Assembly (NCBI RefSeq): GCF_016865425.1
Contig: NZ_AP023355.1
Coordinates: 3,656,198 to 3,720,197 of the forward strand
Source of the DNA: Actinocatenispora thailandica
GTDB lineage: Bacteria; Actinomycetota; Actinomycetes; Mycobacteriales; Micromonosporaceae
DNA length: 64,000 nucleotides
Reading direction: 5' to 3'
The notes under the pieces are model-generated. The model was not told the origin of the DNA and made no database searches. It saw only the letters and a program-made list of their open reading frames with translations. The position numbers and the translations under genes were made by a program. This document shows positions 1-64,000 of this stretch, piece by piece; the first letter of the stretch is position 1; each line of letters begins with the position of its first letter.

Positions 1-2299
1 CCCGGTGCGAACCCGCCTGCTGCCATGCCTTCAGCGCGTCCACCACCTTGGCCAGGTCCGGGTCGGTGACCGGAGCGGTGTCGATGACCTGCAGGGCCAG
101 CGGCAGCACGTCCTCACCACGCAGGTCGGCGTTGGCCGCGTCCTCCATCGCCTTGGTCAGGTCCGCCCGGGTCACCTTCTGACCGCTGTCGACCAGCGCC
201 CTGACCCGGTCGTCGAGCAGGTTCGCCCGGTGTACCGGGCCGTCTCCCGGGCCCGAGGTGGAGTAGTCGAGGGCCTGCTTGTTGTTCCAGCTGACGTAGT
301 AGTCCTGGTTTCGCGACTGCGGATGCGCGGCGAACGGGGTGTACTTCGCGGTGTTGTCGGACGGATCGAAGTCGACCCACTCGTACTGCGGCTCCGCCCT
401 GGTCGGCAGGTCGAAGTCCACCGTGGACGGGCGCACCGGGTTGTCGCCGGAGTTGAAGTACGCGGTGTCGGTCGAGTCGACGTAGAACCAGTTGAACGTG
501 TAGTTCACGTCGGCCGCGGCGTGCTGGAAGTCGGTCGCGGAGTGGATCGCACCCGGATCGTTGAACTCCTGGAACCCGATGATCGAGTCCACCTCGTGCC
601 GGTAGCTGGAGCGCAGCGTGGTGAACACCACCGGCTTGCCGTCCACCGTGGCCCGGGACTGCACCAGCCCGTACTTCGTCCGGTACATCACCAGCTTGTA
701 CGAGCCCTTCGCGGTCTGGTCGGCCAGCGTCGGCGACCACGCGTCGTCGCGCTCCAGCCGCTGCATCGCGGTGCACTTGCCGTGGTAGAGGTACGACTGC
801 GACGCCTTCGTCGCGGGCGACCCGTCGGCGTTGCACAGCGGTACCGCGTAGGTGTCGGTGATGTCCTGGCCGGCCGAGGTGGCGCTCCACGAGTAGTCCT
901 GGCCGCGCCCGAGCTCCACGTAGAAGCTCAGCCCGGCGAACGCGGCACCGCGGGCGCTGATCCCGGGACCCTCCAGCTCCTCCAGCATCAGCAGCTGCGG
1001 CGCGTAGTAGCCGGTCTGCGGACCGAACACCGCGACCGGGTGCCCGCCCTCGGCATGCGCGGCGGACACCACCAGCGCGTTGGACATCCCGCGCTTCGGC
1101 GAGTTCAGCAGGTCCGCGGGCAGCACCCCGTGGTTGTACATGCCGGCCACCGAGGAGTACTTCTTCGGCGCCGCGGCGGCCTTCGACACCGCCGAGGAGC
1201 CGGCGGAGCCGGTCGGGTCGTACACCAGTTGCTCGGGGGTCACCGAACCCGGGTCGGGCATCGCCACGCTCGGCGCGTCGGCGCCGGCCCCGCCGTACGG
1301 GAACTTCTGCCCGTCGTGCACGGTCAGCACCGCCTCCGGGTCGTTCTGCTCCCGGAACGCCTGCCACATCGCGTCGCCCCTGGCCATCCCGTACTTGGCG
1401 TCGAACGCCTGCTTGGCCAGCGCGTTGGTGACCTCGTTGCCGCCGCCGGAGCCGAACAGCGCGCCGATCACCGCGGCGATCGCGACCAGGTCGGTCGGCT
1501 TGAAGTGGTCGATCCCGCCGGCATTGGTGATCGGGTCTACGTGCCCGGTCAGGTCGTACTCGCCGGGGAAGGTGCGCGACGAGTACGCCTTGTCGATGTA
1601 GGCGTTGACCCCGTCGACGTAGTTGGTCACGTCCCGCAACGCCTGCGCACCGCGGGCGCCGGAGCTCGCCACCCGGTCGACCTGGTCCTGCAGGTCCTGC
1701 TCGGTGTACGGCGCCTGCCGCCAGAACTGCTGCTCCAGCGCCCGGTTGCCCGGGGCGCCGCCGGCGAAGCCGGTCAGCTCGCCGCGGCCGACGTGCCGGA
1801 ACAGGTCCATCAGCCACAGCCGGTCCTGCGCGGCGGCGTAGCCGGCGCCGTACTCGGTACCGGCCCGGGTGCTGCCGTAGACGTGCGGCACGCCGGTGGC
1901 CTTGTCCCGCACGATCGTCACGTCGTCGCGCGGCTGGATGCTGCTCGCCACCTGGTCGTCGGGCACGCCCAGGGACGAGTCGTCGAAGTAGCTGCCGAGC
2001 TTGTCGTCGGTCAGCTGCTGGTAGCCGTCGACCAGGTCGGCGTACTTGCCGAGCTGGTCGGCGGTGTGCTTGGGCCGGGTGCCCAGGGTGCGGTTGAGCA
2101 GGATCTGCGCCAGCGTGGCGTTGCCGTTCTCTCCCGGCGGCAGGATGTCGTTGCAGTGGCCCTGGCAGTAGTCGGTGACCGAGTCGGCCGGCGAGTCGGA
2201 GCGGGCGCTCGCCGGGCCGGCCACCAGCAGCGCGGCCAGGCAGCCGAGCGCGCCGACCAGGGACACCGTTCTGCGGGTTGACGGGCGGATTCGAATCAT
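1..2299 (-). CDS. Penicillin acylase family protein, C-terminus beyond left edge
   Basis: An N-terminal nucleophile hydrolase of the penicillin/acyl-homoserine-lactone acylase family, which cleaves amide bonds of N-acyl substrates outside the cytoplasm. 766 codons are present and the frame is still open at the left edge. The start is ATG at 2299, preceded by a GGAGGGG ribosome binding site 6 nt away. Residues 1-33 form a signal peptide (Arg-rich, then a hydrophobic Leu/Ala stretch). The putative catalytic serine is Ser406 in the GMSNALVVS context, which would become the N-terminus of the beta chain after self-cleavage. The alpha chain lies before it and a long beta chain with the usual FAGLSFYVELGRGQDYSWSAT block follows. 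Substrate cannot be read from sequence. Family assignment is firm; acyl preference is unknown. Confidence 0.88.
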   Translation of the reverse strand, partial: MIRIRPSTRRTVSLVGALGCLAALLVAGPASARSDSPADSVTDYCQGHCNDILPPGENGNATLAQILLNRTLGTRPKHTADQLGKYADLVDGYQQLTDDKLGSYFDDSSLGVPDDQVASSIQPRDDVTIVRDKATGVPHVYGSTRAGTEYGAGYAAAQDRLWLMDLFRHVGRGELTGFAGGAPGNRALEQQFWRQAPYTEQDLQDQVDRVASSGARGAQALRDVTNYVDGVNAYIDKAYSSRTFPGEYDLTGHVDPITNAGGIDHFKPTDLVAIAAVIGALFGSGGGNEVTNALAKQAFDAKYGMARGDAMWQAFREQNDPEAVLTVHDGQKFPYGGAGADAPSVAMPDPGSVTPEQLVYDPTGSAGSSAVSKAAAAPKKYSSVAGMYNHGVLPADLLNSPKRGMSNALVVSAAHAEGGHPVAVFGPQTGYYAPQLLMLEELEGPGISARGAAFAGLSFYVELGRGQDYSWSATSAGQDITDTYAVPLCNADGSPATKASQSYLYHGKCTAMQRLERDDAWSPTLADQTAKGSYKLVMYRTKYGLVQSRATVDGKPVVFTTLRSSYRHEVDSIIGFQEFNDPGAIHSATDFQHAAADVNYTFNWFYVDSTDTAYFNSGDNPVRPSTVDFDLPTRAEPQYEWVDFDPSDNTAKYTPFAAHPQSRNQDYYVSWNNKQALDYSTSGPGDGPVHRANLLDDRVRALVDSGQKVTRADLTKAMEDAANADLRGEDVLPLALQVIDTAPVTDPDLAKVVDALKAWQQAGSHR

Positions 2300-2453
2300 G
2301 CGCGATCCCCTCCACGGGTCATCGGCAGGTCGCGAGATTTTCTCGTGTTTGATGATCGCGCCGCGGCAGGGGACAGACAAGTCCCTGATGCCGGATTTCT
2401 TTACTTCGTGGTAACCGGACCCGCCGAACCCGGTACCGCCCGCTCCGCCCCGA

Positions 2454-3236
2454 TCAGCCGATCTCGTCGACGAGGTCGGCGATCGACTCCACCACCCGCG
2501 ACGGACGGTACGGGAAGCGCTCGATCTCGTCGCGCTGGGTGATGCCGGTCAGCACCAGCACGGTCTCCAACCCGGCCTCCATCCCGCACAGCACGTCGGT
2601 GTCCATCCGGTCGCCGATCATCACCGTGGACTCCGAGTGCGCCTGCACGGTGTTCAGCGCCGAACGCATCATCATCGGGTTCGGCTTGCCCACGAAGTAC
2701 GGCTCGACGCCGGTCGCCTTCGAGATCAGCGCCGCCACCGACCCGGTCGCCGGCAGCACCCCCTCGCTCGACGGGCCGGTCGGATCGGGGTTGGTGGCGA
2801 GGAACCGCGCCCCGTCGCCGACCAGCCGGATCGCCCGGGTGATCGCCTCGAAGCTGTAGGTGCGCGTCTCCCCCAGGATCACGTAGTCCGGGTCGTGGTC
2901 GCTCAACACGTACCCGATCTGGTACAGCGCGGTGGTCAGCCCGGCCTCCCCGATCACGTACGCCGAGCCGCCCGGCCGCTGGTCGTTCAGGAACTGCGCG
3001 GTCGCCAGCGCCGAAGTGAAGATCGCCTCCTCCGGCACCGCGATACCCATCCGGTCCAGCCGGGCCTGCAGGTCGCGTGGCGTCTGCATCGAGTTGTTGG
3101 TCAGCACCAGGTAGCGCTTACCCGAGTCGCGGAGCCGCTTGATGAACTCCTGCGCGCCGGGGACCGGGGACCCCTCGTGGATCAGCACCCCGTCCATGTC
3201 GGTCAGCCAGCACTCGGTGGGCCTGCGTGTGGTCAT
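2454..3236 (-). CDS. HAD-IIA family hydrolase (NagD-like phosphatase)
   Basis: A cytoplasmic haloacid-dehalogenase-superfamily phosphatase of subclass IIA, related to NagD and phosphoglycolate/p-nitrophenyl phosphatases. The 260-residue length is usual. Motif I is DMDGV with Asp13 and Asp15 as nucleophile and acid/base, motif II is LTNNS near residue 47, the lysine motif is [10 protein letters not shown] near residue 180, and the metal-binding motif is [10 protein letters not shown] near residue 205. The ATG at 3236 has AGGATGGGG just upstream. In E. coli nagD lies in the amino-sugar operon, but here nothing adjacent links it to a pathway, so the physiological phosphate ester is unknown. It stands alone on the minus strand between the acylase gene and a small plus-strand gene. 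Confidence 0.88.
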
Positions 3237-3362
3237 ACCCCATCCTGTCCGATCCGGGCGCCGGCGCGGGTGCCGACCCGGTGAAGATCGGCCGGCCGAT
3301 CCGGTCCGTACCTCGTGTGCGACCATGACCGCGACGATCATCAGGCGCCGAGGAGGGCACAC

Positions 3363-3578
3363 GTGACGGCAGCGAACGAGGCCGAACTGATCCAGCGGAT
3401 GTGGTTCGGCACCGTCGAGGAGGCCATCGAGGCGGTCAACGCCGCCGCCACCCTCGGCTTCGGCGTCACCCTGCACAACGAGTCGGTGCCGGACGAGGAA
3501 GAAGGCGCCAGCACCGAGCAGTGGATCGTCGCCCTCTACTCCGAGGCACCCACCGCCACCCCCGACCCCGCCGAGTAG
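3363..3578 (+). CDS. Small acidic hypothetical protein
   Basis: A 71-residue acidic protein starting with GTG at 3363, chosen because GGAGG lies 8 nt upstream. It begins [13 protein letters not shown], has a central alternating hydrophobic segment ([13 protein letters not shown], then [11 protein letters not shown]) that looks like two beta strands after a helix, and ends in an Ala/Pro/Asp tail. No membrane segment, signal peptide or metal motif is visible. I do not recognise the family; the compact helix-strand pattern and good ribosome binding site argue that it is real. It lies between a HAD phosphatase and an amidohydrolase, both on the opposite strand, so neighbours do not suggest a function. 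Confidence 0.6.
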
Positions 3579-3621
3579 GCGGCGCTGGTCCGGGCACCGG
3601 CGGCGCCCGGACCAGGTGTCG

Positions 3622-4845
3622 TCAGGCGTGCTCGTCGTAGTGCGGGTTGGCGGTGACGCCGACGCCGCGGTGGTCGTCCCAGTGGTACACGTCCCGACCA
3701 CCGACGAACACCCGCAGGGCGCGGCTGGTGACGTCCAGCGGGTCGCCGGACCACAGCACCACGTCGGCGTCGCGACCGGCGGCGAGCGTACCGACCCGGT
3801 CGTCGAGGCCGAGCATCCGCGCCGGGTTGGCGGTGATCGAGCGCAGCGCGGTGTCCCGGTCCAGGCCCTCCTTGACCGAGAGCGCGGCCTGGTAGATCAG
3901 GAAGTCGATCGGTACCACCGGGTGGTCGGTGATGATCGCGATCTCGACGCCGGCCCGGTCCAGGATGCCGGGGTTGCGCAGCGAGCGCTGCGCCACCTCG
4001 ACCTTCGACCGGTTGGTGAACAGCGGGCCGATCATCACCGGGATCTGCTTGTCCGCCAACAGATCGGCCAGCAGGTGCGCCTCGGTTCCGTGGTTGACCA
4101 CCAGCCGGTAGCCGAACTGCTCGGACAGCCGCACCGCGGTCGCGATGTCGTCGGCACGGTGGGTGTGCTGGCACCACGGGATCTCACCGGACAGCACCCG
4201 CGCGAGCGTCTCGTAGGTCGCGTCGCGGTCGAACGGCTTGCCCTCGTCGGCGGCGTGCGCGCGGGCCGCAACGTAGTCCTGGGTGCGCAGGAACGCGTCC
4301 CGGATGACGGCGGCCACGCCGAGCCGGGTGGACGGCAACTTCTTCTGCTCGCCGTACACCCGCTTCGGGTTCTCCCCCAGCGCGCTCTTCACGCTGGCCG
4401 GGTCGCGCACGATCATCTCGTCGACGGTGCGGCCCCAGGTCTTGATCGCCGCGGTCTGGCCGCCGATCGGATTCGCCGAGCCCGGCTTGACCACCACCGT
4501 GGTGATGCCGCCGGCCAGCGCGTCGGCCAGGCCGATGTCGGCCGGGTTGATGCCGTCCGAGGCGCGCAGCCGGGCACCGTTCGGGTCGGTCATCTCGTTG
4601 TAGTCGCGGCCCTCCCAGCCGATGCCCTCTTCACCGATGCCGGCGTGCACGTGCCCGTCGACGAACCCGGGCAGCACCCACTGACCCGTCGCGTCCACGG
4701 TGCGAGCCCCGGCCGGTACGGTCACCTCGCCGGCCGCCCCGACCGCGGTGATGCGCCCACCCTCGCAGAGCACGACGCCGTCGTCGATCGGCTCCGCCCC
4801 GACCGGCACGACCCGGCCGCCGGTGATCGCCAGCTGTTCCGCCAT
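3622..4845 (-). CDS. Amidohydrolase (imidazolonepropionase-like)
   Basis: A 407-residue metal-dependent amidohydrolase with a composite beta-sandwich and a TIM barrel. The first metal motif is FVDGHVHAG near residue 60. Later ligands are probably the histidines in CQHTHRADD and VNHGTEAH, and the catalytic aspartate is probably in IITDHPVVP. The C-terminal segment [17 protein letters not shown] is the typical end of this family. The start at 4845 has an AGGGAG ribosome binding site. Such enzymes hydrolyse cyclic amides, prolidase-type dipeptides or related C-N bonds in the cytoplasm; the substrate cannot be fixed. It is transcribed toward the small gene at 3363-3578 and is divergent from the HAD hydrolase at 4996. 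Confidence 0.87.
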
Positions 4846-4995
4846 GAAAGTTCTCCCTTCGCCGCCCCCAGCTTGCCGCACTCCCCGGTCGGCGCCGACG
4901 TGGACCGGCCGACGCCGGCGTCCGGCCCGGGTACCGACCCGGTCGGGCCGGCAGGTCGGGCGCGAGCCGGGACCGGCCAATGGCATCGTGGGCGG

Positions 4996-5658
4996 ATGGA
5001 CACACGGCATGGCGTGATCTTCGACCTGGACGGCGTCCTGGTCGATTCCGAGCAGTGGTGGGACGAGATCCGGCGCGGCGTGGTCGCCGAGTTCGGTGGT
5101 CGCTGGACCGACGAGGCGACCACCGCGATGCTGGGCATGTCCACCCCGGAGTGGGCCCGCTACCTGGTCGAGACGCTCGGCGTGCGGGGCACGCCGGAGC
5201 AGGTCGCCGGCACGGTGATCGACCGGATGGCCGACCGGTACGCGGCGGGTCCGCCGCTGCTGCCGCACGCCGTGCAGGCGGTCCGGGACGCGGCGCGGCG
5301 GGTACCGGTCGCGATCGCCACCTCGTCCCCGCCGCGGATCATCGAGGCGTTCCTGTCCGGTACCGGGCTGGCCGGCACGGTGCGCGCCGCGGTGTCCTCC
5401 GAGCAGGCCGGCGCCGGCAAGCCGGACCCGGCGGTGTACCTGGCCGCCGCGGCCGGCATCGACGTACCGGCCGGTGACTGCGTGGCGATCGAGGACTCCA
5501 GCAACGGACTGCGCGCCGCGCTCAACGCCCGGATGACGGTGATCGCCGCGCCGAATCCGCACTTCCCACCGGCCCCCGACGTGCTGGCCCGGGCCGGGTA
5601 CCGGATCGACTCGCTCACCGAGCTGGCGCCGACGCTGGACCGGATCTGGCCCGCCTGA
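4996..5658 (+). CDS. HAD-IA family hydrolase (beta-phosphoglucomutase-like)
   Basis: A 220-residue HAD-superfamily hydrolase of the subclass with an alpha-helical cap. It has motif I FDLDGVLVDSE (Asp10 and Asp12), the serine motif ATSSPP near residue 115, the lysine motif GAGKPDPAVYL near residue 142, and the metal-binding motif AIEDSSNGL near residue 170. The set is complete, so it should be active as a phosphatase or phosphomutase on small sugar phosphates or similar metabolites. There is no clear Shine-Dalgarno before ATG 4996; a CATCGT hexamer lies 6 nt upstream of the start, resembling the leaderless pattern seen elsewhere in the window. The gene runs into a tandem repeat array just after its stop codon. 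Confidence 0.87.
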   Translation: MDTRHGVIFDLDGVLVDSEQWWDEIRRGVVAEFGGRWTDEATTAMLGMSTPEWARYLVETLGVRGTPEQVAGTVIDRMADRYAAGPPLLPHAVQAVRDAARRVPVAIATSSPPRIIEAFLSGTGLAGTVRAAVSSEQAGAGKPDPAVYLAAAAGIDVPAGDCVAIEDSSNGLRAALNARMTVIAAPNPHFPPAPDVLARAGYRIDSLTELAPTLDRIWPA

Positions 5659-5684
5659 GCCGACCGGATCCGGCCCGGGGCCGT

Positions 5685-5860
5685 GGCGCACGGCTGGGCG
5701 TCGCGTTCTCGGCGCACGGCTGGACGTCGCGTTCTCGGCGCACGGCTGGACGTCGCGTTCTCGGCGCACGGCTGGGCGTCGCGTTCTCGGCGCACGGCTG
5801 GACGTCGCGTTCTCGGCGCACGGCTGGACGTCGCGTTCTCGGCGCACGGCCGGGCGTGCC
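5685..5860. repeat. 26-bp tandem repeat, about 6.8 copies
   Basis: Six complete 26-bp units start at 5685, 5711, 5737, 5763, 5789 and 5815, and a diverged partial unit starts at 5841. Units run GGCGCACGGCTGG, then A or G, then CGTCGCGTTCTC, and differ only at that one position. Since 26 is not a multiple of three, the array is unlikely to encode a conserved protein repeat. It fills the gap between the converging genes ending at 5658 and 5911. Confidence 0.95.
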
Positions 5861-5910
5861 GGCCGACCGAACGTCGCCGCCGACCGACGGAGCGGCGGGC
5901 AGCGGTGCGT

Positions 5911-6981
5911 TCAGACAGCGAGCCGGTCCAGGTAGCAGACGGTGGCGATCTTGTGCGAGTCGGTGGTCGAGATCGTCTCGGCGAAGCCGAACGCCAGCCG
6001 CGGCCGGCCGCCGGGGCCGAGCTGGATCGCCATCCCCTCCGGCTCCCGGAACCGCATGTCGTTCGCGACGCTCAGCAGCTGCCGGTCCTCGACCGCGCCG
6101 TCGGTCCACCGCACCCGGGTGACCACGGTGTTGCCGGTCGGTGGTACCGACCCGGAGTGGCCGAAGGCGTTGCCCTCGATCAGGTACAGGTAGCGGCCGT
6201 AGCTGGCGTAGCCCTGGAAGTCGGTGGCGAGCACGTCGGGCTGGGCGACCTCCGCGATCGGCTCGACGACGCCGGCGCGCAGCTGCGGCAGCAGGTACAG
6301 CGCGTACCGGAAGTGGCCGTCGACGCGGTGCCGCATGGTCAGCGTGCGGTGCACCGGGTCGGTCGAGGCGGTGGTGCGGTCGGCACCGGGCACCGGGGCG
6401 TACTGCCGCAGGCTCGGCGAATCGGGGGTGAGGACCGCGCCGTCGGCGAACGGGAACCGGCCGAGCACGCTGCCCCAGCCGTGCTTGCCGTCGTCGGCGA
6501 TCGCCTTCGTCTCGGTCCACAGGTACGCGCCGCGCGGCGACGGTTCGACGCCGATCTGCACGCCGTGGCCGAACCCGGTGAGGAACATGTGACCGAGCAC
6601 CGTGCCGGTGCGGTCCAGCCGGCTCAGGCACAGGTCGCCGTGCAGGTCGCGGGTGGCGCCGGCGACCGGGGCACCCTCCCCGGGCAGCTGCTGGCCGCCC
6701 TGCATCAGCTGCACGGTGTACAGCTCGTCGCGGGTGTCGTCGAACGCCAGCGCCTGCAGCACGGTGTTGTTGAACAGCGGCCGGTCCCGCCACAGCACGT
6801 GCCCCGGTGCGTCCAGCGCGAACCGCGGCGAGCGCGGCAACGCCGGCGCACCGGCGATCGTCGCCGCGGCGCTCGCGGTACCGGTGGCGAGCGAGCCGAT
6901 GCCCGCGCCGAGGGCGATGCCGCCGGCGGCGAGCACGGCACGCCGGCTGAGCTGCCGCTGTCCGCCAGGAGTCTCGACCAC
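5911..6981 (-). CDS. Tat-exported TagC-like beta-propeller protein
   Basis: A 356-residue secreted protein resembling actinobacterial proteins named teichoic acid biosynthesis protein C, which carry a phage-receptor-binding/TagC-like propeller. The N-terminus has a twin-arginine signal (LSRRAVLAAGG, followed by a Gly/Ala-rich hydrophobic stretch and an ASA cleavage region near residue 38). Mature-domain landmarks include LQALAFDDTRDELYTVQ, GDLCLSRLDRTGTVLGHM, GFGHGVQIGVEP and AYLWTETKA, typical of that group. The GTG at 6981 has an excellent GGAGGGAGG site 6 nt upstream. Its likely location is outside the membrane; an enzymatic role in wall teichoic acid is not established for actinobacterial members. 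The gene converges on the HAD gene at 4996 across a 26-bp repeat array. Confidence 0.72.
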   Translation of the reverse strand: MVETPGGQRQLSRRAVLAAGGIALGAGIGSLATGTASAAATIAGAPALPRSPRFALDAPGHVLWRDRPLFNNTVLQALAFDDTRDELYTVQLMQGGQQLPGEGAPVAGATRDLHGDLCLSRLDRTGTVLGHMFLTGFGHGVQIGVEPSPRGAYLWTETKAIADDGKHGWGSVLGRFPFADGAVLTPDSPSLRQYAPVPGADRTTASTDPVHRTLTMRHRVDGHFRYALYLLPQLRAGVVEPIAEVAQPDVLATDFQGYASYGRYLYLIEGNAFGHSGSVPPTGNTVVTRVRWTDGAVEDRQLLSVANDMRFREPEGMAIQLGPGGRPRLAFGFAETISTTDSHKIATVCYLDRLAV

Positions 6982-7243
6982 GCCTGACCTCCCTCCACCT
7001 GCCGCATCCGATACGCGGCAGGCACAGCATGACCGGGACAGGAACAGAAATCAACGGTAGAACAGGCTCAATCTCGCAATGCTTGACGTGAAGTTCGCAA
7101 GGCAGATCTCGACTCACGCCATCGACGGCGACCGTGCGCGGCCAGGCCGGCACGGTACGGCGTGATGCCGGCGCCGTGACCGGTGGCGTGCGGCGCGCAT
7201 GGCACCATCACGGTCTCGACCCACCGGCCAGAGAGGCGGCCCC

Positions 7244-7984
7244 GTGCACGGCTCGACGATCAGCGAGGTCTGGCATCAGGTCATCGGCACCCAGCCGGCG
7301 GCGCCGTTGACACTGGTGCTGGTCACCGGCGTCGTCACGCTGCTCGTCGTCGGCTACGGGCCGGTCTGGCGGGTGGCCCGCAACGCGATCACGATCGCGC
7401 ACGAGGGTGGCCACGCCCTGGTGGCGCTGCTGTCCGGCCGCCGGCTGACCGGCATCCGGTTGCACTCCGACACCTCCGGCGTCACCGTGTCGGTCGGCAA
7501 GCCGACCGGACCCGGCATGGTGTTCACCGGGCTCGCCGGGTACATCGCACCGTCGCTGCTGGGGTTGGGCGCGGCGGCGATGGTCACCGCGAACCGGCTC
7601 ACCGCGCTGCTGTGGCTGACCCTGTTGCTGCTGCTCGCGATGCTGATCATGATCCGCAACGCGTACGGGGTACTCACCGTGGTGGTCACCGGCGTCGCGC
7701 TGTTCGTGATCTCCTGGTTCACCTCGCCGACCGTGCAGGCCGCCGCCGCGTACCTGATCACCTGGTTTCTGTTGCTCGGCGGGCTGCGGCCGATCTTCGA
7801 GCTGCAGACCAAGCGCGCCCGCCGGCAGGCGCCCAGCTCCGACGCCGACCAGCTGCACCGGCTCACGGGGGTACCCGGCATCGTCTGGGTCGTGGTGTTC
7901 TTCCTCGTCGCCGCCGGCTGCCTGCTGATCGGCGGCTACTGGCTGGTGCCCGAACTGCCCTCCATCGCCGGCGTCACGGGCTGA
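7244..7984 (+). CDS. M50B family membrane metallopeptidase
   Basis: A 246-residue integral membrane protein with a zinc protease motif HEGGH at residues 53-57, the HExxH form of the site-2 protease family M50B, next to the first transmembrane segment (about residues 22-38). Further hydrophobic segments follow at about residues 95-125, 130-165, 170-200 and 215-238, giving five or six membrane spans. Actinobacterial members of this group are uncharacterised; the family generally cleaves membrane-embedded substrates. GTG 7244 is preferred because GAGAGG precedes it; a longer start at 7199 lacks a ribosome binding site. The second aspartate ligand expected in site-2 proteases is not obvious, so activity is inferred from HEGGH only. 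Confidence 0.8.
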   Translation: MHGSTISEVWHQVIGTQPAAPLTLVLVTGVVTLLVVGYGPVWRVARNAITIAHEGGHALVALLSGRRLTGIRLHSDTSGVTVSVGKPTGPGMVFTGLAGYIAPSLLGLGAAAMVTANRLTALLWLTLLLLLAMLIMIRNAYGVLTVVVTGVALFVISWFTSPTVQAAAAYLITWFLLLGGLRPIFELQTKRARRQAPSSDADQLHRLTGVPGIVWVVVFFLVAAGCLLIGGYWLVPELPSIAGVTG

Positions 7985-8027
7985 CCCGGGTCGGCCCGCC
8001 AGCGCCGGTGTCCCGGGCCGGGCCGGG

Positions 8028-8504
8028 TCAGCACTCGACCACCGGCAGCTCGCCGCCGGCGCCGCGGTCATCCAGGATCTTCGCCACGGTTCGACCGAGT
8101 CGGCGCCGCTCCGCCGCGGGCAGCGGGCCGAGCAGGTCGTCCTCCACCCGGTCCAGCACCTCGGCCGCGGTGCCCAGCACCGCCGCGCCCGCGTCGGTGA
8201 GTTCGACCAGGTGCCGGCGGCGGTCGGCGGGATCGCGGCGACGCCGCACGTAGCCGTGCCGCTCCAGATCGTCGAGCATCGCCACCAGGGTCGTCCGGTC
8301 GATGCCGGACCGCTCGGACATCCCCTGCTGCGACGGCACGCCGCCGGCCGCCAGGGTCAGCACGCGCAGGTGCCGGCCGGTCAGGCCGTACTCGGCCAGC
8401 GCCGCGTCGGCCAGCGTCAGGGCGACCTTGCCCAGCTCCACGAGCCGGAACCCGGTTCGCCCGAGCAGGTCGGCCTCGGCATCGGTCGGCGCGGTGATCG
8501 ACAT
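8028..8504 (-). CDS. MarR family transcriptional regulator
   Basis: A 158-residue winged-helix regulator. The helix-turn-helix runs from about residue 55 to 80 (GGVPSQQGMSERSGIDRTT), followed by the wing RHGYVRRRRDPADRRRHLVELT, which is the diagnostic MarR signature. MarR proteins are usually dimeric repressors released by small aromatic or oxidised ligands. It is transcribed divergently from the SDR gene at 8580, and a near-perfect palindrome overlaps the SDR promoter region, so it probably represses that gene and itself. No ligand can be predicted. The ATG at 8504 is the first in-frame start and aligns with the usual N-terminal length. Confidence 0.92.
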   Translation of the reverse strand: MSITAPTDAEADLLGRTGFRLVELGKVALTLADAALAEYGLTGRHLRVLTLAAGGVPSQQGMSERSGIDRTTLVAMLDDLERHGYVRRRRDPADRRRHLVELTDAGAAVLGTAAEVLDRVEDDLLGPLPAAERRRLGRTVAKILDDRGAGGELPVVEC

Positions 8505-8540
8505 GGGCCCAGCTTATTCCGCTCGCCGTCCTGGTGCCGC

Positions 8541-8555
8541 TAGACTGATCATCAG
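8541..8555 (+). promoter_or_regulatory. -10 element and candidate MarR operator
   Basis: TAGACT at 8541-8546 fits a TANNNT -10 box for the SDR gene at 8580. It overlaps the palindrome CTGAT-c-ATCAG at 8545-8555. A repressor bound there would cover the transcription start, consistent with control by the divergent MarR protein. Operator identity is inferred from position and symmetry. Confidence 0.55.
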
Positions 8556-8579
8556 CGACACTGACGATTTGGAGTTCTG

Positions 8580-9392
8580 ATGGAATATCGAGGAACGACC
8601 GCGCTCGTCACCGGCGCCTCCAGCGGCATCGGCGCGGCCCTGGCCGAGCAGCTCGCCGCGCGGGGCGCCGACGTGGTCCTGGTGGCCCGCTCGGTCGACA
8701 CCCTGACCGCCCTCGCCGACCGACTGCACGCCGAGCACGGCGTCCGGGCCGAGGTGCTCGGCGCCGATCTGACCGACCCGCAGGCCGTCCACACCATCCA
8801 GGCCGAGCTGGACCGCCGCCGGGTGACCGTCGATCTGCTGGTGAACAACGCCGGGATCGGGAGCGCCGGCCGCTTCGCCGAGATCCCCGCGGCGCGCACC
8901 CGGACCGAACTCGCGCTCGACGTGTCCGCACTGGTCGAGTTGACCCACGCGTTCCTGCCCGAGATGCTCCGACGCGGCTCGGGCGGGATACTCAACGTCG
9001 CCTCCACCGCGGCCTTCCAACCCGCGCCGTACATGGCGGTCTACGCGGCGGCGAAGTCCTTCGTGCTGTCGTTCAGCCGGGCGCTGTGGGCCGAGTACCG
9101 GACCGCCGGCATCCGGGTCACCACGGTGTGCCCGGGGCCGGTCCGCACCCGGTTCGCCGCCGGGCTCGGTACCCCGCAGCCGGAGATCGGGCAGCTGCGC
9201 ACCGCGACCCAGGTGGCCGTCGCCGCGCTCGACGGGTACCAGCGCGGCCGGCACACCGTGGTGCCCGGCGCGATCAACGGGCTGATGCAGGGCGTCCGGT
9301 TCCTGCCGACCCGGTTGGTACTGGCAATCGGCCGGCGCGCCGTCGGCCGGGTGGTCGGCGCCGCGCACAGCCCGGAGCTGACCCCCGCCTGA
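8580..9392 (+). CDS. Short-chain dehydrogenase/reductase (SDR)
   Basis: A 270-residue NAD(P)-dependent oxidoreductase of the classical SDR type. The cofactor motif TGASSGIG is at residues 11-18, NNAG follows in LLVNNAGIGS near residue 90, and the catalytic pair is Tyr155 and Lys159 in VYAAAKSF, with the usual preceding serine in NVAST. The C-terminal region contains the proline-glycine motif CPGPVRTRF. It resembles DltE/YdfG-like SDRs of uncertain substrate. GGAG lies 7 nt before the ATG. It is divergent from a MarR gene whose probable operator overlaps its promoter, so expression is likely ligand-induced. The gene converges on the ArsR-type gene across a 46-bp duplication. Confidence 0.92.
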   Translation: MEYRGTTALVTGASSGIGAALAEQLAARGADVVLVARSVDTLTALADRLHAEHGVRAEVLGADLTDPQAVHTIQAELDRRRVTVDLLVNNAGIGSAGRFAEIPAARTRTELALDVSALVELTHAFLPEMLRRGSGGILNVASTAAFQPAPYMAVYAAAKSFVLSFSRALWAEYRTAGIRVTTVCPGPVRTRFAAGLGTPQPEIGQLRTATQVAVAALDGYQRGRHTVVPGAINGLMQGVRFLPTRLVLAIGRRAVGRVVGAAHSPELTPA

Positions 9393-9414
9393 TCACCGGC
9401 CGCCACGGTGCCGC

Positions 9415-9506
9415 GGCCCCGGCGGCTCCGGGCCCGCGGGTGACCCGGCCCTTCGGCGGCGGCCCCGGCGGCTCCGGGCCCGCGGGTGACCCGGTGCTTC
9501 GGCGGC
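9415..9506. repeat. 46-bp tandem duplication
   Basis: Two adjacent copies of a 46-bp G/C-rich unit occupy 9415-9460 and 9461-9506. Each begins GGCCCCGGCGGCTCCGGG and contains CCCGCGGGTGACCCGG. They differ at only a few bases near the end of each unit. The duplication fills the gap between the converging SDR and ArsR-type genes and encodes nothing recognisable. Confidence 0.9.
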
Positions 9507-9530
9507 GGCGCCGGGCCAGGCGGGCGCCGG

Positions 9531-10514
9531 TCACCGCGCCGCGGACACCGTGAGCAGTGCGTCGGCGGTCTCGGTGCGGGCGTAGAGGACCACCCGGCCG
9601 GCCCGGTGCGAGGCGACCAGGCCGGCCGCACGCAACAGCGCCAGCTGCTGGGAGACGGCGCCGGCGGTCAGCCCGGTGCGGCGGGCGAGTTCGGTGGTGG
9701 ACGCCGGTGCGACCAGCTCGGCGAGCAGCCGGGCGCGGGCCCGGCCGAGCACGGCGCCCAACGCCTGCGGGCCGACCGCGCTGCCGGACTCCCAGACCGT
9801 GGCGATCCCGCGCGGCGGGTAGAGCAGCGTCGGCTGCCAGGGCCGCTGGCTGATCGTGTACACGCTGGGCCAGGCGAACACCGACGGCACCAGCACCAGG
9901 CCGGCGCCGTCCAGGCTGCGCGAGTCGTGCCAGTGCTTGTGCCGCACGTACAGCCGGTCGTCGGCGAAGCTGACCCGCTCGTGCAGGTCGCCGAACAGCA
10001 GGTACGCGCCGCCCTCGGCGAGCCGGCGGGCCCGGTAGGCGATCTCGCCCTCCAGCAGGCCGCGCACCCGCGGCCAGTCCGGTGCGAGCGCGACGCGCCA
10101 GTACTCGGTCAGGGTGTCGGCCAGCTCGGCCAGCCCGGAGGCCGGGTCGTCGGCCAGCCGGGCGGCGAACGGCCCGGCCGGGGTACCCATCCGGCGCAGT
10201 TCGGCGCGCACCTGTTCCGGCGCGGTCGCCCGGACCGCGGCCAGCTCGGCGGTGAAGTCCGGTACCGGCGTGGTCGGCGGCGGGGTGAGGAAGTCCGGGA
10301 TGTACCGCAGCGGTTGGGGCACCAGCTCCAGCAGCGGCCCGAGGTCGACACCCGCCTCGGCCAGCGCCGCACGAGCCCGCCGGATCCACGGCAGGTGCAG
10401 CGCCCGGTCGGCCGGGTGACGCAGCGCACGGACGCTGACCACCGCTTCCCACAGCGGCGAGAACGCGAACCGGATGCGCAGCACGTCCTCGGTGGAAAAC
10501 GCGAGCTCCAGCAC
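9531..10514 (-). CDS. ArsR-type regulator with DUF5937-like N-terminal domain
   Basis: A 327-residue regulator. Residues 1 to about 240 form the domain found in DUF5937 proteins (start LAFSTEDVLRIRFAFSPLWEAV, later PSVFAWPSVYTI). The C-terminal 75 residues form an ArsR-like winged helix (LARRTGLTAGAVSQQLALLRAAGLV, then SHRAGRVVLYARTE). No cysteine metal site of classical ArsR proteins is visible, so metal sensing is not implied. It is divergent from an MFS exporter at 10566 with 51 bp between them, containing an inverted repeat that could be its operator. The likely role is ligand-responsive repression of the exporter; this is inference from arrangement. Confidence 0.85.
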   Translation of the reverse strand: MLELAFSTEDVLRIRFAFSPLWEAVVSVRALRHPADRALHLPWIRRARAALAEAGVDLGPLLELVPQPLRYIPDFLTPPPTTPVPDFTAELAAVRATAPEQVRAELRRMGTPAGPFAARLADDPASGLAELADTLTEYWRVALAPDWPRVRGLLEGEIAYRARRLAEGGAYLLFGDLHERVSFADDRLYVRHKHWHDSRSLDGAGLVLVPSVFAWPSVYTISQRPWQPTLLYPPRGIATVWESGSAVGPQALGAVLGRARARLLAELVAPASTTELARRTGLTAGAVSQQLALLRAAGLVASHRAGRVVLYARTETADALLTVSAAR

Positions 10515-10529
10515 GATGCCTCCGATCGG

Positions 10530-10551
10530 AGATTCAGCTCAGTCTAAATCT
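10530..10551. promoter_or_regulatory. Candidate operator between ArsR-type gene and MFS gene
   Basis: An inverted repeat AGATT-n12-AATCT occupies 10530-10551 in the 51-bp divergent gap. The spacer contains TCAGCTCAG. It is the most A/T-rich stretch of the gap and is the natural site for both promoters and for the ArsR-type regulator. The assignment rests only on symmetry and position. Confidence 0.4.
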
Positions 10552-10565
10552 CTGGAAAGGAGCGA

Positions 10566-11879
10566 ATGCGGCCGGCGACAGTTACCCGCGTGACTCCGCA
10601 CAGCACCGACGAACGCCCCCGACCACACACCGGCACCGGCATCCCGGCGCAGCGCCGGTCCCGCCTCGCCGGTGGGATGCAGACGCACCTCGGCGGGCTG
10701 CCGCGCACCTTCTGGATCCTGTTCGGTGGCCAGCTGGTGAACCGGATCGGCGGCATGGTCGCCGCGTTCCTGGTGCTCTACCTCGGTGCGCAGGGGCTGT
10801 CCGCCGGCCAGATCGGCGCGGTGCTGGCGGCACGCGGGGTCGGCTCGCTCGTCTCCCAGCCGCTCGGCGGACTGCTGGCCGACCGGGTCGGCCGCCGCTT
10901 CACGCTGCTGACCGGGCTCGTCGCGACCAGCGGCGCGCTGGTGCTGCTCGGCGCGGTGCACCCGCTACCGGCGATGATCGCCGCGGCGGCGCTGCTCGGC
11001 GCGGTCAGCGAGCTGTACCGGCCGGCGTCCTCGGCGCTGGTCGCCGACGTGGTGCCGCCGGCCGCCCGGGCCAAGGCGTACGGGCTGCTGTTCTGGGCGG
11101 TCAACCTCGGCTTCGCGGTGGCGAGCCTGCTCGCCGGGTTCCTCGCCGAGCACGGGTACTGGCTGCTGTTCACCGTCGACGCCGGCTCCGGGCTGGCGTT
11201 CGCGGTCATCATCGCGGTGGGCATCCCGCGCGGGACCGCGGGCCGGCCGCAGCCGGCCACCGGCGGCGACCGGGCCGGCTACCGCACCGCGCTGCGCGAC
11301 CCGCTGCTGGTGGCGCTGGTGCTGCTCACCCTCGCCTACGCCACCCTGTACAACCAGGCGCAGGTGGCGATCCCGCTGGCGATCCGGGACCACGGCCTGC
11401 CGGCCACCGTGTACGGCACCGCCGCGGCGGTCAACGGCATCGTGATCGTCGTGCTGCAACCGGTCCTGACCACCTGGCTGGCGCGGTTCGACCGGATGAA
11501 GGTGCTCGCCGCGTCGTGGGCGCTGGTCGGCGGCGGCATGGCGCTCACCGGCCTGGCCCACACCGCCTGGCAGTACTGCCTGGTCGTGGTGGTGTGGACG
11601 GTCGGGGAGGTGGGCACCGCCGGGTTCACCGCGGCGCTGGTCGCCGACCTCGCCCCGGCCCAGGCGCGCGGCCGCTACCAGGCGATGTTCGGCTGGGGCT
11701 GGTCCGCCGCGAGCCTCACCGGCCCCACCGCCGGTACGTTCGTCTACGGCACGCTGGGGCCGGCCGCGACCTGGCTCGGTTGCCTGGCGATCGGGGTGCT
11801 GTGTGGCGCCGGCGCGCTGCTGCTGGCCCGCCGGGTCGCCCACCGCCGGGCGGTCGCGCTGGGCCTCGCGGCGGGCTGA
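10566..11879 (+). CDS. MFS transporter (MdtH/MdtG-like exporter)
   Basis: A 437-residue major facilitator superfamily protein with twelve predicted membrane spans in two bundles of six. The conserved loop 2-3 motif GLLADRVGRRFTLLTG lies near residue 105. The hydrophilic first 45 residues precede the first span (TFWILFGGQLVNRIGGMV). A central cytoplasmic loop (GTAGRPQPATGGDRAGYRTALRD) separates the halves. It most resembles drug/proton antiporters. The ATG at 10566 has AAGGAG a few bases upstream; a second possible start, ATG GMQTHLGG about 37 codons later, would remove only the hydrophilic extension. Adjacent to and divergent from the ArsR-type regulator, it is probably its target. Confidence 0.88.
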   Translation: MRPATVTRVTPHSTDERPRPHTGTGIPAQRRSRLAGGMQTHLGGLPRTFWILFGGQLVNRIGGMVAAFLVLYLGAQGLSAGQIGAVLAARGVGSLVSQPLGGLLADRVGRRFTLLTGLVATSGALVLLGAVHPLPAMIAAAALLGAVSELYRPASSALVADVVPPAARAKAYGLLFWAVNLGFAVASLLAGFLAEHGYWLLFTVDAGSGLAFAVIIAVGIPRGTAGRPQPATGGDRAGYRTALRDPLLVALVLLTLAYATLYNQAQVAIPLAIRDHGLPATVYGTAAAVNGIVIVVLQPVLTTWLARFDRMKVLAASWALVGGGMALTGLAHTAWQYCLVVVVWTVGEVGTAGFTAALVADLAPAQARGRYQAMFGWGWSAASLTGPTAGTFVYGTLGPAATWLGCLAIGVLCGAGALLLARRVAHRRAVALGLAAG

Positions 11880-12085
11880 CCGGACGACCGGGACGAACCG
11901 TCCGGTGACCGGCAGGTGACGGGTCGGTGGCCGATAGGCGGCGACTGCATCGTGGTACCCGCCACCCGGCGTGGTCGGGTACCCCGGCGGGGACTCTAGG
12001 CTGGGTGCATCAGCCCGGGCCGTCGGCCGCGTCGCCGGCCCGGATGCCGAGCAGCGACGCACGGCCACCGCCTGAGCGAGAAAGG

Positions 12086-13318
12086 ATGCTCGTGGTCATC
12101 GACAACGCCACCCAGCAACCCGTCCGTGCCCTGCTGTTGGAGGGCATTCACCCCGACGCGCAGAGCCGGCTGGAGAAGGCCGGGTACCAGGTGGAGACCC
12201 TGGGTCGCGCGCTGGACTCCGACGAGCTGGCGAGCCGGCTGGACGGCGTGCAGCTGCTCGGCATCCGCTCCAAGACGCAGGTCACCGAGCAGGTGCTGGC
12301 CGCCGCGCCGAACCTGCTCGCGGTCGGTGCGTTCTGCATCGGTACCAACCAGATCGACCTGGCGGCCGCCGCCGCCCGCGGCGTCGCGGTGTTCAACGCG
12401 CCGTTCTCCAACACCCGCAGCGTGGTGGAGATCGCGCTGTCCGAGATCATCGCGCTGACCCGGCGGTTGACCGAGAAGAACGCGAGCCTGCACGCCGGGG
12501 TCTGGGACAAGTCGGCGACCGGCGCGCACGAGGTGCGGGGCCGGCGGCTCGGCATCGTCGGCTACGGCAACATCGGCACCCAGCTGTCGGTGCTGGCCGA
12601 GAACCTCGGCATGTCGGTGTACTTCTACGACACCGCCGACAAGCTGGCGCTGGGCAACGCGCGCCGCTGCGGCTCGCTGGACGAGCTGCTCAGCGAGGTC
12701 GACGTGGTGACCCTGCACGTGGACGGCCGGCCCGGCAACAGCGGCATGTTCGGCGCCGACGAGTTCGCCCGGATGCGGCCCGGCAGCCTGTTCCTCAACC
12801 TGTCCCGCGGCTTCGTGGTCGACCACCTGGCGCTACGCGACAACATCACCTCGGGCCACCTGGCCGGCGCCGCGATCGACGTGTTCCCGGCCGAGCCGAA
12901 GGGCCGCGGCGACGAGTTCGTCTCCGAGCTGCAGGGCCTGCCGAACGTCATCCTCACCCCGCACATCGGCGGCTCCACCGAGGAGGCGCAGCAGGACATC
13001 GGCCAGTTCGTGGCCGGCAAGTTCCGCGACTTCATCGAGGCCGGCGCGACCGCGATGAGCGTCAACTTCCCGCAGCTGGACCTGGGCGAGCGGCCCGGCG
13101 CGCGCCGACTGGTGCACGTGCACCGCAACGTGCCCGGCGTGCTGGCGAAGATCAACGGCCTGCTCGGCGAGCACCGGGTCAACGTCGACGGCCAGCTGCT
13201 CGGTACCCGTGGCGAGATCGGCTACGTGATCACCGACATCGGTTCCCGCGGCAGCGCCGAGGTGTTGGCCGGGCTGTCCGCGATGCCGGAGACGATCCGG
13301 CTGCGTGCGCTCGACTGA
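12086..13318 (+). CDS. serA: D-3-phosphoglycerate dehydrogenase
   Basis: Catalyses NAD-dependent oxidation of 3-phosphoglycerate to 3-phosphohydroxypyruvate, the first committed step of serine synthesis. It is 410 residues, the length of the short E. coli-type enzyme, and lacks the extra domain of the long mycobacterial form. Visible features are the substrate-domain segment GIRSKTQVT, the NAD-binding GYGNIG near residue 155, catalytic His in LTPHIGGSTEEAQ near residue 292, and a C-terminal ACT domain (HVHRNVPGVLAKINGLLGEHRVNV) for serine feedback. ATG 12086 is directly preceded by GAGAAAGG; GTG 12092 is an alternative with better ribosome spacing. A TAGGCT -10-like hexamer at 11997 may be the promoter. 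Confidence 0.93.
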   Translation: MLVVIDNATQQPVRALLLEGIHPDAQSRLEKAGYQVETLGRALDSDELASRLDGVQLLGIRSKTQVTEQVLAAAPNLLAVGAFCIGTNQIDLAAAAARGVAVFNAPFSNTRSVVEIALSEIIALTRRLTEKNASLHAGVWDKSATGAHEVRGRRLGIVGYGNIGTQLSVLAENLGMSVYFYDTADKLALGNARRCGSLDELLSEVDVVTLHVDGRPGNSGMFGADEFARMRPGSLFLNLSRGFVVDHLALRDNITSGHLAGAAIDVFPAEPKGRGDEFVSELQGLPNVILTPHIGGSTEEAQQDIGQFVAGKFRDFIEAGATAMSVNFPQLDLGERPGARRLVHVHRNVPGVLAKINGLLGEHRVNVDGQLLGTRGEIGYVITDIGSRGSAEVLAGLSAMPETIRLRALD

Positions 13319-13461
13319 CCCGACCCGGGTGGGGCGGTTCGCCCCACCCGGCACCCGTCGGGCGATCGGCACCGCCCGGTGTCCGTTTGCCGGTCCCACA
13401 GTGAGTCTTCTCGCCCCCGAGTACCGGCGGCAGTGATCATCGGCCCGATATCCTGGGGCCA

Positions 13462-13532
13462 TCGGCGGTGGGGCCCGCCGTCCGGCACCTGCCGGAAAAC
13501 CGCACCAACCGGTCGCCAACGGTCCCTACCAG
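13462..13532 (+). promoter_or_regulatory. Probable fluoride (crcB-type) riboswitch
   Basis: Features of the fluoride aptamer are visible upstream of the two FluC genes. P1 is GGCG/CGCC enclosing GTGGGGCC (13464-13479). A hairpin CCGGCA-cc-TGCCGG follows at 13482-13495. The 3' element GGTCCCTACCAG at 13521-13532 can pair with the loop: GGGGCC with GGTCCC is six pairs including one G-U, the pseudoknot expected of this class. TCCCT at 13523-13527 can instead pair with AGGGA at 13556-13560, the ribosome binding site of the first gene, so fluoride binding would free the site. The usual GAUG of the loop reads GGTG here, so I am not certain. Confidence 0.65.
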
Positions 13533-13568
13533 GTGCACGACACACCCGGTAGGCGAGGGAGCCCGCAG

Positions 13569-14150
13569 ATGACACACGGCCAGGGCGCCGCGATGGACGA
13601 GCACGCGTCGCCGCAGGAGCCCACCGGCAGCCACGAGCACCGCGCCGACGATCCGGCTCCGGGCGCGACCACCGATGCGGGGCGCCCGCCGGTGGCGACC
13701 GATCCGGACGTCGACCTGCACGTGCCGCAGCAGCGGCAGGAGCTTCGCCGGCACCCGGTGGTACTGCTGGGCACGATCGCCGCGGGCGGCGTGCTCGGCG
13801 CGTTCGGCCGCTACGGGCTGTCGGTGGCGATGCCGCACGGCCAGTCCGGCTTTCCCTGGTCGACGTTCCTGGCCAACGTCTCGGGGGCGTTCCTGATCGG
13901 GGTGCTGATGGTGCTGATCGCCGAAGTCCTGCCGGCGCACCCGCTGCTTCGGCCGTTTCTCGGGGTCGGCGTGCTCGGCGGCTACACCACCTTCTCGACG
14001 TCCATCGTGGACACCCGGCAGCTGGTGGTGGCGGGCACCGCCCGCACCGCCCTGCTCTACCTGCTCGCCACGCTGGTCTGTGCCGTGCTCGCGTCGCTGG
14101 CCGGGACACTGCTCGCCCGTACGCTGGCGGCGCGGGGAGGCCGGGCATGA
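13569..14150 (+). CDS. crcB: Fluoride channel subunit FluC/CrcB, first copy
   Basis: A 193-residue member of the Fluc family, which exports fluoride passively through dual-topology dimers. The first 62 residues are a hydrophilic Asp/His/Pro-rich extension not needed by typical 120-130 residue members. The channel core then has GGVLGAFGRYG, the pore asparagine in FLANVSGAFLIG, and the central sodium/phenylalanine-box region GVLGGYTTFSTS, across four membrane spans. The AGGGAG site lies 7 nt before ATG 13569 and may be masked by the riboswitch. The stop codon overlaps the next start in ATGA, so the two copies are translationally coupled and probably form a heterodimer, as reported for paired Fluc genes in Gram-positive bacteria. 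Confidence 0.9.
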   Translation: MTHGQGAAMDEHASPQEPTGSHEHRADDPAPGATTDAGRPPVATDPDVDLHVPQQRQELRRHPVVLLGTIAAGGVLGAFGRYGLSVAMPHGQSGFPWSTFLANVSGAFLIGVLMVLIAEVLPAHPLLRPFLGVGVLGGYTTFSTSIVDTRQLVVAGTARTALLYLLATLVCAVLASLAGTLLARTLAARGGRA

Positions 14151-14515
14151 CGCTGGTGCTGATCGCGATCGGCGCCGCCATCGGCGCGCCGGCACGCTAT
14201 CTGGTCGATCGGGCCGTGCAGTCCCGGCACGATTCGGTGTTCCCGTGGGGCACGTTCACCGTCAACGTGCTCGGCTCGTTCCTGCTCGGGTTCGTCGTCG
14301 GCGGCGCGGGCGTGATCTCCCCGGCACTGACCGCGCTGCTGGGCACCGGCCTGTGCGGTGCGCTCACCACGTACTCGACGTTCAGCTACGAGACGCTGCG
14401 GCTGCTGGGGACCGGCGGTCGCAGCCTGGCGGTGCTCAACGTGGTGGCCAGCCTGGCCGGTGGGCTCGGTGCCGCGTTCGCCGGCTTCGCCGTGGCCAGC
14501 GCGGTCTGGGGCTGA
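14147..14515 (+). CDS. crcB: Fluoride channel subunit FluC/CrcB, second copy
   Basis: A 122-residue Fluc-family protein of canonical length with four membrane spans. Motifs are IGAAIGAPARYLVDR, the pore asparagine in FTVNVLGSFLLGF, and GLCGALTTYSTFSYE. It starts within the stop codon of the first copy (ATGA overlap) and lacks the long hydrophilic extension. The two copies differ substantially in sequence, so they are diverged paralogues and not a recent duplication. The pair probably assembles as an antiparallel heterodimer in the membrane that lowers cytoplasmic fluoride. Control is expected through the upstream riboswitch candidate. Confidence 0.92.
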   Translation: MTLVLIAIGAAIGAPARYLVDRAVQSRHDSVFPWGTFTVNVLGSFLLGFVVGGAGVISPALTALLGTGLCGALTTYSTFSYETLRLLGTGGRSLAVLNVVASLAGGLGAAFAGFAVASAVWG

Positions 14516-14616
14516 CCGCGCTGGCCACGGCGCGCCGCGGTGGGGCCGCCGGGCAGCGGCCGCCGGCACGGGAACCGTGCGACGGCCCCGGGGTGAGGGC
14601 CGCCGAACGAGATGGC

Positions 14617-15408
14617 TCAGTTGCCGTACGACGGGGAGTCGTCGACGGCGCCGAAGCTCTCCGAGTAGTCCTGCCCGCCGTGATCCGAGCCGTCGCCCGC
14701 ACCGTCGCCGGAACCGCTGGTGGAGTCCGAGCCGGACTGGTCGCCGGTGGAACCCGACGAGTCGGAGCCGCCCGAGGAGTCGCCGCCGTCCGAGCCACCG
14801 GCGCCCGGCACCGTGGTCAGGTCGGGGATCGACGCCGAGCCATCGCCGCCGCCGTGATCGCCACCCGAGGTGGACGAGTCGCTGCCGTCACCCGAGCCAC
14901 CCGACGTGGACGCGTCGCTACCGTCACCCGAGCCACCCGAGGTGGACGAGTCGCTACCGTCACCCGAGCCACCCGAGGTGGACGCGTCGCTACCGTCGCC
15001 CGAGCCGCCCGCCGGCGGCTGCGCGGACAGGCCGCCCGGCGTCGCCGCGGCGGAGCCGTCCCCACCGTCGTGCCCGGCGCCGCTGTCGTCGTGACCGGTG
15101 CCGCCACCGGAGCCGCCCCCGACGTACGAGTCGTCGTGGCTGAAGTCGACACCGCTGGCGGTGTCGTCCAGGTAGCCGTCGCCGTTCTCGTCGACCATCC
15201 GCTCGTCGAAGCTGCCGTCGTGGTTCTCGTCGTAGTCGGCGTACTCGACGATGCCGTCGTTGTTCTCGTCGTACGCGACGAAGTCGACCTGGCCGTCCCC
15301 GTTGGTGTCCGCCGTGTACTCGACGGAGCCGTCGCTCTCGTAGTGGGCGGTCACGTCATCGGCGTGGCCGTCACCGTCCGCGTCGATCCAGACGTCGCTG
15401 TCGCTCAT
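14617..15408 (-). CDS. Asp/Gly-rich protein with repeated calcium-loop motifs
   Basis: A 263-residue acidic protein with no signal peptide or membrane span. Residues 1 to about 85 contain a series of DxDxDG-like loops: DADGDGHAD, DTNGDGQVD, DENNDGIVE, DENHDGSFD and DENGDGYLD. The last four recur every 13 residues, with alternating hydrophobic residues between. These resemble EF-hand, dockerin or thrombospondin type 3 calcium loops. Residues 105-263 are low-complexity Gly/Ser/Asp, including a 12-residue repeat encoded by a 36-bp tandem repeat. ATG 15408 has AGGGGGAA upstream. The likely property is calcium binding or a flexible acidic linker; no function is known. It is transcribed toward the fluoride operon. 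Confidence 0.7.
   Translation of the reverse strand: MSDSDVWIDADGDGHADDVTAHYESDGSVEYTADTNGDGQVDFVAYDENNDGIVEYADYDENHDGSFDERMVDENGDGYLDDTASGVDFSHDDSYVGGGSGGGTGHDDSGAGHDGGDGSAAATPGGLSAQPPAGGSGDGSDASTSGGSGDGSDSSTSGGSGDGSDASTSGGSGDGSDSSTSGGDHGGGDGSASIPDLTTVPGAGGSDGGDSSGGSDSSGSTGDQSGSDSTSGSGDGAGDGSDHGGQDYSESFGAVDDSPSYGN
14863..15006 (-). repeat. 36-bp coding tandem repeat, four copies
   Basis: Four 36-bp units start at 14863, 14899, 14935 and 14971 inside the Asp/Gly-rich gene. On the coding strand each gives a 12-residue unit of the form GGSGDGSD followed by A or S, then STS. Units are almost identical, so copy number may vary between strains. Confidence 0.9.
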
Positions 15409-15710
15409 TCCGCTTCCCCCTAGACTCGGCCCCACCGGGGCCGTGCACCCCACCAGGCCAGTTGCATCACCTATGTTGGCGGCCGGTTCTCCGCCGCGCC
15501 GTGCACCACGATAAGTCCCGGCCTCCAGTGCCGCTCTCCCCGTTCCGTGCCAGCAAGCGATCGTCACGCACCGTGTCTGCGTGCTGGCGCTGTCCGTCAC
15601 GTTCCTGGCGGCCGATGTCCGGCGAATGCCGATGAATTCAGGGAAGCCGCGCGTGTCGACTGGGCGCGACGCATACTGATCGTGTATCGGACGAGCACGA
15701 GGGGTAAGCG
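15409..15710. other. Divergent intergenic region without a recognised gene
   Basis: This 302-bp gap separates the leftward Asp/Gly-rich gene from a small rightward gene. The stretch 15460-15480 is relatively A/T-rich and could hold the leftward promoter. A CATACT hexamer at 15672-15677 could be a -10 for the small gene, but no matching -35 is seen. I find no RNA structure or repeat. Confidence 0.5.
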
Positions 15711-15947
15711 ATGATGACGACGTCGCCAGACCTGAGGAGCGTCCTGTCTCGGGTGACCGACGCGGTGGAGAACCTTCCCTGCGGGGCCGAGCACTCCTGC
15801 TCCGCCCAGCTGCGGCGGGACCTGTTCGCGCTGCGCGAGCGGGTGAGCCGGGCCGGGCGGCCAACCGGCGACCTGCTCGCGGAGGCTGAGGGCCTCCTCG
15901 GCCGGATCAGCGAGTACCTGGCCGCCACCGGGCCGGCCGTGCACTGA
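15711..15947 (+). CDS. Small hypothetical helical protein
   Basis: A 78-residue protein with GAGGGG 6 nt before the ATG. The sequence is mostly amphipathic helix (LRSVLSRVTDAVENL and LRRDLFALRERVSR), with two cysteines in PCGAEHSCSA between helices and a short C-terminal helix GLLGRISEYLAAT. The Cys-x5-Cys pair could be a redox or metal site but is not a known motif. No signal peptide or membrane segment is present. I do not recognise a family. It is followed closely by the converging ngc transporter operon. Confidence 0.55.
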   Translation: MMTTSPDLRSVLSRVTDAVENLPCGAEHSCSAQLRRDLFALRERVSRAGRPTGDLLAEAEGLLGRISEYLAATGPAVH

Positions 15948-16008
15948 CCGACGGAATTCGTTGCGGCGCCCCGGCCTGACGGCCGGGGCGCCGCACTGCG
16001 ACCAGGAC

Positions 16009-16902
16009 CTACTTCACCGCCCCGGCGACCACCGAGCCGCGCAGCTGACGCTGGAAGATGATGTACACCACCAGCACCGGCGCCACGGTGATCACCACGG
16101 CGGCGAACAGCGCGCCGAAGTTGACCGCGTATCCGGCCTGCGACTGGAACTGCGCCATCGCCTGGGTCAGGACCGAGTTGTCCGGCTTGAGCACGGTCGG
16201 CAGCAGGAACTGGTTCCACAGGCCCAGGAAGTTGAAGATGGCCACCGAAGCCAGCCCGGGCCGCGCCATCGGGAGCATCACCTGGAAGAACGTCCGCCAC
16301 TCCCCGGCCCCGTCGACCTGCGCGGCCTCGTACACGTCGAACGGCAACCGCTTGAAGAACGCGTGCAGGAAGAACACGGTGAACGGCAGCGCGAACGCCA
16401 CGTAGGTGATGATCAGGCCGGTCAGCGTGTTCAGCAGGCCGACGTTCTTCAGGATCGAGAACAGCGGCACGATCGCGAGGAAGATCGGGAAGGTCAGCCC
16501 GGCGAGCATCAGGTAGTAGATGGCCCGGTTGCCGAAGAACTTGAACCGGGCCAGCACGTACGAGCACATCGCGCCCAGCACCATCACGATGACCAGCGAG
16601 AAGCCCACCACGATGATGGTGTTGATGAAGGCCGGGCCGACCCCCGAGTCGTTCCACGCGGTCGCGTAGTTCTGCCAGTGCAGGCTGTGCGGCCAGGTGA
16701 GGGGGTTGCCCAGCGCCTCCTTCGTCGTCTTGAACGAGGAGACGAACACCCACAGCAGCGGCAGCACGACCAGCAGCGACCACAGGATCAGGATGATGTG
16801 CGCGACCACGTCGAAGCCGATCGAACGATCGTTGCTGCGGCGGCGCGGCCGGGGCGCCGAGTTCGGCGTGTCGGTGGGCTCGGTGACGGCGGTCTGGGTC
16901 AT
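16009..16902 (-). CDS. ngcG: Sugar ABC transporter permease, NgcG-like
   Basis: A 297-residue inner-membrane permease of the MalG/CUT1 type with six predicted spans. The EAA loop that contacts the ATPase is YEAAQVDGAGEWRTFFQVMLP near residue 200. Typical elements are LLVVLPLLWVFVSSFK at the N-terminal end and LWNQFLLPTVL before the last spans. Its start overlaps the stop of the preceding permease as ATGA, so it is the last gene of a tightly coupled operon. Together with the NgcE-like binding protein it would import N-acetylglucosamine or N,N'-diacetylchitobiose. The gene symbol follows from the binding protein and order, not from this sequence alone. Confidence 0.8.
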   Translation of the reverse strand: MTQTAVTEPTDTPNSAPRPRRRSNDRSIGFDVVAHIILILWSLLVVLPLLWVFVSSFKTTKEALGNPLTWPHSLHWQNYATAWNDSGVGPAFINTIIVVGFSLVIVMVLGAMCSYVLARFKFFGNRAIYYLMLAGLTFPIFLAIVPLFSILKNVGLLNTLTGLIITYVAFALPFTVFFLHAFFKRLPFDVYEAAQVDGAGEWRTFFQVMLPMARPGLASVAIFNFLGLWNQFLLPTVLKPDNSVLTQAMAQFQSQAGYAVNFGALFAAVVITVAPVLVVYIIFQRQLRGSVVAGAVK

Positions 16903-17897
16903 CGCCGACCCCCCTTCTCGCGGCCCCCGGTCAGGGCATTGACGATGAACACCACCGCCGCGAACGCCAGCGTCACGACGGCGAGCATGACGCCCATCGC
17001 GGTGGCGTAGCCGAACTGGCCCTTGGTGAACGCCGTCGTGTACAGGTCCTGGGACATCACCAGGGTGGAAAGCTGCGGACCACCGTCCGGGTTCAGCGCG
17101 GCCATGTACACGAACGAGTCGAGCGCCGCGATGCCGACGTAGATGTAGGCGGTCTGGATGTTGTCCCGGATCAGCGGGACCACGATCGACACCGCCGTGC
17201 GCACCCGGCTCGCGCCGTCGAGCCGCGCGGACTCGAAGATCTCCGGGTCGATGCCGCGGATCCCGGCGATGAACAGCACCATGTAGAAACCGACGAAGCT
17301 CCACACGATCACGAAGATCGACGCCGCCATCGCGGTCCGCGAGTCGCCGAGCCAAGCGTAGTTCTTCGCCCCGTCGAACCCGAGGTGGGTCAGCACCGCG
17401 TTCAGGATGCCGGAACCGGGATCGTAGATCTGCGCCCAGATGATGCCGATCACGATGGCCGGAACCGCGTACGGGAAGAACGACACGACGCGGTAGAGGT
17501 TGGACCTCGTCAGCCCGCGCACCGCGCCGGTGCCGCTGCCGCCGATGGTGACCACCGTGGCCAGCGCGAGCGCCAGCACGATCGTGACGAACGGCACGAC
17601 CAGGCCGAGGATGATGCTGTTGCGCATCGATCGCACGAACGTGTCGTCCTGGAACAGCTTCACGTAGTTGTCGAAGCCGATGAAGTTCATCGTGGCGCTG
17701 AAGCCGCCCCAGTCGGTCAGCGAGTAGTAGATCGCCTGCACGAACGGGGACACCACGAAGACCAGGAAGATGATCAGCGGCACGCCGAGGAACACCGCGA
17801 AGAAGCTCACCCGGTCGAAGGTGAGCCGCCGCCGGCGCCCCCGGCCGGCCGGCCGAGCAGGCCGGCCGGCCGGGGTGGTCGAGACGCTCGAACTCAC
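16899..17897 (-). CDS. ngcF: Sugar ABC transporter permease, NgcF-like
   Basis: A 332-residue MalF/CUT1-type permease with six spans after an Arg/Pro-rich cytoplasmic N-terminus (GRPARPAGRGRRRR). The EAA loop is FESARLDGASRVRTAVSIVVP near residue 240. The start is GTG 17897, which overlaps the stop of the binding-protein gene in a GTGA tetranucleotide; its own stop overlaps the next start as ATGA. The two permeases presumably form the heterodimeric channel. No ATPase gene follows, as is common in actinomycete CUT1 systems served by the multitask ATPase MsiK. Confidence 0.82.
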   Translation of the reverse strand: MSSSVSTTPAGRPARPAGRGRRRRLTFDRVSFFAVFLGVPLIIFLVFVVSPFVQAIYYSLTDWGGFSATMNFIGFDNYVKLFQDDTFVRSMRNSIILGLVVPFVTIVLALALATVVTIGGSGTGAVRGLTRSNLYRVVSFFPYAVPAIVIGIIWAQIYDPGSGILNAVLTHLGFDGAKNYAWLGDSRTAMAASIFVIVWSFVGFYMVLFIAGIRGIDPEIFESARLDGASRVRTAVSIVVPLIRDNIQTAYIYVGIAALDSFVYMAALNPDGGPQLSTLVMSQDLYTTAFTKGQFGYATAMGVMLAVVTLAFAAVVFIVNALTGGREKGGRR

Positions 17898-19339
17898 GAA
17901 GTGACCTTGTTCTTCTTGACGGAGCTGTCGTTGGCCACCTTGTCGGTGATCTTCTGCAGGGCGCTGGTCAGCCCGGCGACGTCGATCTTGCCGGACAGGA
18001 ACGAGTTCCACGGCACGAGCATGTCCGGGTTGGTGCCGTAGAAGTCGACGAACTGGTAGTTGAAGACGTTCGTCCCGGCCTTGTCCAGCATCTGGGTCTG
18101 CGACTGCAGCGCGGTCGAGCCGAAGCCGTCCGCCGGGACCAGGCCCTTGACGATGGTCGGGGCCAGGCGGGTCTTGCTGAAGTTGGTCGCCGCGTCCTTC
18201 GACAGCATCGCCCGCATGATCTCCTTGCCGCCGGCGGGGTTCTTGCCGGTGCTCGGCACGATGTACGGCTCACCCGCGGCGCTGCGGATCGTCTCGTACG
18301 GCATCTGCGAGTTGCTGGTGAGGGTGAACTCCGGGATGCCCTTCATCTGGAACCCGGACTTCGTCGCGTTCTTCATCTCGTTCTCGATCCAGCCACCGGA
18401 CGGGTAGAGGATCGCCTGCTGGTCGTTGCTCCACTTGGCCTGCGCCTTGGTGAACTGGGTGCCGGCGCCGCCGGGAACGAAGTAGCCCTGCTTGACGCAG
18501 GTCTCCATCTTCTGGAACACCTTCTGGATGTTCGGGTTCGACCAGCACTTCGGCTTCAGGTTCTCCAGCGCGAGGCGGACGTCCGGGCCGCCTTCCTTGA
18601 TCGCCGAGTCGACCGCCAGGGTCTGGTAGTAGGTTGCGGCCTCCTTGCCCCAGACGAAGAGGTACTTGCCCTTCTTCTTCGCCTTGGCGCCGAGATCGAT
18701 CGCCTCGTCCCAGGTCTTCGGCGGGGTCCAGCCGTTCGCCGAGAACAGCGAACCGGAGTACCAGATGCCGTACACGGTCATCGCGTAGTTCATCGCGACG
18801 AACTTGCCGCTGAACGTGCCCGGGTCCTTCACGTGCGGGTAGACCGTGTCGGCGATCTTCGTGCCCTCGTAGTTGTTGGCTTCGAAGACGTCGTCCAGCT
18901 CCGACAGGCTCTTCAGAATGGTGGAGAAGCCGATCGCGTTGGCGCCCGAGTTGTCGATCAGGTCCGGCGGGTTACCGCCGGCGAACCGCGGCTGCAGCTG
19001 CTGGGCGATCTTCGTGGACGGTTTCACCGCCGACTTGGTGCCCTGCTTCTTGTCGGCTTCCTTCGCCGCGAAGGTCACGTAGTCGTATCCGTAGCCGCCG
19101 TTGAAGATGACCGCGTCGATCGCGGAACCCTTGGCCACGCCGAACGGGTTGGTCGACGACTTCTTTCCGGTCTTGGCCTTGTCGTTGCTGCCACTGCCCC
19201 CGGCGCAGCCGGCGAGCGTCGCACCCAGTGGCGCGGCAGCGGCCACGGCCAGCGAACCCTGCAGCAGCCGCCGGCGACTGACCGGCTTGGTGTTCTCGTC
19301 CATGGTCTGAGGCGACCTTCCGTCGGAAACGGGACTCAT
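17894..19339 (-). CDS. ngcE: Extracellular sugar-binding lipoprotein, NgcE-like
   Basis: A 481-residue solute-binding protein resembling Streptomyces NgcE, which binds N-acetylglucosamine and diacetylchitobiose. Matching landmarks are NPFGV near the mature N-terminus, IFNGGYGYDY, QLQPRFAGGNPPDLIDNSG, MTVYGIWYSG, NGWTPPKTWDEA, GGWIENEMK and AAGEPYIVPS. The N-terminus has a twin-arginine segment (SRRRLLQG), a hydrophobic stretch and a lipobox TLAGC at about residues 42-46, so it should be a Tat-exported lipoprotein. ATG 19339 has GCGAGGAC upstream; ATG 19303 is a second candidate. It lies 22 bp after the SIS remnant and overlaps ngcF. A promoter is seen near 20000. Confidence 0.85.
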   Translation of the reverse strand: MSPVSDGRSPQTMDENTKPVSRRRLLQGSLAVAAAAPLGATLAGCAGGSGSNDKAKTGKKSSTNPFGVAKGSAIDAVIFNGGYGYDYVTFAAKEADKKQGTKSAVKPSTKIAQQLQPRFAGGNPPDLIDNSGANAIGFSTILKSLSELDDVFEANNYEGTKIADTVYPHVKDPGTFSGKFVAMNYAMTVYGIWYSGSLFSANGWTPPKTWDEAIDLGAKAKKKGKYLFVWGKEAATYYQTLAVDSAIKEGGPDVRLALENLKPKCWSNPNIQKVFQKMETCVKQGYFVPGGAGTQFTKAQAKWSNDQQAILYPSGGWIENEMKNATKSGFQMKGIPEFTLTSNSQMPYETIRSAAGEPYIVPSTGKNPAGGKEIMRAMLSKDAATNFSKTRLAPTIVKGLVPADGFGSTALQSQTQMLDKAGTNVFNYQFVDFYGTNPDMLVPWNSFLSGKIDVAGLTSALQKITDKVANDSSVKKNKVTS

Positions 19340-19361
19340 GATGGTCCTCGCCTTCGCTGGC

Positions 19362-19754
19362 TCAGGCGGTGCGCCGGATCCTGCCGGCGTACCGCTGTTC
19401 AAGGATTCGGTTGTGCTCGTCCCCACCGGGGATATTGGCGGAAAGGTACACCGGGGTTCGCGCCCCGGCGTCGAGCAGTCGTTGTACCACTTCGGCAACA
19501 ATCAACTGGGTAAGCAACGCCGCGGTGACCGGCGGGATCGCACCGCCGTCCGGCAGCTTCGACACGGGAACTCGGGTCAGCATCCCGTTGTCCGGTACGC
19601 GATCGGTGGGATCGGGGAAACGCTGACCGTTCGGTTGCCGCGGCGCCGACCGAACGGTGTCCTGCGCAGAGGTGATTGCCATCGCCCGGTGACCGCGCAA
19701 CGCGCGGGCACCGTTTCGCCGACGATCCACCACCGGTGGGATCCCGTTTCGCCG
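19362..19754 (-). pseudogene. Remnant of a SIS-domain sugar isomerase
   Basis: The last 110 codons match the C-terminal half of actinobacterial SIS-domain sugar-phosphate isomerases: AITSA near 19680, RQPNGQRF, PDNGM, GGAIPPVTAALLTQL, VYLSANIPGGDEHN and YAGRIRR. The frame stays open back to an ATG at 19922, but nothing before about 19754 resembles the family; the SIS core with its GTGHS-type sugar-phosphate loop is missing in all three frames. Full-length relatives have about 245 residues. Codon use is looser than in neighbouring genes (CTT, ATT, GTT, CGA appear), consistent with relaxed selection. In relatives this gene precedes or accompanies amino-sugar importers, matching its place 22 bp before ngcE. 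Confidence 0.6.
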
Positions 19755-19994
19755 GCCACCCGTGGCCGACCGCGGGCCCTTTCGCGAGCCGTCGGCGGCC
19801 GGACCGGCGACACGCCGGGCAGCCTGGTACCGCGCGGCGATCAGCGCGTCCGGACCGGACCGGATCGCCACGGGGGCCGCGCCCTCGACCGTCACCCAGC
19901 ACCTCCTACCGACAGCCGTCATCGGTTCACGCCCGACGGAGGGTGAGCGAACCGCGAACGGTGCCTAGCGGTTCGCCGAGCCGGGACTGTGACG

Positions 19995-20023
19995 ATTCTT
20001 ATCCACGATCTCATGATGTCAAG
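19995..20023 (-). promoter_or_regulatory. Promoter of the SIS-ngc operon
   Basis: Reading leftward, TTGACA at 20018-20023 is a perfect -35 hexamer, followed after 17 bp by AAGAAT at 19995-20000 (four of six -10 positions). This is the most A/T-rich stretch for several kilobases. It would start transcription near 19988 and drive the SIS remnant and ngcEFG. I see no clear DasR-type ACTGGTCTAGACCACT operator. Confidence 0.6.
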
Positions 20024-20159
20024 TGCTCGAACGTAACGCTTTTCGATCAGACGTTGGCAAGGACTGCGCGCGGCGTGCACGATCCGGCCTGAACGTACAT
20101 ATGTGGCGGCCGTCATGGGCGGACCGACACGAGGCAACGCGGGCAGGTCCCGGCGCCGG

Positions 20160-21014
20160 TCAGTCGGTCCGGGACAGTTCCCAGCAGGCGACCGCGGCCG
20201 AAGCGGCCACGTTGAGTGAGTCGACGCCACCGCGCATCGGGATGCGCACCCGCACGTCGCTGGCGGACAGCGCGGCACCGGACAGCCCCGGCCCCTCCGC
20301 GCCGAACAGCAGCGCGGGCCGCCGTCGCTGCGCCTCGGTCAGGTCCTGGAGCCGGATCGCGCCCGCAGCGGGCGTCAGCGCGAGCACGGTGAAGCCGGCC
20401 GAGCGCACCACCGCGAGGCCGGCCGGCCACGGTGTGAGCCGTGCATACGGGATGGCGAACACCTCGCCCATGCTCACCCGCACGCTGCGCCGGTACAGCG
20501 GATCGGCGCAGGACGGTGAGAGCAGCACCGCGTCGAATCCCAGACCGGCGGCACCCCGGAACACCGCGCCGACGTTGGTGTGGTTGTTGACGTCCTCCAG
20601 GATCAACACCCGGCGCGCCTCGGCGAGCACCTGTTCGGCGGCCGGCAGCGGCCGGCGGTGGAACGACGCGAGCACGCCCCGGTGCACGTGGAAGCCGGTG
20701 ACCGCTTCGAGCACGTCCTGCCCCGCGGCGTACACCGGGGCACCGGCGCCGGCGGCGAGGTCCGCTACCTGTCCGTACCGCTTGGCATCGACCAGGAAGG
20801 ACCGGGGCCGGTAGCCGGCCCGCAGCGCGCGGCGCAGCACCAGCTCGCCCTCGGCGATGAACAGCCCGTGCGGTGGCTCGTACCGGGTGCGCAGCGCGAC
20901 GTCGGTCAGTTCGCGGTAGTCGTCGAGTCGGGTGTCGGTCGGATCGTCGACGAGACTGTCGGCGGGCGCCGGAGCGGGCGGCTGCGCGTCTACCACGCGA
21001 CGATTCAACCGCAC
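20160..21014 (-). CDS. TrmH/SpoU family RNA methyltransferase
   Basis: A 284-residue SPOUT-class methyltransferase that would 2'-O-methylate rRNA or tRNA using S-adenosylmethionine. The N-terminal third is a substrate-binding domain (FIAEGELVLRRALRAGYRPRSFLV). The SPOUT domain has motif 1 EDVNNHTNVGAVFRGAAGLG near residue 140, motif 2 LLFGAEGPGLS near residue 240, and motif 3 IPMRGGVDSLNVAASAAV near residue 263, forming the trefoil knot. The GTG at 21014 is the listed start but lacks a clear ribosome site; a somewhat later start before DPTDTRLDDYRELTD is possible. Target nucleotide is unknown. Single gene between ngc promoter and the SPFH/NfeD pair. Confidence 0.9.
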   Translation of the reverse strand: MRLNRRVVDAQPPAPAPADSLVDDPTDTRLDDYRELTDVALRTRYEPPHGLFIAEGELVLRRALRAGYRPRSFLVDAKRYGQVADLAAGAGAPVYAAGQDVLEAVTGFHVHRGVLASFHRRPLPAAEQVLAEARRVLILEDVNNHTNVGAVFRGAAGLGFDAVLLSPSCADPLYRRSVRVSMGEVFAIPYARLTPWPAGLAVVRSAGFTVLALTPAAGAIRLQDLTEAQRRRPALLFGAEGPGLSGAALSASDVRVRIPMRGGVDSLNVAASAAVACWELSRTD

Positions 21015-21039
21015 CGCGTCCGGCGCACCGACAAGGGCG

Positions 21040-22281
21040 TTACCGTCCGGCGGTCGGGGGCTGCCCGGACGACCGGTACACCCCGCCCGCGGGCGGCGGG
21101 GTCTGCCCGGTGACCGGCTGCGCCGCCTGCGCCGAGGGTGTCGGCGGCATCGGCGGGGTTGCCGGCGCGGGCTGGCCGGCCGGCGCCGGCTCGGTCAGCT
21201 CGGAGGCGGGCACCGGGGCGGCCGGCAGCGCCGGCTGCTCGCTCTTGACGCCCTGGTCGGGCCCGCTGACCTCGGCCGACGCCTCCGACGCGGCGTCCGC
21301 AGCGGCCTGCGCGGCCTTCTCCGCCTCCGCCTCGGCCTCGGGTGCGAAGCCGGCGACCTCCTCGTCCGGCACGTACTCCTCGCCGGACTCGATGCCGTTG
21401 CCGCCACCCATCATCTTGCCGAACGCGCCGCCGAAGCCCTCCAGCGCCTTGGTCAGCTCGGCCGGGATCACCCAGATCTTGTTCGACTGACCCGCCGCGA
21501 TCTGCGGCAGCGTCTGCAGGTACTGGTAGGCGAGCAGCTTCTGGTCCGGGTTGGCCCGGTGGATCGCGTCGGCGACCTGGCGGATCGCCTTCGCCTGGCC
21601 CTCGGCCTGCAGGACCCGCGACTCCCGGTCACCCTGCGCCCGCAGGATCGCCGACTGCTTCTCACCCTCGGCGGTCAGGATCTGCGACTGCTTGTGGCCC
21701 TCGGCCGTCAGGATCGCCGCCCGGCGGTCCCGCTCGGCGCGCATCTGCTTCTCCATCGAGTCACGGATGCTGGGCGGCGGCTCGATCGCCTTGATCTCGA
21801 CCCGGTTGACCCGGATCCCCCACTTGCCGGTGGCCTCGTCCAGCACCCCACGCAGCTGCCGGTTGATGTCGTCCCGGCTGGTCAGCGTCTTCTCCAGGTC
21901 CATCGAGCCGATCACGTTGCGCAGCGTGGTGACCGTCAGCTGCTCGATGCCCTGCAGGAAGTTCGCGATCTCGTAGGTGGCGCGGGCCGGATCGGTGATC
22001 TGGAAGTAGAGCACCGTGTCGATCGACACGACCAGGTTGTCCGAGGTGATCACCGGCTGCGGCGGGAAACTGACCACCTGTTCGCGCAGGTCGACCTTGG
22101 TACGGACCCGGTCGACGAACGGGGCGAGCAGGTTCAGGCCCGGCCCCAGCGTCTTCAGGTACTTACCGAGCCGCTCCACGATGTATGCCTGTTGCTGCGG
22201 CACGATCCGTACCGAACGGATCAGCACGATCAGCACAATCAGCACGATGATGGCGACGATGACGCCGAGCACCGCGTCCAT
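21040..22281 (-). CDS. SPFH domain membrane protein (stomatin/prohibitin family)
   Basis: A 413-residue bitopic membrane protein of the stomatin-like slipin group. An N-terminal membrane anchor (residues 4-22, all Ile/Val/Leu) is followed by the SPFH domain with IVERLGKYLKTLGPGLNLL and VVSFPPQPVITSDNLVVSID. A charged helix then carries repeated AEGxKQSxIL and QAEGQAKAI units, typical of coiled-coil assembly. The last 130 residues are a Pro/Ala/Glu-rich tail. Such proteins form membrane ring assemblies and partner with NfeD proteins and membrane proteases. ATG 22281 overlaps the TAA of the NfeD frame by one base, so the two are coupled. Confidence 0.9.
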   Translation of the reverse strand: MDAVLGVIVAIIVLIVLIVLIRSVRIVPQQQAYIVERLGKYLKTLGPGLNLLAPFVDRVRTKVDLREQVVSFPPQPVITSDNLVVSIDTVLYFQITDPARATYEIANFLQGIEQLTVTTLRNVIGSMDLEKTLTSRDDINRQLRGVLDEATGKWGIRVNRVEIKAIEPPPSIRDSMEKQMRAERDRRAAILTAEGHKQSQILTAEGEKQSAILRAQGDRESRVLQAEGQAKAIRQVADAIHRANPDQKLLAYQYLQTLPQIAAGQSNKIWVIPAELTKALEGFGGAFGKMMGGGNGIESGEEYVPDEEVAGFAPEAEAEAEKAAQAAADAASEASAEVSGPDQGVKSEQPALPAAPVPASELTEPAPAGQPAPATPPMPPTPSAQAAQPVTGQTPPPAGGVYRSSGQPPTAGR

Positions 22282-22720
22282 TACGGCATCCTCCACACCA
22301 GGGCGGTGGCGCCCTTGATCTTGATGATCTGCACCCGCTCACCGGGTTCGAATGTCTGCGTCGCGTCGAACGACCGGGCAGTCCACTCCTCGCCCTCGAT
22401 CCGGACCAGGCCGTGGTGCTCGTCGACGCTCTCGAGCACCATCGCGTCGGCGCCCTCCAGCGCCGCCACCCCATCGGCTCGTGATCGGCGCGCTCCGCCG
22501 AGGAGCGCTGGTAACGGACGATCATCGGCCGCACCGCCGCCAGCGTCGCCGCGGTGACCAGGGCGAACACCAGGCCCTGCAGCCACACCGGCGCGCCGAG
22601 TGCGGCGGCCCCGGCCGCCGCGAAGGCGCCCGCGGCCACCATGATCGCCACGAAGCTCAGGGAAAAGGCCTCGGCGACGGCCAGGACCACGCCGAGTGCC
22701 AACCATATGATCGCCGCCAC
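22281..22720 (-). CDS. NfeD family protein, interrupted by a -1 frameshift
   Basis: NfeD proteins anchor to the membrane and present an OB-fold domain, working with SPFH proteins. The N-terminal part, from GTG 22720, contains two or three membrane spans (AAIIWLALGVVLAVAEAF, SFVAIMVAAGAFAAAG, WLQGLVFALVTAATLA) and ends in RYQRSSAERADHEPMG. The OB-fold part continues in another frame: GVAALEGADAMVLE, then LVRIEGEEWTARS and VQIIKIKGATALVW. Adding one G to the run at 22469-22472 (GGGG on the coding strand) joins them into 146 residues, the normal length. A base-calling error is the simplest explanation; a recent mutation or ribosomal slippage is also possible. No strong ribosome site precedes 22720. 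Confidence 0.8.
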
Positions 22721-22861
22721 AAGTCGATCGTGACATGGCGATGCACCCGATGACACCTCCACCCCGGCGCGAACCGGTAACCGTTGGCCGATCGTGCCGT
22801 TGTCGACCGTGATAACGTCCCGCCCGCCCATTGATCATCTTGCCCCATACCGGAGGAATGC

Positions 22862-24214
22862 GTGGCCGTCGACCCGAACAGCCACCCCGGGTTGCTCCCG
22901 GATACCGTCGCGCGGCTGGACGCCGCGGTGGCCGCGGCGCAGGCGACCGGCCGGGTGCCGTCGCTGATCGCCGGCGTGGTCCGGGCCGGCACGCTGGTGC
23001 ACGTGGCGGGCGCCGGCGAGGTGCCGACGCCGACCGCGGACCTCCAGTACCGGATCGGGTCGATCTCCAAGACGTTGACCGCCGCGCTGGTGCTGCGGCT
23101 GCGCGACGCCGGGGCGCTCGCGCTGGACGACCCGCTCGCCGCGCACCTGCCCGGTACGCCGGTCGGCGCCGTCACCGTGCGCCAGTTGCTCGGGCACGTG
23201 TCGGGACTGCAACGGGAGCCGGACGGCGACTGGTGGGAACGATCCGCCGGCGGCGACGTCGAGGCGTTGCTCGCCGGGCTCGACGCGGGCAAGCTGGCCG
23301 GCCCACCGTTCGCCGGCTACCACTACTCCAACCTCGCGTACGGGCTGCTCGGCGCCCTGCTGACCCGCGCCGCCGGCCAGCCGTGGTGGCAGCTGGTGCG
23401 CGACCAGCTGCTCGCACCGCTGGGCATGACCCGCACCAGCTACCAGCCCACCGAGCCGTTCGCCCGCGGGTACGTGGTGCATCCGTGGCTGGGCACGCTG
23501 CGCGAGGAGCCGCGGCACGACGCCGGTGCGATGGCACCGGCCGGCCAGCTGTGGAGCACGGTGGGCGACCTGACCCGGTGGGCGGCGTTCCTGGCCGACC
23601 CGGCGACCGCCGGCGGCGAGACGGTTCTGGCCGCGACCACCGTCGACGAGATGGCCGTACCGGTCGCGATCAGCGACCTGGAGTCGTGGACCGCCGGCCA
23701 CGGTCTCGGCGTCGAGCTGTGGCGCCGCGGTGAGCGGGTCTACCTCGGGCACACCGGCTCGATGCCCGGCTACCTCGCCGTCCTGGTGGTGCACCGGCGC
23801 AGCCGCACCGGGGTGGTGGCGTTCGCGAACGCGTACACGATGCTCGGCTCGGGCATCGGCGGGTTCGGCATCGACCTGCTGACCACGGTGCTCGACAACG
23901 AGCCGGAGCCGGTCTCGCCGTGGCGGCCGGGCGAGCCGGCGCCGGCCGAGGTCGCGCCGCTCACCGGCCGCTGGTGGTGGATGGGCCGGGAGTACGAGGC
24001 GGGCTGGACCGACGGGGCGCTGGTGCTGCGTGCGGTGACGATGCCCGGCGGTACCCCGTGGCGGTTCACCCCCGAGGCGCCGGACGTGTGGCGCTGCCAC
24101 ACCGGGATGAACACCGGGGAGATCCTCACCGTGCGGCGCGGCCCGGACGGTGCGGTCAGCGCCCTGGACATCGCCACGTTCGTCTTCCGGCGGGACGTGC
24201 TGCCGGCGGAGTGA
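22862..24214 (+). CDS. Serine hydrolase, class C beta-lactamase-like
   Basis: A 450-residue protein of the beta-lactamase/penicillin-binding (AmpC, esterase EstB) family. The nucleophile motif is SISK near residue 70 (RIGSISKTLTAAL), the second motif is YSN near residue 157 (GYHYSNLAYGLLG), and the third is probably HTG in YLGHTGSMPGY near residue 300. The last 100 residues form an extra lipocalin-like beta domain (LTGRWWWMGREYEAGW). No signal peptide is evident, so it may act in the cytoplasm as an esterase or peptidase. GTG 22862 has GGAGG 7 nt upstream. It is divergent from NfeD. Confidence 0.88.
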   Translation: MAVDPNSHPGLLPDTVARLDAAVAAAQATGRVPSLIAGVVRAGTLVHVAGAGEVPTPTADLQYRIGSISKTLTAALVLRLRDAGALALDDPLAAHLPGTPVGAVTVRQLLGHVSGLQREPDGDWWERSAGGDVEALLAGLDAGKLAGPPFAGYHYSNLAYGLLGALLTRAAGQPWWQLVRDQLLAPLGMTRTSYQPTEPFARGYVVHPWLGTLREEPRHDAGAMAPAGQLWSTVGDLTRWAAFLADPATAGGETVLAATTVDEMAVPVAISDLESWTAGHGLGVELWRRGERVYLGHTGSMPGYLAVLVVHRRSRTGVVAFANAYTMLGSGIGGFGIDLLTTVLDNEPEPVSPWRPGEPAPAEVAPLTGRWWWMGREYEAGWTDGALVLRAVTMPGGTPWRFTPEAPDVWRCHTGMNTGEILTVRRGPDGAVSALDIATFVFRRDVLPAE

Positions 24215-24399
24215 CCGCGGCGCGCAACTCGCACCAACTCCGGCCAGGCCGGGCAAACCGGTACCGAACTTTTCGCACGAAAGGGTCGTAGCCGGGCGCG
24301 GCCTCGACACCCGATCGAGTTAACCTCGCCCGGTCCGTGGGTACGTCGGCCGACATCACCCTTGACTGGTGCCACGTGCTCGCCTGGGAGGTGTTCGCA

Positions 24400-25596
24400 G
24401 TGCAGCCCGCTTCACCCCTTCGGCCGGCTTCGCGGCGTGTCCGGTGCCGCTGGCCGGAAGCAGCCCGGCTGCTCCGCTCCGCCCTGCTGGTCGCCCCGGC
24501 CGCGCTCGTGGTGCTGGCCCTGCTGCCGGCCACCTCGGCGCACGCCGCGCCCAACGGCATCCGGTCGACCAGCGGCGTCGCCGCCCGGGTCGGCCAGCTC
24601 AGCGCGCAGCTGGCCCAGGCGGACGCCGACCTGCGCCAGGCGTCGGTGGACGCATCGGTGGCGATCGAGAAGTACGAGCGGGCCGCGGTGCGGCAGCGCA
24701 AGGCCGCCGACGCGCTGGCCGCCGCTCGCCGCAAGACCAGGTCGGCCGGCGCCGCCGTCGACAAGCAGCAGGATCGGGTCGGCCTGATGGTGCGCCGCAA
24801 CTACGAACTCGGCGGCGTGCTGGGCACCACCGCGAGCGTGCTGCGGGGCGACCCGTCCGATCTGATCACCAACCTGGGCTACCTGCGCTACGTCGGCAAC
24901 CAGCAGGCCGCCACGCTCAACCGGTACCGGCAGTCCAAGGGGCTCGCGGTGCTCGCCGAGGGCACCGCCCGGTCCGCGCTGAAGGCGGCGAACGCGGCGC
25001 GCCGCAAGGCCGCTCGCGCCAAGGCCGCCGCGCAGCAGGCGGTGGACCGGCGGCACAAGCGGGTCTCGACGCTGACCGCGCAGCGCGACAAGGTGCAGGG
25101 CCAGCTCGACGCCATCGAGGCGCACAACAAGTCGGTCCGGGCGGCCGCGGCAGCCCGCGAGCGGCGGCAGGCCGCCGCGCGGCGGCGCGCCGCCAACACC
25201 GCGACCGAGGTCTCCGCGTCCACCGGCGGCGGCGCCATGGTGGCGGTACGCGCGGCGCTCGCCCAGCAGGGCAAGCCGTACGTGTGGGACGCCGCCGACC
25301 CGTCGGTCGGGTTCGACTGCTCCGGGCTCGCGCTCTACGCCTACCAGCAGATCGGGATCGAGCTACCGCACTCGGCGGAATACCAGTACCTGCAGGGGCG
25401 ACACGTGTCGTCGAACGCGCTGCGCCCCGGCGACCTGCTGTTCTACTCCTACAACGGTCGGGTGTCCGGGATCCACCACGTCACCATGTACATCGGCAAC
25501 GGGCAGATCGTGCAGGCCGCCGACTTCGGCATCCCGGTGCAGGTGGTCCCCGCCTACTTCAGCTTCGGCTACATCGGCGCGACCCGGCTCGCCTGA
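24400..25596 (+). CDS. Secreted NlpC/P60 peptidoglycan hydrolase with coiled coil
   Basis: A 398-residue cell-wall endopeptidase resembling RipA-type proteins, which cut stem peptides during cell separation. GTG 24400 is chosen because GGGAGG lies 8 nt upstream. A signal peptide covers residues 1-50 (hydrophobic LLVAPAALVVLALLPAT, then SAHAA). Residues 60-270 are an Ala/Arg/Lys/Gln-rich coiled coil, probably autoinhibitory or FtsX-interacting. The catalytic domain has the cysteine in GFDCSGLALYAY near residue 308, the histidine in GIHHVTMYIGNG near residue 365, and the third polar residue further on. Mycobacterial ripA lies next to moxR1, and the moxR block lies 7 kb away here. Confidence 0.92.
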   Translation: MQPASPLRPASRRVRCRWPEAARLLRSALLVAPAALVVLALLPATSAHAAPNGIRSTSGVAARVGQLSAQLAQADADLRQASVDASVAIEKYERAAVRQRKAADALAAARRKTRSAGAAVDKQQDRVGLMVRRNYELGGVLGTTASVLRGDPSDLITNLGYLRYVGNQQAATLNRYRQSKGLAVLAEGTARSALKAANAARRKAARAKAAAQQAVDRRHKRVSTLTAQRDKVQGQLDAIEAHNKSVRAAAAARERRQAAARRRAANTATEVSASTGGGAMVAVRAALAQQGKPYVWDAADPSVGFDCSGLALYAYQQIGIELPHSAEYQYLQGRHVSSNALRPGDLLFYSYNGRVSGIHHVTMYIGNGQIVQAADFGIPVQVVPAYFSFGYIGATRLA

Positions 25597-25640
25597 CTGT
25601 CCGGTCGAATCACCGGCCGGTGGCCGCGCCGGACGGCGGA

Positions 25641-26489
25641 TCAGTCGGCCGGAGCGGTGACGAAGTCGATGAGGTGTTCGACGGCGCCGAGCAGCGGGGC
25701 CTCGACATCGCGGTAGTCGCGGACCGAGCCGAGGATGCGGCGCCAGAGCGCGCCCGGGTCGCTCACCCCGAGCGCGGCGCACACGCCCTCCTTCCAGGGC
25801 TGCCCCTTCGGTACCTCCGGCCAGGCCCGGATGCCGACCTTCGCCGGCTTCACCGCCTGCCAGATGTCGACGTAGGGGTGTCCGGTGACCAGCACGTACG
25901 GCGAGGTCACCTGCGCGACGATGCGACTCTCCTTGCTGCCGGCGACCAGGTGGTCGACCAGCACCCCGAGCCGGCGGTCCGGGCCGGGCTGGAACTGCGC
26001 GACCGCACCGACCAGGTCGTCCACCCCGGACAGCGGCTCCACCACGACACCCTCGACCCGCAGGTCGTCGCCCCAGATCCGCTCCACCAGCGCCGCGTCG
26101 TGGATGCCCTCCACCCAGATCCGGCTGGCCCGGGCCACCTTCGCCGGCGAGTCCGGCACCGCGATCGAACCCGAGGCGGTGCGCCGGCGCGCCGCGGGCG
26201 TCGCCGGGCGGGCCGGCCGGCGCAGCGTCACCACCGCACCGTCGATCAGGAACCCGCCCGGTACCAGCGGGAACAGCCGTCGCTTCTGGTGCCGGTCGGC
26301 GAGCACCACGGCATCGGCCTCGAACCCGACCACGGCGCCGCAGAAGCCACCGCCGGCGTCCTCGACGACCAGGCCCGGCTCGGCGTCGACGACCGGAACC
26401 TTCGGGCGCCGGTTCCGGTCATCGGCGAGCACGTCGGTGCCGTAACGGTCGTCGTGCCGGTCGTCCCGGCGGCGAAACGGACTGCGCAC
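25641..26489 (-). CDS. DUF3097 family protein
   Basis: A 282-residue cytoplasmic protein of the actinobacterial family DUF3097. Signature segments are YGTDVLA near the N-terminus, RLFPLVPGGFLIDG near residue 85, SRIWVEGIHDAALVERIWGDDLR near residue 130, and GHPYVDIWQAVKP near residue 205. The DAALVE/DDL region recalls Toprim-like folds, but I would not assign catalysis. The GTG at 26489 begins RSPFRRRDDRHDDRYG, the typical basic start; its ribosome site is weak. The gene converges with the peptidoglycan hydrolase and is divergent from the gene at 26584. Function unknown. Confidence 0.82.
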   Translation of the reverse strand: MRSPFRRRDDRHDDRYGTDVLADDRNRRPKVPVVDAEPGLVVEDAGGGFCGAVVGFEADAVVLADRHQKRRLFPLVPGGFLIDGAVVTLRRPARPATPAARRRTASGSIAVPDSPAKVARASRIWVEGIHDAALVERIWGDDLRVEGVVVEPLSGVDDLVGAVAQFQPGPDRRLGVLVDHLVAGSKESRIVAQVTSPYVLVTGHPYVDIWQAVKPAKVGIRAWPEVPKGQPWKEGVCAALGVSDPGALWRRILGSVRDYRDVEAPLLGAVEHLIDFVTAPAD

Positions 26490-26570
26490 GAGGCGACCGT
26501 AGCCGGCGGGAGTCGATTCGGTCACGCCGGCGCGCCGGGTACGTGGGCGGCAGTCCTCGGATGCTGCCTC

Positions 26571-26576
26571 TACTCT
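26571..26576 (+). promoter_or_regulatory. -10 element of a probable leaderless mRNA
   Basis: TACTCT lies 7 nt before ATG 26584 and no Shine-Dalgarno is present between them. A TANNNT -10 at this distance would place the transcription start on or next to the start codon. Confidence 0.5.
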
Positions 26577-26583
26577 GGGGGGT

Positions 26584-27369
26584 ATGTCCGCTGATCCGGT
26601 CCAGTCCGTAGCGACCAGTGTGCGGCCCACCGTGCGGCTCACCCCGTGGATCCGCTCCTGGCGGGCCGGGCTGGTGCCGTTCGACGACGCCGCCGTGGCA
26701 CTCGAGGACGGCACCGACCACGCGGTGCTCGACATGCCGGGCAGCGTCCGGGAGCAGACCCTGCGGGAGGCGCTGACCGGCCTGGCGAAGCTGCCCCCGG
26801 AACAGATCCGGCTGGTGCTGCCGGCGCCGGGCGACCCGCGCGGGCTGCCCGGCCCCGGCCCGTTCACCTCCGCGGCGCTGCTCGCCGGCGAGGGCATCGT
26901 GGCCGGTGCGATCGGCCTGGTGCCGGAACCCCGGGAGTACACCTCGGGCTCCGGCGACACGTGGCTCGCGATCACCTGGCGGGGGTACGAGATCGCCGCC
27001 GGTGGGCTGCCCCCGGAGCTGGTCACCCCGTCCGAGGCGGAGGCCGACCTGGGGTTGGCGCTGGCCGCGTCCACCCAGGCCCTCGCGGAGCTGGACGTCG
27101 CGCGCTGGCGGCCGTCGCTCGCACCGGCGCTGACCGCGCTGCGCCGCGGCGGCGGCAGCGCCGACCTGCCCGCCGGGTACGACCCGCGCAGCCGCCGGCT
27201 CTACGCCCGGGCCGGGATGCTCGACCGGGTGCTGGCGCTCGCCGAGCACGACGAGCCGGGTGGCGCGATCAACGCGTACGAGGCGAACCAGCGAGCCGCG
27301 GCGCTGCGCCCGCTCGCCACCGCCTGCCGCCGCGCGCTCGTCGCGGCCTGCAACTCGCCGCTGGGTTGA
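26584..27369 (+). CDS. Conserved hypothetical protein (unrecognised)
   Basis: A 261-residue soluble protein. Visible pieces are TPWIRSWRAGLVPFDDAAVAL near the start, LREALTGLAKLPPEQIRLVLPAPGDPRGLPG in the middle, WRGYEIAAGGLPPELVTPSEAEADL, and a C-terminal helical region with ARAGMLDRVLALAEHDEPGGAINAYEANQRAAALRPLATACRRAL. There is no signal peptide, membrane span or nucleotide-binding loop. It looks like an actinobacterial conserved protein of mixed alpha/beta fold. Start ATG 26584 is supported by the leaderless-type -10 at 26571. It lies between DUF3097 (divergent) and ferrochelatase (converging). I cannot assign a role. Confidence 0.7.
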   Translation: MSADPVQSVATSVRPTVRLTPWIRSWRAGLVPFDDAAVALEDGTDHAVLDMPGSVREQTLREALTGLAKLPPEQIRLVLPAPGDPRGLPGPGPFTSAALLAGEGIVAGAIGLVPEPREYTSGSGDTWLAITWRGYEIAAGGLPPELVTPSEAEADLGLALAASTQALAELDVARWRPSLAPALTALRRGGGSADLPAGYDPRSRRLYARAGMLDRVLALAEHDEPGGAINAYEANQRAAALRPLATACRRALVAACNSPLG

Positions 27370-27581
27370 CGGCGTCGAACCGCATCCCATCACCGTCGGG
27401 GCGCTGGTCACCGGCAGCGATCCGGAACGGATGCTCGCCGCCCGCACCGTCCGCGAGGGACACCCCGGATCCGGACGCCCTCGCCGACACGCTGTGCCGG
27501 ATGGTCGCCGAGCGCAGGCGTCGAACGGCGGGCCGCAGCCCCGCCGGCGCGGACACCCGACCGGCGGGGCGGCGGCCGGCG

Positions 27582-28592
27582 TCAGCGGCGCGGCGGCAGC
27601 GCGCAGCAGCCCTCGGCGCAGGTGTCCCAGACCGGCAGGGTACCGAGCCGCCGGCGCGGGGCCGCCGGGTCGAGCCGCTCGGTGACCAGCTCACGAACCA
27701 TCGCGACGAACCTCGGATCGGTACCGGGAGTGGCGGCCCGCGCGTACCCCAGGCCGAGCCGCTTCGCGGTCTCCGCCGCCTCGTTGTCCAGGTCCCAACG
27801 GACCTCCACGTGGTCGGAGACGAACCCGATCGGGCTGACCGCGACGTTCGCCACGCCCTGCTTCGCCAGCGACTCCAGGTGGTCGTTGATGTCCGGCTCC
27901 AGCCACGGCACCTGCGGCGGGCCGGACCGCGACTGCCAGACCAGCTGATGCGGCACCGCCGCGCCGGCCCTGGCCGCCACCAGCTCGGCCAGCTCGGTGA
28001 GCTGGTCGGTGTAGCGGTCGCCGGTCGGCCCGGCGGCGCGGTTCATCGCCACCGGTACCGAATGGGCGGTGAACACCACCCGGGTCTCCCCCGCCGGCAG
28101 CGTGGCGAGCGCCGAGCGCAACGCGTCGGCGTGCGGTTCGACGAACCCGGGATGGTCGTAGAACTGCCGCAGCTTGTCGACCGCCGGCGCGCCCGGACCG
28201 ACCTTGGCCCGGGCCGCGACGATGTCCTCCAGGTACTGCCGGCAGGACGAGTACGAGCCGAACGCGCTGGTGGCGAGCGCCAGCGCGTGCCGCACGCCGT
28301 CGTCGCGCATCCGCGCCAGGGTGTCCGCCAGGTACGGATCCCAGTTCCGGTTGCCCCAGTAGACCGGCAGGTCGATGCCGTGCCCGTCGAACTCGACCCG
28401 GACCGCGTCGAGCAGGTCGCGGCACTGCTGGTTGATCGGCGAGACGCCACCGAAGTGCTGGTAGTGCTCGGCGACCTCGGCCAGCCGGGCGTCCGGGACG
28501 CCACGGCCGGCGGTCACGTTGCGCAGGAACGGCATGACGTCGTCCGGGCCCTCCGGGCCGCCGAACGACAGCAACAGGAACGCGTCGTACAC
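27582..28592 (-). CDS. hemH: Ferrochelatase (coproporphyrin/protoporphyrin type)
   Basis: Inserts ferrous iron into a porphyrin at the end of haem synthesis; actinobacteria generally use the coproporphyrin-dependent route, where the enzyme is called CpfC. GTG 28592 gives the standard YDAFLLLSFGGPEGPDDVMPFL start with AGGGG upstream; GTG 28610 is less likely. Active-site features are TAHSVPV near residue 183 and the C-terminal VSPIGFVSDHVEVRWDLD near residue 265. Cys117 (SYSSCRQY) and Cys325, Cys329 and Cys330 at the C-terminus are candidate ligands for the [2Fe-2S] cluster known from mycobacterial ferrochelatase. It follows fabG-inhA, the same order as in Mycobacterium tuberculosis. Confidence 0.94.
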   Translation of the reverse strand: MYDAFLLLSFGGPEGPDDVMPFLRNVTAGRGVPDARLAEVAEHYQHFGGVSPINQQCRDLLDAVRVEFDGHGIDLPVYWGNRNWDPYLADTLARMRDDGVRHALALATSAFGSYSSCRQYLEDIVAARAKVGPGAPAVDKLRQFYDHPGFVEPHADALRSALATLPAGETRVVFTAHSVPVAMNRAAGPTGDRYTDQLTELAELVAARAGAAVPHQLVWQSRSGPPQVPWLEPDINDHLESLAKQGVANVAVSPIGFVSDHVEVRWDLDNEAAETAKRLGLGYARAATPGTDPRFVAMVRELVTERLDPAAPRRRLGTLPVWDTCAEGCCALPPRR

Positions 28593-28625
28593 GCCCCTAT
28601 CTTCTACCACCGGTAGATGGCGGTG

Positions 28626-29396
28626 TCAGGCACCCACCGCATGGAAGCCGCCGTCGACGTGCAGGACCGTACCGGTGGTGGCGGGGAACCAGTCGGACAG
28701 CAGCGCGCAGATCGCCCGGCCGGCCGCGTCGGTGTCGGTCAGGTCCCACCCCAGCGGTGCCCGCTCGACCCACTTGTCCTCGAACTGCTCGAAGCCCGGG
28801 ATCGACTTGGCCGCCATGGTGCGCAGCGGCCCAGCCGACACCAGGTTCGACCGGATGCCCTGCTTGCCCAGGTGCAGCGCCAGGTAGCGGCTCGCCGACT
28901 CCAGGCCGGCCTTCGCCACACCCATCCAGTCGTACACCGGCCAGGCCAGCGTCGCGTCGAAGGTCAGCCCGACGATCGAACTGCCACGGCCGAGCAGCGG
29001 CAGGCAGGCCATCGCGAGCGCCTTGTAGGAATAGGTGGAGATCTGCACCGCGGTGGCCACGTCGTCCCACTCGGCGTTCAGGAACTCGCCACCCAGCACC
29101 GACTGCGGTGCGAACCCGATCGAGTGCACCACCCCGTCCAGCCCGTCGACCTGCTCGCGCACCTTGTCCGCAAGCCCGGCCAGCTGGTCGGCGTTGGTCA
29201 CGTCCAGCTCGATGATCTCGCCCACCGGCTTCGGCAACCGCTTGGCGATCCGCTCCACCAGCGACATCCGCCCGAACCCGGTGAGCACCACCTCGGCGCC
29301 CTGCTCCTGGGCCAGCCTCGCCGCCGAGAACGCGATCGACTGGTCGGTCAGCACGCCGGTGATCAGCAGCCGCTTGCCGTCGAGAAGTCCACTCAC
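28626..29396 (-). CDS. fabI: Enoyl-ACP reductase, InhA/FabI type
   Basis: NADH-dependent reductase that completes each cycle of type II fatty-acid elongation. The 256-residue sequence closely follows the mycobacterial InhA pattern: GLLDGKRLLITGVLTDQSIA at the cofactor site, ELDVTNADQL, GVVHSIGFAPQ, and the catalytic Tyr-x6-Lys in YDWMGVAKAGL. The C-terminal CALLSDWFPATTGTVLHVDGG is conserved. The start is GTG 29396 with AGGAG about 11 nt upstream. It lies between fabG (99 bp upstream) and ferrochelatase (33 bp downstream), probably one operon. Isoniazid or triclosan sensitivity cannot be judged from this. Confidence 0.94.
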   Translation of the reverse strand: MSGLLDGKRLLITGVLTDQSIAFSAARLAQEQGAEVVLTGFGRMSLVERIAKRLPKPVGEIIELDVTNADQLAGLADKVREQVDGLDGVVHSIGFAPQSVLGGEFLNAEWDDVATAVQISTYSYKALAMACLPLLGRGSSIVGLTFDATLAWPVYDWMGVAKAGLESASRYLALHLGKQGIRSNLVSAGPLRTMAAKSIPGFEQFEDKWVERAPLGWDLTDTDAAGRAICALLSDWFPATTGTVLHVDGGFHAVGA

Positions 29397-29495
29397 GCTT
29401 GCTCGTCTCCTAGCTCGTGTGCTCGGCGGGGCCGTCGCCCCGGATGCTGCCTGCTACCCGGCCGGTCGCGGCGCGGGTGCGAAGCGGTCGACCGC

Positions 29496-30251
<756 letters not shown>

Positions 30252-30332
30252 TCACGCCGGCCGCGAGCGGCCGCCACGGGACCAGAGACTACCGTCGGGC
30301 CGCGCCCGCCGGCCGGGCGAGGTCGGCGGGCG

Positions 30333-31283
30333 TCACGGCATCCGGGACGACCAGAGCAGGCTCATCGCCGCGGCCGCCAACCCGAACAGCAGACCGAACC
30401 CGATGTACCACTGGCCGATCTCCTTCGCCATCGTGCGATGGCCGATCGACGACCCCATGTCCTGGTAGACCTGCTTGAGTTGGCTGGCGCTCGCCGCGGC
30501 GTAGTAGTGCCCCTTGGTCATGTCGGCGAGCTTGTGCAACGACTGCTTGTCCACCGGCACCGGGGTGGTCTGGCCACCGATCGACACGTGCCCGTGATCG
30601 GTGCCGAACGCGATCGTGGACACCGGGACGTTCGCCGCCGACGAGGCCTTGCCGGCGTCCTCGATGGTGCGGCCGTAGGTGCGGAAGCCGTCCGACAGCA
30701 GCACGATCCGGGCCGGCGGCGCGCCCGACGCGCCGTCCGCCGGCACCGCGGCGATCGCCTGCAACGAGGTGAACACCGCCTCACCGGTCGCCGTCGACTC
30801 GGCCAGCCGCAACCCGTTGATCGCCGAGTACACCTGGTTGCGGTCCTTGGTCGGGGACGCCACCACGTTCGCCGACTTCGCGAACGACACCACGCCGACG
30901 TTGAAGTTGCGCGGCAACTGCTCGACGAAGTCCTTCGCCGCCGACTGCGCGGCACGCAACCGGTTCGGCGCCACGTCGGTCGCCTCCATCGACAGCGACA
31001 CGTCGATGGCGAGGATGACGGTGGCCCGTTCCATCGGCTGCTGCACATCCACCGCCGGCCGGGCCATCCCCAGCGCCAGCGCCAGCAGCGACAGCACCAG
31101 CGCCCCGGCCGACGCGTGCCGGCGCCAGCCGATCCCGCGCGGGGTCAACCGCTGCAGCAGCTCCAGGTTGGAGAAGCGCATCGCGAACGACCGGCGGTGC
31201 AGCTGCACCCAGACGTAGACCCCGGCCAGAGCCAGCACCGGGATGACGGCGAGCAGCCACCACGGGGACAGGAAGCGGATCAT
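30333..31283 (-). CDS. VWA domain membrane protein (BatA-like)
   Basis: A 316-residue protein with two N-terminal membrane spans (about residues 7-26 and 58-74), an extracytoplasmic von Willebrand A domain and a C-terminal span near residue 292. The metal-ion-dependent adhesion site is DVSLSM near residue 95, with the later threonine and aspartate expected in STATGEAVF and VLLSDGF. It is the counterpart of Rv1481. MoxR, DUF58 and VWA proteins together act as chaperone-like modules for envelope or metal-dependent complexes in other bacteria. It follows the DUF58 gene by 109 bp and precedes fabG. Confidence 0.9.
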   Translation of the reverse strand: MIRFLSPWWLLAVIPVLALAGVYVWVQLHRRSFAMRFSNLELLQRLTPRGIGWRRHASAGALVLSLLALALGMARPAVDVQQPMERATVILAIDVSLSMEATDVAPNRLRAAQSAAKDFVEQLPRNFNVGVVSFAKSANVVASPTKDRNQVYSAINGLRLAESTATGEAVFTSLQAIAAVPADGASGAPPARIVLLSDGFRTYGRTIEDAGKASSAANVPVSTIAFGTDHGHVSIGGQTTPVPVDKQSLHKLADMTKGHYYAAASASQLKQVYQDMGSSIGHRTMAKEIGQWYIGFGLLFGLAAAAMSLLWSSRMP

Positions 31284-31392
31284 GTGCGGCCCCCGCGGTC
31301 GTGTGCGGCGAACGGTGTCGTGGGGTGCGTCATGCGCGGCCCCCGCGGGAGCGCGCAGCGAAGCGGAACGTCATGCGGTGCCCATCGGTACG

Positions 31393-32367
31393 TCATCGGG
31401 TCGTCCCCCTCGTCCGGGCGTGCCGCTGCGCGGCCACGAACCGGACGATGTCCAGCAGCCAGTCGGAGTCGGTACGCAGCCGCAGATGCCCGACGCCGGC
31501 GCGGCGCAGCGCCGTGGAGATCGCGGCCCGCTGTTCGCTTGCCGCCGCCGCGTAGCGCGCCCGGACCGTCGGCGTGGTCTGCACCTCGTGCACCAGGCCG
31601 GTCTCCGGATCGACCAGCTCCAGCACCCCGACGTCGGGCAACTCCAGCTCGCGCGGGTCGAGCACCTCGACGGCCAGCACGTCGTGCCGGACCGCGAGGC
31701 GGCGCAGCGGCCGCTCCCACCCGGTCGGGGCGAGGAAGTCGGAGATCACCACCGCCATCCCGCGCCGCCGCGGCGGCCGGTTCAGCGCGTCGATCAGCGC
31801 GGCCAGGTCGGTGCGCCCGCCAGCCGCCGGCCGCTCCGTCCGCGCCACGCTACGCAGCAGCAGCTGGGCGCCGCGGCGGCCGGCCCGAGCCGGCACCCGG
31901 TAGGTGTCGGCGCCGGTACCGATCACCGCGCCGATCCGGTTGCCACCGCGCACCGTCAGGTGCGACATCGCAGCCACCGCCGCGATCGCCAGATCACGCT
32001 TCAGGCAGTCGGCGGTACCGAAGTCCAGGCTGGCCGACAGGTCGACCGCGAGCCAGGTCTCCAGCTCCCGGTCGACGATGGTCTGCCGCACGTGCGGCAC
32101 CGTGGTGCGCGCGGTCACCGGCCAGTCCATCCGCCGCACGTCGTCGCCCGGCCGGTACTCCCGGGACTCGCCCGGCTCGGTACCCGGGCCGGGCAGCAGC
32201 CCCAGGTAGTCGCCCTGCAGCAGGCCGTCCAGCTTGCGGGTGACGAGCAGCTGCAGCCGGGACAGGGTCACCTCGGAACGGCCCACGTCCAGCTGCGGCG
32301 AGACGTACCGCTCCCGGGTCGCATGCCGTCGCAGCCGACCCAACGCGGCCAGACCCCCCCGGCTCAC
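31393..32367 (-). CDS. DUF58 domain protein
   Basis: A 324-residue cytoplasmic protein with the DUF58 core: GLLPGPGTEPGESREYRPGDDVRRMDW near residue 60 is the diagnostic block, followed by a VWA-like region with LAVDLSASLDFG near residue 105. Partner genes on both sides are a MoxR ATPase and a VWA membrane protein, and the three are expected to work as one complex. It corresponds to Rv1480. Its GTG start at 32367 has only a weak ribosome site (GGTGAGCG), and a 123-bp gap separates it from moxR. No catalytic residues are established for DUF58. Confidence 0.9.
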   Translation of the reverse strand: MSRGGLAALGRLRRHATRERYVSPQLDVGRSEVTLSRLQLLVTRKLDGLLQGDYLGLLPGPGTEPGESREYRPGDDVRRMDWPVTARTTVPHVRQTIVDRELETWLAVDLSASLDFGTADCLKRDLAIAAVAAMSHLTVRGGNRIGAVIGTGADTYRVPARAGRRGAQLLLRSVARTERPAAGGRTDLAALIDALNRPPRRRGMAVVISDFLAPTGWERPLRRLAVRHDVLAVEVLDPRELELPDVGVLELVDPETGLVHEVQTTPTVRARYAAAASEQRAAISTALRRAGVGHLRLRTDSDWLLDIVRFVAAQRHARTRGTTR

Positions 32368-32490
32368 GCCCGCTCACCGGCCTCGGCACCCGGCACCGCC
32401 CCACCGGGACGCACCGCACGGGCCGGACTCCACCGGATCACGCCCGCTCACCCACCACCGGCGCGCGCGACACCGCCACCGGACCTCGCG

Positions 32491-33564
32491 TCACAGGCCA
32501 CGCCCCGGCTGCGGCCAGGAACCAGCCGGCTGCGGCGTGCCCGACGCCGGCGCCGCACTGGCCGGCGCGTCCGCGTTCTGCCGGGGCGCCACCGTCGGCA
32601 GCGGCACGGTGGCCAGCACCCGGTCGACGATCTGCTCGGCCGGGATACCGTCGGCGAGCGCGTCGTAGGACAACACCAGCCGATGCCGCAGAATGTCCGG
32701 CGCGATGTCCTGGATGTCGGCCGGCAGCGCGTAGTCCCGGCCCCGCAGCAACGCCAGCGCCCGCGCCGCCCGCACGATGCCCAGCGACGCACGCGGACTC
32801 GCGCCGTACTGCACCAGGCCGGCGACGTCGGGCATGCCGTACTCGGCGGGGTTGCGGGTCGACAGCACCAGCCGCACCGCGTAGTCGACCAGCGCGTTGT
32901 GCACGAACACCTCGTCGGCCTTGGCCTGCAGCCCGATCAGGTCGCTGGTAGCGAACACCGCAGTCGGCTCCGGAGTGGACACCCCGACCCGGTAGACGAT
33001 CTCCCGCTCCTCCACGTCGGTCGGATAGCCAACCTGGATCTTCAGCAGGAAACGGTCCCGCTGCGCCTCGGGCAGCGGGTACACACCCTCCTGCTCGATC
33101 GGGTTCTGGGTGGCCATCACCAGGAACGGGCGCGGCACCTCGTGCGTCTGACCGCCGATCGACACCTGCTGCTCGGCCATCACCTCCAGCAGCGCCGACT
33201 GCACCTTCGCCGGCGCCCGGTTGATCTCGTCGGCGAGCAGGAAGTTGACGAACACCGGCCCCAGCTCGACGTCGAACTTCTCGCTGCCCTGCCGGTAGAT
33301 CCGGGTGCCCACCACATCGGCCGGCACCAGGTCGGGGGTGAACTGGATGCGCGCGAACGAACCGCCGACCACCTTGGCCAACGTCTCCACCGCGAGCGTC
33401 TTCGCCACCCCCGGCACGCCCTCGATCAGGCAGTGCCCGCGAGCGAGCAACGACACGAACATCCGCTCGATCATCCGGTCCTGCCCGACGATCACCCGCT
33501 TGACCTCGAACAGCGCCTTCTCGAGCAGGGTCGCATCCTGAGCTGGTGTGGTCTGCTGGGCCAC
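32491..33564 (-). CDS. moxR: MoxR family AAA+ ATPase
   Basis: A 357-residue AAA+ ATPase. Walker A is EGVPGVAKT near residue 50 (the Gly-x-x-Gly-x-x-Lys-Thr loop in MoxR form), Walker B is FLLADEINRAPAKVQSALLE near residue 112, sensor 1 is FLVMATQNPIEQEG near residue 145, and sensor 2 lies in the C-terminal lid (GASPRASLGIVRAARALALLRGRDYA). MoxR ATPases act as chaperones for VWA-type partners. GTG 33564 is chosen because GGAGG lies 5 nt upstream. First gene of a leftward set moxR-DUF58-VWA that continues into fabG-inhA-hemH. The C-terminal 40 residues are a Pro/Ala-rich tail. Confidence 0.94.
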   Translation of the reverse strand: MAQQTTPAQDATLLEKALFEVKRVIVGQDRMIERMFVSLLARGHCLIEGVPGVAKTLAVETLAKVVGGSFARIQFTPDLVPADVVGTRIYRQGSEKFDVELGPVFVNFLLADEINRAPAKVQSALLEVMAEQQVSIGGQTHEVPRPFLVMATQNPIEQEGVYPLPEAQRDRFLLKIQVGYPTDVEEREIVYRVGVSTPEPTAVFATSDLIGLQAKADEVFVHNALVDYAVRLVLSTRNPAEYGMPDVAGLVQYGASPRASLGIVRAARALALLRGRDYALPADIQDIAPDILRHRLVLSYDALADGIPAEQIVDRVLATVPLPTVAPRQNADAPASAAPASGTPQPAGSWPQPGRGL

Positions 33565-34003
33565 CTGACCTCCACGGCACGTCACCGACTGCGCTTCGCC
33601 GCCGCCGCACCCGACGCCCGGCCGCCACCCATCGTCGCGCATCCTTGCGAGTCCAAGCCTCCCACGACAGGCTGGGTACGCGCTGGGCGGGTGCACGCGC
33701 ACCACCCGCACCGTCGCACTGCGACACCGCGCCGGCACCCGTACGCCATCACGGTGAAGAACACGGCGAAATCACTACGGACGGCCGTCCTGTCGGGTAG
33801 ACAACCGCCTCTGCCTCGTGTGTACCATTGCACCGTCGCCGGGCGGCTTCCCCCGTGGTCGCCCGGCGGCTTCACCCCTCGGCGAAGTGTGCTCGCGATG
33901 CGCTCGCCTGAGGGGTTTCGCTTTGTCTTCTGGGGGCGCAGCCCCAGGCCCCGCGCCGGAGGGGCTTCGCCCCCCGGCACCCCCGTGGTGGGCACCGTTC
34001 GTT
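33565..34003. other. Gene-free region upstream of moxR
   Basis: No convincing gene is present. The stretch 33745-33830 is the least G/C-rich and probably contains the moxR promoter; TTGTCT is readable leftward near 33800 but its spacing to a -10 is poor. Two strong hairpins lie at 33931-33978 and a degenerate repeat array begins at 34004. Confidence 0.5.
33931..33978. terminator. Two adjacent strong hairpins, probable terminator element
   Basis: Hairpin one is TGGGG-GCGCAG-CCCCA at 33931-33946. Hairpin two has GCCGG and GGGGC arms around a TTC loop (33955-33978) with one bulged A. This double-hairpin arrangement resembles intergenic elements common in Streptomyces-type genomes. It could end transcription of the leftward TetR gene (stop at 34318) or isolate moxR; no U tract follows. 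Confidence 0.5.
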
Positions 34004-34255
34004 GGGACGCTTGGTGGTTGCCGGTCGCTGGGCCCTCGGTGGTTGCCGTTCGCTGGGCCCTCGGTGGTTGCCGTTCGCTGGGCCCTCGGTGGTTGCCGTT
34101 CGCTCGGCCCTTGGGGGTTGCCGTTCGCTGGGGACGCGCCTTGGGGGTTGCCGGTCGCTGGGGTCCGGTCCGTGGGTGGCGCCGGTCGCTGGGGTCCGCT
34201 CCGTGGGGGTGCTGTTCGCTGGGGCACGGGTACCCGTTGGTGGTGCTGTTCGCTG
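34004..34255. repeat. Degenerate 25-34 bp tandem repeat, about nine units
   Basis: Units share a box GTTGCCGTTCGCTGG. Three are nearly identical 25-mers at 34031-34055, 34056-34080 and 34081-34105, a fourth variant is 34106-34130, and longer diverged units run to 34255. The array lies between the end of the TetR gene and the moxR hairpins. All flanking genes point left. Confidence 0.85.
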
Positions 34256-34317
34256 GGGTGCCGGGTTGGGGCGGGCGCGGGCTGGTGCAGAGCCGGCATG
34301 CACGGTGGGCGGCGGGG

Positions 34318-35010
34318 TCAGTGTTCGCCGGAGCGGGCGGGTGGCGGGGCGGGCGTCTGCGGTTCGCGGTGCGGGTCGGTTGCGGGGGCCGGATCGGCGG
34401 ATCGTAGGCCCACCAGGCGGGTCAGGAAGCGATCCAGCTGGGCGGCCAGGGGCGGCCAGTCGAGCTGGGGCTGGCTCAGGCGCAGGGCGACCGCACCGTG
34501 CACGGCCGCACGTAGGTCCAGCGCGACCAGCGCCGCGTCGCCGGCCGGGGCGAGGCCGGCATCCATGCACCGGCGGACCGCGGCCGTCGTCGAGTCGGCG
34601 ACCTCGTGCCGGAAGGACATCTCAGGGCGGCGGTTGACCGCGCTCTCGTGCAGCACCCGGTAGAGCCCGGGGTGCCGGCTCGACCAGGTACCGAGCACCA
34701 GGACCCGGGCGCGCAGCTGGCCGGCCGGGTCGTCGGCACCCGCCGCCGCCCGGTCGGCGGCGCGCATCAGGTCGTCGTGACAGCGGCGCAGGGTGGCCAG
34801 GACCAGCGCATCGCGGTCGGTGAAGTGCAGGTAGACCGAGGTCGCCGCGACGCCCACCGCGCGTGCCACGGCCCGCATCGACAGCGCCTCGTCGTCCCCC
34901 AGCTCGTCGAGCAGCCGCAGCGTGGCCTCGATGATCTCCGCCCGCAGTCGGTCACCCTGACCGCGCGGGTTGCGGCCGCGCCCCGTCGCCTGCCTGCCCA
35001 TGCCCGGCAT
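34318..35010 (-). CDS. TetR/AcrR family transcriptional regulator
   Basis: A 230-residue regulator. The N-terminal helix-turn-helix runs about residues 25-70 (AEIIEATLRLLDELGDDEALSMRAVARAVGVAATSVYLHF then TDRDALV), followed by an all-helical ligand domain with WSSRHPGLYRVLHES, and a disordered Pro/Arg-rich C-terminus. TetR proteins are dimeric repressors released by small ligands. It is divergent from a SnoaL-like gene at 35090, with 79 bp between, in which a CTGTACAG palindrome sits between plausible -35 and -10 boxes. It therefore probably represses that gene. Ligand unknown. Confidence 0.92.
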   Translation of the reverse strand: MPGMGRQATGRGRNPRGQGDRLRAEIIEATLRLLDELGDDEALSMRAVARAVGVAATSVYLHFTDRDALVLATLRRCHDDLMRAADRAAAGADDPAGQLRARVLVLGTWSSRHPGLYRVLHESAVNRRPEMSFRHEVADSTTAAVRRCMDAGLAPAGDAALVALDLRAAVHGAVALRLSQPQLDWPPLAAQLDRFLTRLVGLRSADPAPATDPHREPQTPAPPPARSGEH

Positions 35011-35023
35011 CTTAACTGAACAC

Positions 35024-35052
35024 TTGTAACTGTACAGCTGTAGCGTTATGGT
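35024..35052 (+). promoter_or_regulatory. Promoter of the SnoaL-like gene with candidate TetR operator
   Basis: TTGTAA at 35024-35029 and TATGGT at 35047-35052 are separated by 17 bp. The palindrome CTGTACAG at 35030-35037 lies in the spacer, and further TGTA boxes flank it. A TetR dimer here would block RNA polymerase. Inferred from position and symmetry. Confidence 0.5.
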
Positions 35053-35089
35053 CCTGACACCACAGCCGTACGGTCAAGGGAGCCTGCCG

Positions 35090-35491
35090 ATGTCCTCGGT
35101 CCAGCAGCAACTCACACAGCAGGAGCGCAACAAGCAGACGGTGCTCGCCTTCTACGAGGCGGCCATCAACCGCAAGGACGCCGACGCCGCGGTCCGGCTC
35201 GTCGGCGACCGGTACGTCCAGCACAACCCGCGCATCGCCGACGGCGTCGACGGACTGCGCGCCTTCGTCACCGAGCTGCGCGAGACGTTCCCGCAGCTGC
35301 GCGCCGAGGTACGGACGCTGCTCGCGGACGGCGACCGGGTCGTCGGCCACGTCTACGGGGTGCGGGTGCCCGGCCAGCCCGGTACGGCGATCATCGACAT
35401 CTTCCGGCTGGCCGACGGCAAGCTCGTCGAGCACTGGGACGTCATGCAGCCGATCCCGGCGGAATCGGCCAACGGCAACGGGATGTTCTGA
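35090..35491 (+). CDS. SnoaL-like/NTF2-fold protein (ester cyclase family)
   Basis: A 133-residue small alpha+beta-barrel protein. ATG 35090 is preferred because AGGGAG lies 8 nt upstream; an earlier ATG at 35048 overlaps the -10 element. Family features are NKQTVLAFYEAAINRKD at the start, DRYVQHNPRIADGVDGLRAFV, and the end FRLADGKLVEHWDVMQPIP. In this family the histidine of QHNP and the aspartate of HWD line the pocket. Such proteins include polyketide cyclases and many uncharacterised enzymes, so the reaction is open. It is divergent from and probably controlled by the TetR gene. Confidence 0.85.
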   Translation: MSSVQQQLTQQERNKQTVLAFYEAAINRKDADAAVRLVGDRYVQHNPRIADGVDGLRAFVTELRETFPQLRAEVRTLLADGDRVVGHVYGVRVPGQPGTAIIDIFRLADGKLVEHWDVMQPIPAESANGNGMF

Positions 35492-35543
35492 TCGCCCCGG
35501 GGTGCGGCCGAGCGCGCTCCCGACGGATGGGAAGGTTGGGAGC

Positions 35544-35753
35544 GTGGACGGCGATCAGGTACCGGTGCAGTGTTCGGCGAAGGGGTGCCGGCAGGCGGCG
35601 CGGTGGCAGCTGCGCTGGAGCAATCCGCGCATCCATGCCGGCGACCGGCGCAAGACGTGGCTGGCCTGCGCCGAGCACCGCGACTCGCTGAGCGACTTCC
35701 TGTCCGCGCGCGGGTTCCTGCGCGAGGTCGTCGCGATGGACCCGGACGACTGA
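35544..35753 (+). CDS. Small cysteine-containing protein, possible zinc ribbon
   Basis: A 69-residue protein conserved in appearance with small actinobacterial proteins. GTG 35544 has GGGAG and AAGG just upstream. It has CSAKGCRQAA near the N-terminus and LACAEHRDSLSDFL in the second half, giving Cys-x4-Cys and Cys-x2-His, a plausible zinc-binding set. Between them is RWSNPRIHAGDRRKTW, basic and aromatic. The end is SARGFLREVVAMDPDD. No membrane segment. The probable fold is a zinc-stabilised knuckle; function unknown. Confidence 0.65.
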   Translation: MDGDQVPVQCSAKGCRQAARWQLRWSNPRIHAGDRRKTWLACAEHRDSLSDFLSARGFLREVVAMDPDD

Positions 35754-35769
35754 CCGGCCGGCGGCGGCG

Positions 35770-36990
35770 TCAACCGCGACCGGCGGGTGGTCCGCTGACC
35801 GGCGCTCCGGCCGGGTCCCGCTCGGCGGTCGCCGCCGACCCGCTCGCACCGGCGCCCGGGTCGGTACCGGCGGGGCCCGGTGCCGCACCCGCCTCCACCT
35901 CGGCCGCCCGATCGAGCTCCACCGGGGCGGCCGTGCGGTCGAGATCCGCGGGACGCGCCGTACGGTCGAGCTCCACCGGGGCGGCCGTGCGGTCGGCGCC
36001 CGCGTCGGCGCGGATGGTCTCCGCGGTCCGGAGCAGCCGGCGGGTGCGGCGGCGGCGCCACAGCCGCTCGCCGACCGAGACCAGCACGAAGCTGGCGAGC
36101 ACGTACAGGGCACCGGCGATCATGTCGGTCACGTGGTGCTCACCGCAGTAGCTGAGGGTGAACGCCATCGCGAGCGGGTAGAGCGCGAGCAACGGGATCC
36201 ACCGCTTGCGCAACTGCGTCATGAAGAAGCCGGCGACGCACAGCGAGAACGCGAAGTGCAACGACGGCATCGCCGCCACCGGGTTGGCGCCGAGCTGGGC
36301 GTGGTTGAGCATGTTGCCGGCACCGTGCAGCCCGAGCGCGTTGAAACCGCGCGACGACAACCGCGCCACCGGCTCGATCAGCCCGTACTTCGCGGCCCAC
36401 CAGGGCGGCGCGGCCGGCCACAGGATGTACGTGGCCACCCCGGCGAAGGTCAGCAGCATCCAGCGGCGCATGAACGCCGCCCAGGCGGACCGGTTCCGCA
36501 GCCACAGCACGGCGGCGACGATGTAGACCGTGACGAAGTGCGAGAAGTAGACGAAGCTGACGGCGACGTCCCACGGGTGGATGTGGTTCGGGTCGTACAG
36601 GTGCTGCTGCAGCCACACCGTCGGCGTGACGCCGAAGATGGCATGGTCGATCGCGAGCATCTCGTAGACGTGCGGCACCGTCGTCGAGGTGTACGCCCAG
36701 CCCCGGCTGTAGCTGTAGAGCACCAGGAAGATCAGCACCGGCAGCCAGTCGCGCAGGAACCGCAGGTGGTGCGTCCAGTGCCGGCCGTTGTTCCAGCCGA
36801 TGGTCAGCACCCACAGCCAGATGCTGGCGAGGATCGGGTCGGTCGGCAGGCCGACCGTGACGCACCAGGCCACGAACAGCGCACCCACGACCGATACGCC
36901 GATGATCCGGCGCCGACGGCTGGTGCCGCCCGAGTTCGGCGTCTCGGGAAGCGGTGCGTCGGCCCGTGCCGAGATCGGCGGCTGCGTCAT
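35770..36990 (-). CDS. PAP2 superfamily membrane phosphatase
   Basis: A 406-residue membrane protein of the PAP2/Aur1-like lipid phosphatase or inositolphosphotransferase type. About six membrane spans lie between residues 28 and 300. The active-site motifs are AAMPSLHFAFSL near residue 243 and YCGEHHVTDMIAG near residue 283, with the second histidine and aspartate forming the catalytic triad at the outer membrane face. The C-terminal 95 residues are cytoplasmic and low-complexity, with a near-repeat VELDRTA / ADLDRTA / VELDRAA. The start is ATG 36990. Likely role is phospholipid or polyprenyl phosphate metabolism; the substrate is not determinable. Confidence 0.88.
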   Translation of the reverse strand: MTQPPISARADAPLPETPNSGGTSRRRRIIGVSVVGALFVAWCVTVGLPTDPILASIWLWVLTIGWNNGRHWTHHLRFLRDWLPVLIFLVLYSYSRGWAYTSTTVPHVYEMLAIDHAIFGVTPTVWLQQHLYDPNHIHPWDVAVSFVYFSHFVTVYIVAAVLWLRNRSAWAAFMRRWMLLTFAGVATYILWPAAPPWWAAKYGLIEPVARLSSRGFNALGLHGAGNMLNHAQLGANPVAAMPSLHFAFSLCVAGFFMTQLRKRWIPLLALYPLAMAFTLSYCGEHHVTDMIAGALYVLASFVLVSVGERLWRRRRTRRLLRTAETIRADAGADRTAAPVELDRTARPADLDRTAAPVELDRAAEVEAGAAPGPAGTDPGAGASGSAATAERDPAGAPVSGPPAGRG

Positions 36991-37033
36991 CGGCGACCCC
37001 CATCACCCTGATACGTCCCGTGGTCGGAACAGA

Positions 37034-37819
37034 CTAGCCGTTGCCCTGCAGCACCCTGTGCACCAGCGCCGGTACGACGGCGCCGATCGGTGCGGCGAGC
37101 CGGCGCGCGGCGATCGCGTCGTACGGCGTCGGTTCGGCGTTGACGATCACGACCCGGGCGCCGGCCGCGGCGGCCAGGTCGACCAGGCCGGCGGCCGGGT
37201 GCACGGTCAGCGAGGTACCGATGGCGACGAACACGTCGGCCGCGACCGCGGCGGCGGTGGCGGTGGACAGCACCGAGGGGTCCAGGGGTTGGCCGAAGGC
37301 GATCGTCGCCGCTTTCAGCACGCCACCGCAGGCGGTACAGGCCGGGTCGGGGTCGCCGGACGCCACCCGGTCGAGCGCCTCGGTCATCGGCACCCGCCGA
37401 CCGCACTGCAGGCATTCGACCTGGTAGAGCGTGCCGTGCAGTTCGATGACGCGGCTCGGATCGGCGCCGGCCCGCTGGTGCAGGCCGTCGATGTTCTGGG
37501 TGATCGTCGCCCACAGCCGGCCGGCGCGCTCCAGCTCCACCAGGGCGAGATGCGCGGCGTTCGGGGTGGCGTGCCAGGCCGGGTTGTCCCGGCGGGCCAG
37601 CCAGGCTCGGCGCCGGACGTCCTCGTCGGCGAGGTAGTCGGGCAGCGACACCAGCCCGGCCGCCTCCGGGTCGCGGGTCCAGACGCCGTCCGGCCCGCGG
37701 AAGTCCGGAATGCCGGACTCGGTGGAGATGCCGGCGCCGGTGAGCACGGTGATCCGGTCGGCGGCGCGGAGCCACTCCGCCGCCTCGTCGATCGCCGTAC
37801 CACCCACATCCGGCCGCAT
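37034..37819 (-). CDS. cobB: Sir2 family NAD-dependent protein deacylase
   Basis: A 261-residue sirtuin that removes acyl groups from lysines using NAD. The NAD motif is [17 protein letters not shown] near residue 27, TQNIDGLH near residue 107, and the catalytic histidine is in VIELHGTL near residue 124. A structural zinc site has CLQCG followed by CTACGG. Near the end are [15 protein letters not shown] and [14 protein letters not shown] 37819 is preceded at 6 nt by TTGACT without a Shine-Dalgarno, again resembling a leaderless start. The gene is monocistronic. The gene symbol is by family similarity. Confidence 0.92.
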
Positions 37820-37993
37820 CGACCCAGTCAACCACGCCCGCGCCGGCCGCGGCCCGGGTACCGGCGCCCGGCGGTGAGCGGCCGTCGGGCGCCGGCCCCG
37901 CTGCGGGCCCGCGATCGGCATCGGCCCTCGGGCGCCGGATCTCACCGGGCCCGCGCTCGGGCGGACCTGCCCGGGGCCGGCCGAGATCGGCGG

Positions 37994-39573
<1,580 letters not shown>

Positions 39574-39591
39574 CGGGCACTCCCAGTTGGG

Positions 39592-39620
39592 TGAATATTG
39601 ATTCAGTGAATTTAGATTCA
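39592..39620. promoter_or_regulatory. Two tandem palindromic operators, probable TetR sites
   Basis: TGAAT-n4-ATTCA occurs twice, at 39592-39605 and 39607-39620, separated by one G. Repeat spacing is 15 bp. The block lies 19 bp upstream of the monooxygenase start, in the A/T-rich divergent promoter region shared with the TetR gene at 39704. Confidence 0.7.
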
Positions 39621-39703
39621 GCATCTCCACTGCTAGGTTCCCTGTCAAGCCCGGGTGGGCGGTCCCACCGGGACGGCGACGGCTCGGCTCCGGAGGGGCG
39701 GCG

Positions 39704-40387
39704 ATGGCTCGACGCAGTGCGGCACCCGCGGCCGGCAGCGCGGCGGGCGGCGGGCGGCGGGAACAGGCGGCCGCGACCGCGGCGGCGCTCAAGGCGGCCG
39801 CGGTGCGGGTGTTCGACGAGCGCGGCTACCTGAACACCAAGATCACCGACATCACCGCCGCGGCCGGCCGCTCCGCCGGCTCGTTCTACAACCACTTCAC
39901 GGGCAAGGAAGCGCTGCTGGAGACGTTGCTCGCGGACATGCTCACGGCAAGCGACGAGCGGGTCGACCGGGAACACCCGTACGACCACGACCTGTCCGAC
40001 CGGGACGTGCTGCGATGGCACGTCGCCGGCTTCTGGGAGGCGTTCCGGGACAACAAGCCGGTGTTCGTCGCCGTCACCCAGGCGGCGATGGTCGACGAGC
40101 ACTTCGGCGCCCGGCTGGCGGACCTGATGTCGCCGGACCAGGGTGCCATACGCCGGCACCTGGAGCTGCTGGCAGACAAGGGATTCGCGCTGCCCGGCGA
40201 GCCGGCCGCGGTGGCGGTGGCGCTGACCGGAATGTGGTTCCAGTTCACCTACCGGCAGCTGGTCGGCGGCTTCCTGGGCGGCGTTCCGGAGCTGTCCGAC
40301 GAGGCGGCGATCGACCTGCTGACCGAGTTCTCGTGGCGCGGACTGATCGGCGGGCAGCACCGGACGGCGCGCCCCGAAGGTGCGTAG
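39704..40387 (+). CDS. TetR/AcrR family transcriptional regulator
   Basis: A 227-residue regulator with a helix-turn-helix at about residues 25-75 (ALKAAAVRVFDERGYLNTKITDITAAAGRSAGSFYNHF followed by TGKEALLETLL) and a helical ligand domain containing WHVAGFWEAFRDNKPVFVAV. The first 23 residues are Ala/Gly-rich. GGAGGGG lies 5 nt before the ATG. It is divergent from the FAD monooxygenase, and the two inverted repeats at 39592-39620 are its likely binding sites, so it probably responds to an aromatic compound that the monooxygenase modifies. The last is inference. Confidence 0.92.
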   Translation: MARRSAAPAAGSAAGGGRREQAAATAAALKAAAVRVFDERGYLNTKITDITAAAGRSAGSFYNHFTGKEALLETLLADMLTASDERVDREHPYDHDLSDRDVLRWHVAGFWEAFRDNKPVFVAVTQAAMVDEHFGARLADLMSPDQGAIRRHLELLADKGFALPGEPAAVAVALTGMWFQFTYRQLVGGFLGGVPELSDEAAIDLLTEFSWRGLIGGQHRTARPEGA

Positions 40388-40390
40388 GCT
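40385..40390 (+). promoter_or_regulatory. -10 element of a probable leaderless mRNA
   Basis: TAGGCT overlaps the end of the TetR gene and lies 6 nt before ATG 40397. There is no Shine-Dalgarno, so transcription probably begins at the start codon of the thioesterase gene. Confidence 0.55.
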
Positions 40391-40396
40391 GGGCTC

Positions 40397-40801
40397 ATGG
40401 AGCTGCCAGCCGGTCTCACCGCCCGGGTCGAGCTGACCGTCACCGACGCGGACACCGCGCAGACGCTGGGCTCCGGCGACGTGCCGGTGCTCGGCACCCC
40501 GCGGGTGCTCGCGCTCGCCGAGGCGGCCACCGTGCTCGCCACCACCTCCCGGTTGCCCTCCGGCACCACCACGGTCGGCACCTCCGTCCAGCTCACCCAC
40601 CTGCGACCCACCCCGATCGGCGGTAAGGTCGTCGCGGTGGCCCGACTGTCCACAGTGGATGGCAAGCGGCTGCGGTTCGACGTGTCGGTGCGCGACGGCG
40701 AGGTCGAGGTCGCCACCGGTACGGTCGAACGGGTGCTGGTGGACCGGCGCCGGTTCGTCGCCGCGGCGCTGGGCGAGAGCACCGCCGCCAAGCCGGCATG
40801 A
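40397..40801 (+). CDS. Hotdog-fold thioesterase (FlK-like)
   Basis: A 134-residue acyl-CoA thioesterase-like protein of the family containing fluoroacetyl-CoA thioesterase FlK. Thr34, Glu42 and His68 (in GTPRVLALAE and QLTHLRPT) have the same spacing, 8 and 26 residues, as the Thr42/Glu50/His76 triad of FlK. The rest of the fold is clear: RVELTVTDADTA, GGKVVAVARLSTVDGKRLRFDVSVRDG. Most members act on unfluorinated substrates, so fluoroacetate specificity is not implied. Its stop overlaps the start of the metallo-beta-lactamase-fold gene (ATGA), so the pair is an operon. Confidence 0.78.
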   Translation: MELPAGLTARVELTVTDADTAQTLGSGDVPVLGTPRVLALAEAATVLATTSRLPSGTTTVGTSVQLTHLRPTPIGGKVVAVARLSTVDGKRLRFDVSVRDGEVEVATGTVERVLVDRRRFVAAALGESTAAKPA

Positions 40802-41610
40802 ACCCGGCCTGGCAGCAGGTCGCCGACGGCGTGCACGTCTGGCGCTACCCGGTGCTCGACGTCAACGTGACCGCGGTGTCCGGCCACGATGCGACGCTGG
40901 TGGTCGACACGCTGTCGACACCGGCGCAGGCCGACCGGCTGCGGCGCGCGCTGGCCGAGCTGGCTCCGGGTCGGCTGGTGCTGGTCAACACGCACGCACA
41001 CTTCGACCACTGCTTCGGCAACGCGACGCTCGCCGGGCCGGACACCGAGATCTGGGCGCACGAGGCGACCCGGCGCCGGCTGGCCGACCAGCCCGGGCAG
41101 GTCGTCGCCGAGGCCGCGGCACGGCACGCCGACGACGACCCCGAGTTGGCCGGCCTGGCCGCCGTCACGCCCCTGGCGCCCAACCGCACCGTGCACGAGC
41201 GCACCGTGCTCGACCTCGGCGGCCGGCGGGTGCAGCTGCGGTACGGCGGGCGCGGGCACACCGATGGCGACCTCGCGGTGCTCGTACCGGACGCCGGCGT
41301 GCTGGTGCTGGGCGACCTGCTGGAGGTGGACGCACCGCCGCAGTTCGGCGACGCGTACCCGATCAGCTGGCCAGCGACGCTCGCCCGGCTGTTGCGCGAC
41401 GCGACCGGCCCGGTGGTGCCCGGCCACGGCGCGGTCGTCGACACCGGGTACGCGCGGCGACAGCGCGACGAGCTCGCCGAGCTGGCCGACCGGATCGCCG
41501 CCGGGTACGCCGCGGGTACGCCGGCCGAGCGGGTCGCCGCGGCCGGCCCGTTCGACCTGCCGACCCGGCGGGAGGCGGTCGCCCGCGGCTACGCCGAACT
41601 CGCCGGCTGA
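40798..41610 (+). CDS. Metallo-beta-lactamase fold hydrolase
   Basis: A 270-residue metal-dependent hydrolase. The zinc motif HxHxDH is NTHAHFDHCFGN near residue 65. Further metal ligands are in GRGHTDGDLAVLV near residue 150, the bridging aspartate in VLVLGDLLEVD, and the last histidine in VPGHGAVVDTGY near residue 207. The N-terminal strands WQQVADGVHVWRYP are typical. It overlaps the upstream thioesterase by four bases. Members of this group hydrolyse thioesters, lactones or phosphodiesters; with a thioesterase partner, a thioester or lactone is plausible but unproven. Confidence 0.88.
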   Translation: MNPAWQQVADGVHVWRYPVLDVNVTAVSGHDATLVVDTLSTPAQADRLRRALAELAPGRLVLVNTHAHFDHCFGNATLAGPDTEIWAHEATRRRLADQPGQVVAEAAARHADDDPELAGLAAVTPLAPNRTVHERTVLDLGGRRVQLRYGGRGHTDGDLAVLVPDAGVLVLGDLLEVDAPPQFGDAYPISWPATLARLLRDATGPVVPGHGAVVDTGYARRQRDELAELADRIAAGYAAGTPAERVAAAGPFDLPTRREAVARGYAELAG

Positions 41611-41916
41611 CGGCAACCCGGGGGCCGCTGAGCACCCGCGTCGCACCGTGGCGCCAGGACGAGGTCCACGCGGCCGGGTGCTACCTGCCGAGGGTGCTCG
41701 ATGCGGACCGGGCCGGGCGGCCCTGGGAGCTGTCGCTGCGCCTGGCTGCCCGGCAGCGGGTGCGAGACGGACCGATGCGAGTCGGTCGCGCAGCGTCGTG
41801 GTGGAAATCCCGGCGCCGGGCCGGCGGGGCGCGACGCTTCGGCCGACGTGGTGGACATCCCGGCGCCGGGCCGGCGGGGCGCGGACGCTTCGGCCGACGA
41901 CGAACCGTCCCGGTTC
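41611..41916. other. Intergenic region with a 50-bp duplication
   Basis: No gene with convincing protein features is seen between the hydrolase and the EamA gene. The second half is occupied by the duplication at 41798-41897. A palindromic G/C-rich stretch (CCCGGCGCCGGG) recurs in both copies. Confidence 0.5.
41798..41897. repeat. 50-bp tandem duplication
   Basis: Two copies start at 41798 and 41848. Each contains GTGGTGGA, a self-complementary CCCGGCGCCGGG, and ACGCTTCGGCCGACG. They differ at a few positions including an A/C after GTGGA. The second copy ends about 20 bp before the EamA -10 element. Confidence 0.85.
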
Positions 41917-41922
41917 TAGGCT
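41917..41922 (+). promoter_or_regulatory. -10 element of a probable leaderless mRNA
   Basis: TAGGCT lies exactly 6 nt before ATG 41929, with no Shine-Dalgarno. The arrangement is identical to that at 40385 and near-identical to 44472. Confidence 0.55.
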
Positions 41923-41928
41923 CGCCGC

Positions 41929-42953
41929 ATGATCGAGGGAACGGGGCGCACGGCGCCGGTGCTGGCGGCGGGCGTGACGGTGGTGCTCTGGGCGTCGGCG
42001 TTCGTGGCGATCCGGCACGTGGGCAGCCAGCTGAGCGCCGGGCCGCTGGCGCTGGGCCGGCTGGTGGTGGGCAGCGTCGTGCTCGGGGTACTGGTCGCCG
42101 GCCAGTCGCTGCGGCAGCGCGCCGCGGCGCGGCGAGCGTCGGCTCCGGCAGCCGAGCTGCGGGCACCCGCACCGGCCGCCGGCACCGGGGCAGCGGGGCG
42201 GCGCCGGAGCGCCGGCTGGCCGCGGGGCGGGGATGGCTCGGCGTGGTCGTGTGCGGGCTGGCCTGGTTCGGGATGTACAACGTGGCGCTGAACGCGGCGG
42301 AGCGGCGGGTGGACGCCGGGACCGCGGCGATGCTGGTCAACGTCGGACCGATCCTGCTGGCCGTGCTGGCCGGGGTGTTCCTGCGCGAGGGCTTCCCGCG
42401 GATGCTGGTGATCGGGGTGCTGGTGGCGTTCGCGGGCGTGCTGGTGATGGGGGTGGCGACCGCCCAGCCGGGTACCGGCGACCTGTCCGGGGTGCTGTTG
42501 TGCCTGCTCGCCGCGGTCGGCTACGCGGTCGGCGTGCTCAGCCAGAAACCGGTGCTCGCCACCACCTCGGCGTTGCGCACCACGTGGCTCGCCGCCACCG
42601 TCGGCGCGCTCGCCTGCCTGCCGTACGCCCCGCGGCTGGTGCACGAGCTGGCCGCGGCGCCGGTCGAGGCGGTGCTGTGGACCGTCTACCTGGGCGCGCT
42701 GCCGACCGCGCTGGCGTTCACCACCTGGGCGTACGCGCTGGCTCGCACCGGGGCGGCCCGGATGGGCGCGACGACCTACCTGGTACCGCCGGTCGCGGTG
42801 CTGCTGGGCTGGCTGCTGCTGGCCGAGACGCCGGCCGCGCTGGCGCTGGTCGGCGGCGCGATCTGCCTGGTCGGCGTCGCGATCACCCGCCGCACCCCAC
42901 GCCACTCCCCCGTCCCGAGGACCGACCGTACCGAGGTGCCGGCGACGGACTGA
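41929..42953 (+). CDS. EamA/DMT family transporter, interrupted by a -1 frameshift
   Basis: A drug/metabolite transporter with ten expected spans in two EamA repeats. The first part, from ATG 41929, has LAAGVTVVLWASAFVAIRHVG and LGRLVVGSVVLGVLVAG. From about 42190 the conserved sequence continues in another frame: LGVVVCGLAWFGMYNVALNAAE, AMLVNVGPILLAVLAGVFL, LVAFAGVLVMG, then the second EamA repeat ending TTYLVPPVAVLLGWLLLAE and ICLVGVAITRR. One extra G in the GGGG run at 42187-42190 joins the parts into 341 residues. The joint lies in an Ala/Pro/Arg-rich cytoplasmic loop, longer than usual. The exported compound is unknown. Confidence 0.82.
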
Positions 42954-43031
42954 CCGCCGTGCGTCGGGCCGGCCCGGCAGAGCCGGAGCGCCGACGGCCA
43001 CCGAGTACGACGGCCGCCGGCGCATCTGCCG

Positions 43032-43185
43032 GCGGTGGCGACCGACCGGGACGCACGGCGGTGGCGACCGACCGGGACGGTTGGGCACGGCGCTGGCGAC
43101 CGACCGGGACGGTTGGGCACGGCGCTGGCGACCGGCCGGGACGGTTGGGCACGGCGCTGGCGACCGACCGGGTCAGTTGGGAACG
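43032..43185. repeat. 32-bp tandem repeat, about five copies, entering the LysR gene
   Basis: Units start at 43032 (26 bp, shortened), 43058, 43090, 43122 and 43154. The core is GGCGACCGACCGGGACGG followed by TTGGGCACGGC. The last unit extends across the LysR stop codon at 43173-43175, so the protein's C-terminal residues are encoded inside the array. It fills the gap between converging EamA and LysR genes. Confidence 0.9.
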
Positions 43186-44120
43186 ACGGTGGCGGAGCGG
43201 CCGTGCAGTTCGCCGGCGCCGGCGACCTCGCGCAGCGCGGCCAGGCCGCGTTCGATCGCGGGCTGGCGCGCGCTCCCGCGGCGCACGCAGGTCAGGATCC
43301 GCCGGCGCGGCGCGTGGGTGCCGCGCAGCGGGATCCGGGCCACCGCGTCCTGTGCCGGCAGGTGCGTCATCCGCGGGATCAGCGACACGCCGAGGCCGCG
43401 ACCGACCAGCGCGGCGACGGCGGTCCAGTCGGTGACGGTGTGCGCGATGTCCGGGGTGAAGCCGGCCGCGGCGCAGGCGACCAGGACCAGTTGCTGCTGG
43501 TGCGAGCGGGCCGGGTTGCCGACGATCCAGCGCTCGTCGGCCGCCTCGGCGAGTTCCACGTTGTCCCGGCCGGCGAGCGGGTGGTCGGCGGGCAGCAGCA
43601 GGTCCTGCATCTCGTCGAGCAGCCGGGCCAGGTCGAACTTGGCGTCCTCGACGCCGGCCGGCGCGTCCGGTGTCGGTACGACCACGGCGAGGTCGGCGTC
43701 GCCGGCGAGCACCAGGTCGTACCCCTCGGCGAGTTCCGCCTCGTCCACCCGCACCGCCATCTCGGGGTACCGGGCGCGCAGCAGCGCGGCGGCCGGCGCG
43801 AGCAGGCTGACGATCGCGGTGGGGAACCCGCAGAGACGCAGCTCACCGGACTGATCGTCGGCGTACTGCGAGATCTCCGTCACCACCCGCTCCCAGTCGG
43901 CGGCCAACTGGTCGGCGTGCCGGACCAGCACGCCGGCCGCCGCGGTCAGCACCACACCGCGCCCGGCGGGCTCCAGCAGGGGCACTCCCAGCTCCCGAGA
44001 AAGCTGCCTGACCTGCTGAGACACCGCCGACGGGGTGAGGTGCAGGGCGTGCGCCGCGGCGGTCACGCCACCGTGCTGGCCGATCATCCGGAGGACACCG
44101 ACCCGGCGAATGTCGATCAT
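43173..44120 (-). CDS. LysR family transcriptional regulator
   Basis: A 315-residue LysR-type regulator. The helix-turn-helix is MIGQHGGVTAAAHALHLTPSA then VSQQVRQLSRELGVPLLE within residues 10-60, and the periplasmic-binding-like effector domain follows (GELRLCGFPTAIVSLLAPAA, PLAGRDNVELAEAADERWI). ATG 44120 has AGGAGT 6 nt upstream; an earlier ATG at 44147 is less likely. LysR proteins are usually tetrameric activators of a nearby divergent gene; here the divergent neighbour is the small protein at 44237. Effector unknown. The last codons lie within a tandem repeat. Confidence 0.9.
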   Translation of the reverse strand: MIDIRRVGVLRMIGQHGGVTAAAHALHLTPSAVSQQVRQLSRELGVPLLEPAGRGVVLTAAAGVLVRHADQLAADWERVVTEISQYADDQSGELRLCGFPTAIVSLLAPAAALLRARYPEMAVRVDEAELAEGYDLVLAGDADLAVVVPTPDAPAGVEDAKFDLARLLDEMQDLLLPADHPLAGRDNVELAEAADERWIVGNPARSHQQQLVLVACAAAGFTPDIAHTVTDWTAVAALVGRGLGVSLIPRMTHLPAQDAVARIPLRGTHAPRRRILTCVRRGSARQPAIERGLAALREVAGAGELHGRSATVVPN

Positions 44121-44236
44121 GAAGGTACTCCTACACGGTCTCTTCAAATCTCGTTAATTGATTTTCAACGATAGTCGTCCCATTGTTGGAGCCGGCTGGA
44201 CAACCACAGCCTGCCCTTCGGTTCCAAGGAACATCC

Positions 44237-44449
44237 ATGAGCATCGAATGCCAGTACTGCCGCCGTCCCGAGCCGGGCACCTGCCAGGTCGTCTCCCGGC
44301 ACACCACGTCCGAGGGCGTCGTGGTGTACGTCCGCTGCGCCTGCGGCACGTTGTCCCGGCACCTGGTCAGCAACGCCGAGCTGCGCTCCTGGTACCAGCC
44401 GAGCCGCCCGGCGCCGACCCCCACCCCGGCCCCGGTCACCGCGGCCTGA
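44237..44449 (+). CDS. Small cysteine-rich protein, probable zinc binder
   Basis: A 70-residue protein starting at ATG 44237, with AAGGAAC 4 nt upstream. Cysteines are arranged CQYCRRPEPGTC then VRCACG, giving two Cys pairs and suggesting one zinc site. Between them is QVVSRHTTSEGVVVYV, probably a beta hairpin, and the end is SWYQPSRPAPTPTPAPV. No signal or membrane segment is seen. It resembles small actinobacterial zinc-ribbon proteins of unknown function. It is divergent from the LysR gene, which may regulate it. Confidence 0.65.
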   Translation: MSIECQYCRRPEPGTCQVVSRHTTSEGVVVYVRCACGTLSRHLVSNAELRSWYQPSRPAPTPTPAPVTAA

Positions 44450-44471
44450 CCGGCCTGTCGGTGGTCGGCCG

Positions 44472-44477
44472 TAGCCT
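44472..44477 (+). promoter_or_regulatory. -10 element of a probable leaderless mRNA
   Basis: TAGCCT lies 6 nt before ATG 44484 with no Shine-Dalgarno, matching the other leaderless-type starts in the window. Confidence 0.5.
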
Positions 44478-44483
44478 GCGGCC

Positions 44484-44852
44484 ATGACCGACCACCGAGA
44501 CACCGTCCGGCGCTACTGGGCGAGCGCCGACACCCGCGACTGGGACGGCTTCGCCGCCGTGCTCGCCGACGACGTCCGCTACGAGCTGCCGCAGACCGGG
44601 GAGACCATCTCCGGCCGGGAACGCTACCTGCGCTTCAACCGCGAATACCCGGGCGACTGGCATCTCGTGGTGCGCGAGGTGCTGGCCGACGGTGACCGGG
44701 CGGTGAGTCGCACCCGGTTCACCGTCGGCGGCGAGACGCAGGACGCGATCACGTTCTTCGGGTTCGCGCCGGACGGCCGGATCGCCACCGTCCTCGACTA
44801 CTGGCCGGAGCCCTACCAGGCGCCGGCCGGCCGGGAGCACCTGACCGGCTGA
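44484..44852 (+). CDS. SnoaL-like/NTF2-fold protein
   Basis: A 122-residue NTF2-like protein. Typical elements are DTVRRYWASADTRDWDGFAAVLADDVRYELPQTGE at the N-terminus, ISGRERYLRFNREYPGDWHLVV in the middle, and GFAPDGRIATVLDYWPEPYQAP at the end. The fold is a cone-shaped alpha+beta barrel with a pocket for a small hydrophobic molecule. Such proteins may isomerise, dehydrate or only bind. It ends 4 bp from the end of the converging GntR gene. It appears to be a single gene with a leaderless promoter. It is not closely similar to the other SnoaL-like protein at 35090. Confidence 0.85.
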   Translation: MTDHRDTVRRYWASADTRDWDGFAAVLADDVRYELPQTGETISGRERYLRFNREYPGDWHLVVREVLADGDRAVSRTRFTVGGETQDAITFFGFAPDGRIATVLDYWPEPYQAPAGREHLTG

Positions 44853-44856
44853 CCGA

Positions 44857-45570
44857 TCAGTCGGCCAGCCGAGCGTGGATGCCGACGAAGTGGTCGGCCA
44901 TCGCGGCGGCGAACCGCTCGGGCCGGCCGGTGGTCAGCGCGGTGAGCAGATCCCGGTGCCAGCGCAGCGCGTCGGCCGGGCTGTAGCGGGGCCCGGGCAG
45001 CCGGGCGTCGACTCCGGCGAACGCCCGCCAGAACACGCTCACCAGGTCGAGCACCAGCTCGTTGCCGAGCGGTTCGTACAGCGCGCGGTGGAACGCCCAG
45101 TCCTCGTCCGGGAAGTACTCGCCGGCGTCGGCGCGGGCCCGCATCGCCTCCACGATGCCGGCCAGCTCGTCCGTGCCGTGCCGGCCGAAGTGCGTCACCA
45201 CCTTCTCGGCCAGCCCGACCTCCAGCGCCTCCCGCACCTCCAGCACGTTGCGGACCTCGTGCAGGTCGCCGGCCATCGACTGGCGCATCCGGAAGGTCAG
45301 CCCGTCCTCCAGCGACTGCAGCCCGACCGACCCGACGTAGGTGCCGAAGCCGTGCCGGATCTCCACGATGCCGACGGCCTGCAGCGCCTTGAGCGCCTCC
45401 CGCAACGGATGCCGGCCGACCCCGAACAGCTCCATCAGCTCCGGTTCGGTCGGCAGCGGATCACCGGCGGTCAGCCCGCGGGTGAGGATCAGCGAGGTCA
45501 TCTGTTCCCGGATGAACTCCTGCGTCCCGCTGCTGCGTCGGGGCCGGCCGGTCGGCGCGGCGGTACTCAC
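44857..45570 (-). CDS. GntR/FadR family transcriptional regulator
   Basis: A 237-residue regulator of the FadR branch. The winged helix is in residues 15-85 (LTAGDPLPTEPELMELFGVGRHPLREALKALQAVGIVEI, then RHGFGTYV), and the helical FCD effector domain follows (LEVREALEVGLAEKV, WAFHRALYEPLGNELV, HRDLLTALTTGRPERFAAAMADHF). The start is GTG 45570, with GGAGAC upstream. It precedes the aldolase and sialidase genes on the same strand only by position: it is the last gene of the leftward set. It probably recognises the palindrome GACATAG-n6-CTATGTC at the divergent promoter at 47800, controlling sialidase and importer. Confidence 0.92.
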   Translation of the reverse strand: MSTAAPTGRPRRSSGTQEFIREQMTSLILTRGLTAGDPLPTEPELMELFGVGRHPLREALKALQAVGIVEIRHGFGTYVGSVGLQSLEDGLTFRMRQSMAGDLHEVRNVLEVREALEVGLAEKVVTHFGRHGTDELAGIVEAMRARADAGEYFPDEDWAFHRALYEPLGNELVLDLVSVFWRAFAGVDARLPGPRYSPADALRWHRDLLTALTTGRPERFAAAMADHFVGIHARLAD

Positions 45571-45646
45571 TGGTGGGTCTCCTCACGACGGGGCGAGCGC
45601 ACCGACACGGCCGAGCGGCTCGGGCGGACGACGCGTCACCGCGATG

Positions 45647-46600
45647 TTACTGCCGGGCTGGGGCGAGGCCGGCGCGTGCCAGCAGTGCGGCGACGCCGGC
45701 GATCTCTGCCGCGTCCAGCGGGACGGACGGGAACGCGGTGACCGGGCAGTCGAGCACGCCGAGCAGGTACAGCGCGGCCTTGAACGCGCCGAGCGCGGCG
45801 GAGCTGGCGCCCATCCGGGCCCGGTCGGGCACGGCCACGATCTCGAACAGCCGGATCAGCCGGTCCTGCTCGGCCCGCGCCGCGTCGTGGTCACCGGCCC
45901 GGCTCGCCGCGGCGATCCGGACGTACCCCGCCGGGTCCACGTTGCCCAGGCCGGGGACCACCCCGTCCACGCCGTACGCCAGCGCCGAGTCGACGCTGGT
46001 CTCGGAGCCGGTCATCACGGTGAAGTCGGTCAGCCCGGCGTCCTGGCGGTCCAGTACCACCCGGCGCAGGCTGCCGTCCTGGCCGCTGGAGTCCTTGACG
46101 CCGGCCAGCACCCCGCGCCGGCCGAGATCGATCAGCAGTTCGGCCGGCAGCTTGGTGCCGACCCGCGCCGGAATGTCGTACGCGTACAGCGGCAGGTCAC
46201 CGGCGGCGGCGGCGAGGTGGACGAAGTGTCGGTCGATCTCCGCCGGGTGCGTCGCGGCGTAGAACGGTGCGGTGGCCACGACACCGTCCGCCCCGGCCGC
46301 CACCGCGGCGGCCACGTGTGCCGCGGCGCGGGCGGTGGACGCGTCGACCGCACCGGCCAGCACCGGCACCGCGCCGGCCACCTCCGCCACGGTCACCGCC
46401 AGTACGGTGCGGCGCTGGTCGTCGGTGAGGAAGGTGCCCTCGCCGGAGGTGCCGAGGACGAAGACTCCGGTCACCCCGGCGGACAGCTGGTGGGCGATCA
46501 GGCGGGCCAACGACTCCGTGTCGATCTCCTGGTCTGCGGTCAGCGGCGTGACGAGCGGCGGTACCACGCCCGCCAGGCGGGGGTGTCGCGTGCTGGACAA
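45647..46600 (-). CDS. Dihydrodipicolinate synthase/N-acetylneuraminate lyase family aldolase
   Basis: A 317-residue class I aldolase. Schiff-base lysine is in LAGVKDSSGQDG near residue 165 and the catalytic tyrosine in PLYAYDIPARVG near residue 138; the carboxylate-binding loop is VLGTSGEGTFL near residue 48. TTG 46600 is chosen because AGGGAG lies 5 nt upstream; earlier ATG codons at 46627 and 46660 would run through a 17-bp repeat array. Because the next gene upstream is a sialidase, N-acetylneuraminate lyase is a reasonable guess, but the family also contains dapA and several keto-acid aldolases and I cannot exclude those. Confidence 0.85.
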   Translation of the reverse strand: MSSTRHPRLAGVVPPLVTPLTADQEIDTESLARLIAHQLSAGVTGVFVLGTSGEGTFLTDDQRRTVLAVTVAEVAGAVPVLAGAVDASTARAAAHVAAAVAAGADGVVATAPFYAATHPAEIDRHFVHLAAAAGDLPLYAYDIPARVGTKLPAELLIDLGRRGVLAGVKDSSGQDGSLRRVVLDRQDAGLTDFTVMTGSETSVDSALAYGVDGVVPGLGNVDPAGYVRIAAASRAGDHDAARAEQDRLIRLFEIVAVPDRARMGASSAALGAFKAALYLLGVLDCPVTAFPSVPLDAAEIAGVAALLARAGLAPARQ

Positions 46601-46611
46601 GTGTGCTCCCT

Positions 46612-46695
46612 GCTTCTCGAAGGTCATCGCTTCTCGGCGGTCCTGCTTCTCGACGGCCATCGCCTCTCGTCGGTCGTCGCTTCTGGACGGTGGGG
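46612..46695. repeat. 17-bp tandem repeat, five degenerate copies
   Basis: Units start at 46612, 46629, 46645, 46662 and 46679, with spacing 17, 16, 17 and 17. Consensus is GCTTCTCGNCGGTCATC. The array fills the gap between sialidase and aldolase genes on the same strand and extends to 28 bp from the sialidase stop. Confidence 0.85.
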
Positions 46696-46723
46696 GCCGC
46701 TCGGCGGTCGTCGGGTCGGGCGG

Positions 46724-47800
46724 TCAGCACCTCGCGGGATCGAAGGTGGCGAACCGCAGCGCGGCGAACGAGGAGGTCTCGCCGGACTCGTACAGCGCGC
46801 CGACCCGGCCGTCGGGCAGTGCCACCAGGTCGGAGTAGCCGGCCATCCCGGCGTGCAGCACCAGCTCCGGCCGCCAGCTCGCACCGCCGTCGTCGCTGCC
46901 GAACACGGTCAGTTCGCGCCGGATCCGCGGATCGGCCGGGGTGGTCGCGAGCAGCCGGTCGCCGACGGCGAGCACGCTGCCCTGGACGCCGGGTGCGGTG
47001 ATCCCAGCGATCCCCGCGTACGGCGCGGTCAGGTGCTCACCGCCGTCGGCCGACCAGGCGTGCACCCGGGCCGGCCCGGTACCACGGTGGTTGCGGGCGG
47101 TGAAGTACAGCCGTCCGTCGGGCAGTTCGGCGACGGCGGTCTCGTTGGCGTTGATCGCCGGGCCGTCGTTGTCGTCGACGAATCCGAGCCGCCAGGTGCG
47201 CCCGCCGTCGTCGCTGAGGATGCAGTGCCCGCCGCTGTAGCGCACCGGCTCGACCCCGGGCGGCGGGAGCCGGGAGTGGTTGGCGGGCACCACGATCCGG
47301 CCCGGGTGGCGGCCGTGCGTGAGCGCGATCGCGTGGCACGGCCCGGTGGCGTACCAGCCCCAGCCGACCGGTTTGACCTGCGCGGTGATCTCCTCGGGCG
47401 GGGAGAAGCCGACGCCGTCGCGGCTGCGCTGCACGTACACCCGGCGCCCGGTGTCGGGGTCGGTGCCGCGGGTGGCGGCTGCCTCGTCGGTGTCGGCGCC
47501 GTTCTGCACGGTCACCAGCACCAGGTCGCCGGAGCCGGGGTCGACGACCGGGGTGGGGTTGCCGCAGGTCCTGCCCGGTACCGAGGACAGCACGGCCAGC
47601 TCGCCCCAGCTGTGGCCGCCGTCGTACGAGCGGCGCAGCACGACGTCGATCTCGCCGGCGTCGCCCGACCCGTACCGGCGGCCCTCGCAGAACGCGAACA
47701 GGACGCCACCGCGGGCGACGATCGCGGGGATCCGGAACGTGTGGTAGCCGCTGTCGCGCGGGTCGAACACGATTCGCGCGGTACCGAGTCTTGAAGACAT
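46724..47800 (-). CDS. Intracellular exo-alpha-sialidase (BNR propeller)
   Basis: A 358-residue glycoside hydrolase 33-like sialidase, which releases terminal sialic acid. It has the arginine motif FRIPAI at residues 22-27, three Asp-box repeats (RSYDGGHSWG near residue 58, SDDGGRTWRLG near residue 198, GSDDGGASWRP near residue 303), a nucleophile region with VPANHSRL, and further arginines at RIVVP and ALYESGETSSF. No signal peptide is present, so it should act on imported oligosaccharides. ATG 47800 has poor ribosome signals and the promoter palindrome overlaps the start codon. Its neighbours are a putative sialic acid aldolase downstream and a divergent sugar importer. Confidence 0.88.
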   Translation of the reverse strand: MSSRLGTARIVFDPRDSGYHTFRIPAIVARGGVLFAFCEGRRYGSGDAGEIDVVLRRSYDGGHSWGELAVLSSVPGRTCGNPTPVVDPGSGDLVLVTVQNGADTDEAAATRGTDPDTGRRVYVQRSRDGVGFSPPEEITAQVKPVGWGWYATGPCHAIALTHGRHPGRIVVPANHSRLPPPGVEPVRYSGGHCILSDDGGRTWRLGFVDDNDGPAINANETAVAELPDGRLYFTARNHRGTGPARVHAWSADGGEHLTAPYAGIAGITAPGVQGSVLAVGDRLLATTPADPRIRRELTVFGSDDGGASWRPELVLHAGMAGYSDLVALPDGRVGALYESGETSSFAALRFATFDPARC

Positions 47801-47815
47801 AGGACGTACTATGTC
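47796..47815. promoter_or_regulatory. Candidate GntR operator in sialidase/importer promoter
   Basis: GACATAG-GACGTA-CTATGTC is a perfect 7-bp inverted repeat with a 6-bp spacer, at 47796-47815. It overlaps the sialidase start codon and lies about 75 bp before the importer start. FadR-type GntR proteins commonly bind A/T-rich palindromes of this size, and a GntR gene ends the same leftward set. Confidence 0.7.
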
Positions 47816-47890
47816 ATGGTGAGGCCGCGCACATCAATCGGCGGACGCCGATCACCTCCCGTGCGCTCCCGGTTCGGAGGACGACCTCAC

Positions 47891-49519
47891 ATGCAGCCGA
47901 TCAGCAGAAGAACTCTCCTCGGTGGCGGCCTCGCCGCCACCGCCGTCGCGGTCACCGGCACTCCCCTGCTGACCGCCTGCAGCTCCGGCGGTGCGGACAC
48001 CGCCGCGGCGAACCTCGCCGTCAAACTGCCCGACCACCAGCCCTACCACGGCGTCACACCCGACCTGCCCGGCACCGACACGGTGCTCGCCGGCTTCCTG
48101 AAGTACCCGGCGGATCCGGTCCGGGCGATTCACGACAAGCCCGGCGACGGCAAGCCGATCTCGTTCTTGACCAACATCCCCGGCGCGATCCCGCCGGCGG
48201 CGAACCGCAACGCGTTCTGGCGGGCGATGAACGACCGACTCGGCTCCGACCTGTCGATCAGCATGGCCTCCAACGACGAGTACCCGAAGAAGTTCGCCAC
48301 CCGGATCGCCGGCGGCGACCTGCCGGACGTGCTCAACATCCCGCCGGCCACCACCCCGGAACTGCCGGCGCTGCTGAAGGCGAAGTGCCGCAACCTGACC
48401 GAGCAGCTGTCCGGCGACGCGGTGCACAAGTACCCGTTCCTGGCGAACATCCCGACCGAGTACTGGAAGGGCTGCGTGTTCAACGGCGGCATCTACGGGG
48501 TGCCGGTGCCGCGCGGGATGTCTCGCACCTCGCTCCCGTTGTACCGGGCGGATCTGCTGGCGGCCAAGGGAATCAAGGACCCGGCGCCGAAGAACTTCGC
48601 CGAGTTCCTGGACCTGTGCAAGGAGATGACCGACCCGAAGCGGCACCGCTGGGCGTGGACCAAGGCGCCGACGGCGTACGTCCGGCAGATGCTCGGCATG
48701 GCGAACGTGTGGACCCGTTCCGGCGGGACGTTCACCGCCATGTACGAGCAGGAGCAGAACGCCGACGCGCTGGAGGCGACGCGCAAGCTGGTCGCCGCCG
48801 GCGTGGTCAACCCCGATGCGTTCGGCGACAAGGCGAGCGCCCGCAAGCAGTGGTTCAACGGCGGCATCGCCGTCTTCGACCTGGACAGCTTCGTCGCCTG
48901 GAACCAGTACTACGCGGAGAACACCGCCGGCGACGCGTTCTCGGTCGACATGCTCGACGTGCCCGGCTTCGACGGCGGGCTGGGCAAGCCGTGGATGGGC
49001 GCGGCGCTCAACAACGTCACCGCGTTCAGCTCCGACTCGAAGCACTCCACCGAGACGCTGCTGGCGCTCGCCAACTGGATGGCGGCACCGTTCGGCACCG
49101 AGGAGTACCTGTTCCGCAAGTACGGGCTGGCCGGCCGGCACTACACGCTGCACGGCTCCGATCCGATCCCGACCAAGGTCGGCGTCGTCGAGACCGGCAT
49201 CGGCCTGCAGTACATCTGCGACTCGGAACTGGCCCTGTACTACGCCGGCAAGCCCGAGGTGCCGCAGCGCCAGCACCGGATCCAGGCGAAGATCGCGGAC
49301 CGGCTGGTCTACGACGCCTCGTACGGCCTGTACTCCGAGACCATGTCGCGCAAGTGGGCGCAGCTGTACGCGGTCATGACCGACGTGGAGAACCAGATCG
49401 TGCAGGGAAAGAAGCCGGTGTCGGCGTGGAAGTCGGCGGTCAAGACGTTCCTGTCCTCCGGCGGCGACGCGATGAAGTCCGAGCTGGCGAAGGCGTACGC
49501 CGAGATGGCGAAGCGGTGA
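47891..49519 (+). CDS. Extracellular solute-binding lipoprotein (sugar ABC importer)
   Basis: A 542-residue binding protein of the LipO/AlgQ-like large group. The N-terminus has a twin-arginine segment SRRTLLGG, a hydrophobic stretch and a lipobox LLTAC with cysteine near residue 30, so it is a Tat-exported lipoprotein. The mature protein has typical periplasmic-binding elements: KFATRIAGGDLPDVLNIPP, YWKGCVFNGGIYGVPVPRG, ALANWMAAPFGTEEYLFRKYG. GGAGGAC lies 10 nt before ATG 47891. It is the first gene of a three-gene set with two permeases, divergent from sialidase. Binding of sialosides or other oligosaccharides is inferred only from context. Confidence 0.88.
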   Translation: MQPISRRTLLGGGLAATAVAVTGTPLLTACSSGGADTAAANLAVKLPDHQPYHGVTPDLPGTDTVLAGFLKYPADPVRAIHDKPGDGKPISFLTNIPGAIPPAANRNAFWRAMNDRLGSDLSISMASNDEYPKKFATRIAGGDLPDVLNIPPATTPELPALLKAKCRNLTEQLSGDAVHKYPFLANIPTEYWKGCVFNGGIYGVPVPRGMSRTSLPLYRADLLAAKGIKDPAPKNFAEFLDLCKEMTDPKRHRWAWTKAPTAYVRQMLGMANVWTRSGGTFTAMYEQEQNADALEATRKLVAAGVVNPDAFGDKASARKQWFNGGIAVFDLDSFVAWNQYYAENTAGDAFSVDMLDVPGFDGGLGKPWMGAALNNVTAFSSDSKHSTETLLALANWMAAPFGTEEYLFRKYGLAGRHYTLHGSDPIPTKVGVVETGIGLQYICDSELALYYAGKPEVPQRQHRIQAKIADRLVYDASYGLYSETMSRKWAQLYAVMTDVENQIVQGKKPVSAWKSAVKTFLSSGGDAMKSELAKAYAEMAKR

Positions 49520-50526
49520 GCCGGCGGACCGCGCTGCCGACCGCACCGCCGGGCCGGCTCGCCGCGCGGCGGCCGGACACCGTGCCGCTCGACCGCGCCA
49601 CCGGCGCTCGGCGCCGGCCCGGGCTGGGCCGCCGGCTGCTGCGCGACCGGGTACTGCTGCTGTTCGCGCTGCCGGGCATCGCGCTGATCCTCGGCTTCCA
49701 CTACCTGCCGCTGCTGGGCAACGTCATCGCGTTCCAGGACTACCAGCCGTTCCTGGGCATCCGCGGCAGTACCTGGACGGGCCTGACCAACTTCGCGGTC
49801 ATCGTCGACGGCGACCCGGCGTTCCTGCGCGCCCTGGCCAACACGCTGATCCTCACCGTGCTGCAGGCGGTCTTCGTGTTCCCGGCGCCGATCCTGCTCG
49901 CGCTGCTGATGAACTCGCTGTTCTCGGAGCGGATAAAGCGGATCGCGCAGAGCATCCTGTACCTGCCGCACTTCATGTCCTGGGTGATCGTGGTCGCGCT
50001 GTTCCAGCAGATGCTCGGCGGCAGCGGCCTGCTCAACAACTACCTGCGCGCGCACGACCTCGGCACGATCGACATCATCGGCAACTCGGAGCTGTTCCGG
50101 GTGCTGCTGACCTCGCAGGTGATCTGGAAGGACACCGGCTGGGCGACGATCCTGTTCCTCGCCGCGCTGTCCACCATCGACTCCCAGCTGTACGAAGCGG
50201 CCAGCGTGGACGGCGCGAGCCGCTGGCGGCAGCTGTGGCACGTCACGCTGCCCGGCCTGCGCGGCATCATCATCCTGCTGTTCATCCTGCGGCTCGGCGA
50301 CTCGCTGACGGTGGGCTTCGAGCAGATCATCCTGCAGCAGCAGGCGGTCGGCCGCGACGTCAGCGAGGTACTCGACACGTACGTCTACAACAACGGTGTG
50401 GTCGGCGGCGCCTGGGGCGTCGCGGCCGCCGTGGGTCTGGTGAAGGGGCTGGTCGGCGTGGTGCTGGTACTGGTCGCGAACAAGGTGGCGCACATCTTCG
50501 GCGAGGACGGGGTGTACAGCCGGTGA
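49516..50526 (+). CDS. Sugar ABC transporter permease (LplB-like)
   Basis: A 336-residue CUT1 permease of the LplB type with six spans. It has LLFALPGIALILGFHYLPLLGNVIAFQDY near the start and the EAA loop YEAASVDGASRWRQLWHVTLP near residue 235. The GTG start overlaps the binding protein stop (GTGA), and its own stop overlaps the next GTG in the same way. The preceding 45 residues are an Arg/Pro-rich cytoplasmic extension. It pairs with the following permease. No ATPase gene is linked. Confidence 0.88.
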   Translation: MSRRTALPTAPPGRLAARRPDTVPLDRATGARRRPGLGRRLLRDRVLLLFALPGIALILGFHYLPLLGNVIAFQDYQPFLGIRGSTWTGLTNFAVIVDGDPAFLRALANTLILTVLQAVFVFPAPILLALLMNSLFSERIKRIAQSILYLPHFMSWVIVVALFQQMLGGSGLLNNYLRAHDLGTIDIIGNSELFRVLLTSQVIWKDTGWATILFLAALSTIDSQLYEAASVDGASRWRQLWHVTLPGLRGIIILLFILRLGDSLTVGFEQIILQQQAVGRDVSEVLDTYVYNNGVVGGAWGVAAAVGLVKGLVGVVLVLVANKVAHIFGEDGVYSR

Positions 50527-51410
50527 GCCGCCGGATCGTCAACGGGGTACCGGCGCCGTCCTGGCCGATGCGGGTGGCGAAGGGCGTGGTGCTCGCGGTG
50601 TTCTGCGCGGCGGTGGTGGTGCCGTTCGTCGGCGTGGTCGCCACCAGCGTCGCACCGGACCGGCAGATCAACGAGGCCGGCGGGCTGGTGCTCATCCCGC
50701 ACTCGATCAGCCTGGACGCGTACCGGTCACTGTTCGCCGGCGGCGTGGTCACCCGGGCGCTGCTGATCAGCGTGCTGGTCACGGTCGTGGGTACGCTGCT
50801 GAGCCTCACCGTCTCCGGGCTCCTCGCGTACGCGCTGTCCCGGCCCGGCTTCGTGGCCCGCCGGCCGCTGCTGCTGATCGTGCTGTTCAGCATGCTGTTC
50901 ACGCCCGGGATGATCCCGCTGTACCTGGTGGTCAAGCAGGCCGGGCTGCTGAACAGCATCTGGGCGCTGATCGTGCCGACGATGGTCAACGCGTTCAACG
51001 TGATCGTGCTGCGGGCCTTCTTCGCCAACCTGCCGGGCGAGCTGATCGAGAGCGCCCGCATCGACGGTGCCGGCGAACTGCGTACCTTCACCAGGATCGT
51101 GCTGCCGCTGTCCAAGGCGGTGCTGTCGGTGATCGGGCTGTTCTACGCGGTGAGCTACTGGAACGCGTTCTTCGCCGCCCTGCTGTACCTGGACGACAGC
51201 CGGCTCTGGCCGCTGCAGCTGGTGCTGCGCACCTACGTCATCAACGACACCCAGCTGGGCAGTGCCGAACTGGGCACCGAGCGGCTGCCGCCGCAGGCGG
51301 CGATCCAGATGGCCATCCTGGTGGTGTCCATCGTGCCGATCCTGCTCGTCTACCCGTTCCTGCAGCGCCACTTCACCAAGGGGGTGCTCACCGGCGCCGT
51401 CAAGGGCTGA
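50523..51410 (+). CDS. Sugar ABC transporter permease (LplC/YtcP-like)
   Basis: A 295-residue CUT1 permease of the LplC type with six spans. The EAA loop is IESARIDGAGELRTFTRIVLP near residue 185, preceded by FSMLFTPGMIPLYLVVKQAGL and followed by FYAVSYWNAFFAALLYLDD. The GTG start overlaps the upstream permease stop by four bases. The end RHFTKGVLTGAVKG is the usual terminus. It completes the importer. A run of GGCGCCGGCGTCGTCAAGGG-like duplicated sequence follows the stop codon. Confidence 0.88.
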   Translation: MSRRIVNGVPAPSWPMRVAKGVVLAVFCAAVVVPFVGVVATSVAPDRQINEAGGLVLIPHSISLDAYRSLFAGGVVTRALLISVLVTVVGTLLSLTVSGLLAYALSRPGFVARRPLLLIVLFSMLFTPGMIPLYLVVKQAGLLNSIWALIVPTMVNAFNVIVLRAFFANLPGELIESARIDGAGELRTFTRIVLPLSKAVLSVIGLFYAVSYWNAFFAALLYLDDSRLWPLQLVLRTYVINDTQLGSAELGTERLPPQAAIQMAILVVSIVPILLVYPFLQRHFTKGVLTGAVKG

Positions 51411-51505
51411 GGCGCCGGCGCCGTCAAGGGCTGGGGCGCCGGCGTCGTCAGGGCTGGGGCGGGCCGGCCGGCCGCACGAACGCCGGTGCGGGCGACCGGC
51501 CCGGA

Positions 51506-52879
51506 TCAGTGGTACTGGTAGGCGCCGGCGTCGCGGGGGCCGGACAGTTCGGTACCGTCCAGGTCCCACTGCAACGCGTCGGCGTACTGGCTGTCCGGCG
51601 CCACGCCGAGGCCGATGGCCGGGCTCGCCGCGGTCAGGTGCAGGTCGGGCGTCGCCTTGCTGACCCAGCCCACGTCGTCGGTGCGCACGTCGTGGGGGCC
51701 GGCGGTGAACTGCCACGCCGTCTCCGGGTACGAGGTGTCGTACACGTCGTTGTCCTCGTCGGCGCCCGCGCCGTCCTCGTATCCGGGCTTCCACCACACC
51801 GAGAAGACGTTGTTGCGCAGCTTCAGCACGTCCGCCGAGCATCCCGCGTCGCAGACCCAACCCTCACTGAGCCCACGCCCGGTCGCCGGGTCGTACCCGG
51901 ACTGCGGCAGGTAGACCGAGTTGTCGTACGCCTGGGTGCCGAGCACCGGCCCCAGGTTGGTGTCGCCGGCACCCCGGGTCACCAGGAACGCGGCGCGCGG
52001 CTTCGTCGAGGTCACGCGGTTGTAGCCGAACATGTTGTCGCTGGCGGTGCCGCCCGGTTGGTGCCCGAGTTCGGTGAACGTCTCGTTGTCGACGCTGACG
52101 TTGTAGGTCACCGTGTTGCGGTCCCCGCCGTACACCTCGACGGCCGCCCCGTCGTACGTGTAGTCGTCGCTGTCGGCGAAGCTGCCGCTGATGGTGTTGC
52201 GGGTGACCAGGTTGTCGTCGCCGTTGAGCAGCACGCCGAACGCGCCGGAGTCGTTGTCCGGTGCCGGGTCGTTCACGCTCATCTTGTCGTTGTCGATCAG
52301 CTGGCTCCACTGCACGGCGTTGAACGCAGCGGTGTCCATGATGGACACTCCAACCACGTTGTGGCTGGCCAGCACCGAGTCGACGAGGTCGTGCTGGCCG
52401 TGCGTGCCGGCCGCCGAGTTCGCCTTGCCCAGCTCGAAACCGGCCCAGCCGCAGCCGGTCGCCTCGATCTCGGTCACCACCCACCAGTTGCCCTCGACCG
52501 CGACGCAGGTGTCACCACCGGTGATCACCGGCCGCGCACCGTCCCCGTACGACCCGACCGTGATCGGGGCGCCGTCCACACCGTCGGAGGACAGCGTCAG
52601 GGTGCCGGTCCACGTCTGGTTCTTCTTGAACTCGATCGTGTCGCCCGGCGCGAAGCCGCGCCCGTTCACCTTCCCGAGGGTCTGCCAGGCGGCGTCCGGC
52701 GAGGTGCCCGCGTTGCTGTCGGCACCGCCGGTCGCGTCCACGTAGTACGTCGTCGGGGTGGCGCCGGCGCGGGCCGGGCCCGCCGTCCCGGCGCCCGGTG
52801 CCGCAAGGACCAGCCCGCCCGCCAGCGCGCCGGCCGCCGCCACGCGGCCGATTCTTCGGTACCGTCTGGATCCCGCCAT
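51506..52879 (-). CDS. Secreted right-handed beta-helix protein
   Basis: A 457-residue exported protein. The signal peptide is basic (MAGSRRYRRIGR) then Ala/Gly/Leu-rich with cleavage near residue 33. TTYYVDATGGADSNAGTSPDAAWQTLGKVN starts the mature part and is typical of parallel beta-helix polysaccharide lyases and glycosidases; repeated helix coils with N-rich turns follow (LLNGDDNLVTRNTISG, GGDRNTVTYNVSV, ASDNMFGYNRV). No catalytic lyase residues can be named. ATG 52879 has GGGGAG 5 nt upstream. Placed next to an oligosaccharide importer, it may act on external glycans. Converges with the permease gene. Confidence 0.8.
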   Translation of the reverse strand: MAGSRRYRRIGRVAAAGALAGGLVLAAPGAGTAGPARAGATPTTYYVDATGGADSNAGTSPDAAWQTLGKVNGRGFAPGDTIEFKKNQTWTGTLTLSSDGVDGAPITVGSYGDGARPVITGGDTCVAVEGNWWVVTEIEATGCGWAGFELGKANSAAGTHGQHDLVDSVLASHNVVGVSIMDTAAFNAVQWSQLIDNDKMSVNDPAPDNDSGAFGVLLNGDDNLVTRNTISGSFADSDDYTYDGAAVEVYGGDRNTVTYNVSVDNETFTELGHQPGGTASDNMFGYNRVTSTKPRAAFLVTRGAGDTNLGPVLGTQAYDNSVYLPQSGYDPATGRGLSEGWVCDAGCSADVLKLRNNVFSVWWKPGYEDGAGADEDNDVYDTSYPETAWQFTAGPHDVRTDDVGWVSKATPDLHLTAASPAIGLGVAPDSQYADALQWDLDGTELSGPRDAGAYQYH

Positions 52880-52997
52880 CGCCACTCCCCTGCTCGGTGC
52901 AGATCGACAGGCGAATGCTAGATCATCTCGTTTGTTCGGCGTCGTCCCGTTTCGGATGGTAGGCAGACTGCCGTCCGCGCGGTAACCGGCGCGGCGG

Positions 52998-54953
52998 TCA
53001 CCAGGCGGCGCGCTGGACGACGGGCTTGGTGAGCAGCGCGGACTCGGCCGGCTTGGGCCGCGGGTCGATGGAGCGCTCCACGAAGATCGCGTGCCAGACG
53101 CAGAACACCAGGACGGTCCACACCTTGCGGCTGTTGTCGGCCTCGCCCTTGCGGTGCGCGTCGAGCAGCTTGCGCACGTACCCGAGGTCGATCAGCGCGC
53201 CGGCGCCGGAGCGGGCCAGGATGTTCGCCGCCCACTCGTACATGTCCTGCTTGAGCCAGACCCGGGTGGGCGTCGGGAAACCCCACTTGCGGCGGTTGAC
53301 GATGGCCGGCGGCACGATGTTGCGCATCGCCTGGCGCAGGGCGAACTTGGTGTGGTTGCCGCGCAGCGTGACCTTCTGCTCGGTCGGGATGGTCGCCGCG
53401 AGCTCGAACACCGCCGGGTCCAGGAACGGCACCCGCACCTCCAGCGAGTGCGCCATCGACATCCGGTCGGCCTTGACCAGGATGTCGCCCCGCAGCCAGG
53501 TGTACAGGTCGATGTACTGCATCCTGGTGACCTCGTCGAGATGCGCGCACTCCGCGTACAGCGGGGCGGTGACGTCGGTGTAGGCCACCGACGGGTCGTA
53601 GTGGCGCATCAGCACCTGCTTCTCCGCCTCGGAGAAGATCCGGGCGTTGCCGTAGTAGCGCTGCTCCAGCGGCACCGTGCCCCGGTCGATGAAACTCTTG
53701 CCCTTCACCCCCTCCGGCATCACGTTGGCCACCGACTTGAGTCCCCGCTTGATGCCGTCGGGCATCGAGGCGATCGAGTGCAGCGACAGCGGCTCGCGGT
53801 AGATCGTGTAGCCGCCGAAGAACTCGTCCGCACCCTCGCCGGACAGCACCGCGGTGACGTGCTGCGCGGCGGTGCGGTTGACGAAGTACAGCGGGACCAG
53901 CGCCGGGTCGGCCACCGGGTCGTCCAGGTGCCAGACGATCCGCGGCAGCGCCTCCATCATGTCCTGCGGGCCGATCTTGGTGGGGATCAGCTGCACGCCG
54001 AGGTGCTGGGCGGAGTCGGCGGCCACGTCGATCTCGGAGTAGCCGGGCACGTCGTAGCCAACGGTGAAGGTCAGCACGTTCGGGTTGAACTCGCGGGCCA
54101 GCGCCACCACCGCGGTCGAGTCGATGCCCGACGACAGCAGGCAGCCCAGCGGCACCTCGGAGCGCATGTGCAGCCGCACCGACTCGCGCAGGGCATCCTC
54201 GATCTTCTTGTACAGCGCCTGCTCGTCGGAGACCGGCGACGGGCGGAAGTCGGCCCGGTAGTACCGGGACAGCTGCACCGGCTCCCCCGGCCGGTAGGTG
54301 AACGCCTGCCCGCACTCGACCCGGCTGATGCCCAGGTGCATCGTGCTCGGCTCCGGCACGTACTGCAGGGTCAGGTAGTGCGAGAGGTTGGCGTGGTCGA
54401 TGCCGTTGTTGCCGGCGTTGGCCGACGCCGCGAACGGCATCAGCGCCTTCTTCTCGCTGGACAGGTAGAGCCCGTCCGCGGTGAGCAGGTAGTGCAGCGG
54501 CTTGATGCCGAACGGGTCGCGGGCGCCGACCGCGCGGCGCTCCACCTTGTCCCAGATCACGAACGCGAACATGCCGCGCAGCCGGCGCAGCGCGGTCTCC
54601 AGGCCCCAGTGGTGGTACGCGGCGAGGATCACCTCGCCGTCGCCGTCGGTCTCGAACTTCGCGCCGCACTCCTGGCGCAGCTGCTCGCGCAGTTCGAGGT
54701 AGTTGTAGATCTCACCGTTGAAGGTGAGCAGGTAGCGGTCGAGGTAGCGCAGCGGCTGGTGGCTGTGCGCCACGTCGATGAACGCGAGCCGCTTGAACCC
54801 GCACACCACGTCGCCGCCGGGCGAGTCGCCGAACGTCTCCACGCCGGTGTCGTCCGGACCGCGATGGTGCAGGTTCTCCAGCGCGTCGGCAATGTGGTCG
54901 CGATGCACGCCGGCGATGCCGTGGGCGCTGACGAAGGTGAGCAGTCCGCACAT
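52998..54953 (-). CDS. asnB: Asparagine synthetase (glutamine-hydrolysing)
   Basis: Forms asparagine from aspartate, glutamine and ATP. The start is ATG 54953 so that Cys2 becomes the N-terminal nucleophile (MCGLLTFVS). The glutaminase domain has HHRGPDD and LTFNGEIYNYLELR and GDGEVILAAY; the synthetase domain has the PPi-loop LLSSGIDSTAVV near residue 265 and SGEGADEFFGGY near residue 365, then VKADRMSMAHSLEVRVPFLD. The 651-residue length is that of the long mycobacterial AsnB. Only a weak ribosome site (AGATGG) is present. It may also contribute to amidation of peptidoglycan precursors in related bacteria, but nothing here shows it. Confidence 0.92.
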   Translation of the reverse strand: MCGLLTFVSAHGIAGVHRDHIADALENLHHRGPDDTGVETFGDSPGGDVVCGFKRLAFIDVAHSHQPLRYLDRYLLTFNGEIYNYLELREQLRQECGAKFETDGDGEVILAAYHHWGLETALRRLRGMFAFVIWDKVERRAVGARDPFGIKPLHYLLTADGLYLSSEKKALMPFAASANAGNNGIDHANLSHYLTLQYVPEPSTMHLGISRVECGQAFTYRPGEPVQLSRYYRADFRPSPVSDEQALYKKIEDALRESVRLHMRSEVPLGCLLSSGIDSTAVVALAREFNPNVLTFTVGYDVPGYSEIDVAADSAQHLGVQLIPTKIGPQDMMEALPRIVWHLDDPVADPALVPLYFVNRTAAQHVTAVLSGEGADEFFGGYTIYREPLSLHSIASMPDGIKRGLKSVANVMPEGVKGKSFIDRGTVPLEQRYYGNARIFSEAEKQVLMRHYDPSVAYTDVTAPLYAECAHLDEVTRMQYIDLYTWLRGDILVKADRMSMAHSLEVRVPFLDPAVFELAATIPTEQKVTLRGNHTKFALRQAMRNIVPPAIVNRRKWGFPTPTRVWLKQDMYEWAANILARSGAGALIDLGYVRKLLDAHRKGEADNSRKVWTVLVFCVWHAIFVERSIDPRPKPAESALLTKPVVQRAAW

Positions 54954-55282
54954 GGACGCCATCTTTTCACGCGCCCGGCCGGCGGCGCCGACTCACCGCC
55001 GGACGACCCGGCCGGGACCGGCGAGCGGCGAACGTCCCGGGCGGCGGGGGCCGGGCCCGCCGAGCCGCAGGAGTGCCATATATCTGGCAAAACGGGTGAT
55101 AATTCCGCACTGCATCGCCCGGATGCGGCGCCGGCGGCGACGCGGATCACACCGGGCCCCTGCCGGCCGGCCGGGAAGCAGGGTGTTGGTGCCGGCCGGC
55201 ACAGCCCCGACCTCTAGAGTTTGGCGCACTGTGGGGTGTCGGTACGCCGGCACCAACCTGCCCGCGGCGCAGAAGGAGACGC
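54954..55282. other. Divergent promoter region between asnB and the dehydrogenase operon
   Basis: No gene is seen. An A/T-rich block at 55074-55106 holds the inverted repeat TGCCA-n6-TGGCA (55074-55089) followed by GATAAT at 55098-55103, a good rightward -10. A second -10-like TAGAGT lies near 55217. The rest is G/C-rich spacer. Confidence 0.5.
55074..55103 (+). promoter_or_regulatory. Promoter with palindromic operator candidate
   Basis: TGCCATATATCTGGCA (55074-55089) has 5-bp inverted arms. GATAAT at 55098-55103 fits a -10 hexamer, and the palindrome covers the -35 region, where only GCCATA would align with 17-bp spacing. This suggests activator- or repressor-controlled transcription. The regulator is not identified. 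Confidence 0.45.
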
Positions 55283-56452
55283 GTGTTCAGCCACTCAGCG
55301 CCGGCCACCGTGGACGCGGTGGTCGTCGGCGCCGGCCTGGTCGGCGCCTGCTGCGGCTACGAGCTGGCCGTACGCGGCCGGTCGGTCCTGATCGTCGACC
55401 GCGGCGCGGTCGCCGCCGGTGGTACCGGCGCCGGGCTGGGCGGCGTCGCGGTCGACCACCGGCCGGGGCCGCTGCTCGACCTCGCCCGGTACTCGCGGCA
55501 GCGGTGGGGCGGCCTCGCCGACCGGCTCGCCGCCGACCTCGGCCACCAACCCGACCTGCGACTGAGCACCGAGGGTGCGATCTCGGTCGCCCGCGGTGCC
55601 GAGGCCGCGAAGCACCTGAAAACGCTCGCCGCCGAGCAGCGCGCCGCCGGCCTCGCCGCCGAACCGCTGTCCGACGCCGACCTGGCCGCGGTGGCGCCGG
55701 CCCTGGCCGACGACGTCTCGCTCGCGGTGCGCTACCCCGACCACGCCCGTGTCGCGCCGGTCGCGGCCACCCTCGCGGTGCTGTCGGCCGCCGTGGAACG
55801 CGGCGCCGTGGTGGTCCCGACGGCGACGGTCGCCGCCATCGAGCCGGCCGGCACCGGCCTGCGGGTCGACACCGCGGCCGGCCCGGTCAGCACCGACACC
55901 CTGGTACTCGCGGCCGGCGCCTGGTCGGCACCACTGGCCGAACTCGCCTCGGTCCGGCTGCCGGTCCGCCCCGGCCAGGGCCACCTGCTGGTCACCGAGG
56001 CGCTGCCGCAGCCGCTGGACCAGACCGTGTACGAGGTGGGGCCCGACCAGGCGGCCCGGCTGGTACTGGCGCCCACCGGCACCGGCGCGCTGGCGATCGG
56101 CGCCCCCGGTACCGGGGGCGGGTTCGAGGCCGCGGTGCCGGTCGCGGCGCTGCGCCGGCTCGCCGCCGACGCCGTCCGGCTGCTGCCGGCGCTGCGCGAG
56201 GTCGCCGCGCTGCGCGGCGCCGGTGCGCTGTTCGCGCAGACGCCCGACCAGCTGCCGATCATCGGCGCCGACCCGCAGCAACCCGGCCTGTGGTACGCCA
56301 CCGGGCACGGCAGCGCCGGCGTCGGGCTGGCGCCGGCCACCGGTGCGCTGCTCGCCGACCTGATCACCGGTGCCGCACCGAGCGTGAACCCGGCACCGTA
56401 CGCACCGGACCGGCCCGGTCTCGCCGGGCCCGAACCGGAGGCCGACCGGTGA
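55283..56452 (+). CDS. FAD-dependent dehydrogenase, beta subunit-like (DadA family)
   Basis: A 389-residue flavoprotein of the glycine oxidase/DadA/sarcosine-oxidase-beta group. The FAD motif is AVVVGAGLVGACCGYELAVRG at residues 12-32, with VDRGAVAAGGTGAGLGGVAVD following. It ends GLWYATGHGSAGVGLAPATGALLADLI, which is the usual FAD-binding C-terminus. It resembles the beta subunit of heterotrimeric D-hydroxyproline or opine dehydrogenases; the gamma (2Fe-2S) and alpha subunits follow, so the three form one enzyme. GTG 55283 starts FSHSAPAT. The substrate is probably an amino or imino acid. Confidence 0.85.
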   Translation: MFSHSAPATVDAVVVGAGLVGACCGYELAVRGRSVLIVDRGAVAAGGTGAGLGGVAVDHRPGPLLDLARYSRQRWGGLADRLAADLGHQPDLRLSTEGAISVARGAEAAKHLKTLAAEQRAAGLAAEPLSDADLAAVAPALADDVSLAVRYPDHARVAPVAATLAVLSAAVERGAVVVPTATVAAIEPAGTGLRVDTAAGPVSTDTLVLAAGAWSAPLAELASVRLPVRPGQGHLLVTEALPQPLDQTVYEVGPDQAARLVLAPTGTGALAIGAPGTGGGFEAAVPVAALRRLAADAVRLLPALREVAALRGAGALFAQTPDQLPIIGADPQQPGLWYATGHGSAGVGLAPATGALLADLITGAAPSVNPAPYAPDRPGLAGPEPEADR

Positions 56453-56564
56453 GCGCGGCCCCCGGGCACCCGGTCCACCGGCCAGCGGCCGGCGGGTCGG
56501 GCGGGCGACCCGGCACCGCGGCCACCGAACGACACGACCGCCCGCCGGCGCGAGGGAGTTGCGG

Positions 56565-56879
56565 ATGACCGACGACGACACCGCGCGCGGCCCGTACCGG
56601 GTCGTCGACGATCCGGTGGAGCCGACCGCGGAACCGATCGGGGAGATCGTGGTCGACGGGACCGCGGTGCCGCTGCGGGCCGGCGAGACGGTCGGCGCGG
56701 CGCTGCTCGCCGCCGGCCGGGTCGGCTGGGACGACGGGCGCGCCGCGGTGTTCTGCGGCATCGGCGTCTGCTACGGCTGCCTGGTCACCGTCAACGGCTC
56801 CCCGAACATCCGGGCCTGCCGGTACGTGGCGCGGCCCGGCGACACGGTCACGACGGCACGGGACGGGGGCGCGCGGTGA
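56565..56879 (+). CDS. 2Fe-2S ferredoxin-like subunit (gamma) of the dehydrogenase
   Basis: A 104-residue plant-type [2Fe-2S] protein. The cluster motif is CGIGVCYGCLVTVNG (Cys-x4-Cys-x2-Cys) with a fourth cysteine in NIRACRYVARPGD. In heterotrimeric opine or hydroxyproline dehydrogenases this subunit passes electrons between flavins. ATG 56565 has AGGGAG 7 nt upstream; 112 bp separate it from the preceding gene. Its stop overlaps the GTG of the alpha subunit as GTGA, so assembly of the two is coupled. About 35 hydrophilic residues precede the ferredoxin fold. Confidence 0.87.
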   Translation: MTDDDTARGPYRVVDDPVEPTAEPIGEIVVDGTAVPLRAGETVGAALLAAGRVGWDDGRAAVFCGIGVCYGCLVTVNGSPNIRACRYVARPGDTVTTARDGGAR

Positions 56880-58330
56880 TTCCGACCAGGGCGGCGGACG
56901 TGGTGGTCGTCGGCGCGGGCGCGGCCGGGCTGCACGCCGCGGTGCAGGCGGCCGACGGCGGCGCGAGCGTGCTGCTGCTGGACGCGGACGTGCGGCCGGG
57001 CGGGCAGTACCACCGGCAGCTGCCGGTGGAGTTCGGCGCGGTGCGGCCGGAACGCGCGCACCACGAGCAGCCGGCCGCCGCCGACCTGATCGCCCGGCTG
57101 GCCCGGCACCGCCGGGTCACCCAGCGCCAGCAGGTCACCGTCTGGGCGGCCGAGCCCCGGGTCGGTGGCGGGGCGCTGCTCTACCTCGCGGACGTCTCGT
57201 CCGGGCGCGCCGTGGACGCCGGTGTCATCGCCGCGCCCCGGGTGGTGCTCGCGACCGGCGCGTACGACCGGACCCTGCCGTGCCCCGGCGCCGACCTGCC
57301 CGGGGTGTACACGCCGGGTGCCGCGCGGGCGCTGCTGCAGGGCGCCCGGATCGTGCCGGGGCACCGGGTGCTCGTCGCCGGGACCGGGCCGTTCCTGCTG
57401 CCGGTGGCGGCCGGCCTGATCGACGCCGGCGCCCGGCTGGCCGGGGTGCTGGAGGCCAACCACACCCGCGGCTGGGTACGCCGGCCGCGGGCGATGGCGC
57501 TCGCGCCGGAGAAGGTGGCCGAGGCGGCGCGCTACACCGCGACGCTGACCCGGCACCGTACCCGGGTCCGGGCCGGCCGCGCCGTCGTCGCGGTGCACGG
57601 GAACGGCCGGGTGGAGTCGGCGACGGTGGCGAAGCTCAAGCCGGACTGGACGATCGTGCCGGGCAGCGAGAAGACCGTCGAGACCGACGCGGTCGTCGTC
57701 GGGTACGGGTTCGTGCCGCAGCTGGAACTGGCGCTCGCGCTGGGCTGCGACACCGAGCCGGGCCCGGACGGATCGCCGGTCGTGGCGGTCGACGATGCGC
57801 AGCTCACCAGCCGTCCCGGCGTGTACGCGGCGGGCGAGCTGACCGGCGTCGGCGGTGCCGTGCTCGCCGCCGCCGAGGGCGCTCTCGCCGGCCTCGCCAC
57901 CGCCCTGGACCTCGGTACGCTCGGCGAACGCGGGCACGCCGCCCGCGCCTCGGCCTGGCAGGGCGCCCGCGCCCGTTACCGCAGGTTCGCCGACGCTCTC
58001 GCCGCGGTCTATCCGGTACCGGACGGGTGGCAGAGCTGGCTGACCGAGGACACCGTGGTGTGCCGGTGCGAGCGGGTGCGCTACGGCGCGGTGCGGGACG
58101 CGGTCACCGCCGGCGCCACCGGCCTCGGTACGGTGTGCGCCGCGACCGGCTGCGGCCGGGGCCGCTGCCAGGGGCGCAGCTGCGGCGCCGCGGTCGCCGG
58201 GATCACCGCCACGCTGTCCGGGGTGGACGGCCCGGCCGAGTTGCCGGATCCGCTCGCGCTGTCGGCGCGCCCGGTCGACACGCCGATCCCGCTCGGCCAG
58301 CTCGCCGAGGACCCGGATCACCCGGAGTGA
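56876..58330 (+). CDS. NAD(P)/FAD oxidoreductase, alpha subunit-like, with Bfd-type 2Fe-2S domain
   Basis: A 484-residue flavoprotein. It has the FAD motif VVVVGAGAAGLHAAVQAADGG near residue 8, an internal NAD-type dinucleotide motif HRVLVAGTGPFLLPVAAGL near residue 163, and the conserved GVYAAGELTGVGGA near residue 318. The C-terminal segment is a Bfd-like [2Fe-2S] domain: VCRCERV and CAATGCGRGRCQGRSC. This domain order matches the alpha subunit of opine oxidase and D-hydroxyproline dehydrogenase. Start GTG 56876 overlaps the preceding stop. Together the three genes probably oxidise an imino or amino acid and reduce a respiratory acceptor; the substrate is unproven. Confidence 0.87.
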   Translation: MIPTRAADVVVVGAGAAGLHAAVQAADGGASVLLLDADVRPGGQYHRQLPVEFGAVRPERAHHEQPAAADLIARLARHRRVTQRQQVTVWAAEPRVGGGALLYLADVSSGRAVDAGVIAAPRVVLATGAYDRTLPCPGADLPGVYTPGAARALLQGARIVPGHRVLVAGTGPFLLPVAAGLIDAGARLAGVLEANHTRGWVRRPRAMALAPEKVAEAARYTATLTRHRTRVRAGRAVVAVHGNGRVESATVAKLKPDWTIVPGSEKTVETDAVVVGYGFVPQLELALALGCDTEPGPDGSPVVAVDDAQLTSRPGVYAAGELTGVGGAVLAAAEGALAGLATALDLGTLGERGHAARASAWQGARARYRRFADALAAVYPVPDGWQSWLTEDTVVCRCERVRYGAVRDAVTAGATGLGTVCAATGCGRGRCQGRSCGAAVAGITATLSGVDGPAELPDPLALSARPVDTPIPLGQLAEDPDHPE

Positions 58331-58430
58331 CGCCGGATCCACCCGAGCGGCTGGCGGCCCGACCCGCACCGTAGGCACCCCGGATCCGACCTGCCGCGAC
58401 ACTCGGCCGCCGGCCGTCCATGGTGGACGA

Positions 58431-59342
58431 TCAGCCGAGCCGGGCGCGGAGGAACCTGGCGATCCGATCGGTGGCGGCGGCCGCTTCCGGAGTGCCCAGC
58501 AGCAGCGGGTAGGCGTGCGGCAGCCCGTCACCGACCGCCAGCGTCACGTCCACCCCGGCGTCGCCGGCCGCCGCGGCCAGCCGCTGCGCGTCGCCGAGCA
58601 GCAGCTCGGCGGTACCGACCAGGATCAGCAGCGGCGGCAACCCGTGCAGGTCGGCGAACAGCGGTGAGGCCAGCGGATCGGTCGGATCGGCGCCCTGCAG
58701 GTAGTCGGCCGCGATGCCGCGGAGCATCGCCGGGGTGAACAGCGGATCGTCGGCCACCTGCTCGTCGCGGGAGGCGCCGGACGAGGTCAGGTCCACGTGC
58801 GGGGACAGCAACACCGCCGCCGCCGGGCGGCCCGCACGGTCGTCACGCAGCGCGGCGAGCAGGCCGACGATCAACCCGGCACCGGCCGAGTCACCGCACA
58901 GCGCAACCGATCCCGGCGCCGCTGCCGCGGTACCGACCAGCCAGCGCCAGGTGGCGCGCACATCGTCGGCCGCGGCCGGGAACGGATGTTCCGGGGCCAG
59001 CCGGTACTCGCAGAACAGCACCCGGCTGCCGGCGGCCCGACCGAGCCGGGCGGCCAGCTCCCCATGACTGCGCAGCGAACCGCGGCTGAACCCGCCGCCG
59101 TGCACGAACAGCAGCACCCGATCGGCCCTGACTCCGGGCGGATCCAGCCAGTACGCCGGGACCCCGGCGGCATCGACCGGGGTGACGCGGACGTCGGCCG
59201 GGATCGGATGGATGTCTCCCGCGGGTGCGAACGCCGCCCGCGCCTGGTCGAGCGGCATCTGCGGCCGGCCGGCCCGGTCCCGCCCGCGCGCCCGGAACAG
59301 CTCGATCCGCTCCCGCATCTCGGTACTCGGCCCGCCCACCAC
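58431..59342 (-). CDS. Alpha/beta hydrolase, hormone-sensitive lipase family
   Basis: A 303-residue esterase. The oxyanion-hole motif is FVHGGGFSRGSL near residue 79, the nucleophile serine is in LCGDSAGAGL near residue 147, with the aspartate of the triad expected in DPLASPLFADL and the histidine in LPHAYPLLLG near residue 275. No signal peptide is present. GTG 59342 is the longest start but has no ribosome site; ATG 59318 (MRERIELF) is possible. The first codons lie downstream of the sigma-factor gene, whose frame as read runs through this gene because its stop is probably lost to a base-calling error. Likely acts on short-chain or hydrophobic esters. Confidence 0.85.
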   Translation of the reverse strand: MVGGPSTEMRERIELFRARGRDRAGRPQMPLDQARAAFAPAGDIHPIPADVRVTPVDAAGVPAYWLDPPGVRADRVLLFVHGGGFSRGSLRSHGELAARLGRAAGSRVLFCEYRLAPEHPFPAAADDVRATWRWLVGTAAAAPGSVALCGDSAGAGLIVGLLAALRDDRAGRPAAAVLLSPHVDLTSSGASRDEQVADDPLFTPAMLRGIAADYLQGADPTDPLASPLFADLHGLPPLLILVGTAELLLGDAQRLAAAAGDAGVDVTLAVGDGLPHAYPLLLGTPEAAAATDRIARFLRARLG

Positions 59343-59567
59343 CAGAGTCTGTCACCCGCCCTCCGGTACCGGGCAGTGGTTCGGCCCGCGTCGAACACCG
59401 CTCCGCTCCCGGCGGTCCCGGACCCGAGCAGTAGGGTGCCGCCGTCCGGCCCGATCCCCCCGCATGCGACGAGCGTCTTCGAGTGCCGGTCCTGCCTGGA
59501 CCCGCCGACCGGCGACCGGTACCGACCGGGCTGGCGCCGACCGCCCGGGACGCCGCCGGGCGTACCG

Positions 59568-60445
59568 TCACCGCGGGGCGGGGTCAGGGTGAGGGCCGCG
59601 AGCCGGGCGGGGTCGCCGACGATGTCGACCGCGTGGATCAGGCCGTCCGGGCCGAGCCCGATGCGCAACACCGCCCGGATCCGGCCGTGTGGTGCGAGCA
59701 CGACGCCGGGCGCACCGTCGACCAGCAGCACCACGCCGGTGGCGGCCCGCCGGGTGAACAGCCGGCTCTCCTCGGCGACCGCGTCGGCCCCGCGTACCTC
59801 GGCCGGCACCTGGCGGCCGACCAGGTTCGCGTCGACGGTGCGGACCACGTCGGGGGCGAGCAGCCGCAGCAGCGCGGCCAGGTCACCGCCGCGCGCCGCG
59901 GCGAGGAACGCCTCGACGACCCGGAGGTGTTCCCGGGTCCGGCGCGGCGCAGCCGCCTGGGGAGCGCGAATCCGGTCCCGGGCCCGGCTGGCGAGCTTCT
60001 TGGCGGCCACCGGTGAGCGGTCCAGCAGCCGGGCGATGTCGTCGAACGGCATCGCGAACACGTCGTGCAGCACGAACGCGACCCGCTGGGCCGGGGACAG
60101 CCGGTCCAGCACGACCAGCAGCGCCCGACCGACACCGTCGGCGAGCAGCGCGTCGGACTCCGGCGACACCCACGAGGCGCGACTGGCGAGCACCGGCGCG
60201 GCGTCGTCCAGCGGCAGTTCGGCCCGGCGGGTACGGGCCCGCAGCTGGTCGAGGCACTCGTGCACGGTGATCGTGGTCAGCCAGCCGTCGACGTTGTCGA
60301 CCTCGGCGTCGGACGCGTGTGCCTTCAACCAGGCGGCCTGCACCGCGTCCTCGGCGTCGTCGGCCGAGCCCAGCAGGTGGTACGCGACCCGGCGCAGCCG
60401 ATCGCGGGCCGCCGCGAACCGGTCGGTGAGATCGGCGCCGGCCAC
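59568..60445 (-). CDS. ECF41-type RNA polymerase sigma factor (SigJ-like)
   Basis: An extracytoplasmic-function sigma factor with a C-terminal SnoaL-like extension, characteristic of ECF41. Region 2 is RLRRVAYHLLGSADDAEDAVQAAWL near residue 15; region 4 is LSPAQRVAFVLHDVFAMPFDDIARLLDRSPVA near residue 115. The extension includes DLAALLRLLAPDVV and LLVDGAPGVVL. As given, the frame runs past its expected end to 58871, overlapping the esterase gene. One extra C in the CCCC run at 59575-59578 gives stop TGA at 59568-59570 and a normal 292-residue protein. GTG 60445 has GGAAGG 7 nt upstream. It is divergent from a DoxX-like gene, a known partner type of ECF41. Confidence 0.85.
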
Positions 60446-60620
60446 GAGGTCACCTTCCTGGCCCGGGAGACGTCAGACAGGTGATCGACCAGTGCCCGCG
60501 CCCGAAAGGACCGGTTCGGCAGATGAGACCCAACACCTCAGGCTACCGCCGCGGCCCGGCAGCACCCCGCGCCGGGAAGCCGCGGCGCAATGTCGGGACA
60601 CGGACCGAGCGGCCGGGCGG

Positions 60621-60710
60621 GCGCGTCCTCGGCACCGAGCCCGGCACCGCACGGGTTCCCGGCGCCGACTCCGGCACCGGGCGGGTCGGCGGCGTCGATC
60701 CCGGCACGGG
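60621..60710. repeat. 30-bp diverged tandem repeat, three copies
   Basis: Units occupy 60621-60650, 60651-60680 and 60681-60710. Each contains a form of CCCGGCACCG preceded by GCGCC or GCGTC. The block lies between the sigma-factor start and the DoxX-like gene and ends just before the DoxX ribosome binding site. Confidence 0.65.
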
Positions 60711-60734
60711 CGTTCCGGCGAGGGAGGGATCAGC

Positions 60735-61079
60735 ATGAGCATCGGGTACCTGGTGGTCGTCGTGGCGACCGCGGCGGCAACCGGGGCCATCGGCGCCGCC
60801 GCGGCGGCGCGGGCCGGCTTCGTCCGCGGGTTCCTGACCGCGGTCGGCGTGCCGGACTCCTGGCTGCCGTGGCTCGCGGCGGCGAAGCTGGCCGGCGCCG
60901 CCGGACTACTGGTGGGCATCGCGATCCGGCCGCTCGGCGTCGCCGCCGCGACCGGCCTGGTGCTGTACTTCGTCGGCGCCGTCGCCGCGCACCTGCGCGC
61001 GCACGGCTACGCCACCCTCGCGTTTCCGGCCACCTACCTCGCCCTGGCGGTCGCCTCGCTGGTGCTCTCCCTCGGCTGA
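60735..61079 (+). CDS. DoxX-like membrane protein
   Basis: A 114-residue protein with four membrane spans: residues 5-27, 44-62, 68-85 and 93-113. Family landmarks are FLTAVGVPDSWLPWLAAAKLAGAAGLLVGI and LYFVGAVAAHLRAHG. DoxX-like proteins are linked to quinone or oxidative-stress functions in some bacteria, and their genes are common targets of ECF41 sigma factors. The ATG has GGAGGGA 6 nt upstream. It is divergent from the sigma gene, so it may be part of that regulon. No catalytic residues are known. Confidence 0.85.
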   Translation: MSIGYLVVVVATAAATGAIGAAAAARAGFVRGFLTAVGVPDSWLPWLAAAKLAGAAGLLVGIAIRPLGVAAATGLVLYFVGAVAAHLRAHGYATLAFPATYLALAVASLVLSLG

Positions 61080-61304
61080 GTCGGGGCGGGTCGCCGGCCG
61101 GGGCGTGGCGCCGGCCGGCGACCCGCGGGGTCCGAACGGGGCGCCGTGGGGAGGTGGGGCAGCGTCCCGTTCGGACAGTCTGTTGTGGACGGTGGCCGGT
61201 CCGCGGGGCCCGGGGCGCACGGGCCGGGCGGCGCGCCGATGGTCCCGACCGGGGCTGCGGACGTCCGAGGTGCTTCCGGGAGTGGGCGCCCGGGGCCGAG
61301 CCGG

Positions 61305-61745
61305 TCAGGGCGGGTCGAGCCAGAGCAGGTCGAGCACGCACACCCGGTCGAACAGGTCCAGTGCCGATCGCGCGCTGGAGCAGCACCCGATGGCCGCGCC
61401 GTCCGGGCTGACCAGGTACGCACCGTCCGGCAACTCCAGGCCCCACCGGAAGACCGTCGGCGTGTCCTCGTCGTCCCGGGCGGCGAGCACGAAGCGTCGC
61501 GGCGCGCCACCGGCGGCCCCGATCAGTTGCGCGAGCAGTTCGGCGTCGCTCGGTTCCCGCAGCGGCTCGCTGCCGGTCGCACCGTCCGAGCCGGTGTTCA
61601 GGTCGTTGTCTGGCTCGGCCGCCGGTTCGCTGACCGGTCCGCTGACCGGTCCGCTGACCGGCTCGGTGACCGGTTCGCTGACCGGCTCGGTGGCCGGCTC
61701 GGTGCCGGGCTGGGTCTCCGGTTGGGTGCTGCGCTCTGCGTTCAT
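61305..61745 (-). CDS. Hypothetical protein with Glu-Pro repeat N-terminus
   Basis: A 146-residue protein. Residues 5-45 are a low-complexity acidic Pro/Glu/Val repeat (TEPVSEPVTEPVSGP), encoded by diverged 12-bp repeats. The C-terminal domain is globular: SDAELLAQLIGAAGGAPRRFVLAARDDEDTPTVFRWGLELPDG, then LVSPDGAAIGCCSSARSALDLFDRVCVLDLLWLD. ATG 61745 is adopted; an earlier start at 61862 would overlap the upstream gene. No family is recognised. A helical N-terminus and mixed alpha/beta end, without membrane segments, suggest a cytosolic protein. Confidence in the reading frame is moderate because the repeat is permissive in all frames. Confidence 0.6.
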   Translation of the reverse strand: MNAERSTQPETQPGTEPATEPVSEPVTEPVSGPVSGPVSEPAAEPDNDLNTGSDGATGSEPLREPSDAELLAQLIGAAGGAPRRFVLAARDDEDTPTVFRWGLELPDGAYLVSPDGAAIGCCSSARSALDLFDRVCVLDLLWLDPP

Positions 61746-61837
61746 GCAACCAGCCTGGCGCGTCATGGACACGGAGGGTAGGCTCGCGCTCCCAACAGGT
61801 GATCTGTGTACGGATTCCACAGTGGACGGAGAGCGCA

Positions 61838-62697
61838 TTGACCGACCCGGACGACACCCCACCGGAGACGTTGCAGGAATACTTCGTCCTCCAGCTCCGG
61901 CGGTTCCGGCACGGCCGCGGCCTGAGCCAGGCGCAGCTCGCCGAGCGGATCAACTTCTCCCCGGGCTGATCAGCATGGTGGAAACGTTGCAGCGCACCCC
62001 GACCGCGGACTTCACAGCCGCCTGTGATGCCGCCCTCGACACCGGCGGAGCACTGTCCACCCTGCTCCCCATGCTCGCGCGCGACACGTTTCCCAAGTGG
62101 TTCCAGTCATTCGTGCATCTGGAAGAGGAAGCGCGTTCGATCAACGAATTCGAGGTCCAGCTGATTCCCGGGCTGCTACAAACGGCGGATTACGCTCGCG
62201 CCGTCCTGGAGACCGCATGGCCGCCGGCGCCATCGGTCGCGGACGCAGACGGGCGGCTCACCGCGCGACTGGCCCGCCAAGCCGTCCTCGAACGCGATCC
62301 GCCGCCCTTGTTGTCGGTGGTCCTCGACGAGAGCGCGCTACGCCGGCCGGTCGGTGGCCCGTCCGTGATGGCCCGACAACTGCGCCATCTCACCCTCGTC
62401 GCCGCTCGGCCACATGTTCGCTTGCACATCCTGACCTACGCACAGAGCGCGACCGCTCCACTCGACGGTTCGTTCACCGTCCTGGAAACCGTTCACGGCG
62501 AGCACATCGCGTACGTCGAGGCCACCGGCGGCGGACAGCTTCTGCCCGACCCGACAGACGTGGAAAGATTGACCAAGACCTTTGAAGGCAGCCGAGGTGA
62601 GGCGCTGTCCACCGCCGAGTCGATCAACTACGTGGACAGGCTCAGGAAGGAACTCTATGAGCACCGACGCGACTCCGCTGCGGTGGTGGAAGAGTAG
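61838..62697 (+). CDS. XRE-type regulator with DUF5753 domain, interrupted by a -1 frameshift
   Basis: Helix-turn-helix regulators of this type pair with DUF397 proteins in streptomycetes and relatives and influence development or antibiotic production. The N-terminal part, from TTG 61838 (GGAG 7 nt upstream), has FVLQLRRFRHGRGLSQAQLAERINFSPG, then a stop. The frame continues at LISMVETLQRTPTADF with the DUF5753 domain (FVHLEEEARSINEFEVQLIPG, ADYARAVLETA, LRHLTLVAARPHVRLHILTYAQ, HIAYVEATGGGQLL). Adding one base in the CCCCGGG run at 61959-61965 joins them into 286 residues, the normal length. The next gene, DUF397, overlaps its end by 41 bp. Confidence 0.85.
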
Positions 62698-62878
62698 CCG
62701 CAGTGGCGCCCAGGGCGGTCAGTGCGTCGAGGTTGCGAGCGCCAAAGGCCGTTGGTACGTGCGGGACAGCAAGGATCCCGTCGGCGGCGTGCTGCGTGTG
62801 GACGCGGCGCAGTGGGGCGCCTTCCTCGGCACCGTCCGACACGGGATCCCAGCCGCCGGGTTCACACCCGGCAGGTGA
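62657..62878 (+). CDS. DUF397 domain protein
   Basis: A 73-residue protein with the whole DUF397 signature: LRWWKSSRSGAQGGQCVEVA, then WYVRDSKDPVGGVLRVDAAQWGAFLGTVR. ATG 62657 has AAGGAAC 5 nt upstream and overlaps the upstream regulator by 41 bp, so the two are coupled. In streptomycetes DUF397 proteins are the usual partners of XRE/DUF5753 regulators and have been described as toxin-antitoxin-like or developmental modulators; the biochemical mechanism is not established. It is one of the most recognisable actinomycete markers in this window. Confidence 0.9.
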   Translation: MSTDATPLRWWKSSRSGAQGGQCVEVASAKGRWYVRDSKDPVGGVLRVDAAQWGAFLGTVRHGIPAAGFTPGR

Positions 62879-62962
62879 GCGGCCCGGGTCCAACCCGGCA
62901 GGTGCGGGCGGCGGCCGGCGCACACCGGCCGCCGCCCGCACTCGCCGCTCACCTGGTCGGGC

Positions 62963-63367
62963 TCACTCGGCGAGGGAGCCCCAGCCGTGCCACCGGTCGA
63001 TGGTGATCCAGGCGTTCACCCGGGCGTGCTCCCGGTCCGGGTACGGGTTACCGCCGTAGTGCCGGGACAGGCTGTCGATGCCGGACAGGTCGGGGTCGTC
63101 GACCAGCTCGGTGACCCGTCCCTGCAGGCTGACGTGGGTGTACCAGTTGTCCTCGTCGATCACGGTGAGCGAGACGCGCGGGTCCTCCCGCAGGTAGCGC
63201 AGCCGGGCGCGCCGCTCGTCCATGTTGACCAGGATCCGGTCGCCGTCCAGCCGGTACCAGGTGGCGACGGACACCGGCTGGCCGTCCGGCCGCACCGTGG
63301 TGATCACCGCCGGGTTCGGCTTGGCCAACATCTCGCGTACCCGTTCGGGCAGTGCTCCGGTGGGCAT
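62963..63367 (-). CDS. Pyridoxamine 5'-phosphate oxidase-fold protein, F420-type
   Basis: A 134-residue split-barrel flavin- or deazaflavin-binding protein, like F420-dependent PPOX-class enzymes. Elements are PAVITTVRPDGQPVSVATWYRLDGDRILVNMDERRARLRYL, then VSLTVIDEDNWYTHVSLQGRVTELVDD and the C-terminal YPDREHARVNAWITIDRWHGWG. ATG 63367 is preferred because GAGAGG lies 9 nt upstream; the ATG at 63376 directly abuts that sequence. Typical reactions are reductions of biliverdin, quinones or other small molecules with F420H2, or simple FMN binding; this is not decided by sequence. Confidence 0.85.
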   Translation of the reverse strand: MPTGALPERVREMLAKPNPAVITTVRPDGQPVSVATWYRLDGDRILVNMDERRARLRYLREDPRVSLTVIDEDNWYTHVSLQGRVTELVDDPDLSGIDSLSRHYGGNPYPDREHARVNAWITIDRWHGWGSLAE

Positions 63368-63465
63368 GGGGCTCATCCTCTCGCGTGTCGCGATCCGCGC
63401 CGGGCGGACGCCCGGCGCGATGCCGGCGGCGGGCCGGCGTCGCGCTGACAACGACGCTCAGTCTG

Positions 63466-64000
63466 TCAGCTCGGGTAGCCGACGAAGGCGAACCGGGTGG
63501 AGTCCGGCGACCAGCTGTTGACGTTCATGGTGCCCTGGCCGCCGAAGACCGCGGCGACGTCCCGGATGCCGGTACCGTCCGGGCGGCAGAGCCGGACCAG
63601 CACGTCGACGTTCTCCGGGTGGCCGAGGGTGCCGGGCGGGAAGCTCACATAGGCGAGGTGGGCGCCGTCCGGCGACGGGTGCGGGAACCAGTTCACCCGC
63701 TCGTCGTGGGTGAGCCGGACCGGCCGGCGCCCGTCCGGACCGACCCGGTACAACTGGGCGTGGCCGGGCACGTCGGCGCCGAGCTCGGAGTTGAAGTAGA
63801 CGCTGCCGTCGGGTCCGAACTCGGGGCCGTCGGCGGGCGAGAACCCGCTGCCGAGCAGCGTGTCGGTGCCCGGCCCGGCCGGCCGGGTGAACACCCGCCG
63901 CAGCGCGCTGGCGTCGGCGCCCACCCGCTCGGTACCCACGAAGGCCAGTGTCTCGCCGTCGGCGCTGATGCCGTGCAGGTAGTAGCGGAACGAGCGGGCC
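63466..64000 (-). CDS. TolB-like beta-propeller protein, N-terminus beyond right edge
   Basis: The C-terminal 177 residues of a PD40/TolB-type propeller. Repeated WD40-like blades are visible: GISADGETLAFVGTE, FSPADGPEFGPDGSVYFNSE, HPSPDGAHLAYVSFP and SWSPDSTRFAFVGYPS at the end, each with S-P-D-G near the tip. The frame continues open through the window edge, so start, signal peptide and any additional domain (such as a peptidase) are not visible. Such proteins may be secreted or cytoplasmic; I cannot decide. It is transcribed leftward toward the PPOX-fold gene, with about 98 bp between. Confidence 0.8.
   Translation of the reverse strand, partial: ARSFRYYLHGISADGETLAFVGTERVGADASALRRVFTRPAGPGTDTLLGSGFSPADGPEFGPDGSVYFNSELGADVPGHAQLYRVGPDGRRPVRLTHDERVNWFPHPSPDGAHLAYVSFPPGTLGHPENVDVLVRLCRPDGTGIRDVAAVFGGQGTMNVNSWSPDSTRFAFVGYPS

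Follow-up and report, generated by a model that had tools for sequence, protein, structure and literature searches.

The question raised by this locus is what the short leader in front of two fluoride exporter genes does, and whether its letters amount to a fluoride riboswitch. The window, a 64,000 nucleotide stretch of DNA from Actinocatenispora thailandica, carries on its forward strand a first FluC/CrcB gene of 193 aa (13569-14150; PF02537, E 5.2e-24) and a second of 122 aa (14147-14515; PF02537, E 6.5e-28) that overlaps the first by 4 nt. An open reading frame of 415 aa with C-terminal Gly/Ser/Asp-rich repeats lies on the opposite strand just downstream of the pair (14617-15864). The element in the leader, its conservation, its covariation and its gene links are established by computation. 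We hold with high confidence that 13463-13532 is a variant, actinobacterial fluoride riboswitch aptamer and that 13525-13561 is its translational expression platform.

The probable aptamer in the window

All parts of the element are on the forward strand and are numbered here, where positions are named, as in the Thermotoga petrophila aptamer. The P1 stem-loop CGGCG-GT-GGGGCC-CGCCG (13463-13480) pairs CGGCG at 13463-13467 with CGCCG at 13476-13480; its loop opens with G13468 and T13469, which are positions 6 and 7, and continues with the 5' pseudoknot strand GGGGCC (13470-13475). An extra hairpin between P1 and P2 (13481-13496; TCCGGC 13481-13486 with GCCGGA 13491-13496) varies in length among relatives and is missing from many. 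The conserved joining strand CCGC ... GC and the short P2 occupy 13500-13516, with pairs G13502-C13516 and C13503-G13515 and an inner pairing of ACC (13504-13506) with GGT (13511-13513). There follow C38 A39 A40 C41 at 13517-13520, in place of the canonical U38 G39 A40 U41, and then the 3' pseudoknot strand GGTCCC (13521-13526) and U48 (13527). C13517 is proposed to pair with G13468, and U48 to be the linchpin partner of A40. The window has both A40 and U48, which the structural search rule described below demanded; locus L110 has G at position 40. Direct reading of the sequence bears out every aptamer letter and coordinate given in the earlier note, and with them the layout of P1, GGGGCC loop strand, hairpin and 3' GGTCCC that it had recognized.

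A -10-like element, TATCCT, lies at 13449-13454 on the same strand. Of 204 elements, 166 have the motif TANNNT within the 39 nt that precede P1, as against 20.4 expected from shuffles, although scanning the window leader for the sigma-70 consensus gave no promoter. To judge from the position of this motif, transcription probably starts near 13461, just 5' of the aptamer, with which the leader would thus begin.

Folding of the single sequence gives the element no support, since the fold energy of 13455-13580 is no better than that of shuffles (z 0.43), and the minimum-energy fold of the free leader is without P1. A pairing with GGGGCC at 13455-13460 that appeared in single-sequence folding was set aside because that stretch is upstream of the probable transcription start.

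Score against the known family

At the gathering threshold Rfam has no match anywhere in the window. Under relaxed settings RF01734, the crcB motif, matches 13455-13535 weakly (16.5 bits, E 0.032, gathering cut-off 34), with the whole model covered, and it is the best by E-value among three relaxed Rfam matches. Taken alone this score would leave the finding doubtful. The covariance search that the earlier note had proposed returned the expected family, but far below its cut-off; since four conserved nucleotides also differ, the site comes close to the lack of a model hit that the same note had named first among its grounds for abandoning a riboswitch. In the organism's own genome RF01734 finds 12 weak places, and the window site is not among them. 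A relaxed scan of 20 relatives' loci gave RF01734 in only three, at 16.5 to 18.4 bits, and in 18 named loci every variant pattern site stays below its gathering threshold; the five gathering-level Rfam matches in those 18 loci are four of RF01734 elsewhere in L214 and L216 and one of an unrelated family. Across 345 genomes of the class RF01734 exceeds its cut-off in 11.

Relatives of the element

A search with the first FluC protein found a match in 147 of 150 genomes of the window's family, and by a simple rule the same element precedes the gene in 20 of the 30 family loci returned. Nineteen of these 20 went into a covariance model, R1, L027 with an extra loop base being omitted. In the class R1 matches 67 of 345 genomes with E up to 0.01, and in the family 68 of 150 with E up to 0.1; chance matches occur at the low-scoring end of both lists, and below about 33 bits real and chance matches are mixed. 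When the collection of named genomes was scanned with a DNA pattern, at least 120 stretches matched; among the matches listed 120 of 120 are from Actinomycetota to go by their titles, including Streptomyces, Nocardioides, Micromonospora, Mycobacterium, Amycolatopsis, Actinomadura, Jiangella and Kribbella, although the pattern says little on other phyla because it was derived from actinobacterial copies.

A structural rule that left positions 6, 7, 38, 39 and 41 free and required A40 and U48 gave 209 matches in fetched loci. Four (L028:1034-, L098:513-, L117:5100+ and L202:115-) were judged false by eye and removed, leaving 205 in actinobacterial loci. In a tally of 66 of the 67 R1-positive genomes together with G203, which entered through RF01734, 51 genomes carry the element by this rule, 50 of them with G6-C38; 16 class genomes have an R1 match and no element by the strict rule, and three of these (G379, G439 and G447) look real by eye. 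In a sample of 118 class genomes the variant element is present in 21 of the 100 that bear CrcB, whereas RF01734 rises above its cut-off in only 4.

The sub-threshold Rfam score, and a weak occlusion of the Shine-Dalgarno in the window genome that is described below, would also suit a decayed fluoride riboswitch whose function has been lost. Such a relic is very improbable, as the changed positions carry the same letters in many genera, within the Actinomycetota in all 120 matches listed.

Covariation of the helices

An alignment of 88 distinct rows was made from 92 matches in 85 loci that we chose. In it 98.2% of cells pair, against 90.2% when shuffled, and the covariation score is 0.185 against 0.092, a value that none of 500 shuffles reaches. 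P1, the extra hairpin and P2 were part of the model to which the rows were fitted, which biases the result towards these helices; the pseudoknot and the 6-38 pair were outside it. Compensating changes are found in P1, the pseudoknot and P2 (P3 in some papers), and indeed in each of the five helices counted, including the extra hairpin, whose five counted pairs have all changed in both strands among relatives. Such recurrence of the element, with compensating changes, makes the site more than a chance resemblance.

Primary conservation is nonetheless very high, two P1 pairs and one pseudoknot pair being invariant in the 88 rows, as might be expected of a protein-bound leader or a DNA operator whose conservation mimics an aptamer. 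The compensating changes in all five helices, and the fact that the matching family is RF01734, make that explanation highly improbable.

Positions 6, 38, 39 and 41

In the window A6, U38, G39 and U41 of the canonical aptamer are replaced by G, C, A and C. Two hallmarks of the family are thus absent: the A6-U38 reversed Watson-Crick pair, which with the Hoogsteen-type linchpin A40-U48 is described in the available text of PMC11586693 and PMC10687018, and U41. What was available of PMC11077080 reports position 41 as critical, the change U41A having made the Bacillus cereus switch unresponsive to ligand; that this position is C in the window counts against the aptamer reading.

The replacements go together among relatives. 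In 95 non-pattern elements, a set from searches biased to G6 (R1) or A6 (RF01734) and counted with kinship ignored, the 6-38 state is G-C in 79, A-U in 14, G-U in one and A-C in one; at position 39, 79 have A and 16 have G, and at position 41, 80 have C and 15 have U. Exceptions to the association number two for 6-38, four for 6-41 and five for 6-39. The 6-38 pair alone has a covariation score of 0.348 against 0.185 shuffled, but a slide control at +3, which pairs 6 with 41, is also high at 0.320, and two of five 6-38 measures are no higher than shuffles (321/500). Since position 6 also correlates with 41, shared descent explains part of the 6-38 signal. A 6-38 pair is favoured even so, because all nine elements with a mixed state at 39 or 41 (three G:CGAC, two G:CAAT, two A:TGAC and two A:TAAT) keep 6 and 38 matched, and because the pair is known from structure.

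It is proposed that the tertiary pair A6-U38 becomes G6-C38 in the variant. This would be comparable to the tRNA pair at 15 and 48, in which G15-C48 and A15-U48 are interchangeable.

Two other observations concern these positions. Position 7 is A rather than U in five variant copies (L104, L107, L116, L117:2727+ and L117 14148-14198 on the reverse strand); the phosphate at position 7 holds Mg2+ in the crystal structure. In L214, from a Propionicimonas MAG, two elements stand back to back, at 4632-4690 (-) and 4739-4795 (+), before a dynamin-like GTPase gene and an enolase gene; one is A6-U38 with C41 and scores exactly at the Rfam cut-off, the other is G6-C38.

Gene partners and the likely ligand

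The window element stands upstream of fluoride-resistance genes, as do most of its relatives: CrcB/FluC lies within 1200 nt of 168 of the 205 collected elements, and 95 of 109 G6-C38 elements among the matches listed from the pattern scan precede CrcB. Variant elements precede enolase in L192, L214, L262 and L272. In the congener locus L117 they precede a MutS_V protein and a NUDIX protein, the NUDIX gene being followed on the same strand by genes for enolase, an ABC protein and a dynamin-like GTPase. Further variant partners are a dynamin-like GTPase (L106), MFS (L108), PPE (L122, L243) and, in L196, a protein that matches MFS just below the Pfam cut-off. Elements with A6 precede MutS_V (L138, L140), NUDIX (L287, L293), NADHdh-family (L142), pyrophosphatase (L119), PPE (L137) and dynamin-like GTPase (L214) genes. 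MutS-like, NUDIX and PPE genes are thus found behind G6-C38 elements in some genomes and behind A6 elements in others. According to the available part of a review (PMC11139923), fluoride-riboswitch regulons include enolase, pyrophosphatase and formate hydrogenlyase. Because of these partners, enolase and pyrophosphatase among them, fluoride is likely the ligand of both the G6-C38 and the A6 types, and we infer that the window element binds it.

It may be asked whether the four changes retune the pocket to another ion or to another range of fluoride. The positions near the ligand site have changed together, and there are riboswitch variants whose ligand has changed (PMC7266159, available in part); yet the partners are fluoride exporters and enolase, and MutS-like, NUDIX and PPE genes follow both aptamer types, so that retuning is rather unlikely.

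Two loci groups may be recorded for their own sake. PPE genes stand behind both G6-C38 and A6-U38 elements (L122, L137 and L243, with L271 by sequence only), in Mycobacterium interjectum and M. bohemicum, to go by the record titles, and in two further genomes of the window's order; a link of PPE proteins to fluoride would come as a surprise. L117 (G070:C6:128000-145000), from the window's genus, contains three variant fluoride elements and a canonical one, four in all, in a cluster of genes for NADHdh-family, AAA_3/DUF58, DUF6062, enolase, ABC, dynamin-like, NUDIX and MutS-like proteins.

The ribosome-site helix

Downstream of the aptamer a hairpin at 13525-13553 (+) pairs CCTACC (13525-13530) with GGTAGG (13548-13553), with inner GGTG/CACC pairing, and shares C46, C47 and U48 with the aptamer. 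Directly 3' of it is the Shine-Dalgarno GAGGGAG of the first FluC gene (13555-13561, +). The hairpin has a predicted energy of -14.4 kcal/mol, the minimum for 13523-13561 being -16.6. The earlier note had made TCCCT (13523-13527) and AGGGA (13556-13560) the switching pair. That pairing is possible in the window and in the congener L010, but it is absent from L011 and L012 and is weaker, at -4.3 kcal/mol with an open loop and -14.1 with the best interior; it was rejected as the main switch helix because it is missing in two of three congeners and has the weaker energy. CCTACC-GGTAGG, which the same note placed and paired correctly and took as an addition, is instead the conserved ribosome-site helix. 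In some relatives, e.g. L118, TCCC pairs in register with this helix (GGTAGGGA).

Across the 205 elements the partners in this helix co-vary. The best helix including U48 has a mean length of 8.30 bp with each element's own sequence (n=205), against 6.61 when partners are swapped among elements (highest of 200 swaps 6.94) and 5.53 when shuffled (highest of 50, 5.71). Examples are CTACCAG/CTGGTAG, CTACTTGC/GCGAGTAG, CTGCAG/CTGCAG and, in L119, CCTGGTC/GACCAGG. In six of the 205 the helix is no longer than 4 bp and a credible partner is missing.

Among the 168 CrcB-linked elements, 133 have a Shine-Dalgarno-like motif at the start and 132 could be scored. In 124 of the 132, helix and motif share 2 nt or more; this is a raw count without chance expectation, and the partner of CCCTAC is already AGG-like on its own. 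The window helix itself stops 4 nt before the GGAG core, as it does in L010, and in L011 the distance to AGGAG is 7 nt; in L012, the fourth congener, the helix is part of GGTAGGAG. The masking of the ribosome site proposed earlier is seen as overlap in 124 of the 132 scored relatives and falls 4 nt short in the window. Since locking the aptamer raises the predicted opening of 13555-13561 from 0.52 to just 0.63, occlusion of the Shine-Dalgarno in the window is likely partial or steric.

No terminator-like site was found in 13330-13640. Transcriptional fluoride switches, in which the pseudoknot sequence overlaps the terminator base (PMC11077080, available in part), show the same competition as the window, and the hairpin could on that analogy be a terminator stem acting through intrinsic or Rho-dependent termination. 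The missing terminator, the entry of the hairpin into the purine-rich ribosome site in 124 of the 132 scored cases, and the near absence of transcriptional fluoride switches from Actinomycetota in the available text of PMC13273304 make control mainly of transcription decidedly unlikely.

A translational ON switch of the two-gene FluC operon, the earlier note's central proposal, remains the best reading given the relatives, the covariation and the gene links; as with ligand binding, we infer the direction of control. Without fluoride, C46, C47, U48 and the next nucleotides would form the hairpin with GGTAGG and hinder ribosome loading. With fluoride, the pseudoknot of 13470-13475 with 13521-13526 and the A40-U48 pair would hold that strand, so that the hairpin could not form and both FluC exporters would be made.

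Relation to known fluoride riboswitches

The variant shares with RF01734 the P1 with its pseudoknot loop, the AACCGC joining strand, the short P2, A40 and U48, and the place before crcB and enolase genes. It differs in having G6, C38, A39 and C41 for A6, U38, G39 and U41, in scoring below the gathering threshold, in a G-U pair at pseudoknot 11-44 in 81 of 95 copies, and in an extra hairpin that may follow P1. Like the switches of Pseudomonas syringae and Burkholderia pseudomallei, which served as translational controls in PMC13273304 (available in part), it would act without an intrinsic terminator; this likeness is one of type of control, and the helix between aptamer 3' strand and ribosome site was worked out in actinobacteria. 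As in the transcriptional switches of B. cereus and T. petrophila, a downstream platform competes for the strand that holds the pseudoknot end, but their competitor is a terminator stem, by the available text of PMC11077080, and that of the window is the ribosome-site region.

The available portion of PMC13273304 draws its sequences from RF01734, names P1, the pseudoknot and P3 as covarying regions, and gives nearly no transcriptional fluoride variants for Actinomycetota, which agrees with the earlier note's view that there are few descriptions of translational fluoride switches from actinobacteria. No description of the variant was found in the openly licensed literature searched.

The variant is a source of natural covariation at a tertiary pair that crystal and probing studies have established, and it offers directly testable swaps at 6/38, 39 and 41. 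It appears, on a balance clearly in favour, to be a separate subclass that is widespread in Actinobacteria, has G6-C38 for A6-U38 with changes at 39 and 41, and exerts translational control of FluC, enolase and DNA- or nucleotide-care genes, with a pocket that may suit another fluoride range. About 15% of Flucs are under riboswitches according to the part of the review available (PMC11139923); as the variant falls below the Rfam threshold in the loci tested, the riboswitch-controlled share of FluC would be underestimated. A second curated model would correct the annotation in Streptomyces, Micromonospora, Nocardioides and others.
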